Origin: a virus
Length of the DNA: 34,618 nucleotides
Strand: one strand, 5' to 3'
IMG/VR virus record: IMGVR_UViG_3300025674_000172
Location: 1 to 34,618 of that record
Of this stretch, positions 1-34,618 are shown piece after piece. Position 1 is the stretch's first letter. Each line of letters opens with the position of its first letter. A program made the translations under genes and the position numbers. The notes under the pieces are model-generated. The model worked only from the letters and a program-made list of their open reading frames with translations. It did not search any database and was not told where the DNA came from.

Positions 1-672
1 AGTGATAAGCTTGTAGTACTCTTGAGGACGCAATACACAGAAACGACCGTCACTAGGAACATCGTGTTCGTCCATGCGTTGAGCAGCACTAAACAAAGCA
101 GCTACCAACTCAGCACCTGTAGGATTACCTGTGTCAGAATTAGCGTCTCCGAAGTTTACGAAGGTGTTAGCACTGATGTCGAGGATGCTTCCGCCTTTAC
201 CAACTTGACTTAAGTTAGCTCCAGAACGAGCAGCAGCGATGAACACTTTAGCAAGAGCAGTGTCGAAACGAACAGCAAGTGCTTTACCCAACTCGTTAGC
301 GTAGACGCTGCGGATGTCGTAGTGATTCTTTACATCGTCAATGTTAGCCAAGAAAGTGGAAGCAACAAGCATCTTATCGATGGTGATGATCTTCTCAGTT
401 TTCTTGATGTCGCTGAGGTAAGTAACACCTGCACCTGCTTCAGCAATGTTGTCACCAGGAGTGTGGTAGTTAGCAGTAGCGATACCTGTTACAGGGAACT
501 GTGCTGATTTACCAGACTCGATGGTTCTGATGGTGTGTAGTGGTTTAAAGACATTGGACTCTTCAAAGGTTTGCAAAATCTCTCCAGAAAACTTCTTGAG
601 AAACAAAGCATCGTTATCAGAACCGCCTTCAATAAGACCTACACGACTGGGATTTGTTTGTCCGTTAGCCAT
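1..672 (-). CDS. Major capsid protein, N-terminal 224 residues (runs off the window)
   Basis: The reading frame starts at 672 and is still open at base 1, so the C-terminus is missing. The protein forms the icosahedral head shell. Its N-terminal half follows T7 gp10: a segment reading DALFLKKFSGEIL, then SGKSAQFPV, a KTEKIITID segment (T7 has HTEKVITID) and NHYDIRS (T7 has NHYDVRS). A clear Shine-Dalgarno GGAGAT lies at 686-681, ahead of the ATG. It is preceded by a 165-nt non-coding leader, one of the few real gaps in the late region, which suits a strongly expressed gene. In T7, scaffold and capsid genes are adjacent; here two membrane-protein genes separate them. Whether a frameshifted long form exists, as in T7 gp10B, cannot be seen. 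Identification is firm; completeness is not. Confidence 0.96.
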   Translation of the reverse strand, partial: MANGQTNPSRVGLIEGGSDNDALFLKKFSGEILQTFEESNVFKPLHTIRTIESGKSAQFPVTGIATANYHTPGDNIAEAGAGVTYLSDIKKTEKIITIDKMLVASTFLANIDDVKNHYDIRSVYANELGKALAVRFDTALAKVFIAAARSGANLSQVGKGGSILDISANTFVNFGDANSDTGNPTGAELVAALFSAAQRMDEHDVPSDGRFCVLRPQEYYKLIT

Positions 673-837
673 AATATATGATCTCCTATGTTATAAGTTA
701 TTGAATGTGTGATGATTACCAGTGACTTTCACATCTTTCGTCTTCACAGGATTGTCCTCCGCAGAGGGTCGAGGGACTAGTTGTTGCTAGTTGTCGATTA
801 AATTTAAATATAAGTAAAAGGGAAAAAAGCTTGACTG
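673..837 (-). promoter_or_regulatory. Capsid gene leader region
   Basis: This is a 165-nt non-coding stretch between the upstream membrane-protein gene and the capsid start. On the minus strand it begins with a T-run, then a very A/T-rich segment, then two small inverted repeats (ACTAG/CTAGT around a 6-nt loop, and CCTC/GAGG around TGCG), and ends in GGAGAT before the start codon. T7-like phages usually place a strong phage promoter and a processing site here. I infer regulation from position and from the near absence of gaps elsewhere. I could not identify a promoter motif shared with other gaps. Confidence 0.45.
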
Positions 838-1305
838 TCAACCTCTTCGACCACTTGGACCAAAGTAGAAACCAAGGATACAAGGCAGAATTACTGTGCA
901 TCCCATAAGGCTGATGTGTCCAGAAGAGATCGATATGGGTTCTTGGTTAGCTTGAAAGCTGATGAGTCCGAAGAAGAACTCGTTGACTCCCTCTCCGTCT
1001 GCGTTTGTAAGTGTGACGATTTCTGCGGAGGGGAAGAGGGTACAGAGGATGATACACGCACAGAGCGTAGACACCCCGATAACAGCAAGAATACGACGAG
1101 TAAAAGAAACAAACTCCCCAGTACCGCTTTTAGCGATTTCAGCTTGTAGTCTAAGGAAATTATCGCTCGCACGAGCCTCCCTCGCCATTTCAAGATCGTG
1201 TTTTTGTTGCTTAGCTTCAAACACATACCCAAATACGCCTTTAAGAATCGCCCCCATAGCAGTGCTACCACCGCCCGTAATAAATAACATAAGTAACTCA
1301 CCCAT
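838..1305 (-). CDS. Membrane protein of unknown function, between scaffold and capsid genes
   Basis: The frame codes for 155 residues from the ATG at 1305, which lies four bases after the stop of the preceding gene. A longer version starting at 1371 would overlap that gene, so I prefer 1305. The sequence shows an N-terminal hydrophobic/glycine segment (LLMLFITGGGS), a charged middle (EAKQQKHDLEMAREAR), and two further hydrophobic segments (ILAVIGVSTLCACIILCTLF and MGCTVILPCILGFYFG). I recognise this as a kind of protein seen next to the capsid gene in marine T7-like phages, but know no function. A holin-like or virion membrane role is possible; neither is shown. It probably belongs to the late structural transcript. 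Confidence 0.85.
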   Translation of the reverse strand: MGELLMLFITGGGSTAMGAILKGVFGYVFEAKQQKHDLEMAREARASDNFLRLQAEIAKSGTGEFVSFTRRILAVIGVSTLCACIILCTLFPSAEIVTLTNADGEGVNEFFFGLISFQANQEPISISSGHISLMGCTVILPCILGFYFGPSGRRG

Positions 1306-1309
1306 CTTT

Positions 1310-1627
1310 TCACTGTGCTCCGTATCGAACTGTGTCCAATAGCTCCTCATGTTTACCCATCTGTTTCTCAAGGAACATCAGACGCATGTTTTGTTCTGCA
1401 TCATCCGGCAAAGCCCCTAACTCTCCTCTAGGCCACTTCACCCTAAACTCAGCGTTAAGTTCTACATCGTGCTTGAGCCTCAAAATCTCTAGGTCTAATG
1501 CGTTAAGTTTATTCCACAACACACTATATCCCCACACAGCTGTACCTACTATAGCTATTACTTTAGCAACAAACGCTAGGTTGGCTTTCACCTGCGTGTT
1601 CTCATTAAGCTCTTGCATCATACCCAT
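1310..1627 (-). CDS. Small membrane-anchored coiled-coil protein, unknown function
   Basis: About 105 residues from the ATG at 1627; ATGs at 1621 and 1618 are equally possible, and no Shine-Dalgarno decides. A TTG start at 1660 would lie inside the inverted repeat and is unlikely. The protein has one membrane segment (AFVAKVIAIVGTAVWGYSVL), followed by a helical, probably coiled-coil part and a conserved-looking RVKWPRGELGALPDDAEQN stretch. It ends four bases before the next membrane-protein gene, so the two are likely co-translated and may work together. The order membrane segment then coiled coil resembles spanins and virion scaffolds, but no function can be assigned. Confidence 0.8.
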   Translation of the reverse strand: MGMMQELNENTQVKANLAFVAKVIAIVGTAVWGYSVLWNKLNALDLEILRLKHDVELNAEFRVKWPRGELGALPDDAEQNMRLMFLEKQMGKHEELLDTVRYGAQ

Positions 1628-1641
1628 AACATAAACAGAAA

Positions 1642-1688
1642 CCCCTACCGAGGGAAACAAAAAGAACGAAACTAAACCTCGGTAGGGG
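1642..1688 (-). repeat. Perfect 12-bp inverted repeat after the scaffold gene
   Basis: CCCCTACCGAGG (1642-1653) and its exact complement CCTCGGTAGGGG (1677-1688) flank a 23-base loop that is T-rich in the minus-strand RNA. The repeat sits between the scaffold stop and the next start. The stem is G/C-rich and long for a phage gap. It could be a terminator or attenuator, an RNase processing site, or an element that sets the ratio of scaffold to downstream products. The transcript continues TTTCTGTTTATG rather than a clean U-tract, so simple intrinsic termination is not assured. Confidence 0.75.
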
Positions 1689-1713
1689 CTGAATAATGAA
1701 ACTATACTATGTC

Positions 1714-2496
1714 CTAAATATTACTTACTGCTAGTCGTCTGTCAATCTCTTCGTGATATGCTTTGTCACCGGAACGATAGCGTGGATCAGACTGTGCTCG
1801 TGCTAACTCCTGCATACTTTTAAATGGCATGGTAGATGTACCAGATACTGCACCTTGAGTTAACTTAGGAGTAGACCCTGTAGCATTCTGATACCTGGCG
1901 TACAATCCTTGAACTGCTAATTTAGCTTGTTGAACTGTACCGCCTGTGACTGCCTCATCAAAAGCATCGATCTCTTCTTGTGGTAAATTCTCATTCGCCC
2001 ACTCTGCCATCGCATCGTATTGTCCGTTCGCAACGCTTTGTATTTGAGCTTCTTCAGATTGTAATAATGCTTGCTGACCAGCTGCGTAGCTGTCAACTAA
2101 ATCTCTAGGTAATCCAGCCTTCTCTAAAGCAGTATAAGTTTCCTCACTAAGTTGACCGTCGTTTTCAAAGAACTCTTTACTAGCTTCTGCAACCGCTTGG
2201 TATGCTTCACTAGTGTTCTCTTCAACTTGTTCTTCTTTGTTCTCAACTTCCGCTTCACTTTGTTCAACTTCTGCTTCGTCTTCTTTAGCCCCTGCTCCCA
2301 TTTTCTTTTCCAGCTCGGAGTACGCTTTCGCCATGTCTTCCGCACTCTTGAACTTTTCGGGGAGCCATTGCGGGCGGTCTTCCTGTTCTTGCGGTAGTTC
2401 CTCGGCTTGTTGCTCGGTGACTTCTGCGGGTTTCTCTTCGGGTTCGATTTCGCTTGGTGCTTTCTCATTGATTTCTACTCGGTGTAATTCAGCCAT
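1714..2496 (-). CDS. Capsid assembly (scaffold) protein
   Basis: The gene encodes 260 residues, a little shorter than T7 gp9. It lies directly downstream of the portal gene, where T7-like phages keep the scaffold gene. The protein is strongly acidic and low in complexity in its first 100 residues (many Glu, Gln and Ala), includes a PQWLPEKFKSAEDMAKAYSE segment typical of phage scaffolds, and ends in a basic helical tail. Scaffolds drive procapsid assembly and leave before DNA packaging. The start has a purine-rich AAGAGGA about ten bases upstream, followed by AACAAACT directly before ATG. Confidence 0.9.
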   Translation of the reverse strand: MAELHRVEINEKAPSEIEPEEKPAEVTEQQAEELPQEQEDRPQWLPEKFKSAEDMAKAYSELEKKMGAGAKEDEAEVEQSEAEVENKEEQVEENTSEAYQAVAEASKEFFENDGQLSEETYTALEKAGLPRDLVDSYAAGQQALLQSEEAQIQSVANGQYDAMAEWANENLPQEEIDAFDEAVTGGTVQQAKLAVQGLYARYQNATGSTPKLTQGAVSGTSTMPFKSMQELARAQSDPRYRSGDKAYHEEIDRRLAVSNI

Positions 2497-2502
2497 AGTT
2501 TG

Positions 2503-4062
2503 TTATTCCTCTTGCGGTGTTTCTTGTTGTGCCATGTACTGCTCCTGTGCTGCGTTGATAGCTGGTCCTACTGCGGGTGCTCCGAGTTTCTGAGCCATCT
2601 CCATCATCTGTTGCTGTTGCATAGCTTGTTGAATTTCTTCTTCTGTCTTGATCAGTCCTTCAGTCTCAATACCAAGAGCAGTAGCACGACGCTTGAAGTA
2701 GTCACTGACATTTAAGTATTGAGTAACTGCTTGTGGTCCTACTATCTGATTAGCACCTGCCAAGAACATATCCAATCTGTTAAGATCATTACCACGACCA
2801 AGTGCTTCAACACCAGTAACAATAGTAGGCTTAACAATATCTTTAGGTATCTTAGGTAGACGCTTGCTCTTAGACATCTTGTCCATCAAACGACTGACAA
2901 TAGGAAGCTGTAGTTCCTGAGATAACAGAGAGTAGAGACCACCTAGAGCAGCTTCAAGCTCTTGACTTAACATGCGTATCTCTTCAGCAGTCACTCTCTC
3001 TGCATCTCTAACAACTCCCGATGTCAAAAGAAATGCTTGGCTGAGACGATCTGTTATACCATTCATTGTGGCTTGTGCAGTCCTAAAGTCATTGAACTTA
3101 TTCAACTGCAACACAGATACATCTCCTTCAGCCCCTTGTACAATCGCACCGTTAGGAGCTTCAGCTAATGTTCGTGCTCTTGTTGTACCATTCGGATTAA
3201 CCATGAACAATACTTTAGCTGCTGCTGCACTACCTTCTACGATTGCTTTGGTCAGTGCTTCTAAACTCTTTAAGTCTCCGATATACTCTTCAACAAATCC
3301 CCTGCCGTAGTCCTCTCCATCAATCTGGGTGTAGCGTAACGGGAGCCACGGGGACTTATCAATTGGATACTCACCCATACTTTCTTCGATGAGCATACCT
3401 TTGACATCCTGGTAGACTTTGTACTTCTCTCCTTCTCTGACGATTGCGGTGTAGAGGTCACAGCTGTTCTCCTTTTCTTGACGGTATACTTCTTCTCTTA
3501 CAGATTCAGGAAGCATCATAGGAGCTACAGTTTCTTTAACTGCTATGTGTGTAACATTACCCATTGGGTCTCTCTTGACTACATAACGATCAAGCTTGAA
3601 CACACGCATACCACCTTCGTCCGGTAAGTACAACAAACTGTTACCTGTTATAAGTAAGTTCTTTAGTGCTTGGAAGATACCGTTCCTGAAGTTCTGTACT
3701 TCTACTTCCTGTGATACACTACGCTCTACATCAGCTAATGCTTTCTCTAAGTCTGTGCGTAACTGCTCACCACCCTCTGGTCCTAACTCCTGCTTTGCTT
3801 TGTCCAGTTCGTATCTATCTATAACAAGACGGAAGAATGGAGCGTTAGGTGGAAGCAGTGCTAACAATAACTTACTGCTAAGATTCAGTACACCTCTAGC
3901 TCCTATACCTTGGTACGGTGTGTAGTACTTAGTAGCGTAGTTGTGTCCGTCAGGTGGTAGTACATAAGGAAGCGTAAGCTCAGAAGATGTACGACCTCTG
4001 TCTAAGAATGACCACCGCTGGTTCTCCAACGAGTGATATAACCCTTGGGCTGTTTCGTGCAT
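2503..4062 (-). CDS. Portal (head-to-tail connector) protein
   Basis: At 519 residues this matches T7 gp8 in length and gene order. Portal proteins form the dodecameric ring through which DNA enters and leaves the head and to which the tail binds. The N-terminus (YHSLENQRWSFLDRGRTSSE, then TLPYVLPP) and a segment including YTPYQGIGARGVLNLSSKLL are typical of T7-type connectors, as is the acidic, Gln/Met-rich C-terminal tail. It starts one base after the upstream small gene, with GAAGAG upstream of the ATG, and ends six bases before the scaffold start. Identification is secure. Confidence 0.95.
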   Translation of the reverse strand: MHETAQGLYHSLENQRWSFLDRGRTSSELTLPYVLPPDGHNYATKYYTPYQGIGARGVLNLSSKLLLALLPPNAPFFRLVIDRYELDKAKQELGPEGGEQLRTDLEKALADVERSVSQEVEVQNFRNGIFQALKNLLITGNSLLYLPDEGGMRVFKLDRYVVKRDPMGNVTHIAVKETVAPMMLPESVREEVYRQEKENSCDLYTAIVREGEKYKVYQDVKGMLIEESMGEYPIDKSPWLPLRYTQIDGEDYGRGFVEEYIGDLKSLEALTKAIVEGSAAAAKVLFMVNPNGTTRARTLAEAPNGAIVQGAEGDVSVLQLNKFNDFRTAQATMNGITDRLSQAFLLTSGVVRDAERVTAEEIRMLSQELEAALGGLYSLLSQELQLPIVSRLMDKMSKSKRLPKIPKDIVKPTIVTGVEALGRGNDLNRLDMFLAGANQIVGPQAVTQYLNVSDYFKRRATALGIETEGLIKTEEEIQQAMQQQQMMEMAQKLGAPAVGPAINAAQEQYMAQQETPQEE

Positions 4063-4063
4063 C

Positions 4064-4282
4064 TTACTCTTCAGGCGACCAATCAGACCCCGAAAGAACC
4101 GTCAGTATGTCTGAGTATGTGTACTGCGTCTTGCCATCTAAAAAGCTAGGAGTGTCTCCGTCAAACTTAACAAATGTCTGAGTACCTGCTAGGTTGTATC
4201 GTAGCGTATCCGCACTAGTCTCTAGCACTTGGTTAAAATCTACGGAACTTACTTCCGATGAATCAATGATTACATAGTTCAT
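4064..4282 (-). CDS. Small conserved phage protein upstream of the portal gene
   Basis: The gene encodes 72 residues, starting MNYVIIDSSEVSSVDFNQVL and including TFVKFDGDTPSFLDGK. I recognise this as a small protein commonly placed just before the portal gene in marine T7-like phages; its role is unknown. It is acidic and has no membrane segment. There is no Shine-Dalgarno; the start follows the sequence CATAAACT, a context shared with several other genes here. It is packed between the LamG protein gene (3-nt gap) and the portal gene (1-nt gap). Confidence 0.85.
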   Translation of the reverse strand: MNYVIIDSSEVSSVDFNQVLETSADTLRYNLAGTQTFVKFDGDTPSFLDGKTQYTYSDILTVLSGSDWSPEE

Positions 4283-4285
4283 AGT

Positions 4286-5599
4286 TTATGGTGTGTCTGC
4301 GGTGAAGGAAGCTCCGTTCGTTAATGTGCCATCAAGCGTACCAACTAAATCTGTTACTGTTGTTCCGCTACCTCCATCGTTGTCACCCATTCTCCAGTAG
4401 TTAATTAGATTAGAAGATGATGTGTAATTTCCGTTATCCGACCTAAGATCAATTGGTGCATTACTCGCCTGAATGTCAGGTATTTCTGAACTTGATAAAG
4501 CACTCGACCAAACTGCAAATTCATCAATCACTCCGTTGAAGTAGTAGAGATTTGCCACTTGACCAATGCGAAAAGTATTAAAGGCTGATGATTGTGTAGA
4601 TGATGCGAATATAGAAGAACTACCGTTAGCTGTTGAACTGCCGTCTGAATAGATAGTTACTGTTCCTGAATTGTACACTAAAGTAATCTGATGCCAATTT
4701 CCGTCATCGTAATCAGTACTTCCTATGTTGGCAGTTGTTCCACCCAATATAACTTGTGCCCCAGCAGCTAGAAGACTCATGCGGTTACTTGTGCCTCCTG
4801 AAAAAACCATACGATTGGCTGTTGAGGTTTTTATCCAAGTGCTAATCGTAAAAGCAGATACACTGTTTAAGGCTCCTAACACTCCGTAGTCCACATAATC
4901 ATTCGTTCCATCAAGACTAACTGAGTAATTGTTTAGAAATGGTCCAGTAGTAGAATTACCCACAATAACATACGAATCTGTGGTAACAGGCACTAACTCA
5001 ATCTCAGCATATTGCCCAAGCGTTGTGTTTTGTATTTCAGAACCGGGCGTGTAGGAATTTAAAAGAGCACCCGATCCTGCTTGCAATACAACTTTGCCAG
5101 CTCCTAACTGCACAAATTTACAATTAAAACCTGCCCCTAATCCTGTTGGTACAGTTACATATACATTGGAGGTCTCATTAACAGTTACCACTTTGTTCTT
5201 AGCTGCACTCGTAAGTGTGAATGCCAAAGGTGTACCTGAAGCGGTGTATGTTTGGGTGGAGTAACTGGATGGAAAGAAGTCTGTACTTGCTGAAGTAGCG
5301 GCTGTGCCTAGCCCCAAAGTTGTTCGTGCTGCTGCTGCGTCTGTATCGTCTACTAGAGTAGCACCAAATGCTGAGATGCCGTGTACGGCTGATGTTAATG
5401 CTTCGTGATTCCCTAAGCTTACCGTTGTTGCAAACCCACTGATGTCAGCAGTTTGTACGGGTGCTTGTGCCATTAAATTAGAAACACTTATCTTCTTTGT
5501 TGTAGGTGTTCCTGTTGTATCATCTACTATCGGTAACACATCATCAGCTGCTGCTGTCGATAGTTCAGTTAGGTCTGCAAAAATCTTTTTATTAGCCAT
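4286..5599 (-). CDS. LamG-domain virion protein, candidate adhesin
   Basis: The protein has 437 residues. The first 90 or so resemble the start of phage fiber proteins (FADLTELSTAAADDVLPIVD, later AAAARTTLGLGTAA). A beta-rich middle follows, then a LamG/concanavalin-type jelly roll from about residue 228 to 375, with DGTNDYVDYG, FTISTWIKT, DGNWHQITLVY and FNGVIDEFAVWSSAL. The C-terminus carries a second conserved-looking patch (LINYWRMGDNDGG). LamG domains bind carbohydrate, so a receptor-binding or head/tail decoration role is likely; this is inference. Its position upstream of the portal gene, far from the tail-fiber gene, is unusual compared with T7. The start is an ATG without Shine-Dalgarno. 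Confidence 0.82.
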   Translation of the reverse strand: MANKKIFADLTELSTAAADDVLPIVDDTTGTPTTKKISVSNLMAQAPVQTADISGFATTVSLGNHEALTSAVHGISAFGATLVDDTDAAAARTTLGLGTAATSASTDFFPSSYSTQTYTASGTPLAFTLTSAAKNKVVTVNETSNVYVTVPTGLGAGFNCKFVQLGAGKVVLQAGSGALLNSYTPGSEIQNTTLGQYAEIELVPVTTDSYVIVGNSTTGPFLNNYSVSLDGTNDYVDYGVLGALNSVSAFTISTWIKTSTANRMVFSGGTSNRMSLLAAGAQVILGGTTANIGSTDYDDGNWHQITLVYNSGTVTIYSDGSSTANGSSSIFASSTQSSAFNTFRIGQVANLYYFNGVIDEFAVWSSALSSSEIPDIQASNAPIDLRSDNGNYTSSSNLINYWRMGDNDGGSGTTVTDLVGTLDGTLTNGASFTADTP

Positions 5600-5604
5600 G
5601 ATTG

Positions 5605-5811
5605 TTATGCTGGTTCAAATGCGATTGGTTCATCAAGTTCTGTTACTAGTATATCTCCCGCTGGTTCTGTCAATAAAGCTCCGTCAACTACACCTGGTGT
5701 TATCTGTGGTGCATCAAATCCGTACAGTTTTTCAAAAGCAGGTCGAATGAAGTTACCAGGCAGCGGGGTGATGTTGCTTGGTTTCTCAAGTACTGTGAAC
5801 TCAAGTGACAT
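5605..5811 (-). CDS. Small hypothetical protein of the structural block
   Basis: The gene encodes 68 residues with no membrane segment, rich in Pro, Glu and Ala. The start overlaps the stop of the upstream gene (TAATG), so translation is probably coupled. It lies between a small beta-rich protein and the LamG protein, which suggests a minor structural or assembly role, but the sequence itself gives no function. The bases immediately before the ATG read GACTCACTATA, identical to the core of the T7 promoter; see the findings. Confidence 0.7.
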   Translation of the reverse strand: MSLEFTVLEKPSNITPLPGNFIRPAFEKLYGFDAPQITPGVVDGALLTEPAGDILVTELDEPIAFEPA

Positions 5812-6128
5812 TATAGTGAGTCAACAGTTCCGGTAGCGTAGACGCTGTGGGTTCCTGCTGTGTAAGCACTTACATTAGCTCTTAGCTTTTCGTAGTGTCC
5901 GTGGTCATCTCGTACCATAACCGATCCTTCGGCTGATACTGATTGACTGTGTACTACATGCCAAGCTCCTCCAATGTAAGCTTCTATATCTACGGTTGCA
6001 GCTCCAGCGGACTCAGTGGCTATGACAAATGTCCAACCCTTAGAACGCTCAACTGAGAATGCACTACCCGCTCCTGATGCTGTAACAGATGAGAGTAGCG
6101 TCTTTTTATCAAGTGTGCGAAGGCTCAT
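5811..6128 (-). CDS. Small beta-rich hypothetical protein, probably structural
   Basis: The gene encodes 105 residues. Alternating hydrophobic residues and glycine/serine turns (WTFVIATESAGAATVDIEAY, then GTHSVYATGTVDSL) suggest an all-beta fold such as a small virion decoration protein. There is no signal peptide or membrane segment. The start is preceded by an A/T-only stretch with no Shine-Dalgarno. The stop overlaps the next start as TAATG. I do not recognise a named family. Confidence 0.75.
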   Translation of the reverse strand: MSLRTLDKKTLLSSVTASGAGSAFSVERSKGWTFVIATESAGAATVDIEAYIGGAWHVVHSQSVSAEGSVMVRDDHGHYEKLRANVSAYTAGTHSVYATGTVDSL

Positions 6129-6150
6129 AATTTATTTATATATATATTAG

Positions 6151-6363
6151 TTATTGTGAAAGCTGTACTCCTGTCCCTGCCATACCACCACCCATGCTTA
6201 GAGTAGGACGACGAACTGATCTGGTCAACTGCTGTGTACCACGACGACGCTTAGTAGGCTGTGTAGCTCTTTGAGTAACAGCCCTTTCTGCGGTAGGTAG
6301 TGGCGGTGGTGGTGGAGCCGGAGGAGGTGGAGGTTCGGGCATCTTAGGTTGTGAGAAACACAT
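6151..6363 (-). CDS. Small proline-rich protein (N-terminal MCFSQPKMPEP)
   Basis: The gene encodes 70 residues in three zones: an MCFSQ start, a block that is almost all proline with some alanine (residues 9-23), and a basic Thr/Arg-rich zone ending in a glycine-rich tail (MGGGMAGTGVQLSQ). Short proline-rich proteins with an MCF-type N-terminus recur in podovirus structural regions. The gp14-like protein of this phage also begins with MC. Function is unknown. It follows the preceding gene with a 2-nt gap. Confidence 0.72.
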   Translation of the reverse strand: MCFSQPKMPEPPPPPAPPPPPLPTAERAVTQRATQPTKRRRGTQQLTRSVRRPTLSMGGGMAGTGVQLSQ

Positions 6364-6365
6364 GG

Positions 6366-6572
6366 CTATTCAATGTTCTTTGTTATGATGTTGTCTTGTA
6401 ACTGTTCGTCGTAAGTCTGTTGTAAATAATTAATTACACTTCTTTGTCCTACCTTATACCATATCTCTCTATCAGAGTCTGTCAAGAGGGGACATTTATC
6501 CGGGAACAGTTTGTCAAGCTTTTCTATCAAAGACTTACTCAACGCTGGTAATACTATTTCTTGGTCACTCAT
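6366..6572 (-). CDS. Small conserved hypothetical protein
   Basis: The gene encodes 68 residues, helical and acidic, with the segment KCPLLTDSDREIWYKVGQRS, a pattern I associate with small proteins next to replication genes in T7-like marine phages. The start overlaps the upstream stop as ATGA (6572-6569), pointing to coupled translation. There is no membrane segment and no catalytic motif. Function is unknown. Confidence 0.75.
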   Translation of the reverse strand: MSDQEIVLPALSKSLIEKLDKLFPDKCPLLTDSDREIWYKVGQRSVINYLQQTYDEQLQDNIITKNIE

Positions 6573-6799
6573 CTCATTTCAAACTTATCTTCTGTCCATA
6601 CATACAGCGGTGTGAACTCACCTACATAAGCACACCCTATGTTAAAGCTAAAGTGTTCAACAGCATCGTCATAACTCATACCTTGTTTCATAAGTATATC
6701 TAACATCTTCTCTATTGAGTACACTGCTCTGTTCTTTTCGTAGTCTGCTCCGATCAAAGCATCGTCGAATCCATCTGCTAACAATGCTTCCTCATTCAT
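6569..6799 (-). CDS. Small hypothetical protein after the diphosphohydrolase
   Basis: The gene encodes 76 residues from the ATG at 6799, which overlaps the end of the diphosphohydrolase gene by 8 nt. The frame stays open upstream to 6958, but that part copies the neighbour in another frame and is not expected to be translated. The protein is acidic, contains EKNRAVYSIEKMLDILMKQG and DDAVEHFSFNIGCAYVGEFT, and looks like a small helical globular protein. Function is unknown. Stop and next start overlap as ATGA. Confidence 0.75.
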   Translation of the reverse strand: MNEEALLADGFDDALIGADYEKNRAVYSIEKMLDILMKQGMSYDDAVEHFSFNIGCAYVGEFTPLYVWTEDKFEMR

Positions 6800-7157
6800 C
6801 TCTGTAGCTAATGTCAGCGAGTTCCGCTGGTAGTTTACCTTCTTTGATCTTTTGCTCCGTCCATATCCAAGCTGAAGCATTCCATAAGATAGCACCCGCA
6901 TGGTCTTCAGAGTTGTCCCCCTCAGCCAGCCCCAACAAATGTCTAAACATCGAGTCATACAATCTACTTAGTGGGAATCCTTGTTTCCAGTTGTTGTCTC
7001 CGTAAAGCTTACCGCCAGCTTCAAATCTTTTGGCGAGACTGCGTAAGGCGACCGGAGGTATAAGGCTGGGTCGTCCCCGTCCATTGTCCCCATCACGCCT
7101 TGCCCCAGTGCTGAAGTTTCTAGTATATCCTTGGTTTGGTAGTTCTTCGGTGTCCAT
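6792..7157 (-). CDS. Putative dATP/dGTP diphosphohydrolase, N-terminal-domain type
   Basis: The gene encodes 121 residues with the pattern TGARRDG, GRPSLIPPVALRSLAKRFE, then KLYGDNNW, LSRLYDSMFRHLLG, and EDHAGAILWNASAW. I recognise this as the phage family annotated as dATP/dGTP diphosphohydrolase (N-terminal domain, MazG-like). Such enzymes would cleave purine dNTPs to monophosphates and adjust nucleotide pools; activity here is inferred. The start at 7157 sits in the context AAGAAACT-ATG inside the exonuclease gene, giving a 190-nt out-of-phase overlap. Most of the conserved core of this protein lies inside that overlap, so the frame is certainly real. The other partner of a 2-aminoadenine (Z) DNA pathway, PurZ, is not seen. 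Confidence 0.82.
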   Translation of the reverse strand: MDTEELPNQGYTRNFSTGARRDGDNGRGRPSLIPPVALRSLAKRFEAGGKLYGDNNWKQGFPLSRLYDSMFRHLLGLAEGDNSEDHAGAILWNASAWIWTEQKIKEGKLPAELADISYRDE

Positions 7158-7885
7158 AGTTTCTTTATTGTATTTGTTCTGAAGCAGTAGTTCTCACTGC
7201 GTAGTAATCGTGCCATCCATGCATTCATCAAAGCATCTTGTTCAGTAAGTCCTGCTTTCTCGTACACAGCAACAACTGTTTCCCAAGTGTATCCGTATTT
7301 ATCCAACGCTTTCTTAGCAGCTACTGGTCCTACCTTTGGTACACCACTGTATCCATCTGTTGAATCTCCGGTCAGTGTCTGTATGAGGTGGAAGTTATCT
7401 GCTTCGTCAGTTGTTGGGTGGTGGTACTCTCCTTTGTTATAGTCGTAGAAAATACCTGGTACTCCTCGGAAGTCTTTGTCTATGCTAACAATGATCGTCT
7501 CTTCATCCATTGCTTTGTCAGTAGCTAGGATAGATATAACATCGTCTGCTTCTAAGTTATCCCACAGCTGTCCGTCTAACTCATCAATTATCCACTGCTT
7601 TACTTGTCGAAGTATGATAGGTAGTCGTGACTTAGCTCTGTTACTTTTGTAGTCAGGGTACAACTTGCGTCTGAAGTTAGCACGGTCTGATAGACACAGC
7701 ACTACATTCTCACACTTCAACTGTTCTCTGAACTCCTGTATACGATTGATAACACGAGCTTTAGCTAGTGCCATGTCTGCGTGTACAGTCCACAGTTCCT
7801 CCTTCCATTGTATTGGTTCTTCTGCGACAACAGCTGCTTCAAATGCTAAGACATCTGCGTCTATTAATAGTGTAGTTTTACTCAT
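6968..7885 (-). CDS. 5'-3' exonuclease (T7 gp6 type)
   Basis: The gene encodes 305 residues of the FEN/5'-nuclease family, which degrades host DNA and removes RNA primers. It shows LLIDADVLAFEAA (metal-binding Asp 9 and 11), an arch-like KLYPDYKSNRA segment, LEADDVIS, SIDKDF and the DNA-binding helix-hairpin GDSTDGYSGVPKVGPVAAKKA. T7 gp6 ends at the sequence LWRP; the matching LWTP here ends at residue 246, and 59 further residues follow that overlap the next gene in another frame. The start has GGAG ten bases upstream and overlaps the end of the preceding nuclease gene by 8 nt. Confidence 0.95.
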   Translation of the reverse strand: MSKTTLLIDADVLAFEAAVVAEEPIQWKEELWTVHADMALAKARVINRIQEFREQLKCENVVLCLSDRANFRRKLYPDYKSNRAKSRLPIILRQVKQWIIDELDGQLWDNLEADDVISILATDKAMDEETIIVSIDKDFRGVPGIFYDYNKGEYHHPTTDEADNFHLIQTLTGDSTDGYSGVPKVGPVAAKKALDKYGYTWETVVAVYEKAGLTEQDALMNAWMARLLRSENYCFRTNTIKKLWTPKNYQTKDILETSALGQGVMGTMDGDDPALYLRSPYAVSPKDLKLAVSFTETTTGNKDSH

Positions 7886-8378
7886 AGTATATGCTCCAAT
7901 TGTTTTGATACTTCTTGTACTTACTAGTACTTGGGTTATCAGGGTACAGTCTTATAGTTTTACTGTTTATTATATCTCTTGGTATCATCCACCACTCATC
8001 GAGCGGTATGATATATATACCTACAACATCTATAATATCAGACATGTGTTCTTTATAACTAGCACCGCAAGCAGAGTTAACTGTGTACGATGTCTTGTCT
8101 TTAACGCTTGTGCTTTTTATCTGTACCTTTAGATCACCAGCTGGGCAGTGGACGATATAGTCCCAAGGCATAGGAGTCGTTGGTGTGTGTGGTTCAAAGT
8201 CACGCTCTAAACATTCTGTTATGAAGCGACTCTCTGCTACCGCTCCTATCCGTTGTGCTTTACTTGATGGCATATCTTGGAGGTATGGTTGTCTAATGTC
8301 TTGAGTATCATACAACTGTGCAAGGGTAGTGTAGTAGTCATATTCGATTTCGTCCATCATCAATGTGTCTCTGCCCAT
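7878..8378 (-). CDS. PD-(D/E)XK family nuclease, unknown role
   Basis: The gene encodes 166 residues. The segment KAQRIGAVAESRFITECLER (Glu 49), then PWDYIVH (Asp 73) and KVQIKSTS (Gln 86, Lys 88), fits the E...D...QxK core of PD-(D/E)XK endonucleases such as Holliday-junction-resolvase-like or restriction-like enzymes. The rest gives no family name. The start at 8378 is inside the DNA polymerase gene but has a strong AGGAGA five bases upstream, better than the later ATGs at 8360 and 8357. It lies between polymerase and exonuclease, so replication, recombination or host DNA breakdown is likely. It is additional to endonuclease I, which is also present. Confidence 0.8.
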   Translation of the reverse strand: MGRDTLMMDEIEYDYYTTLAQLYDTQDIRQPYLQDMPSSKAQRIGAVAESRFITECLERDFEPHTPTTPMPWDYIVHCPAGDLKVQIKSTSVKDKTSYTVNSACGASYKEHMSDIIDVVGIYIIPLDEWWMIPRDIINSKTIRLYPDNPSTSKYKKYQNNWSIYYE

Positions 8379-10210
8379 GTGTCTCCTATTTTATACTCAC
8401 CATCCAACTGTACATTCAGCTTCAGTTCTTTACCTGCTACACGAATAGCTTTCACTGCTAACTTACCGAAGTCTTCTGCGTGTTGTGGTATTACTTCTGC
8501 TTGGAACTCGTCATGGATATTAGCAACAAATGCGTACTCTCTACCGTGCTGCCACTTACTCTTACCGAGTGCATGATATAACTGTATCAAAGCTACCTTC
8601 ATACACACAGCTCCGGCTGATTGAAGTAACATGTTCAGTGCTGCGTGACTACTTCGTATGCGTAACACCCGACCGTCCAGTCCCATCAATGTACCACCGT
8701 GTTCTACTTTCTTGTGAATGTCTTGTTGCAGACGCTTCAGTGCTGGTAGGTTGGTAAGGAACTTACGCTTTAACATCTGTCCATCCCTAGCTGTACCTCC
8801 TACGATGTCTCCAATCTTTGCATCACCTGCTCCGTATAAGAAAGCATAGATGAATGTCTTAGCTTGGTCCCGTGTCTCCAGTCCAGCAGCTTGTTGATTA
8901 GCTGTGTGGATGTCTCCTTCTGTTACGATCTTTCCGTACTCTCCTCCGTCGTAGAATGCTAAGTAATGTGCTAACATCCGTAGCTCCAATCCACTAGCAT
9001 CACATCCCACCAACTTCTTACCAACACCCGCACCGAATAAATCCCGACACTCTTCACCGTAAGGTACACGACAAGCTGGAACCTGTGCTACATTTGGATT
9101 GCTGTGTGTACACCGCCCAGTCACCGCTCCATTTGTATTTACTGCTCCGTGTATCCGTCCGTTCTTAGCCAGCTTCAACCACGCTTGTTCTCCCTCTGCT
9201 AACTGACCAAGTCTTTTCTGTACCAATAGATAGTCTAACAACTTAGCTGCTATTGGATGATCGATCTTCTTCAGTACTCCCTCATCTACTTTAGGTGTGG
9301 TAGCATCTGGTTCTTTTGGTAGATCATATCCTAAGTCTAACAGTGCTGCTGCTATCTGTTGTCGAGACCCTGGGTTAAACAGTGTAGTCTTTTGTTTGTT
9401 ACCCGTCTTGACTGCGTCGTTAACAAGAGATTGTTTCAGTCCAGCATCTTTCAACACTAACTTTAACTTTGCCTTAGTAGGTGCTGTGTGTCCTTCAACC
9501 GTCCAACCAGCAGGACTCTTCATCTCTTCAACCTTTGGTGCTACCATCTGTTGCAACTCGTCTTTCAACTCTGCTCGTATCGATGTTAACTTAGCGGTTA
9601 ACTTGTCTGCTTTATCCAGATCAAAACTAAAACCGTTACGCTCCTGTTGGCTAATGATAAATGCAAACCAATGTTCAATAGCGATCATCTGATTGCTTGG
9701 CTCTTGCTTGATTAGATAATCGTACAACAACTGTGTAACTATACAGTCACGCTCACAGTACTTCTTCATCTCATCGTTGTAGTGATCGAACGCACCGTCC
9801 TCTTCTCCGTATGTCAGCTTCGTAGCTTTACCCATCCGGTGTCCCCAAGCTTTCAATGAGTGACTACCTACGAGTTTAGGATCGAAGTTGTTACGACCGA
9901 AGTCCTCGTTCCTCAAGTCAGAGAAGATACAACGACTCATCACCAATGTATCAACTACTTTAACAAGAGGTGGAGAGAATCCGTACAGCTTCTTCAAAGC
10001 AGGTATATCAAACTTAATAACATTGTGCCCAACGATACGATCTGCTTGTGCTAGTGCTGTCAGTCCACGGTGTATACTATCTCCTGCAAAGGTCACCATC
10101 TTAGGAGTCATTGGATCGTACACAGACAAGCAGTGTACCGTGTGTAAGTCCGTCAGATTAGTGAAGTCTTCAAGAGCGTTTGTTTCTATATCAAAGAATA
10201 GTGTTCTCAT
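8360..10210 (-). CDS. DNA polymerase (family A, T7 gp5 type)
   Basis: The gene encodes 616 residues from the ATG at 10210, five bases after the primase-helicase; a longer TTG start at 10243 is unlikely. The N-terminal proofreading exonuclease begins at once with LFFDIETNAL (Asp 7, Glu 9). Polymerase motifs follow: A (GCDASGLELRMLAH), B (QAKTFIYAFLYGAG) and C (NIHDEFQAEV). The protein is shorter than T7 gp5 (704), so the loop that binds host thioredoxin in T7 may be reduced or absent; a comparison would settle this. It replicates the phage genome together with the neighbouring primase-helicase and SSB. The start context is TAAAACT-ATG without a Shine-Dalgarno. Confidence 0.97.
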   Translation of the reverse strand: MRTLFFDIETNALEDFTNLTDLHTVHCLSVYDPMTPKMVTFAGDSIHRGLTALAQADRIVGHNVIKFDIPALKKLYGFSPPLVKVVDTLVMSRCIFSDLRNEDFGRNNFDPKLVGSHSLKAWGHRMGKATKLTYGEEDGAFDHYNDEMKKYCERDCIVTQLLYDYLIKQEPSNQMIAIEHWFAFIISQQERNGFSFDLDKADKLTAKLTSIRAELKDELQQMVAPKVEEMKSPAGWTVEGHTAPTKAKLKLVLKDAGLKQSLVNDAVKTGNKQKTTLFNPGSRQQIAAALLDLGYDLPKEPDATTPKVDEGVLKKIDHPIAAKLLDYLLVQKRLGQLAEGEQAWLKLAKNGRIHGAVNTNGAVTGRCTHSNPNVAQVPACRVPYGEECRDLFGAGVGKKLVGCDASGLELRMLAHYLAFYDGGEYGKIVTEGDIHTANQQAAGLETRDQAKTFIYAFLYGAGDAKIGDIVGGTARDGQMLKRKFLTNLPALKRLQQDIHKKVEHGGTLMGLDGRVLRIRSSHAALNMLLQSAGAVCMKVALIQLYHALGKSKWQHGREYAFVANIHDEFQAEVIPQHAEDFGKLAVKAIRVAGKELKLNVQLDGEYKIGDTWAETH

Positions 10211-10214
10211 AGTT

Positions 10215-11792
10215 TTAGAATGGTTCGTTATTTGTTTCTTCAAAGGTACTCGCCCTCTCTTCCTCGGTGCATCGTCCGGTGTCTATGTTGTAATACAATG
10301 TACTACAGTGTCCGGTCTCACCGCTGAATCGATTCTTCAGTACTCTTACTTTTGTTTCGTTACTTAACCTGTCGCTTTGTTGGTTGCGTTCAAGTCCGAT
10401 GACCATGTCCGATAGCTGTGCGATTGCTTGAGACCCTCGGAGGTGATGCAGACTTACTCGTCCACCCTCTTCATGTCCTGTATCAACCCGCTTCAAGTGA
10501 CTGACCAATACCATACCGCACCCCGTCTCCTCAACAAGAGATCGTAGCTTGGTCATTGTGTTATCAATCAGTCTGCGTTCATCGTCTCCCTGTATCCCAC
10601 TAACAACAATCGATAGGTGGTCCAAGAATATCCATTTACAATCAAAGCCCTTAATTAAGTACCTTATTTTGGACAGAAGATTGTCACTCTCCATACTCCC
10701 GAAGTGATCGTAGGTGTAGAACTTACCGTTACCCACAGTCTTATCGAACGCAGGTTTCAGTTCCTTCTCATCTAACATATCATCATCTAGATGTAGTGGT
10801 TTGTTCATGTGTATTCCTAGTATACCCAACGCTGTACGCCTGACGGATTCTTCAAGAGCTATGTAACCAACCGTCTCACCCAACCCTAACAGATGGTGTG
10901 CGATCTCACGACAGAACAGACTCTTACCGATACCACTACCAGCAGTAACAGTTACTAACTCTCCTAGTCTCATGCCGTGTGTTATGTGGTTCAGTCCGAT
11001 AAACGGATACGGTTTGCTTTTGTGTTCCTCCTTATGAGAGATAACATCCCACAACTCCTTACCGTTTACGATACCGTCCGGTCTGTACTCACGAGCGTCG
11101 AACAAACAGTTAACTAACTCTTTACTTCTGTTAGCAACAAGCATGTCGTTAGCGTCTTTGAGTGGTAGCTCTGCGATGTGTGCTTTACCTGGTGTTAAGA
11201 GTGCTGCACATTCTGCTGCTCCCTTCCGTCCGACATCATCCATATCAAAGCAGAAAACTACTTGTTCGTAACGATCTAACCAATCGATAGCTTGAGCGAC
11301 AAACTTCTTAGCTGCTCCTGCTCCGTTAGGTACACTGACGACAGGCCACTTGTTATCAAAGGCTTGACTGATACTCAAAGCATCGACCTCACCCTCACAC
11401 ACAACAACTCGTCTGCCTCCGTCTCGCCACAGGTGCTGACCGTACAAGCCAATCAGCTCTCCTCTTGTAGCGAATGACTTGTCAGCAAACCGTAGCTTCT
11501 GTCCACATGTCTTACCGTCTCTTGTTTTATAGTTAGCAATCTGCACGGGTTGTCCATTCACTACACCCATCCAATACCCCCACTTCCGGCAGGTATCTTC
11601 AGTTAGATTTCTTCGTGCTATTGCTTGAGGTGATCCGTTGACAAACTCTCTCGGTGTTGGTTCGCTCACTCGTCCTCCTCCTCCAGCGTGACTGTTACAG
11701 CTGAAACAATGCCAGCTTCCGTCGTCGTTAGTGGCTCTCGCATCACTTGATCCGCACTTTGGACAGGGTTGGTGTGTGTTGGTGAAAGCCAT
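10215..11792 (-). CDS. DNA primase-helicase (T7 gp4 type)
   Basis: The gene encodes 525 residues. A zinc-binding domain opens the protein (Cys 10, 13, 29, 32: CPKCG and CFSC), followed by the Toprim core of the primase (VVVCEGEVDALS near residue 135, CFDMDDVGRKG near 185) and the RecA-like ring helicase with Walker A AGSGIGKS (284-291) and IFLDHLSIV as Walker B. It unwinds DNA and makes primers at the fork. The start at 11792 is fixed by the zinc motif right behind it, although the endonuclease I frame runs 127 nt into this gene. No separate short helicase-only form is evident. Confidence 0.97.
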   Translation of the reverse strand: MAFTNTHQPCPKCGSSDARATNDDGSWHCFSCNSHAGGGGRVSEPTPREFVNGSPQAIARRNLTEDTCRKWGYWMGVVNGQPVQIANYKTRDGKTCGQKLRFADKSFATRGELIGLYGQHLWRDGGRRVVVCEGEVDALSISQAFDNKWPVVSVPNGAGAAKKFVAQAIDWLDRYEQVVFCFDMDDVGRKGAAECAALLTPGKAHIAELPLKDANDMLVANRSKELVNCLFDAREYRPDGIVNGKELWDVISHKEEHKSKPYPFIGLNHITHGMRLGELVTVTAGSGIGKSLFCREIAHHLLGLGETVGYIALEESVRRTALGILGIHMNKPLHLDDDMLDEKELKPAFDKTVGNGKFYTYDHFGSMESDNLLSKIRYLIKGFDCKWIFLDHLSIVVSGIQGDDERRLIDNTMTKLRSLVEETGCGMVLVSHLKRVDTGHEEGGRVSLHHLRGSQAIAQLSDMVIGLERNQQSDRLSNETKVRVLKNRFSGETGHCSTLYYNIDTGRCTEEERASTFEETNNEPF

Positions 11793-12166
11793 GATTTTGG
11801 TATAGTTTTATTTGCATATAGTATGTTCTTCTTTTCGCACCAACGAGCGTAAGTGGTGTCACTTCCTTTCCGTATCTTATTAGAAGCATTCATAAATACT
11901 AGTCGGATGTCTAGGTGTGGATGTTGTTCTCTGACTAGTAAGTGCTTCTTCCTGTCGTCCACCGTCCATACACCCTTGGCTTCAATGATGATGCCGTTGG
12001 GTAGTATGAAGTCGGGAGTGTAGGTAGCTACTTTTCTGTACTCTAGCTTTAAAGTTTCGTACTCAAAAGCAACACCACTACGCTTGAGCTGGTTAGCTAA
12101 TGTTTGTTCGAATCCAGAGCGGTACTTAGAAGTTGGCGATGACCTCTTCTTCCGTTTCTTCCGCAT
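11666..12166 (-). CDS. Endonuclease I, Holliday junction resolvase (T7 gp3 type)
   Basis: The gene encodes 166 residues from the ATG at 12166; a GTG at 12175 is the alternative. The active site reads Glu 20 (RSGFEQ), Asp 52 (YTPDFILPNG), Glu 62 and Lys 64 (IIIEAKG), matching T7 endonuclease I Glu 20, Asp 55, Glu 65, Lys 67. The segment DDRKKHLLVREQHPHLDIRL is likewise close to T7. It resolves branched replicative DNA and degrades host DNA. The first ten residues are very basic and share their DNA with the acidic tail of SSB. The C-terminus runs about 38 residues past the usual IPxxW region and overlaps the primase zinc domain out of phase. Confidence 0.95.
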   Translation of the reverse strand: MRKKRKKRSSPTSKYRSGFEQTLANQLKRSGVAFEYETLKLEYRKVATYTPDFILPNGIIIEAKGVWTVDDRKKHLLVREQHPHLDIRLVFMNASNKIRKGSDTTYARWCEKKNILYANKTIPKSWLSPTHTNPVQSADQVMREPLTTTEAGIVSAVTVTLEEEDE

Positions 12167-12755
12167 CGAATCCACCCTCTAAGTTTTCACCACCATTAAC
12201 AAATCCACTCTCTTCTTCAGTGAATCCAAACGCACTAGCTGCCATAGAAGATACACCACCTTCTGCAACTTCCAGTACTTGTACAGCTTGTAAGTCAAAA
12301 CCAACTCCAAACCCTACCATCGAAGTGTAGTAAAAACGAGGACGGAAAGCTACTACTACTTTACTACCTCCCCAAACCTTCACATCTTTATCCAGAGGTT
12401 TAGCTACGGAATCATACAACGGAACGCTTAGTCTATACTCACTACCGTCCTTGCGTTTACCTCCGGCTTTTAACTTTGCTCGTACAATAAACCCTCCGTC
12501 TGTCTCCTCAATCGGGAACTCTCTTTGGGCGATCTTCTTACCAGCGTTTGCTTCCTGTACCTGACGCAGTTCTTCCTCGTACAACGGACGCAATGTGCTC
12601 TTGATTTGGTCTGCTTGTTCCTTGTCAATTACAACATCACAGCTCCACACTCCATACTCCGGATCGAACTTTTTGTTAGGTTCATTAAGGTGACAGTACT
12701 TAGCCGTACCTTTTGCTTTTATAATATCGTGTTTCTTTCTAGCTTTTAGTGGCAT
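12126..12755 (-). CDS. Single-stranded DNA-binding protein (T7 gp2.5 type)
   Basis: The gene encodes 209 residues. The N-terminal OB-fold region includes KGTAKYCHLNEPNKKFDPEY, and the C-terminus is acidic (DAEETEEEVIANF) and ends in phenylalanine, as in T7 gp2.5, where this tail contacts polymerase and helicase. It coats single strands during replication and recombination. It is the first gene after RNA polymerase, with a 20-nt A/T-rich gap and no Shine-Dalgarno. The end overlaps the endonuclease I start by 41 nt. Confidence 0.93.
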   Translation of the reverse strand: MPLKARKKHDIIKAKGTAKYCHLNEPNKKFDPEYGVWSCDVVIDKEQADQIKSTLRPLYEEELRQVQEANAGKKIAQREFPIEETDGGFIVRAKLKAGGKRKDGSEYRLSVPLYDSVAKPLDKDVKVWGGSKVVVAFRPRFYYTSMVGFGVGFDLQAVQVLEVAEGGVSSMAASAFGFTEEESGFVNGGENLEGGFDAEETEEEVIANF

Positions 12756-12775
12756 ATCTATTTTGTATTTATTAG

Positions 12776-15109
12776 TTAAGACAACAGATACTTCATACGC
12801 TTTACTGCCGAGACATCTAGGTCTCCAAGTTCCGGCACGGATGGAAGTTCTGCGGTCGGGTTATTGTTGATTTGCTCCATTCGGAACTCAGTCAGGAGAT
12901 CAACAGAAAAAGTTTTAGTGTATGCTTCACGCACCATTCTGTGTATTTGTTTAGCGTTACTTGCGTGTGTCACGAAACAGTCATGTATAGTAGCCAAGTC
13001 AAAGTCAACCTCATTAGCGACCTGATGTACAATACAAGCGTCAAGACTGTGGATAAAGTTAGCAGTCACTGCGTTGCCGTGGTGCTTAGTATCTATCTCA
13101 TCTGTCTCAGCGTAGGTATTTAAATATACAGTAGTGTTATCAAATACAGATTCTATATTTAGTTTCTTATACTTACGAAAGCTCTGCTTAACTTTAAATC
13201 CTGTAGGTGTTGTCCAAGTAATACCGTTTTCGTAAGGTAAGCATCGGATGGTCTGCCGTAAATACTTCATTACTTTCTTTACTGGTTCACACACCTCATC
13301 TGCTATCTTGTTTATGATATTACTGATCCATATGACAGCAGTTAACATCTCACCTGTGCTACTCCACGGATGATTGATACCTATACTCTTAAACAAATCC
13401 TGTACTAAGTTATAACTAGTAGCTCCATACGGACGGTTCATCACTGCCATCTTAGCAATCTTTCTTTTGATACCGTATTGCATCCAAGCCTTGGCAATAA
13501 CACCACCGTCTTTCTTCAGCTCATCATAGATACGATCAGCTACATACTGGTACATGTCATTAGCTTGGTCTTCTTCCACTAGGTTGCACATGCGTCCGAT
13601 CTCTTTGTCTCGTAATAACAAGCTCAGTATCTGCATGCCATTATTACTACAGTCCTGACGCACAGGTAGGTAGCTAACATATCCGTATCCTTCTTCGGTA
13701 AACTTCTTAAACTCTAAACAGAATCTCAGAAAACAGAACGGATCACTTGCATCAGTCCACCAATCAGTACCGTGTGGATCATTCGCTGCCTCAAGGATAA
13801 AGTTCTGTCGCTTACCTACCCACTCTAGTCGTTCCTCTCGTGTACCCTTCACTCCCCACATGTTCGCTCCGTGTACAAGTACAGCTTCCAAGTCCTCTTC
13901 ATCCACCACTTGCTGACCGTTATTAAAGTCTAACAAACTCTTAGCCAAGTCAGAACCTTGTGGATGTAAATAGTAAGGCATAGCATAAATCCTGCCACGA
14001 TAGTCACAACGATACGGAAAGTATAACTTCTGCCACTTACTGTACATCTTAGCCAAGTGCAGGATGCGACAAGCTTGGAATCTTTTGGAGCTGTTACTAG
14101 CGTTAGTAGTCTTTATATCTTTTTGTTTTAACTTCCAGATAGTAAGTTCTTGCTCGTCTCCTCCTGTGTAATACGGTTGCTCAGGTATCTCTCCGAATTG
14201 TGGAATGTTACCAACTACTCGCTTGTTCTCCCAACACTTCAATGTAATATCTAACATCTCATCGTTGACCTGCCACTCCACCTTCTGCAATCGGTTACAA
14301 GCACGCATTACATGGTCGTAGTTATGATCTTCAAACCATTCAACAGGTTTACCAGTGAAGAACTTCTGTGCAGGTAGCTGTTCAATGTCGTATCCACCGC
14401 CTATCAATCCATGCCAATCAACTGGACGGTCAGGTAATGCCATCTTAAATACCTCCCCTGCTTCCTTCCACTTATCAAAGCGATGTATCCAATCTTTGAA
14501 CTGTCGGGTAGGTAATACAAAGCGTTCAACTCTTTTTAAATTAGTCTTACCTTCACGGAATCCTATCTCGAAAAGACCAGTCTGCTGTCTAATTTCTTCA
14601 AGCAACCAACAGCCTAAACTAACTTTGTTTCTGTGATCCCACAGTTCAAATCTTGTATCTTCATACTTATAGAACTGCTTGATCTTGCTCTGCTTTTTAC
14701 GGTCAGGTATAGCTAACAGGTCTTGCTTGTTATGGCTCAGGTTCTCAAGTGCATACTTCCACCTCGCTTCATTCTCAAATGCTTTACCTATCCTGTGTCC
14801 CATCTTTGCAATGGCTAGATGGTTGTCCAAGTTATTCAAGAAGGTACGCAAAGCAATAACAGCAATCTCGTATGGACACATATCCAGTACAAAGGTCAGG
14901 TAAAGAGGTGTTGTGTATCCTGGACTAGTGAACTGGTCAATGATGTGCTTCACTCTTTCCCCTAACTTCGGACACATACTCTGTAACATACGCTTGCACG
15001 ATGCTGTGTGACTAGACTCTCCCTCTTTGCGTAGCTTGGCTTGGCGGTTACGGTATTGTACCTTTCCCCACTCACGCATCCGTGCAATATGACTTCTTGT
15101 ATCAGTCAT
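12776..15109 (-). CDS. T7-type single-subunit RNA polymerase
   Basis: The gene encodes 777 residues from the ATG at 15109; the frame continues upstream to a TTG at 15166, which would overlap the previous gene by 65 nt and is less likely. Catalytic motifs are present: Asp 486 (RQDCSNNGMQ), Lys 553 and Tyr 561 (KMAVMNRPYGATSY, the spacing of T7 Lys 631/Tyr 639) and His-Asp 709/710 (ATIHDCF). The DYRGRIYAMP segment is also typical. It transcribes middle and late genes from phage promoters once the host enzyme has made the early RNA. The protein is shorter than T7 gp1 (883), as in many marine relatives. It overlaps the upstream small gene by 8 nt. Confidence 0.97.
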   Translation of the reverse strand: MTDTRSHIARMREWGKVQYRNRQAKLRKEGESSHTASCKRMLQSMCPKLGERVKHIIDQFTSPGYTTPLYLTFVLDMCPYEIAVIALRTFLNNLDNHLAIAKMGHRIGKAFENEARWKYALENLSHNKQDLLAIPDRKKQSKIKQFYKYEDTRFELWDHRNKVSLGCWLLEEIRQQTGLFEIGFREGKTNLKRVERFVLPTRQFKDWIHRFDKWKEAGEVFKMALPDRPVDWHGLIGGGYDIEQLPAQKFFTGKPVEWFEDHNYDHVMRACNRLQKVEWQVNDEMLDITLKCWENKRVVGNIPQFGEIPEQPYYTGGDEQELTIWKLKQKDIKTTNASNSSKRFQACRILHLAKMYSKWQKLYFPYRCDYRGRIYAMPYYLHPQGSDLAKSLLDFNNGQQVVDEEDLEAVLVHGANMWGVKGTREERLEWVGKRQNFILEAANDPHGTDWWTDASDPFCFLRFCLEFKKFTEEGYGYVSYLPVRQDCSNNGMQILSLLLRDKEIGRMCNLVEEDQANDMYQYVADRIYDELKKDGGVIAKAWMQYGIKRKIAKMAVMNRPYGATSYNLVQDLFKSIGINHPWSSTGEMLTAVIWISNIINKIADEVCEPVKKVMKYLRQTIRCLPYENGITWTTPTGFKVKQSFRKYKKLNIESVFDNTTVYLNTYAETDEIDTKHHGNAVTANFIHSLDACIVHQVANEVDFDLATIHDCFVTHASNAKQIHRMVREAYTKTFSVDLLTEFRMEQINNNPTAELPSVPELGDLDVSAVKRMKYLLS

Positions 15110-15335
15110 GGGCGTTATTAAACCATCCTCTTGGTAGCTGTCGTTGCTTGTTCGTGCGGTGTGCAATCAGGTTGCCGTCTTCATCACGGACATAGTTACC
15201 ATTCTTATCACGCTTAAATCCAGTGATCTCACACTCGCTCCAAAACTTATTCCAACCATTAGCAATAGCGTTGTGATCGACACTAGACCAATCAAATGGC
15301 AGGTCGGTTACACTTAACTCATAGTTTTCTATCAT
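15102..15335 (-). CDS. Early small protein directly upstream of RNA polymerase
   Basis: The gene encodes 77 residues, acidic at the N-terminus and basic at the C-terminus (FKRDKNGNYVRDEDGNLIAH, then TNKQRQLPRGWFNN). There is no membrane segment or known motif. Its stop overlaps the RNA polymerase start by 8 nt, so the two are probably translated together. Genes in this place in T7-like phages often tune the host polymerase, but nothing in the sequence shows that here. Confidence 0.75.
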   Translation of the reverse strand: MIENYELSVTDLPFDWSSVDHNAIANGWNKFWSECEITGFKRDKNGNYVRDEDGNLIAHRTNKQRQLPRGWFNNAHD

Positions 15336-15385
15336 GTAAAAGCTCGGTTCGTATGATGTCAGCTTCCGCTTCCCAAAAGATTCCG

Positions 15386-15559
15386 TTATTTCTCTCGTGG
15401 GTCTTTGATGTTGTGGTAGAACAGGTACTCTTCGATTTCTTCCTCGGTTTCAAGTACGCTAATATTTTCCAAGTGCTCTTCTTTTTCTCGTCTTTCTTTC
15501 TCTGCTTCATAATAGTGCTGTTCGTAAGGGTCGGTTAACCAGTTGTCGTAACTGCTCAT
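15386..15559 (-). CDS. Early small acidic protein
   Basis: The gene encodes 57 residues from the ATG at 15559, chosen because it overlaps the HNH gene stop as ATGA; an upstream GTG at 15610 is not needed. The protein starts MSSYDNWLTDPYEQHYY and continues as a highly charged, Glu-rich helix. No fold or function is recognised. Its position in the early block suggests host interaction or takeover, which is inference only. Confidence 0.7.
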   Translation of the reverse strand: MSSYDNWLTDPYEQHYYEAEKERREKEEHLENISVLETEEEIEEYLFYHNIKDPREK

Positions 15560-16386
15560 AAGGTTATGGTTTTGTAGTTGTTCATTAAGATTGTCAATAA
15601 AACATACCACGGAATCTTATCACCTTTTGCACAATTATCTTTCTCCCACAACGGCTGAAGATTCTGCCAGTTAAAACATACCTTTTGATGGCTTGGTTTG
15701 GTCAGGTCAAAGAATGCACACGGAATGATGTGATCGATATGCCAACCACCTCTGCCCATGTTATCCCATGTCATACCTTCAGTGAATTGTGACTCTAAGT
15801 GGTCTCTTACATGTTCTATAGTACAATCTAATAACTCCATAGACTTGAAAGCTTTCTCTCCAGCCTGCTTCTTTATAGCTTGCCTAATACAACCTGCTAG
15901 ATTCTTTTTCAACATAAACTCGGTATCATCCTTTTTACTTTCCCTATACTTTTTTGTGTATGCTTTACCTTTAGGTGTTTTAGAGTACTCTTTCATAAAG
16001 ATTCGATTCTTTTCATTCTTAATGTGTCGGTTCTCTAACCACCATTCATGCCTCTTAGCATCACATTTTTCTTTATTAATAACTTTGTACTCCCTCTGTT
16101 GAGGCAATATCCAGTGATTATTTTCTTCTCTATATTGTTTGTTGTATTCTTTTACATGACCTCGGTTTTCTTGTTTCCATTTTCTACTATCAGCCTTTAC
16201 TTTTTCATGTTTAGTTATGAAGTCTTGTTCTAACATCCACTTAGTAGCTTTAGAAAACCATAACAAACCTTTAACTTTCGGGTGTGCGTCACCTCGTTTA
16301 AACTTGCCTTCTACTTTTAATAGTTTTTGGTTTAGCTTACCTTTATTCTTACCACTCTGATGTATATATTTCTTAGGAATCTTCAT
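15556..16386 (-). CDS. HNH homing-type endonuclease
   Basis: The gene encodes 276 residues from the ATG at 16386, which has the purine-rich AGAGAG upstream; a TTG at 16443 would lie inside the previous gene. The C-terminal third carries the HNH core: WHIDHIIPCAFFDL, then CFNWQNLQPLWEKDNCAKGD. The N-terminal two thirds are a very basic string of helices with recurring Lys/Tyr/Glu patterns, typical of DNA-contact modules in phage HNH enzymes. Such free-standing endonucleases usually act as selfish mobile genes that cut relatives lacking them. The DNA is visibly richer in A on the coding strand than its neighbours, in line with separate ancestry. It fits into the operon by overlaps at both ends. 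Confidence 0.9.
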   Translation of the reverse strand: MKIPKKYIHQSGKNKGKLNQKLLKVEGKFKRGDAHPKVKGLLWFSKATKWMLEQDFITKHEKVKADSRKWKQENRGHVKEYNKQYREENNHWILPQQREYKVINKEKCDAKRHEWWLENRHIKNEKNRIFMKEYSKTPKGKAYTKKYRESKKDDTEFMLKKNLAGCIRQAIKKQAGEKAFKSMELLDCTIEHVRDHLESQFTEGMTWDNMGRGGWHIDHIIPCAFFDLTKPSHQKVCFNWQNLQPLWEKDNCAKGDKIPWYVLLTILMNNYKTITL

Positions 16387-16591
16387 CTCTCTCGATCCTT
16401 TCAAGGTGTTCTTTGTATAATTGTAAGGACAGGTACAAGTCAAGCCATCTTCCGTCCAACTCTCGGTTCATATCGTTATTAAAAATATGGAACATCAGTT
16501 CCTCGGTCATGTCGATTGGGTCAAGTAATAGTTCAGTCGCTACGCTCCTATCGCATTTACTCACTCTGCTCGCTAAATGCTCTTCTTTCAT
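16373..16591 (-). CDS. Early small protein with a repeat-rich N-terminus
   Basis: The gene encodes 72 residues. The body is helical and acidic (IDMTEELMFHIFNNDMNREL, then LYKEHLERIERDEDS). Residues 7-19 (ASRVSKCDRSVAT) are coded by DNA dense in small palindromes and contain an 11-base sequence that recurs in another early gene at 17129-17139, so this end may be an inserted repeat. The start overlaps the upstream stop as ATGA; the stop overlaps the HNH gene by 14 nt. Function is unknown. Confidence 0.7.
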   Translation of the reverse strand: MKEEHLASRVSKCDRSVATELLLDPIDMTEELMFHIFNNDMNRELDGRWLDLYLSLQLYKEHLERIERDEDS

Positions 16592-16776
16592 AATATGGAC
16601 AGGTAACCTTCAGGTTCTACTAATGATTTAAAGTGTGCTTCTACATCGTCATTTTCCGTGACATCTTCCCACTCTTCATTCTCATCTCGGTCTCGGTTAA
16701 TTACTTCTAGCACTTCATCTAGTGTCCAGTTAAATATCTTGTTAGTTTCGTTGTCTTTTATTTTATATAGTTTCAT
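16588..16776 (-). CDS. Early small acidic protein
   Basis: The gene encodes 62 residues: MKLYKIKDNETNKIFNWTLD, then a run of Asp/Glu (RDRDENEEWEDVTENDD). It is strongly acidic, which in T7-like early regions can mark DNA-mimic inhibitors, but nothing else supports that. The start is in the context GAGAACT-ATG without a Shine-Dalgarno. It ends in an ATGA overlap with the next gene. Confidence 0.72.
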   Translation of the reverse strand: MKLYKIKDNETNKIFNWTLDEVLEVINRDRDENEEWEDVTENDDVEAHFKSLVEPEGYLSIL

Positions 16777-16789
16777 AGTTCTCGGTTTA

Positions 16790-16861
16790 TTAATCTCGGT
16801 ACATCCATGCTGTAAAGACGATGCATACGATCATCAAGCAAAATAAGGTGAGGCTGTCCAT
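16790..16861 (-). CDS. 23-residue single-membrane-segment peptide
   Basis: A complete short frame fills the only gap between two early genes. It codes for a Met-Asp-Ser start, about 15 hydrophobic residues (LTLFCLMIVCIVFTAW) and a charged MYRD end, that is, a minimal transmembrane peptide. The ATG is 3 nt after the upstream stop, and the frame ends 13 nt before the next start. The purine-rich GAAAGAGAA lies upstream. The tight fit and clear membrane character argue for a real gene; its size makes this uncertain. Confidence 0.5.
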   Translation of the reverse strand: MDSLTLFCLMIVCIVFTAWMYRD

Positions 16862-16864
16862 CGG

Positions 16865-17044
16865 TTAGTTTTCTCTTTCTACTTGTCGGTTAAGTAGCTC
16901 GTCCTGCAATTCAATCAATCGATCACGGACACGTACGCTATCAGGTAGCTTTTCACGGACAGTTAAGTAATGATCGATAAGCGTTTGCAAGCTCGGTTCG
17001 TCAAGCGTTTCAAGGTGTTCTGGATTAGTGTTATTCAAAGTCAT
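16865..17044 (-). CDS. Early small helical protein
   Basis: The gene encodes 59 residues from the ATG at 17044; the frame is open to a TTG at 17104, which would overlap the previous gene deeply. The protein reads MTLNNTNPEHLETLDEPSLQ, followed by an amphipathic Leu/Arg/Glu helix (VRDRLIELQDELLNRQVERE), so a coiled-coil dimer is possible. The start overlaps the upstream gene by 14 nt. Function is unknown. Confidence 0.65.
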   Translation of the reverse strand: MTLNNTNPEHLETLDEPSLQTLIDHYLTVREKLPDSVRVRDRLIELQDELLNRQVEREN

Positions 17045-17342
17045 GATCGATACATCTTGTGCCTTCGTTCTCCATCCCTTGCAAGCTTTTATCGCAAACA
17101 TCAAAAGTTTTAACAGGTACTCTGTTGTTCGCTACGCTCTCAGCGTCCGCCTTCGGCTTCCTGTTTCGATAGTATTGTTTAAGTTTGTCTTTGATGTCTT
17201 CCATCATCGCTTCCTTTGACGCTATGTTAGTTCCACTGATCGGTAACTGACGACACCCCCACGCAATAAATGGCATGGAAGAGCTGTGAGAATCGATCCG
17301 GTAATAGAAGGTCATGTTTTGGTAGATAAATGATACGCTCAT
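17031..17342 (-). CDS. Early hypothetical protein
   Basis: The gene encodes 103 residues from the ATG at 17342, which follows the stop of a 17-codon frame after a single base; ATGs at 17357 and 17351 are alternatives. The N-terminal half looks globular (MSVSFIYQNMTFYYRIDSHS); the C-terminal half holds the repeat-coded stretch KADAESVANNRV and a cysteine-containing acidic tail. No family is recognised. The repeat-coded piece could be a later insertion. Confidence 0.65.
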   Translation of the reverse strand: MSVSFIYQNMTFYYRIDSHSSSMPFIAWGCRQLPISGTNIASKEAMMEDIKDKLKQYYRNRKPKADAESVANNRVPVKTFDVCDKSLQGMENEGTRCIDHDFE

Positions 17343-17343
17343 A

Positions 17344-17397
17344 TTATTCATCAACATCTTGGACTAAATAACAAGGTTTGTAATGTTCTATTTTCAT
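17344..17397 (-). CDS. 17-residue mini-cistron linking two early genes
   Basis: A complete frame (starting MKIEHYKPC, ending QDVDE) begins in an ATGA overlap with the upstream gene and ends as TAATATG, one base before the next start. It exactly bridges two genes. It could encode a real micropeptide, could act only as a translational relay, or could be the remnant of a longer gene. Confidence 0.35.
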   Translation of the reverse strand: MKIEHYKPCYLVQDVDE

Positions 17398-17663
17398 GCT
17401 TTCCCTTTCAAGTTATAGATTCCACGGGCAATAGTTGTCCCGCAGACATCATGATTTGTCACAGCTTGCCCTAAAAAATCATGCGTAGACTGATAGGATG
17501 TCTTAACAAGGTTGCCCTTTGAATCGTATGTTTTAAAGCATTCCGTGATCGTGCAAACCTTAGCGTTCTTTCTTCCCATTGGCAGGTATTGAGTTCCGAT
17601 TGGATATTTAAGGCTTTCTTTTTCCATCATGCGGTTTTGATAGTTCTGTAAATGTGTATTCAT
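17394..17663 (-). CDS. Conserved-looking early protein, unknown function
   Basis: The gene encodes 89 residues from the ATG at 17663; the frame extends upstream to a TTG at 17726 inside the previous gene. The protein contains KYPIGTQYLPMGRK, VCTITECFKTYDSKGNLVKT and FLGQAVTNHDVCGTTIARG, a small beta-rich pattern I associate with hypothetical proteins of marine phages. There is no Shine-Dalgarno; the region before ATG reads CTATCTATCAAA. It has no known role. Confidence 0.75.
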   Translation of the reverse strand: MNTHLQNYQNRMMEKESLKYPIGTQYLPMGRKNAKVCTITECFKTYDSKGNLVKTSYQSTHDFLGQAVTNHDVCGTTIARGIYNLKGKA

Positions 17664-17685
17664 TTTGATAGATAGGTAAGTAAGG

Positions 17686-17835
17686 TTAAGAGAATAAGAT
17701 ACTGGCAAGGATACAACCCCACGCAACGGCTAAGGTAATGATAACGCCATATTCAAGGCATTGATCTACTTTGCTAGGTTTCATCCAGTTAAGATTGATT
17801 TGATTATCTTTAAGTTTTTCTGTGGAGATTTTCAT
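17686..17835 (-). CDS. Small single-pass membrane protein
   Basis: The gene encodes 49 residues from the ATG at 17835, four bases after the upstream stop; the frame is open to a GTG at 17889. A polar, basic N-terminus (MKISTEKLKDNQINLNWMKP) is followed by one C-terminal membrane segment (VIITLAVAWGCILASILFS). Such early membrane peptides may alter the host envelope or exclude other phages, but this is only a possibility. Confidence 0.68.
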   Translation of the reverse strand: MKISTEKLKDNQINLNWMKPSKVDQCLEYGVIITLAVAWGCILASILFS

Positions 17836-17839
17836 AAGA

Positions 17840-18022
17840 TTAGTTGAATAAAGGATTTTTGGATATTCGTGTGAGTTTACGCTGTGCACCTATAAAGGTT
17901 TTACAATGAAAGGTGAAATCGTTGTAAGTAACTTTTACCTCTTCTTGCTTTGTAATGGTGTTGTAACAAGTGTGAATGCGTCCACCTCTATAAGGTGTAG
18001 TATTAAAGCAATTCTTGCTCAT
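17840..18022 (-). CDS. Early small basic protein
   Basis: The gene encodes 60 residues with three cysteines (CFNTTPYRGGRIHTCYNTIT, then FTFHCKTF) and a basic C-terminus (GAQRKLTRISKN). A small beta fold is likely. The start overlaps the upstream stop as ATGA, which fixes it. No known motif is seen and the cysteine spacing does not fit a standard zinc finger. Confidence 0.7.
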   Translation of the reverse strand: MSKNCFNTTPYRGGRIHTCYNTITKQEEVKVTYNDFTFHCKTFIGAQRKLTRISKNPLFN

Positions 18023-18333
18023 GAAAACATCTCCCCGTTTTGTGCTAAGATTTCAGCGTGGTATTCTTCAGCTAAGTTTTGAGCTACTAAGTCCCTGACA
18101 AGTTTAGTAAATGAATAACCAAATTGCTCCTTGTAGTCGTTAGAAGCTAACAAACAAACAGCATAATAAGCTTTTGGAGCTTTGGTCATGTCAAAGACAT
18201 TCTTTTTAATCTTGCGTTGAAAGTTCTTAGCAATCGGCACAAGAAAGCGTTCGTAGTATGTGCCAGTGTTTTCAATCCATAACTGAAGCTCTCTGACTTC
18301 ATGGCGTACTGATTCAATAGTTTCTTTATTCAT
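18019..18333 (-). CDS. Early helical protein, unknown function
   Basis: The gene encodes 104 residues from the ATG at 18333; the frame is open to a GTG at 18393 within the upstream gene. The protein is mostly helical and charged (ETIESVRHEVRELQLWIENT, later YSFTKLVRDLVAQNLAEEYH). No motif is recognised. The upstream context is A-rich (AAAACAAAATACATC) with no Shine-Dalgarno, as in several neighbours. Confidence 0.7.
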   Translation of the reverse strand: MNKETIESVRHEVRELQLWIENTGTYYERFLVPIAKNFQRKIKKNVFDMTKAPKAYYAVCLLASNDYKEQFGYSFTKLVRDLVAQNLAEEYHAEILAQNGEMFS

Positions 18334-18370
18334 GATGTATTTTGTTTTATTGGGTTGATAGTAGTTTGAA

Positions 18371-18607
18371 TTAAGAGTTTGCAAATTGCACACCTACAAC
18401 ATCAACAACATTGCAAGGCAAGCCAAACTCGGGAGTAGTGCAGAAATATTCTGACTCGTCCAAAATGTCCCAAGTGTCAATGTAGTGCTCCCTAGCAAGA
18501 AAAGCATCGATGTTGTCAATGTCGTCTTGCTCAAGACCGCTGTCGTCTCCGTTGTAGATATAGCTAAGTGCATAACTAGGTATTTGATAGGTGTATTCGT
18601 TATTCAT
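18371..18607 (-). CDS. First gene of the early block, small acidic protein
   Basis: The gene encodes 78 residues: YTYQIPSYALSYIYNGDDSG, LEQDDIDNIDAFL and a C-terminal PEFGLPCNVVDVVGVQF. The pattern IPSYAL, NGDxSGLExDD followed by a Gly-x-x-Cys end resembles a short protein family found in phages and bacteria (annotated DUF6926, from memory). It is very acidic. A GGTGAGG lies two bases before the ATG. It follows the long early leader and is probably the first gene read by host RNA polymerase. Confidence 0.72.
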   Translation of the reverse strand: MNNEYTYQIPSYALSYIYNGDDSGLEQDDIDNIDAFLAREHYIDTWDILDESEYFCTTPEFGLPCNVVDVVGVQFANS

Positions 18608-19089
18608 GCCCTCACCATTGCCACAAACTTGTCAATACTTCCATCAAAAAATATTCAAATGATGATTGTATAAGTTCAACTTATCACAGCTATTAGATCG
18701 ATAGAGAGTAACTGCTTATTGATACTGAGACTCAATTGAGACTTAGAACATCGAAAGAGAAAAGAACATACAAGACCAAACGCAATAAGATTGCATCTAG
18801 ACAGCTCCAGACTGATGACGCAAACAGCCGTTTATTCCTGTTGATTTGCGAAAAAATAACAACGATTTGATGCTTGATTTTAGTACAAATACACTAACCT
18901 GTTGTAAGTACCTGATAATCAACAAATCTAATTAGACATAATACATAAATGGCGAAGTCAATACCCCCCTGCTATAATAATCTTAGGGGTGGCCAAGGGG
19001 GAATGAGCGGTGCCGTATATAGCGTAAGCCTCTCAGATTTTTCTGCTAAAAACTTTTCTAGGAATGATCTATATAAGTTAGAGTCTTAA
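18608..19089 (-). other. Long non-coding leader ahead of the early block
   Basis: No convincing gene is seen in these 482 bases on either strand. On the minus strand the region holds a run-of-C/run-of-G patch (19001-18964), a Syn5-like promoter candidate, several weak -35-like hexamers (for example TTGACT at 18961-18956 and TTGACA near 18633), a small GCAAT/ATTGC hairpin at 18794-18782 and an A/T-rich remainder. In T7-like phages, early host-type promoters and the terminal repeat lie here. The exact promoter and the terminal repeat cannot be defined from one sequence. Confidence 0.6.
18982..18997 (-). promoter_or_regulatory. Candidate phage RNA polymerase promoter, Syn5-like
   Basis: The minus strand reads CTTGGCCACCCCTAAG. 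The published Syn5 phage promoter, as I remember it, is ATTGGGCACCCGTAA followed by G; 13 of 16 positions agree. It lies in the non-coding region near the genome ends, facing the early and RNA polymerase genes. I found no second copy in the other gaps, which keeps confidence low. Confidence 0.35.
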
Positions 19090-19299
19090 TCAGAACTGAG
19101 GCTCAAACGGCTCTTCATCATCCTCTACTTGTTCTTCTCCAGTAAAGATAACATCATCTGTTTCAGTTAGTACAGACAGCTTAGCGAAGTCCAGGCACCC
19201 TGCTATAGTGTAGTCGTTAATATCGTACTCACTTTTAAATCGGTATATAAGCTTTGCCAGTTCGTACTGGAAGGTGTCTGTTTGATCGTTGATATTCAT
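19090..19299 (-). CDS. Small acidic protein between terminase and early block
   Basis: The gene encodes 69 residues: TFQYELAKLIYRFKSEYDIN, then DYTIAGCLDFAKLSVL, and a very acidic tail (EEQVEDDEEPFEPQF). This resembles small conserved phage proteins of the type F-x-x-x-L-A-x-L-I-Y-R. It stands alone between two non-coding stretches, so it is either the last late gene (like T7 gp19.5) or the first early gene. There is no Shine-Dalgarno. A promoter-like CACTATAG lies inside it (19210-19203). Confidence 0.75.
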   Translation of the reverse strand: MNINDQTDTFQYELAKLIYRFKSEYDINDYTIAGCLDFAKLSVLTETDDVIFTGEEQVEDDEEPFEPQF

Positions 19300-19493
19300 C
19301 TTTGTAACAATAACATAAGGCGAGACGATTTCATAGGTAAATCTGTTGTACGATTCTTGACCACTGTTTAAGCGGGTTCTGAAATAAAAGCTTTACAACT
19401 TTCCTTCGGTGATATTTGATTATAATCATACCAATATATATTAAATAGGTATTAAGCAGCAGTACCAAAAGGTTACACTAACTGATCCCTCTG

Positions 19494-19574
19494 CTACAGC
19501 TTCCTTTTAACAAAGACAACATTAGCAGCTACTTCAGTTCCATCAGATTGATTACAGCTATTGTAGTTACTCAT
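19494..19574 (-). CDS. Possible 26-residue protein after TerL
   Basis: A complete short frame codes for MSNYNSCNQSDGTEVAANVV and a basic end (FVKRKL). The base composition differs from the surrounding A/T-rich DNA, and a purine-rich stretch (GAAAGAACGAAG) precedes the ATG. A second open stretch in another frame follows directly (AVAEGSVSVTFWYCC and on), so this could also be a broken longer gene. T7 has small genes after the terminase, which makes a real gene plausible. Confidence 0.3.
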   Translation of the reverse strand: MSNYNSCNQSDGTEVAANVVFVKRKL

Positions 19575-19650
19575 ACTTCGTTCTTTCGTAACTAATACTT
19601 AGTACGGTTATCAATAGATCGATATTAAAGAAGTTTTTAAGGATAGGTGT

Positions 19651-19666
19651 GTCTACATAAGTAGAC
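19651..19666 (-). repeat. Short perfect hairpin in the terminase/early gap
   Basis: GTCTAC and its complement GTAGAC enclose a 4-base loop within very A/T-rich DNA, 83 to 98 bases after the TerL stop. No U-tract follows in the minus-strand RNA, so it is not a standard terminator. It might mark a processing or packaging site, but could be chance. Confidence 0.4.
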
Positions 19667-19748
19667 TTATATATGTATTTAAACTAAGTAGGAAATTACA
19701 ATATATATCTACTAAAGATTTGTTATTAAGGAGTAGGAGTAGTAGCGA

Positions 19749-21440
19749 CTACGACCAGAGGTAAGCAGAGACCTTATTACTTCTTTTATGAAAGCTATCA
19801 GTAAATTTTGTTAGTTCTTCTTCCAACAGCTCTTGTTGTCTATCAATCATAGATTGGTTAACATCAGCAGCCATCTGCTGCACCCAATAACCAACAGCTA
19901 TTGATAAAGCATCAAGACGGTCATCATGTACCAAGCTACCTCTATCTCTTGTTATCCTAGATAATTGATACATAAGCATGTACCTGGTTTGTTGTTCAAT
20001 AGGATAGGATAGAGCAGACCTGTAGTCATCCGTGATGACGGAAGGATCGATGATAAGCCTGTGGCTATTGAGTACAGGTTCAAGGGTATCTACTATTCTT
20101 AGTTCCTTTTGTTTGTTATGTCTGACTTCTTCTATAGTCACAGGATATGTTGTTCTAAACAGAGGCTTTATCAGCTCCATAAACATACCGTCACCAAAGT
20201 TAGACTCTATCACTACCTTATTAACTTTGTTATCCTTAGCGATAGCTACAAGTTGTTGCAGGGTCTTAGTATCGTAACCTCCTTTAATACCTCCAGCATC
20301 CGGTACAAACAGCTGACCGTTAAGCATCTTCACTACAGCGTACCCCGTTTCATCCTTACCACGACCAGACGGGTCAATAGATAGCACCGAGCCTGTGTAC
20401 GGTATCATATCACCAACAGTGTTAGCAGGTCTTCTGTATCGATCACCAGCTAGTCCTACATTAGGAAGTTCTCTATCACAGTTATCAGGGTCACTGGACC
20501 ACACGATTTTCTCCGGAGCTACATCCACATCAACATCCATAACCACTAGATCGTTAATCTTTAATGGGTATCTATCAGCGTCCGATAGCTTCGGATTAAG
20601 CATGAACTGAAGAGCGTACCCTGTCCGACCGTAAGACATCTTTCTTTCTTCCAGGTCTAGGTCAGTGAAGCGTAGGGGTTCTGTAGAAGTACCAACTGTC
20701 TCAGGTGTTATGTTATCCGCTATAAGGGGTGCTAAATCACCTCCGTAGTTGTTTATAGCCTCGGTATCGTCTGGATACTCAGAAGACCATATACGGCTCT
20801 TGTAGCCCCTCTCTCGTAGTTTGTTGTATATACTGTCCTCACACTGAGGAGTACCAAGAAAGATGATCCTGGAGGAGTCTAGGGGTTTAATGATAGCGTC
20901 AAACTCTTTTACTTGTTCATCCAGCTTATCTCTCATTCCTTGTGTAGCGGAGTTGTTAGCTACCTCCACATCGTCTGCTACAATTATATCAGCACGAGAA
21001 CCTGTTAGCTGTGACGATATACCTAGTGACTTAACAGAGGGAGCGTGAGAGGCAGGAGCAGGTCCAACATCAAATGCAATCTTACTGAATCGTTGGTTCT
21101 CAGATGGCTTTAATCCTTGTAAAATGGGAATCTCCTGAATGATTCGCAAGGTAAATGTAGAGAAGTCATCTGATCTATTCTTAGATGCTGATACAACAAG
21201 TATGTTCTTAGATGGGTCTAGCAGTAGCTGATGTACTACAAAAGCACTTGTTATCCAACTCTTACCTACACCACGGAACGCCATGATAACAGACCGCTTT
21301 GGACCGTTTTGCAGGTACTCAGCGATGTCGTATTGCAGCGTTGTTGGATCAGGGAGGTTTAGGTGCTTCCAAACCAGGTACAGGAAGTTTCTAAAGTCCC
21401 GTAGCTTGGGCGGTATCTCTTGGTGTTTCTTCTTCTTCAA
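19749..21440 (-). CDS. Terminase large subunit (T7 gp19 type)
   Basis: The gene encodes 563 residues. This is the packaging motor: an ATPase with Walker A AFRGVGKS (54-61) and Walker B DIIVADDVE (151-159), and a C-terminal RNase H-like nuclease with Asp 355 (SIDPSGRGKDE), Glu 411 (VVIESNFGDG) and an Asp cluster near 505-509 (HDDRLDAL). The N-terminal LYLVWKHLNLPDPTTLQYD matches T7 gp19. The only start is TTG at 21440, 50 nt inside the small-subunit gene, giving low-level coupled translation. It is followed by the genome-end region. Confidence 0.96.
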   Translation of the reverse strand: MKKKKHQEIPPKLRDFRNFLYLVWKHLNLPDPTTLQYDIAEYLQNGPKRSVIMAFRGVGKSWITSAFVVHQLLLDPSKNILVVSASKNRSDDFSTFTLRIIQEIPILQGLKPSENQRFSKIAFDVGPAPASHAPSVKSLGISSQLTGSRADIIVADDVEVANNSATQGMRDKLDEQVKEFDAIIKPLDSSRIIFLGTPQCEDSIYNKLRERGYKSRIWSSEYPDDTEAINNYGGDLAPLIADNITPETVGTSTEPLRFTDLDLEERKMSYGRTGYALQFMLNPKLSDADRYPLKINDLVVMDVDVDVAPEKIVWSSDPDNCDRELPNVGLAGDRYRRPANTVGDMIPYTGSVLSIDPSGRGKDETGYAVVKMLNGQLFVPDAGGIKGGYDTKTLQQLVAIAKDNKVNKVVIESNFGDGMFMELIKPLFRTTYPVTIEEVRHNKQKELRIVDTLEPVLNSHRLIIDPSVITDDYRSALSYPIEQQTRYMLMYQLSRITRDRGSLVHDDRLDALSIAVGYWVQQMAADVNQSMIDRQQELLEEELTKFTDSFHKRSNKVSAYLWS

Positions 21441-21648
21441 ATGGTAAAGTATTTAAGTCATTAGCTAACGCATCTAATGGTGTGCCTACTCCTGAGTCCA
21501 TGACAACATTGTTATCCTTTAGGAACTGTCTAGCTCCGTTGAGTAGTGCAGCGTTGTACTCTCCCTCAGCCTCCATCAGGTCGATGCTGTTACGATACGC
21601 ACCAGCTATCTTGTCGTGCAGTTTACTTCCTTCTTTGTGACTTAACAT
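21391..21648 (-). CDS. Terminase small subunit (T7 gp18 type)
   Basis: The gene encodes 85 residues, as expected for T7 gp18. Small terminases recognise the concatemer and regulate cutting. The protein is mainly helical (LHDKIAGAYRNSIDLMEAEG, then LLNGARQFLKDNN), followed by GTPLDALANDLNTLPF, a pattern typical of small subunits that end in a Pro/Phe-containing tail. It lies next to and overlaps TerL by 50 nt. Assignment rests on gene order and pattern. Confidence 0.85.
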   Translation of the reverse strand: MLSHKEGSKLHDKIAGAYRNSIDLMEAEGEYNAALLNGARQFLKDNNVVMDSGVGTPLDALANDLNTLPFEEEETPRDTAQATGL

Positions 21649-21654
21649 GGTATC

Positions 21655-23550
21655 TTATGGTGCTTGTGTTTTATATGGGTGTGAAGATGGTAGGTCTGCT
21701 GTTAATCCCCACTTGTGTGCTAAGTATCCTTCGATCTTATCAGAGTTTGATTGTGTTACATCTTCAACGAATACAACCTCCCCCCAATCAGAGTCAGCGT
21801 TGTTCTGATAATCGTTCAGTCTTACTGACATAGCACCCATTGTGGATAGTCCTGACTGAGTAACATTGGTGTTATAAGCTGTACCGTTTAGAGCTAAAGT
21901 TGCACGAGTGTTAGGAATATCCATTTCAGCAGACAGCATAACCCATTGGTTTAATAGGTTAGTCGAGTTGCCTGTCATGTTATTACCGGGATTCATGTAC
22001 CAATCACCTGAGAATACACCAGCACCACTCATGTTAAACATAATCATCTGTAGGGTTGGGTTGCTCTTTGTGAATGTAACCAATGCATCGTGAGTATCGG
22101 AAGCTGTTACCTTGACCACAAAGAACCATTTATGAACAGCAGTTGAACTAAACCCTACACTCGTGTATGAAGTTGCATCTGAGTTGTTATCAAACCTAAG
22201 TATATTTTTGTTGTTCTGTGCTGTGTTAACCGCTGTGAGTGTGCTACCTGATTGAGCGTTAAAGGTGTATCCATTGCCTGACTTGTCTGCGATTGCTGTG
22301 ACATTACCACTAGATGAAGTAAAGGTAGTCTGATCGTCCATGTCTAACCACAAACGAGTTGTAATAGATGATGGGTCCCAAGCTGCGTTGGTAGAACCGG
22401 ATATAGCTAATTGCATCTGATCAGCATAAGCTTCACCAATGTCAAACATATCGTTTACACCGTTGCTGTTAGTATCTGTATTACCAGCTTTTCCTACATG
22501 ATTGTTACTTGCTGAGTGCCCGTAAGTAGCTGAATCTACAATTCCAACATATGCATCAGCACTAGCAACAGGCGTAAGGTCGGTACCATATCCAATCTTT
22601 GTTATTACAACAGGGAACTGAGATGTATTAGACACCCCGTATGAATTGCCTAGTACCGTGCGTACTGCTGCTATAAATGTATTAAGACCACTAACTGAAG
22701 CACCACTCTCTCCTTGCCACCATATCATACCTTTGAAGTTCCAAGAGTAACCTGCGTTGGTTAGCTTGGTGGTAGCATCTGACAGTGCGGAAAGTAAACC
22801 ACGATAACAGTCACCTTCTCTGGAACCTGTAGCTGTGGTATCCCAGTCAGAAAGAGATGTACCAGCGTTAAGGGTGGATGCACCTACTGCGTATTTAAGA
22901 ATACCTATAGGTTGTGTGGTGAGATTGATTGCTTTTGCTCTACTAACAAATCCAAGCTCAGGACCAAAGTAAGGAGAATTTACTAAGTTATTACTGTCTC
23001 CTCTTGTGCTACCTGCTACTAATGAAGTTGCCCAGTTAGAGTAGTTTTGTGTGGTCTCAGCGTTAGAAGTACTGTCATGCCAGGAGGTATAGAACAATCC
23101 ATCTTGTGTTGATTGCCCTGATGTAAGGCTAGATACATCTCCCTCACCATGTGCATTCGACTGACCAGCTAATATAAATAGATCGATTGTTTGGTTTGTT
23201 ATTACTGAATTATCGAAAGTTCTGTACCAACTACCGTTATAGAAGTAAGACATCGTAGGAGTGCCTCCTATTGTACCGTCTGTGACTAGAGCGTTAGTAC
23301 CTGCCGTAGCAGCTAGTGGTAGGTTAGCTTTAGTGTAAGTCTGTATAGATACACCATCAGCACCGTCCGCACCTGTTGGTCCTTGTGGTCCTTGAAACTG
23401 AGATAAAGAGTTCCACGGAGTCGTCCCGTCACCAACCTTAAGTATGTGATTGGTAGTATCAAACGCAGGTTCCCCTTCGGAAAGGACAGGGTTGGTACTG
23501 GCAAAGTTACTGGCAGAATCCCGTCTTAGAAATATGCGTCTAATACTCAT
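21655..23550 (-). CDS. Tailspike-like SGNH/sialate O-acetylesterase with collagen and LamG-like parts
   Basis: The gene encodes 631 residues. Residues 1-55 resemble N-terminal attachment modules of phage fibers (FASTNPVLSEGEPAFDTTN, HILKVGDGTTPW). A short collagen-like GPQGPTGADGADG follows (54-66). From about 122 to 385 lies an SGNH hydrolase: IDLFILAGQSN with nucleophile Ser 131, WWQGES (277-282), and a candidate His 351. A beta-rich LamG-like C-terminal part runs from about 395, with YLAHKWGL near the end. It probably binds and deacetylates host surface sugars; substrate unknown. The usual Asp-x-x-His pair before the last helix reads Asn-Asn-His here, so catalysis needs checking. The start overlaps the upstream stop as ATGA. 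Confidence 0.85.
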   Translation of the reverse strand: MSIRRIFLRRDSASNFASTNPVLSEGEPAFDTTNHILKVGDGTTPWNSLSQFQGPQGPTGADGADGVSIQTYTKANLPLAATAGTNALVTDGTIGGTPTMSYFYNGSWYRTFDNSVITNQTIDLFILAGQSNAHGEGDVSSLTSGQSTQDGLFYTSWHDSTSNAETTQNYSNWATSLVAGSTRGDSNNLVNSPYFGPELGFVSRAKAINLTTQPIGILKYAVGASTLNAGTSLSDWDTTATGSREGDCYRGLLSALSDATTKLTNAGYSWNFKGMIWWQGESGASVSGLNTFIAAVRTVLGNSYGVSNTSQFPVVITKIGYGTDLTPVASADAYVGIVDSATYGHSASNNHVGKAGNTDTNSNGVNDMFDIGEAYADQMQLAISGSTNAAWDPSSITTRLWLDMDDQTTFTSSSGNVTAIADKSGNGYTFNAQSGSTLTAVNTAQNNKNILRFDNNSDATSYTSVGFSSTAVHKWFFVVKVTASDTHDALVTFTKSNPTLQMIMFNMSGAGVFSGDWYMNPGNNMTGNSTNLLNQWVMLSAEMDIPNTRATLALNGTAYNTNVTQSGLSTMGAMSVRLNDYQNNADSDWGEVVFVEDVTQSNSDKIEGYLAHKWGLTADLPSSHPYKTQAP

Positions 23551-23888
23551 AGCGATGCACTACCTCCATCTATATCAGTAGCTTCTAAGTGTTGTACATC
23601 CGCACGACCACCGTCAACTATACCTGTAGCTGAGTTCTCCAAGGTTGTTATCTTTGTTTCAGCGGTGTTCATGCGTGTATCTTTATCTGCTTTATCTGCT
23701 TCTAGTGTTGTAAGTTTACCGTCTTGTGTTGTTTTGTCAGCTTCTAATGTAGCTATTTTAGAATCCTTGATTGCTTTATCCGCTTCAAAGTCACTCTTTA
23801 AAACATCTAGTTCTCCTGCTGAAGTTACCGCCAGCGTGCGTGATTGTGCTGATAACGGATTAACCGTCTGTTTTGCTCGTCGAAGCAT
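23547..23888 (-). CDS. Coiled-coil protein, likely fiber-associated
   Basis: The gene encodes 113 residues. After a short basic start (MLRRAKQTV) and a VTSAGELDVL segment comes a heptad-like repeat with three similar copies around LEADK (KIATLEADKTTQDGKL, TTLEADKADKDTRM and the next turn), then DGGRADVQHLEATDIDGG, a pattern common at fiber tips or linkers. A trimeric coiled coil is likely. It lies directly before the tailspike-like gene with an ATGA overlap, so it may trimerise with it or connect it to the tail. Inference only. Confidence 0.75.
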   Translation of the reverse strand: MLRRAKQTVNPLSAQSRTLAVTSAGELDVLKSDFEADKAIKDSKIATLEADKTTQDGKLTTLEADKADKDTRMNTAETKITTLENSATGIVDGGRADVQHLEATDIDGGSASL

Positions 23889-23889
23889 C

Positions 23890-24126
23890 TCAACACTTCC
23901 ATCTACGCAACGCTAAAGCTTTTCTTGTTGGTCTACCTTTACTGTCTTTCATCGGTCCTTTGACTCCAGACATCCTTGCACAGAAGGAACGCTTTCTAGG
24001 ACCACCACCAGGCTGAGGGGCTTTCAGATTAGAACCAGTAGCACGATTGTACTTAGCCCTGCCTTTAGCAGTTAGTCCACCTTTACGGGACTTCTCGCCT
24101 CTACCTATAGATAACGATACACTCAC
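23890..24126 (-). CDS. Small basic Gly/Lys-rich protein
   Basis: The gene encodes 78 residues from a GTG at 24126, overlapping the upstream stop. It is very basic: SIGRGEKSRKGGLTAKGRAK, YNRATGSNLKAPQPGGG, then RKRSFCARMSG and a C-terminal RRWKC. I recognise this as a conserved small protein (annotated DUF6321, from memory) that sits among tail genes in marine phages. It probably binds nucleic acid or virion DNA; no function is proven. Confidence 0.78.
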   Translation of the reverse strand: MSVSLSIGRGEKSRKGGLTAKGRAKYNRATGSNLKAPQPGGGPRKRSFCARMSGVKGPMKDSKGRPTRKALALRRWKC

Positions 24127-24251
24127 TTCTTCTTCGGAAAACCACGCTTCATATTAGCGTAAGCTTTAGCAGATATAGTAGACTTCTTCTTACTACGGCT
24201 AATACCTAGTTTCTTTCTTCTGTTAATGTTGTAATATAATCCTTTTGGCAT
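24123..24251 (-). CDS. 42-residue basic protein, partner of the next gene
   Basis: A complete frame starts at the ATG at 24251, 2 nt after the upstream stop and with AGGAAA upstream, and ends in a GTGA overlap with the next gene. The product reads MPKGLYYNINRRKKLGISRS, then a Lys/Ser-rich stretch and AYANMKRGFPKKK. I recognise this type of short basic protein as usually paired with the gene that follows here. The pairing, the strong start signal and the lack of spare bases make it a real gene. Confidence 0.78.
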   Translation of the reverse strand: MPKGLYYNINRRKKLGISRSKKKSTISAKAYANMKRGFPKKK

Positions 24252-24253
24252 AT

Positions 24254-24505
24254 CTATTTCCTCACTAATACCTCCATCATACGATCTAGTTTGTTGTGAA
24301 CTTCTTTAAGTGCTTCCTCTACCTTTTCTATCCGTGCTTCAACAGCTCTATCTCTTTCTTTCTGAGCAGCTAACTCCACCTCTATCTTAGTCATCCGTTT
24401 CTCACCAAGGTCCAAGCGTTCGATCATGCGTTTAATAATCCAACCGATAACTCCAAGGGCAATAGCTAGAGCGGTATTTAAAAGACCAGATAGAGATTCG
24501 ATCAT
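24254..24505 (-). CDS. Membrane coiled-coil protein, candidate holin or spanin
   Basis: The gene encodes 83 residues: an N-terminal membrane segment (LLNTALAIALGVIGWIIKRM), then a long charged heptad helix (IEVELAAQKERDRAVEARIE and on). It sits directly after the T7-type tail-fiber gene, where T7 keeps its holin gene, followed by terminase. The topology also fits an inner-membrane spanin. A lysis role is therefore likely but not shown. The start overlaps the fiber stop as ATGA. Confidence 0.7.
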   Translation of the reverse strand: MIESLSGLLNTALAIALGVIGWIIKRMIERLDLGEKRMTKIEVELAAQKERDRAVEARIEKVEEALKEVHNKLDRMMEVLVRK

Positions 24506-26301
24506 GCTTTTGAAATTAATGGGTAAGTGCCTACACCAATTCCATTTCCTAAAGCTTGGTTAAAAAGTACGCTTTGGTTGAAATGGATATGGAGATGAAG
24601 AGTAGTGTTTACCCCTGAATTAGTTGGTAGGCTCGAAAGTTGCTGTTGGATTTTTGCCCTACCAATTAATTGATTAGTGCGGTCATTAAAAACCGGCAAA
24701 TGAGCCCCAATTATTCCAGTAGGTGCTGTACCTGTCGTCATTAATGGATCAAAGTAAATAAAGTCATGCACCACTAACAGATCCCCAGAATTGACAGTAA
24801 GGTCCCCACTACTAGGAAATAAGGAAGTGTTCAGAGTAACAAGTGTGTTGGATATATTTCCTATTTTAGCGGAATCGATAATAAAAGTAAAAGCGTCTTC
24901 AGCATTGCCTGAACCCGTCCATGTCCCTGTAAAAGTAATGAAGGAAACGTTACCTGACTTAGTAGAATTATTGTGGTTAGTGACTGTATTACGAGTGAAT
25001 GTACCTGACGATGGAGTCTGCCAACTAAAAGAGCCAGCAGTTGCTCCAGCAGTTAAAACTTTTCCATTATTTGTAGTTCCTGTAGCAGGTACATGAAGGT
25101 TTCCGTCTGTTGTAGGATGAACATAGTTATTAGCATTAGTTGCAATACCTGTTAATTTAGTTTGCTCTGCGTCCGTAAAGGCATTCGTATTTGTGTTACT
25201 TTCGTAAGCAGTTTTTATTTCGGAAGCATTTTGATCTGCGGTTGCACCGTCTTCTACATTTAAAGCAGCCCGTAACTCAGTCATGCTTAATGCTTTAGGG
25301 TCATTACTCCCCACACTTACACTACCTATAACTGTGTTCTGTGCTAGGTTTTGAAGCTTTGCAAAAGTAACAGCGTCGTCTTCAATAACACTTGTACCTA
25401 TCTCATTACCTGGTGGAGGAGAACCTGTAGCAAATGAAGTGGTGATAGTATCGTCTACATACTTCTTTCTAGCAGCGTGGTCATCGGAAGTCGGATCAAC
25501 AAGCCCTTGTACACTGTTAACACTAGTTATATCATTACCTGACATAACCAAGTTACCACTCATCGTATCACCTGTCTTAGTAACTTGTAGTGCGTCTTGA
25601 TCGTCTACATACTTCTTCTTGGCAGCGTGGTCGTCAGCAGTTGGATCGACGAGGTTTAAAGCACCACTCATCGTGTCACCAGCAACATCAACAAAAGTAG
25701 CGTCTGTATAAGTCTTATTCGTCAGATCATTACCGCTGGATGGAGTGGCAGATGAAGTAACTTTATTAGCACCCATGTCCAGAGCACCTGTCATCGTATC
25801 ACCTGCTACATCTACATAACGATTGTCTGCGTATCCTTTGTTAACAGCGTCGTCGTCAGAGTCAGGATCAGCTAAGTTCTCAAGGCGTAACGCATCAGCG
25901 TCAAACTGTCCGGATGTTTCATTCTTAACTAAAGCTCCTCCCGTCTTTCCTTCCTCTGCTTCTTCAGCAAGATAACGGTTGTGTTGGTAGGAGTTATCAA
26001 GTTCTGTCTCTGTCAGTACCGATCCGTTTGCAAAGTCCACGATTCCTGTATTAGCGTCGCTGTCTCGTAACACCCTGACCTTTACTAAGTTAGCGGGAGC
26101 AGAATTAAATACTACCTTCTTAGCGGGCGATGTAACAACAGTGTAGTCAGAGGTCAGTGTCTTTCGTACCCACTTGTTCGTACCACCTGCTGGTCCGTCG
26201 TTGATCTCTACCGCAACATGGGCTGTCTTAATGTAATCAAAGGTAATAGCGAAGTCTGTATTCGACCCGTCGCCAGTGTAGTCTGCGTAGGTGTTAGCCA
26301 T
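24502..26301 (-). CDS. Tail fiber protein (T7 gp17-type N-terminus)
   Basis: The gene encodes 599 residues. Residues 1-120 match the tail-attachment domain of T7 gp17 (YADYTGDGSNTDFAITFDYI, VLRDSD, TETELDNSYQHNRYLAEEAE). A shaft follows with at least three related repeats built on DAVNKGY/DHAAKKKYVDD and GDTMSGAL (about 135-285). The rest is a beta-rich distal part ending HLHIHFNQSVLFNQALGNG. It attaches to the tail and recognises the host. The start has no Shine-Dalgarno and follows a palindromic A/T stretch (ATAATATATTAT) in a 45-nt gap. Confidence 0.93.
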   Translation of the reverse strand: MANTYADYTGDGSNTDFAITFDYIKTAHVAVEINDGPAGGTNKWVRKTLTSDYTVVTSPAKKVVFNSAPANLVKVRVLRDSDANTGIVDFANGSVLTETELDNSYQHNRYLAEEAEEGKTGGALVKNETSGQFDADALRLENLADPDSDDDAVNKGYADNRYVDVAGDTMTGALDMGANKVTSSATPSSGNDLTNKTYTDATFVDVAGDTMSGALNLVDPTADDHAAKKKYVDDQDALQVTKTGDTMSGNLVMSGNDITSVNSVQGLVDPTSDDHAARKKYVDDTITTSFATGSPPPGNEIGTSVIEDDAVTFAKLQNLAQNTVIGSVSVGSNDPKALSMTELRAALNVEDGATADQNASEIKTAYESNTNTNAFTDAEQTKLTGIATNANNYVHPTTDGNLHVPATGTTNNGKVLTAGATAGSFSWQTPSSGTFTRNTVTNHNNSTKSGNVSFITFTGTWTGSGNAEDAFTFIIDSAKIGNISNTLVTLNTSLFPSSGDLTVNSGDLLVVHDFIYFDPLMTTGTAPTGIIGAHLPVFNDRTNQLIGRAKIQQQLSSLPTNSGVNTTLHLHIHFNQSVLFNQALGNGIGVGTYPLISKA

Positions 26302-26346
26302 GATAATATATTATTAACTATTGAGTTAGGAGTTCAAGCACTATTG

Positions 26347-29300
26347 CTAATCCGTAAGTATTTCGAGCGGTGATAGTGGACGACCTACAGGTGCTGGTTT
26401 AGTGCCTCTAGTTTGTAGTAAGTAGTATAACGATTCACCTTCTTCATTAACAAACTTATTTAGGAACCTGCTATCTTCTATTAAGTTCTTTTGAGTCTCG
26501 TTGTAAAATTTTCTTAAAACAGAATTTAAAATCTTAAGACCTGGGTTAATAAATCGACCAGTCTCTGGGTCTTCTTGGAACCCTTTACTGTACTCTTTAA
26601 TCCAGTTTTTATCTTTTATTAAAGCACCTACAGCTTGTTTTATTGTATATTTTTTAAAACCTAACTCCTCAACTTTTATGCTAGTTCTTTTAAGTTTTTG
26701 ATCGTAAGCATAAGACAAAGTCATCCCGTCCTCATCTACCCACTCTGTCATCTTAATACCACCAGCTAACATAGAAGGTTTATTTGATAAGTTTTTATGA
26801 GTATCAGTTGCTACGATTTTATCAAACTCACTACGGATCAATTCATCTCTAGGTGCTTGTCTAATAATATTTTGAGTCACCCAATTAGCTGTGCTTTGTT
26901 CATCTTCACCTAAACGGTCTGTTTTTAAATTACCAACTCCAGAACCTAACACAGCATATACCACTCTATCCCAATAAGAACCACCACGCAGGTCCGGTAT
27001 TCCTTCTTGTTTTATGGTATTGTTTATCTTTCTCGCTTGAGCTGGTATAGGTACATAAGAGGCGACAAGTCTTGATACAGCATTCTTTGTTACATCTCCT
27101 TCAAATTTAGCTATCTCTTGTGCGGTCTCTATACCTTGTGCTAATGGCATGGCTTCAGCTAACTTTTTAAAAGAAGCACCAATAACAAAAGCTAATGTTT
27201 GATCCTTAGTTAAAATAGTTTTACCAGTTTCCCTTTCCTCCATTTTGATACGCAACCAAGAAGCTACATCCGCAGATAAAGCTAAAGGAAACGACCAAGG
27301 TAAAGCAGCGGAGTAATCCATACCAAACAACCTAAAAGATTCTAATTTATTATTCTTTCTTTGATCAGGTGTTAGCCACTCTAAAGAACCCGTTGCCCCA
27401 TAGTAAAGAGCAGCCATACTGCCTAGTCCTAATAAAGAAGTGGACACCATAGCATCAGTTAATAACTCTTCGTTGTAACGCAATCTGCGTTCAGCTGTTT
27501 TATCACGCCTTTCAGTTAGGTTTTTAATCCTATCTCTAGCTCCTTTTATTTTTTCTGGGTCATCTAACTTCCTAAGTAAATCGTATTCAAATCTTAGTTT
27601 TGTTTCTAACTCCTTTAACTTTCTACTGAATGGGTTAATCTGACCTCGTAGAAATGGTATTTTAGATAAACTTCCTTGTGCTAATACTTGTGCTGGAGCT
27701 ACGACTAATTTCCCTCCTCTGTATATCGATCTCATAGGTACTCCTATATAAGGAGCGAATGCGTCTATAAAAGCACCCGTAAGCCCCCCATCGTTAACCT
27801 GTTGTTTGAGGAAGTTTATAGTAGCTTCTAAAGGGTTTGACGGCATATCTTCTAAATCTCCATCAGCTGCAAATAATAATTCTTCCTTTATCTGATTGAT
27901 CTGATCTTCAAATTCAGTTGTTTCTTTTAAGACTAACAACCCGTCGCTTTCTTTCCATTGTGCGTTGTATAACTCCTGAGCCTTTGCTTTAGCTTTTTTA
28001 GGGTCATTAGGAAACTCTAGAATAGCTTTCTTTTGTGCTCCTGAATAAATCCTACTTTTATATAATTGTCTTTTAAAGACTGCGTCTACGGATTGTATAC
28101 CACGCACACCTAAAGATAATATATAAAATAAGTCACCGTTTTTTACGAAACGATTAAAAACATTAGATACATTCTCGATAGCTTCAGCTCTTCTTTTAGC
28201 GGATGTGTAAGCTCTAGACACCAAAGAATGAGTTCCTCGTGGTGATTTTGAAACACTCATTTCATCCGACAACTTACCCGCCCTATTGTCAACAGGGGAC
28301 GCATTTTCTACAAAAGTTCTACGAGCTTCTGTCCACAAACCTTTTAAATCTGTTATAATTTTAACAGCTGCTGCTACATCCGCTAAAGCTAATCGTGTTC
28401 TTACAGGTAATGAAGTGTTATCAGCGTTATATATAAAAGTGGTTATAGGTCGAAAAATTTGTTTATATATAGCACCAATACCAGTAGGAAGCCCTGCAAG
28501 TACTGAAGGTAGCTGATCGATTAGAGCTTGCTGTCTAAGCGATTGTATAAAACGCCAGCTTCTCGTTATTTGGCTAGATGTATCTGCTTCTAATTGTTTA
28601 TATAGAGCATCTTCTATTTCTTTAAATAATCTAGCGTTTAACTGAGCATCTTCAATTTGTTTCCTAGCTTTGTCTAAGTCAGCTATCTTCTGACGCATTC
28701 TAGCTTTAGAGTCTGCTATCTTCTTTCTAAGCTCTTGTGATCTAGCTGGTTTAGTGGGTCCTTTAGGAGTAGGAGTTACTTCAGCTCTTACCTCACCTAT
28801 AACACTGCGTCCCTCAATATCCGCTACTCTAGCTAATTCTTTTTCTAGATCAGCTACAAGTTTAGCTTCTTTTTCGGCTTCTTTGTAAAACTTTATTTTA
28901 GCTTTTAATTCCTTTAGCCTTGGGTCTTCTTTCTTTTTCTTAGGTGCTAAACCAGCTGCTGCTTCTTCCTCATCTATCTCAGCAAATCTTTTCCTTAAAC
29001 CGTCTAATTCACCTTCAAGTTTTGCTCGTTTCTTTTCATAAGCTTTGCGTAGTTGTTCAGCTTTAAATTCGTCTGACATCTCAATTCTAGCACGATCTAT
29101 TTCACGCACCCTATTACGCATATTCTTACGCAAGAATGCTATGTCTTTATTTAACTCTTCGACTCTACCTGGTGCTTTCTTTGGCCCTGTAGGTTTAGGT
29201 GTTATCTCTTCTCGTTGCCTACCAAGCGGTCCCGTCTCAACTTCTAACAACCTAGCCTTCTCAGCTTCAAGTTCCTTAATCCTTCTTATTTCATTCTGAG

Positions 29301-31719
29301 CTTCCTTATAGAACTTAATCTTATCTTCTAATTCTTTTACTCTAGGGTCTTTGTCTTTGGGTTTCCCAGGTACAAGTTCTTCAGGTTCTCTTCCGAAAGT
29401 TTCTCTAAGTTCGTCTAATTCTGACTGTAGTTTAGATAACCTACTATTAATAGCTTCTTCAGCTTTAGCTGCCTGAAACTCATCAGACATTTCAACTCTA
29501 GCTCTGTCTATATCAGCCAGCCTTTGCTTAATGTTACTTTTAACAGCAGCTATTCGTTTTCTTAGTTGAGCAGCCTTAATGCTTACTTTCTTAGGACCTG
29601 TAGGTTTAGGAGTAACAGCTGCTCTTTGTTCACCTAGCGGTGCTACATCTAACTCAGCTACCTTAGCCAGCTCTGCTTCAAGTCTATCTAACTCTAAAGC
29701 ATCAGCTTCAGCTTGTTCGTAAAACTTTATGCGTTGTTTTAAGTCTTTAATGTCTGGGTCTTCTTTAAGTTCTTTAGCTTGTTTTTTTGTTAACTTAGTA
29801 GGATCACCAAAGCGTTGTTGTAGTTCAGTTAGTTTTTCTTGCAGCTTCTTCTTACGCTTACCTAAACTTTGCTTTACCTCCTTAGTAGGTTTCTCAACAT
29901 CTATTTCATCCGCTGCTTTTGTTTCTTTAAATACTTCAACAAATTCATCTTCTTCTGTTTTGACTGGCTGCCTATACCTAGCTTTTAATTGATCCGGTAC
30001 AGCTAAGTAATCATCGAACATCGATTGTATATCAGCTTCATCACCATCTACGATGCCTCTTGTTTTAGCTTCTAGCGTGGCTTCTAACTTACTAAGTGCT
30101 TCGTCTTGTAACTGTGCTCTCTCACTATATCTACCCTCCCAAGTATAATCTTTTTTCTGTTGAGACTGTAACAAACGAGCACCTAAAGTATTCCACCAAT
30201 CAATTATATTTTTATTAATTCTTCTGGTGAACTTTATTTCATTTAACAATTGTTTAGCTACATCTATATCTATAGATTTAGGATTCTTAGCTAAAATTCT
30301 AATAAGATTACTAACTCTTTCTGCTGTTTCGTCTGCTAATTTTTTACCTTCTTTATGTAGTTTCGGTGCTTCTAAAGTTAACGCACCCTTACCAGGAGTA
30401 GACTCAAGTTTAGATTGAATAGCTTCTAGTTCATCTAACTTATCTTCCCTAGCATCATCAACAAATCTTTCCCTTTTAACCGTTTCAGTTACCTCCGGTG
30501 CTTCCGCTGGTTCGTCTACATTGATTGGTTTCTCCACAACAGGTTCTTCAACAACAGTAGGCTCTTCTTCTAATTTAACTTCAGCTTCTTCTGGTTTAGG
30601 TGCTACAGGCTCAGGTTCCTCTATGGGTTTAGGTTCTAGAACTTCTTCAGTTGTTAACTCAGTCGCACCTAACTCTTTCTCTGTAGCGTCTATTTTACTA
30701 TTTGAATTTTCAACAGATTCTAAAGAATCATCTAGTATATCTTGAGCTGTTTCTACTTCGTCTATTTCTTTATCAACCTTGTTCTCAAAACCAATCTTCT
30801 GTTTACCTTTTAACTTAGAATCTTTTTTCTTTTGAATCAGTGCTTCTTTTTTATCGTCTAGTTTAGACTTAGCATCTTCTACTATATTAACAATTTGAGT
30901 GCGACCTGTTTTACCTTTACTTAATAACAAAGAGAACGCTGATTGTACTGTACCACCTGCAAGTGAGGAGAATAACAAGTCGAAAGTTGAGTCTTCATCT
31001 AAGTTTAAAGTACCTTCGATGCTCTGTCTTAGTACTGATTCAGCTAATCCAATAGTAGCACCACTAACAAACTGTTTAGTTCCTTTGACTATATACTCAC
31101 CCCCACGCCAGGCTTTTAACTCGTTTAAACTAGGAGCTACAAAACTAAAAATCTTCCCATCTTTCGCTAACCCAGCTAACAAATCTACACCTGCTTCTAC
31201 TGGTTTGTGTACTAGTCCTACATTAAATACACCAGATGTAACAAGTTCACCTAAATTATATCCTTCAGTCTTATCTAAACCGTATGCTTTTAAAACTGAT
31301 TGGTTAACTAAGTTACCAGCTACACCACCAATAGCCTCAGCACTTGCGTAGGTAATTAAACCTCCAATAGTAGAAGTACCTTCCGGTGCTAAGATTCCTA
31401 TTTTTGATATGTTTTTTACATCATTTAGATATCCTAAACCCTTAAGAAGTGTCGCTGTTGTGGCTACATTAGTTATGATTTCTCCACCAAAAGCTTGGCT
31501 GTATATTCCAAATTTATCTAGAGTACTAAACTCATCTGTTATCTCTTTAACTTGCTCTAGATCAACTTCAGGTTTAACTGTGTTAGCTTCTGTTTCGATT
31601 GTAACATTAGCAGGTACAGCCTCCTCTGGTTCTAAAGTTACAGGAGCTGTAGGATTGTATGTATCTAGTTTACCTTCCGACTGGGCTTCTAATAAACCAC
31701 TGATATAATCATTACTCAT
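26347..31719 (-). CDS. Giant internal virion / DNA-ejection protein (T7 gp16 position)
   Basis: The gene encodes 1790 residues, well above T7 gp16 (1318). Gene order between gp15-like and tail-fiber genes marks it as the largest internal core protein, which helps form the ejection channel. Residues 1-280 contain hydrophobic, glycine-rich parts; about 340-430 is a Pro/Glu/Val-rich linker; about 623-1033 holds three long charged repeats; the C-terminal 750 residues are helical with hydrophobic segments (MVSTSLLGLGSMAALYYGA) and a LFGMDYSAALPWSFPLAL region. I see no lytic transglycosylase motif at the N-terminus, unlike T7 gp16. The start overlaps the upstream stop (TAATG). Confidence 0.85.
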   Translation of the reverse strand: MSNDYISGLLEAQSEGKLDTYNPTAPVTLEPEEAVPANVTIETEANTVKPEVDLEQVKEITDEFSTLDKFGIYSQAFGGEIITNVATTATLLKGLGYLNDVKNISKIGILAPEGTSTIGGLITYASAEAIGGVAGNLVNQSVLKAYGLDKTEGYNLGELVTSGVFNVGLVHKPVEAGVDLLAGLAKDGKIFSFVAPSLNELKAWRGGEYIVKGTKQFVSGATIGLAESVLRQSIEGTLNLDEDSTFDLLFSSLAGGTVQSAFSLLLSKGKTGRTQIVNIVEDAKSKLDDKKEALIQKKKDSKLKGKQKIGFENKVDKEIDEVETAQDILDDSLESVENSNSKIDATEKELGATELTTEEVLEPKPIEEPEPVAPKPEEAEVKLEEEPTVVEEPVVEKPINVDEPAEAPEVTETVKRERFVDDAREDKLDELEAIQSKLESTPGKGALTLEAPKLHKEGKKLADETAERVSNLIRILAKNPKSIDIDVAKQLLNEIKFTRRINKNIIDWWNTLGARLLQSQQKKDYTWEGRYSERAQLQDEALSKLEATLEAKTRGIVDGDEADIQSMFDDYLAVPDQLKARYRQPVKTEEDEFVEVFKETKAADEIDVEKPTKEVKQSLGKRKKKLQEKLTELQQRFGDPTKLTKKQAKELKEDPDIKDLKQRIKFYEQAEADALELDRLEAELAKVAELDVAPLGEQRAAVTPKPTGPKKVSIKAAQLRKRIAAVKSNIKQRLADIDRARVEMSDEFQAAKAEEAINSRLSKLQSELDELRETFGREPEELVPGKPKDKDPRVKELEDKIKFYKEAQNEIRRIKELEAEKARLLEVETGPLGRQREEITPKPTGPKKAPGRVEELNKDIAFLRKNMRNRVREIDRARIEMSDEFKAEQLRKAYEKKRAKLEGELDGLRKRFAEIDEEEAAAGLAPKKKKEDPRLKELKAKIKFYKEAEKEAKLVADLEKELARVADIEGRSVIGEVRAEVTPTPKGPTKPARSQELRKKIADSKARMRQKIADLDKARKQIEDAQLNARLFKEIEDALYKQLEADTSSQITRSWRFIQSLRQQALIDQLPSVLAGLPTGIGAIYKQIFRPITTFIYNADNTSLPVRTRLALADVAAAVKIITDLKGLWTEARRTFVENASPVDNRAGKLSDEMSVSKSPRGTHSLVSRAYTSAKRRAEAIENVSNVFNRFVKNGDLFYILSLGVRGIQSVDAVFKRQLYKSRIYSGAQKKAILEFPNDPKKAKAKAQELYNAQWKESDGLLVLKETTEFEDQINQIKEELLFAADGDLEDMPSNPLEATINFLKQQVNDGGLTGAFIDAFAPYIGVPMRSIYRGGKLVVAPAQVLAQGSLSKIPFLRGQINPFSRKLKELETKLRFEYDLLRKLDDPEKIKGARDRIKNLTERRDKTAERRLRYNEELLTDAMVSTSLLGLGSMAALYYGATGSLEWLTPDQRKNNKLESFRLFGMDYSAALPWSFPLALSADVASWLRIKMEERETGKTILTKDQTLAFVIGASFKKLAEAMPLAQGIETAQEIAKFEGDVTKNAVSRLVASYVPIPAQARKINNTIKQEGIPDLRGGSYWDRVVYAVLGSGVGNLKTDRLGEDEQSTANWVTQNIIRQAPRDELIRSEFDKIVATDTHKNLSNKPSMLAGGIKMTEWVDEDGMTLSYAYDQKLKRTSIKVEELGFKKYTIKQAVGALIKDKNWIKEYSKGFQEDPETGRFINPGLKILNSVLRKFYNETQKNLIEDSRFLNKFVNEEGESLYYLLQTRGTKPAPVGRPLSPLEILTD
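28640..29850 (-). repeat. Three tandem repeats of about 140 codons inside the giant virion protein
   Basis: Each unit runs: a Leu/Glu helix (LQSELDELRETFG), DPRVKELEDKIKFYKEA, a short loop with PLGRQREEITPKPTGPKK, and a basic helix ending in DIDRARVEMSDEF. The PTGPKK loops lie near 29605, 29190 and 28765 (residues about 705, 843 and 985), giving a period of roughly 138-142 residues. The third copy is the most diverged (TPTPKGPTK, DLDKARKQIED). The units predict paired helices, perhaps a long rod. Confidence 0.85.
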
Positions 31720-33860
31720 TAGTAATTACCTATGATGTTTTGAGCATTTGCAAAGTCGTTCAAACTATCTCTATCGTAAATACCAAAACCATTGTATATC
31801 TCTCTTTGTTTTTTCTCTTCTTCAGTTAAGGCTTCTCCACCTGTTCTAGTCAGTTTGTCTTTTTCGATTATCGCTGCCCACTCAGTTAATTTAGTGTTAA
31901 ACTCTAGTCTATTCCCAAACAACTTAACATCCCTAGCATCTAAAGTTGGAACAGCTTGGTTAAGTAGTTTATAACTTTCAGGATCGAATGTATCAAACCC
32001 ATGCCTAAATAACGAAACGCCTAACTCAATTAATTCCCCATCCGCAACCATTTGTGTTCTCTCAGTCTTAACTTGCTCACGGAAATTAGGAGGTAGAGTT
32101 TTAAAACTACGCAGTGTTGTATACTTTTCTTCTGCCCTTTTTCTTGCTTTACCAGTTAACTCAGGTACTCCCGTCACATCAAAATCTACAGTAGAAGCTT
32201 CTAGTATACCTTGGAATCTTTCCCTCTCTTGTTGTATTAGCGTACGCTGTAGCTCTTCTAACTTAGCGTCTCTTACTTCAGGGTCCTCACCTTCAATAGC
32301 AAACGCTTCTTTCTTCAGTTCATTTTTTATATAAGATATAGAGTACGGTAAGTACGATCCTATGCTAACATCAGCAGTTGCAGGGTCTAAATTAGTTACT
32401 TGGTTCTCTGCTATCTTTAAATTATCTCTTAGCGTTTGACCTGCGTTTGTATAATAATCTTTCTTTAATATATAATTACCAGCTGCTAATCTTTTAGATT
32501 CTCTTAGCAACTGATCAAACCTTGGTACTCTACCTCCTTCTTGTGCTATGTATCCTTTCCAAGGTGTGGGGTCTTCAGGGTTATTAGCGGCATATTTACG
32601 GAGACCATTTAAAGCCTCTTTGATATTAGGTTCAGTCAAAGGCATAGGTGCAACACCAGCTGCTTTAATAGCTTCCCACTGACTAAGTATATCATCATTA
32701 ATCCTAAAGTATAACTTTGAAGCTAAGTCGCTTTTATTAGCCATACCCTCTAAAATGTTATTTAAGTTTCTACCAAAATCCCCAGGACCAAAAGCTTGTT
32801 CAATATTCCTTGTTATTTCCTCGTCAGACATTTCTGGATCAAGTGTAGAAAAAGCACTTTTAAGAGTATCTATTTTAGAATCCGGCATATCTTCTAACCT
32901 CTTAGGATTGGTAGCTAGAACAGCTAACAGTCTACCTTTTAAAACATCCCGTGCTTCTGCTGTTGATTGTGTAGATACGCTATCTATTTTACCCACTACA
33001 TCATCTCTAATACCAGTTAGTTCCTCTAATGCTTTAGCACCTTGAAATATAGGAGCACCGTTAACTGTTATACCTTGTACTCCATCTAGTAATCTAAAAG
33101 CAGCGTCATGTTTCTTATCTGCATCTAACATTCTAGCTTGTTGTTTAACAGCATTTATAAGAATCTCTGATCTTTCTTGTTTAGTTATACCAGGAATATC
33201 CTTAGCTAAGACTTTATCGTAATCTCGTATAACAGCTTGTAAGTCACTAAAAGGAACAATACGGTTATTAGCAGTCATAGCACCTAGTGTAACACTTATA
33301 TCATTAGTCTTTTCATTTAAGGTGTAAGCTGTTCTAGCTGCTTTATACTTAGCTAATAAATCTTGTTTGTACTTAGAAGTAACGGCATTCCACATAGCTT
33401 TAGAAGCTAAAGTATTAGCAACATCCCCACCTAAAGCTTCTGAGTACGCAGCCCATTCCTCGTTTATAGTAGCGTCGATGTTCTGCGATACCGCATCATA
33501 CGATGTATACTTCTCAACATTAATAAAATCAGCAGCTTTACCTTCAAGACTTGGTATAGCCGTTTGATTTATTTGTTTCTTTATAAGAATCTCGTTGAAC
33601 TTATCTTGTTCTCTTTGTTCCTCTTGAAACTGTGCTGATTGTGCTTTCTGTAGCTCTATATCTCTAGTTAGTTGTTGCTGTCTAATACCAGCGTAACCTT
33701 TAACTAATAAACCAGCCTGTTCTAAATCACCTGCAAACTTTAACAACTTAGGAGTAGGTGCTTGTTGTTGTGCTATTCCAAATTGAAACCCAGGAAGATC
33801 GACGGGTTGAACAGTAGGTGCTTCGCCTAAACCTTGTACTTGTACTCGTTGCTTCGCCAT
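31719..33860 (-). CDS. Internal virion protein (T7 gp15 position)
   Basis: The gene encodes 713 residues, close to T7 gp15 (747). It is mainly helical, with a Gln-rich N-terminal region (FGIAQQQAPTPKLLKFAGDL, YAGIRQQQLTRDIELQKAQS) and many charged helices; no enzymatic motif is seen. In T7 the homologue is part of the ejected core that forms a channel across the host envelope. The start is exactly one base inside the stop region of the gp14-like gene and is preceded by the strong Shine-Dalgarno GGAGGAAG. It ends in a TAATG overlap with the giant protein gene. Confidence 0.88.
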   Translation of the reverse strand: MAKQRVQVQGLGEAPTVQPVDLPGFQFGIAQQQAPTPKLLKFAGDLEQAGLLVKGYAGIRQQQLTRDIELQKAQSAQFQEEQREQDKFNEILIKKQINQTAIPSLEGKAADFINVEKYTSYDAVSQNIDATINEEWAAYSEALGGDVANTLASKAMWNAVTSKYKQDLLAKYKAARTAYTLNEKTNDISVTLGAMTANNRIVPFSDLQAVIRDYDKVLAKDIPGITKQERSEILINAVKQQARMLDADKKHDAAFRLLDGVQGITVNGAPIFQGAKALEELTGIRDDVVGKIDSVSTQSTAEARDVLKGRLLAVLATNPKRLEDMPDSKIDTLKSAFSTLDPEMSDEEITRNIEQAFGPGDFGRNLNNILEGMANKSDLASKLYFRINDDILSQWEAIKAAGVAPMPLTEPNIKEALNGLRKYAANNPEDPTPWKGYIAQEGGRVPRFDQLLRESKRLAAGNYILKKDYYTNAGQTLRDNLKIAENQVTNLDPATADVSIGSYLPYSISYIKNELKKEAFAIEGEDPEVRDAKLEELQRTLIQQERERFQGILEASTVDFDVTGVPELTGKARKRAEEKYTTLRSFKTLPPNFREQVKTERTQMVADGELIELGVSLFRHGFDTFDPESYKLLNQAVPTLDARDVKLFGNRLEFNTKLTEWAAIIEKDKLTRTGGEALTEEEKKQREIYNGFGIYDRDSLNDFANAQNIIGNY

Positions 33861-34504
33861 TATCTTCCTCCTATAGCTAGAGGTCCACGAGCGGGTAATG
33901 TATACTGATCTGAGTCTGGCATGTAACTAGATATACCCATTCCTGTGTCAATGAAAGCGGGACGCTCAAGTGCCTGTAAACCTTTGTAAGTACCGTAAGC
34001 ACCTAAGCCGGATTGTAGAATACCTAGCCCTGCTCTTAACGCACTTGGTTTCTCTATAGGTTTACTAAGTCCTCGTATCTCTTGTTCAGATGCCATAGCT
34101 AATTGTTGTAGATTCAAACCGTGACGCATTGCGTAGAGTTTATCTTGTGATGTAAGTGCAGCTGTTTGTCCAGCTTGTTGTCTGATATAATCATCCATTA
34201 GTGCTTGGACAGACAGACCAGACACACCCGCTTCACCTGCGGCTACAACAGCTCTAGAGACGGCAGCTTCACCCCTGGCAACTACTTTACCTTTTTCTTG
34301 TGCTACTGCTTCTTGTTGTTGTTGTCTCTCTAATAAAGCAGTCATTCGCTGCATCCGTGCCTTTTGTTGAGCAGCAGCTATAGATTGCCTTTGTAACTCA
34401 GCTTGTTGCCTAGCTTGTTGTCTAGCACCTACATATTGCATACCAGTAGATACAGCACCAATTCCTGCGGATATACCAGCTATAGCTAAACTTGGACTAC
34501 ACAT
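33860..34504 (-). CDS. Internal virion protein (T7 gp14 position)
   Basis: The gene encodes 214 residues, close to T7 gp14 (196). It starts MCSPSLAIAGISAGIGAVST, a glycine/alanine membrane-like segment, followed by a long Gln/Ala/Arg helix (QARQQAELQRQSIAAAQQKA), as in gp14-type proteins thought to form the outer-membrane pore during ejection. AGEAGVSGLSVQALMDDYIR is also typical of these proteins. GAGAGGAAG lies upstream of the ATG. Order and composition make the assignment good. Confidence 0.9.
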   Translation of the reverse strand: MCSPSLAIAGISAGIGAVSTGMQYVGARQQARQQAELQRQSIAAAQQKARMQRMTALLERQQQQEAVAQEKGKVVARGEAAVSRAVVAAGEAGVSGLSVQALMDDYIRQQAGQTAALTSQDKLYAMRHGLNLQQLAMASEQEIRGLSKPIEKPSALRAGLGILQSGLGAYGTYKGLQALERPAFIDTGMGISSYMPDSDQYTLPARGPLAIGGR

Positions 34505-34507
34505 GTG

Positions 34508-34618
34508 TTACTTCCTCTCTAATATAAATGACAGATAGTTTTCGTACTGACAATCGTTAAACTCAGCACCTAACCACTCCAACCATCTCATGCTCAGGGT
34601 GTTACTACGCATAACAAA
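34508..34618 (-). CDS. C-terminus of a gp13-like internal virion protein (partial)
   Basis: The minus strand is open from the window end to the stop at 34510-34508 and codes for 36 residues: FVMRSNTLSMRWLEWLGAEF and so on to ILERK. The SMRWLEWLGAEF pattern fits the C-terminal end of acetyltransferase-fold proteins, the fold I associate with T7 gp13-like virion proteins. It ends three bases before the gp14-like start. Most of the gene is outside the window. Confidence 0.6.
   Translation of the reverse strand, partial: FVMRSNTLSMRWLEWLGAEFNDCQYENYLSFILERK

Follow-up and report, generated by a model that had tools for sequence, protein, structure and literature searches.

What organizes the run of small, mostly unfamiliar genes that lies ahead of the RNA polymerase gene in IMG/VR virus record IMGVR_UViG_3300025674_000172, and what might the sequences within it do? 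We analyzed a 34,618-nucleotide stretch of this record (the window) alongside a comparison set of 92 non-redundant related loci.

The block upstream of the RNA polymerase gene

The genome is that of a T7-like (Autographiviridae-type) phage, with a single-subunit RNA polymerase (RNAP), a T7-type terminase, a tail fibre, a gp14-like protein, a primase-helicase, and DNA polymerase A. The block upstream of the RNAP gene holds up as real, and this uncultivated T7-like phage probably uses it as its early operon; by T7 precedent, this operon would span the leader through the RNAP gene. Fourteen open reading frames (ORFs), e01–e14, lie between the leader (18608–19089) and the RNAP gene (15109–12776), whose product is 29% identical to Pelagibacter phage RNAPs. 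All genes, and all features located below, are on the minus strand. The arrangement recalls the T7 early region, in which genes 0.3–0.7 precede gene 1, but none of its proteins is a recognised relative of a T7 early protein, and it draws on a large exchangeable pool.

A preliminary description had proposed an early block of about a dozen small genes of 17 to 104 codons, plus an HNH gene, between leader and RNAP. The 14 ORFs and the selection on their reading frames bear this out, and the sizes hold, except that the 17-codon e06 proves to be the stump of a longer gene. Profile searches agree that most genes lack a known family. Several products are indeed very acidic (e01, pI 4.1; e10, 4.2; e09 and e13, 4.5; e11, 4.6; e08, 4.7), though e03, e05, and e12 are basic (pI 9.4–9.8), and the two single-pass membrane peptides that had been noticed correspond to e04 and e09 (maximum Kyte-Doolittle 2.5). 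ATGA (−4) overlaps likewise join e02/e03, e05/e06, e10/e11, and e12/e13, and longer overlaps occur at e07/e08 and e11/e12 (−14) and at e14/RNAP (−8). A 63-aa ORF at 15510–15319 that overlaps e13 was treated as a wrong frame of e13, and tRNA and Rfam searches of the window returned no match.

Clues to the host are sparse. Shine-Dalgarno-like sites occur at 42 of 658 early genes, a scarcity that we dropped as a host clue given that, while such sites are rare in early genes, the late comparison set is small. Relatives of the methyltransferases were unusable for this purpose, their taxa being scattered. Relatives of e05 are restricted to Polaribacter phages, a weak hint at Bacteroidetes.

Conserved backbone genes and exchangeable cargo

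Comparison of the related loci separates the block into an unchanging backbone, whose genes encode conserved small proteins, and slots for exchangeable cargo genes. The backbone order, e04, e07, e08, e09, often e11, e13, e14, RNAP, is kept without a single violation across the 92 loci. For e04, e07, e08, e09, e11, e13, and e14, pN/pS is 0.21–0.39 in frame versus 0.83–2.94 out of frame; because in-frame values fall below out-of-frame values, these are coding genes rather than chance ORFs, and the backbone is under protein-level selection. Backbone genes occur in essentially every relative and are therefore probably core functions, not strain-specific counter-defence.

The first of these, e04 (17686–17835; 49 aa; in-frame pN/pS 0.36), has a C-terminal membrane segment and occurs in 60 loci, including 35 of the 43 that reach past its position. 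The product of e07 (17031–17342; 103 aa; 68/68 loci) combines an N-domain with a C-terminal zinc-ribbon-like domain, and its domain types are shuffled. The zinc-ribbon pattern is CxxC plus C-x2-C/H; the first Cys is kept in 75 of 80 family members and is Phe in the window, and profile matches were weak. Structure searches of e07 and e14 gave no informative PDB match, the sole resemblance of the e07 N-domain being to an uncharacterised marine virus protein. The e07 linker contains a second repeat, GCGGACGCTGAGAGCGTAGCGAACAACAGA (17121–17150), in frame, and a similar sequence stands at the e08 C-terminus in nine loci. The remaining backbone genes are e08 (16865–17044; 59 aa; 79/80 loci; pN/pS 0.37); e09 (16790–16861), a 23-aa membrane peptide in 83/83 loci with pN/pS of 0.29 in frame and 0.95 and 2.94 out of frame; e11 (16373–16591; 72 aa), found in 46/87 loci as two allele types and carrying a 51-bp in-frame insert here; the acidic e13 (15386–15559; 57 aa; 89/89 loci; pN/pS 0.39); and e14 (15102–15335; 77 aa; 92/92 loci; pN/pS 0.21), which overlaps the RNAP start.

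The same comparison assigns e01, e02, e03, e05, e10, and the HNH gene to the cargo, an open pool of 745 calls in about 260 families across the 92 loci. Pairwise pN/pS is 0.07–0.51 for the three leader-proximal genes: the acidic e01 (18371–18607; 78 aa; four loci, 96% identical in one, L009; 0.08–0.51), e02 (18019–18333; 104 aa; few loci; 0.07–0.13), and the basic e03 (17840–18022; 60 aa; five loci; 0.13–0.34). No relative of e05 (17394–17663; 89 aa) was found among the loci compared, and its coding call combines the ORF with matches to phrog_28041 (E 1.9e-11) and to Polaribacter phages P12002L/S. The adjoining e06 (17344–17397) is a 5′ stump of a gene family whose member in the closest relative, L048, has 86 aa. 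The acidic e10 (16588–16776; 62 aa) is an orphan among the 92 loci, and the ORF is the sole basis of its coding call. The HNH/endonuclease VII-like gene e12 (15556–16386; 276 aa) is an optional insertion between e11 and e13. Among the loci without it, many have e11 and e13 overlapping by 4 nt. The match of e12 to phrog_1035 (E 7e-8) places it in the endonuclease VII family, and a Pfam search gave nothing above cut-off.

Early blocks of relatives carry C5-methyltransferases, a queuine-tRNA-ribosyltransferase-like gene, QueD, and a nucleoside deoxyribosyltransferase; their cargo includes DNA methyltransferases and probable DNA-modification genes. Together with position, this makes an anti-defence role for the cargo slots plausible, which is as far as the earlier suggestion of host takeover and anti-defence carries: no window gene convincingly matched a defence or anti-defence family in the libraries searched, which were not dedicated to anti-defence, and a CARF-HEPN assignment for e02 was rejected since the model match (E 0.003) was too weak. 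The cargo may be swapped through recombination at shared joints and would serve host-specific takeover and counter-defence. As a place for new biology the block lives up to its billing, its early-type proteins being small and mostly without known families; it is not one kind of region, since part is conserved backbone and the rest exchangeable cargo. The joints and strand-specific words described below, absent from the preliminary description, are its more unusual features.

Linkers and a hairpin element at the gene joints

Gene joints in the block carry slot-specific linkers and hairpin elements that are private to the phage clade. Linker L1, AACCTTACCTGACC, lies ahead of start codons, most often 0–9 nt away, in 24 of 91 families of the e04–e07 slot versus 0 of 132 of the leader–e04 slot (p = 6e-11). 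This confinement to a single slot ruled out a general ribosome site, and the L1-like matches that we inspected beyond the start of RNAP were orthologous RNAP coding stretches. In the window, a degenerate L1 precedes e05 (CCTTACTTACCTATCTATCAAA, 17664–17685; compare TAAACCTTACCTGACC-ATG), and an L2-like linker before e02 (18334–18370) contains CAACCCAATAAAACAAAATACATC (compare CAATAAACACCAAAA). Searches of viral contigs found the L1 and hairpin patterns in this clade only, and the hairpin pattern had zero matches in the bacterial and archaeal genomes searched.

The insert in e11 (16532–16582) contains a 43-bp hairpin element (core 16536–16578); at the empty site, in L126, ATGAAAGAA directly abuts CTATTACTT. 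We found 56 copies of the element in the clade against none in a reversed control. In the stem, 97.8% of cells are paired, with 21 double-sided changes, versus at most 53% in slid controls. Folded as RNA, the 51-bp insert shows no stability beyond that of shuffled sequences; the case for a hairpin is one of covariation, not energy. Internal copies in e04, e07, e08, and e11 all share one phase.

Cluster K mycobacteriophages carry the SAS/ESAS, a short conserved sequence 5′ of some start codons in the non-structural half of the genome, in some cases accompanied by inverted repeats (PMC3203893). L1 likewise recurs in conserved form where some of the non-structural genes begin, but its sequence differs from the 13-bp GGGATAGGAGCCC of that system, the linkers here vary by slot, and the hairpin, an element distinct from them, is also inserted within genes. 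T4-type PeSL cassettes (Arbiol 2010 and Comeau 2014, as described in PMC4503421) place stem-loop elements in shuffled regions, with an early promoter fused to a stem-loop; the likeness covers the stem-loop part, whereas the present hairpins also lie in frame inside genes and the phage is T7-like. Rickettsia palindromic elements, as described in PMC10969869, are dispersed palindromes of ~150 bp found in frame in unrelated protein genes. The hairpin resembles them as a dispersed palindrome inserted in frame in unrelated genes, to judge by the one phase of its internal copies and by its empty site, and differs in its 43–51 bp and its restriction to a phage clade.

Instead of serving as recombination joints, L1 and the hairpin could be elements of translation initiation or mRNA processing, a possibility that we take seriously while leaning against it. 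L1 sits directly 5′ of start codons, mostly 0–9 nt away, Shine-Dalgarno-like sites mark few of the early genes (42 of 658), and the mycobacteriophage SAS has been discussed in a similar light (PMC3203893); yet L1 is restricted to one slot, and hairpins are present within coding sequence too. The two roles are compatible with each other.

Strand-specific words in the early unit

Two words, AACCGA and ACCTG[AT]CC (ACCTGWCC), are almost confined to the sense strand of the early unit, from about e04–e08 into the RNAP gene. All 13 coding-strand AACCGA sites in the window (domain 14291–16998; first bases 16998, 16891, 16866, 16787, 16698, 16468, 16167, 16032, 15536, 15449, 15349, 15309, and 14296) and all six ACCTGWCC sites (14428–16604; first bases 16604, 16434, 15707, 14901, 14708, and 14435) fall within 2.7 kb (16998–14296). 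The first word occurs nowhere else on this strand in 34.6 kb, the second nowhere else on either strand of the window. AACCGA is the top 6-mer of the window (LLR 57; best values were 16–28 in four other T7-like phages) and, among the 6-mers ranked in the clade, the most domain-specific and strand-asymmetric, with 915 copies on the domain sense strand, 7 on the other strand, and 18 in late DNA (scaled).

Against a background that keeps codons and protein fixed, the words are enriched 3–20x in early genes and RNAP, AACCGA standing 2.8–3.5x above codon-preserving shuffles. The same shuffles predict 24.1 copies of AACCGA in the late downstream genes, where there are none; ACCTGWCC is also absent there (0 versus 2.1 expected), an avoidance that is not significant. 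The reverse complement of AACCGA is depleted in early genes (4 versus 12.4 expected) and RNAP (5 versus 25.4). Sites use all three reading frames and intergenic positions, AACCGA recurs in 109 dissimilar contexts, and words are retained synonymously, for example in 56 of 60 cases versus 9.8 expected, an expectation that ignores phylogeny for sequences that are related and not independent. Primase sites were rejected as an identity for the words, the other-strand copies expected beyond an origin being absent.

The words are most likely an early-mRNA mark, and AACCGA looks like an undescribed early-gene signal. They may act in early RNA as sites for a hypothetical phage or host factor (a sequence-specific RNase or RNA-binding protein, say). 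Through it the infected cell would distinguish early mRNA from late, for example to shut off early expression, and the avoidance of AACCGA by late genes would then make sense. In T4, early mRNAs bear a GGAG word at which RegB cleaves and so inactivates them, late mRNAs not being substrates (PMC3014915); here too a sequence word would set early mRNAs apart, but the enriched words are AACCGA and ACCTGWCC, and they are common inside coding sequence. Put more broadly, AACCGA and ACCTG[AT]CC may form a distributed strand-specific code, placed about every 170 nt through synonymous choice, its hexamer excluded from late genes, by which a hypothetical factor would distinguish early transcripts (or the early end of the DNA) from everything else in the genome and handle them differently; we hold this tentatively, at a little under even confidence.

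We think it unlikely that the words are polar DNA signals, whether Chi-like (TCGGTT / GGWCAGGT on the other strand) and holding a host exonuclease off the entering end, or sites, kept one way, of a restriction system that needs opposite orientations. Orientation is strict, and the reverse complement is depleted in early genes and RNAP. Type III enzymes require site-site interaction (PMC3874151), and T7 shows a comparable bias for CAGCAG, 0 against 36, an asymmetric word kept in one orientation; in contrast to that case, the present words concentrate in one region and are avoided outside it. Orientation bias alone leaves unexplained both the 3–20x enrichment in the early unit and the absence of same-orientation copies from late genes. 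For Chi, a pair of different words would be out of the ordinary, which speaks against that form.

It is improbable that the words simply reflect codon or dinucleotide habits in genes of common recent origin: early and late gene composition may differ, and cargo and backbone recombine inside one pool, but codon- and protein-preserving shuffles take away most of the signal, sites occupy every reading frame and intergenic positions, and control words with identical or comparable composition occur about as often as expected, except ACCGAA early (ratio 1.45) and AGCCAA late (1.74). Equally improbable is a mere bag of host-takeover and anti-defence genes, for which the T7-like position, the small, unknown proteins, and the DNA-modification genes in relatives' cargo speak, and against which stand the invariant backbone, the slot-specific linkers, and words that span backbone, cargo, HNH, and RNAP genes.

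Our best explanation, which we rate an even call, combines a backbone, cargo slots, clade-private joints, and early-RNA words in one predicted early operon. Several observations count against it: an RNA-only signal does not predict reverse-complement depletion of AACCGA, genes before e04 mostly lack the word although the same early transcript is expected to include them, and late genes do not avoid ACCTGWCC to a significant degree.

The backbone/cargo layout separates core tiny genes, including a universal 23-aa membrane peptide, from exchangeable candidates for counter-defence screens. A word kept synonymously in early genes and purged from late ones implies that some system recognizes early phage RNA or DNA; finding the word's reader could bring a new step of control or defence evasion to light.

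Layout of the genome and its early block

The window is a 34,618-base IMG/VR virus record; its annotated genes lie on the minus strand and include a T7-like set: RNA polymerase (RNAP), T7-type terminase, a gp14-like protein, tail fibre, primase-helicase and DNA polymerase A. A search of the phage collection returned no close relative at the DNA level. The order of the contig is permuted relative to the T7 type, with the terminase gene followed by leader and early block, and the physical genome end likely falls between terminase and early block (19749-18607). Close to the tail-fibre gene, a protein at 21655-23550 carries Mtd N-terminal and SASA esterase domains. The leader (18608-19089) contains a clade-conserved motif, ATTATGTCTAATT, close to a G-run; its orientation differs between loci, and it is a possible promoter or end-related element.

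Between leader and RNAP (15109-12776) we find 14 ORFs (e01-e14), which bears out the preliminary description of tiny genes, mostly without known family, with several acidic proteins, two membrane peptides and frequent overlaps between neighbors. Relatives collected through RNAP yielded 92 non-redundant loci, window included, which we searched for backbone genes with iterated profiles, scoring presence where a contig reaches beyond the gene. On this basis e07 (68/68), e08 (79/80), e09 (83/83), e13 (89/89) and e14 (92/92) are joined by e04 in 35 of 43 loci and e11 in 46 of 87, and their order is violated in none of the 92. Backbone pN/pS is 0.21-0.39 in frame versus 0.83-2.94 out of frame, so that e09, for all its 23 codons, is a genuine and conserved gene. 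The e06 ORF is incomplete, because longer homologues run on beyond its stop.

Everything else in the block is exchangeable cargo. Its 745 gene calls, which were made mechanically and include spurious leader ORFs, fall into 260 families, of which 148 have a single member. Known functions are few among 149 representatives: two C5-methyltransferase members, GP88, a queuine tRNA-ribosyltransferase family (phrog_887), QueD, a nucleoside deoxyribosyltransferase and a sigma-70 region 4 protein. For every early-block protein, function is something we infer. Many loci that lack the HNH gene e12 show a 4-nt overlap of e11 with e13; the gene is thus an optional insertion. In L067, L057 and L076, an insertion of three genes (QueD, nucleoside deoxyribosyltransferase and queuine-TGT-like) lies between e14 and RNAP, directly before the latter, and is perhaps a 7-deazaguanine DNA-modification cassette.

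Joints and mosaicism

The linker AACCTTACCTGACC lies mostly between one gene's stop and the next gene's start, with 42 exact copies upstream of RNAP on the sense strand, none on the opposite strand of that stretch and none downstream. Allowing 2 mismatches, it occurs in 24/91 families of the e04-e07 slot versus 0/132 of the leader-e04 slot (p=6e-11; families by single linkage, the 132 diluted by spurious leader ORFs). A second linker, CAATAAACACCAAAA, occurs mainly in slots leader-e04, e07-e08 and e04-e07.

A 43-bp hairpin element with a five-pair stem is present in 56 copies, with 0 in reversed sequence; 97.8% of cells in the stem pair, with 21 two-sided changes (18 distinct copies). Copies well inside genes share one reading phase, except in a short ORF at the L019 RNAP start. 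The window copy is a 51-bp insert (16532-16582) following the third codon of e11, for which the e11 of L126 presents the empty site. Among 2.9 million viral contigs, strict linker and element patterns matched only in this phage clade, and a collection of bacterial and archaeal genomes gave no match to the element pattern. Four loci (L009, L016, L036, L053) carry a different in-frame e11 insert of ~54 bp, containing an inverted repeat (GTGTTAATCGGGCGAAGCAAGTTAACAC), at nearly the same place. In 19 loci (e.g., L048, L049, L044) the 43-bp hairpin element overlaps the RNAP start region, and stem variants still pair.

Nearest relatives of the window's genes differ from gene to gene: L009 for e01, L013 for e02 and L016 for e08 (96% each), L025 for e11 (94%) and L002 for RNAP (93%). 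The e07 family pairs two N-domain types with any of three types at the C-terminus, and the distribution of e09 and e11 alleles cuts across RNAP lineages, which together indicate that the block is internally mosaic. Cargo would be exchanged by recombination at the joints. The window's e07 (17031-17342) has Phe where 75/80 homologues have Cys, adjoining an in-frame repeat, and its zinc site is possibly damaged.

Strand-specific words

Over-represented k-mers led us to two words, AACCGA and ACCTG[AT]CC (ACCTGWCC). Sense-strand AACCGA reaches ~3-4 per kb from -2,000 to the RNAP start and, unevenly, 0.1-2.3 per kb within RNAP, where the opposite strand around that start has 0-0.1 per kb; farther away it is low on both strands. 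All 13 sense-strand copies in the window lie between 16998 and 14296, and the other strand has 2 (5919, 24442). AACCGA is the window's top 6-mer by likelihood ratio (57, versus 16-28 for the best 6-mers of an Ayaqvirus, CRP-171, HTVC109P and T7), and ranks first in three of four long relatives and fifth in the other.

With protein and codon usage held constant, AACCGA was observed 623 times versus 225 expected in early genes, 309 versus 88 in RNAP and 0 versus 24 in late downstream genes; for ACCTGWCC the corresponding values were 220 versus 43, 119 versus 6 and 0 versus 2. The AACCGA effect is weak in genes lying more than 2.8 kb upstream (17 versus 14 expected) and also among late upstream genes, of which there are few (5 versus 7.7). 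Copies fall in mixed reading frames and between genes, which argues that the constraint acts on nucleotides. At RNAP positions with identical amino acids, the word is retained above the codon-usage prediction, a figure inflated by relatedness.

Three features of the words fit a mark carried by early mRNA: they are restricted to the sense strand, they coincide roughly with the early transcription unit, and late genes avoid them. A polar DNA signal stays alive as an alternative, since the word's reverse complement is depleted and a mark in early mRNA leaves this unexplained; we rate the RNA reading as somewhat more likely. The early block is probably transcribed as one early operon. According to the RNA reading, some reader of the words would act on its mRNA, making the mark analogous, though not identical, to the sites of T4 RegB (PMC3014915).
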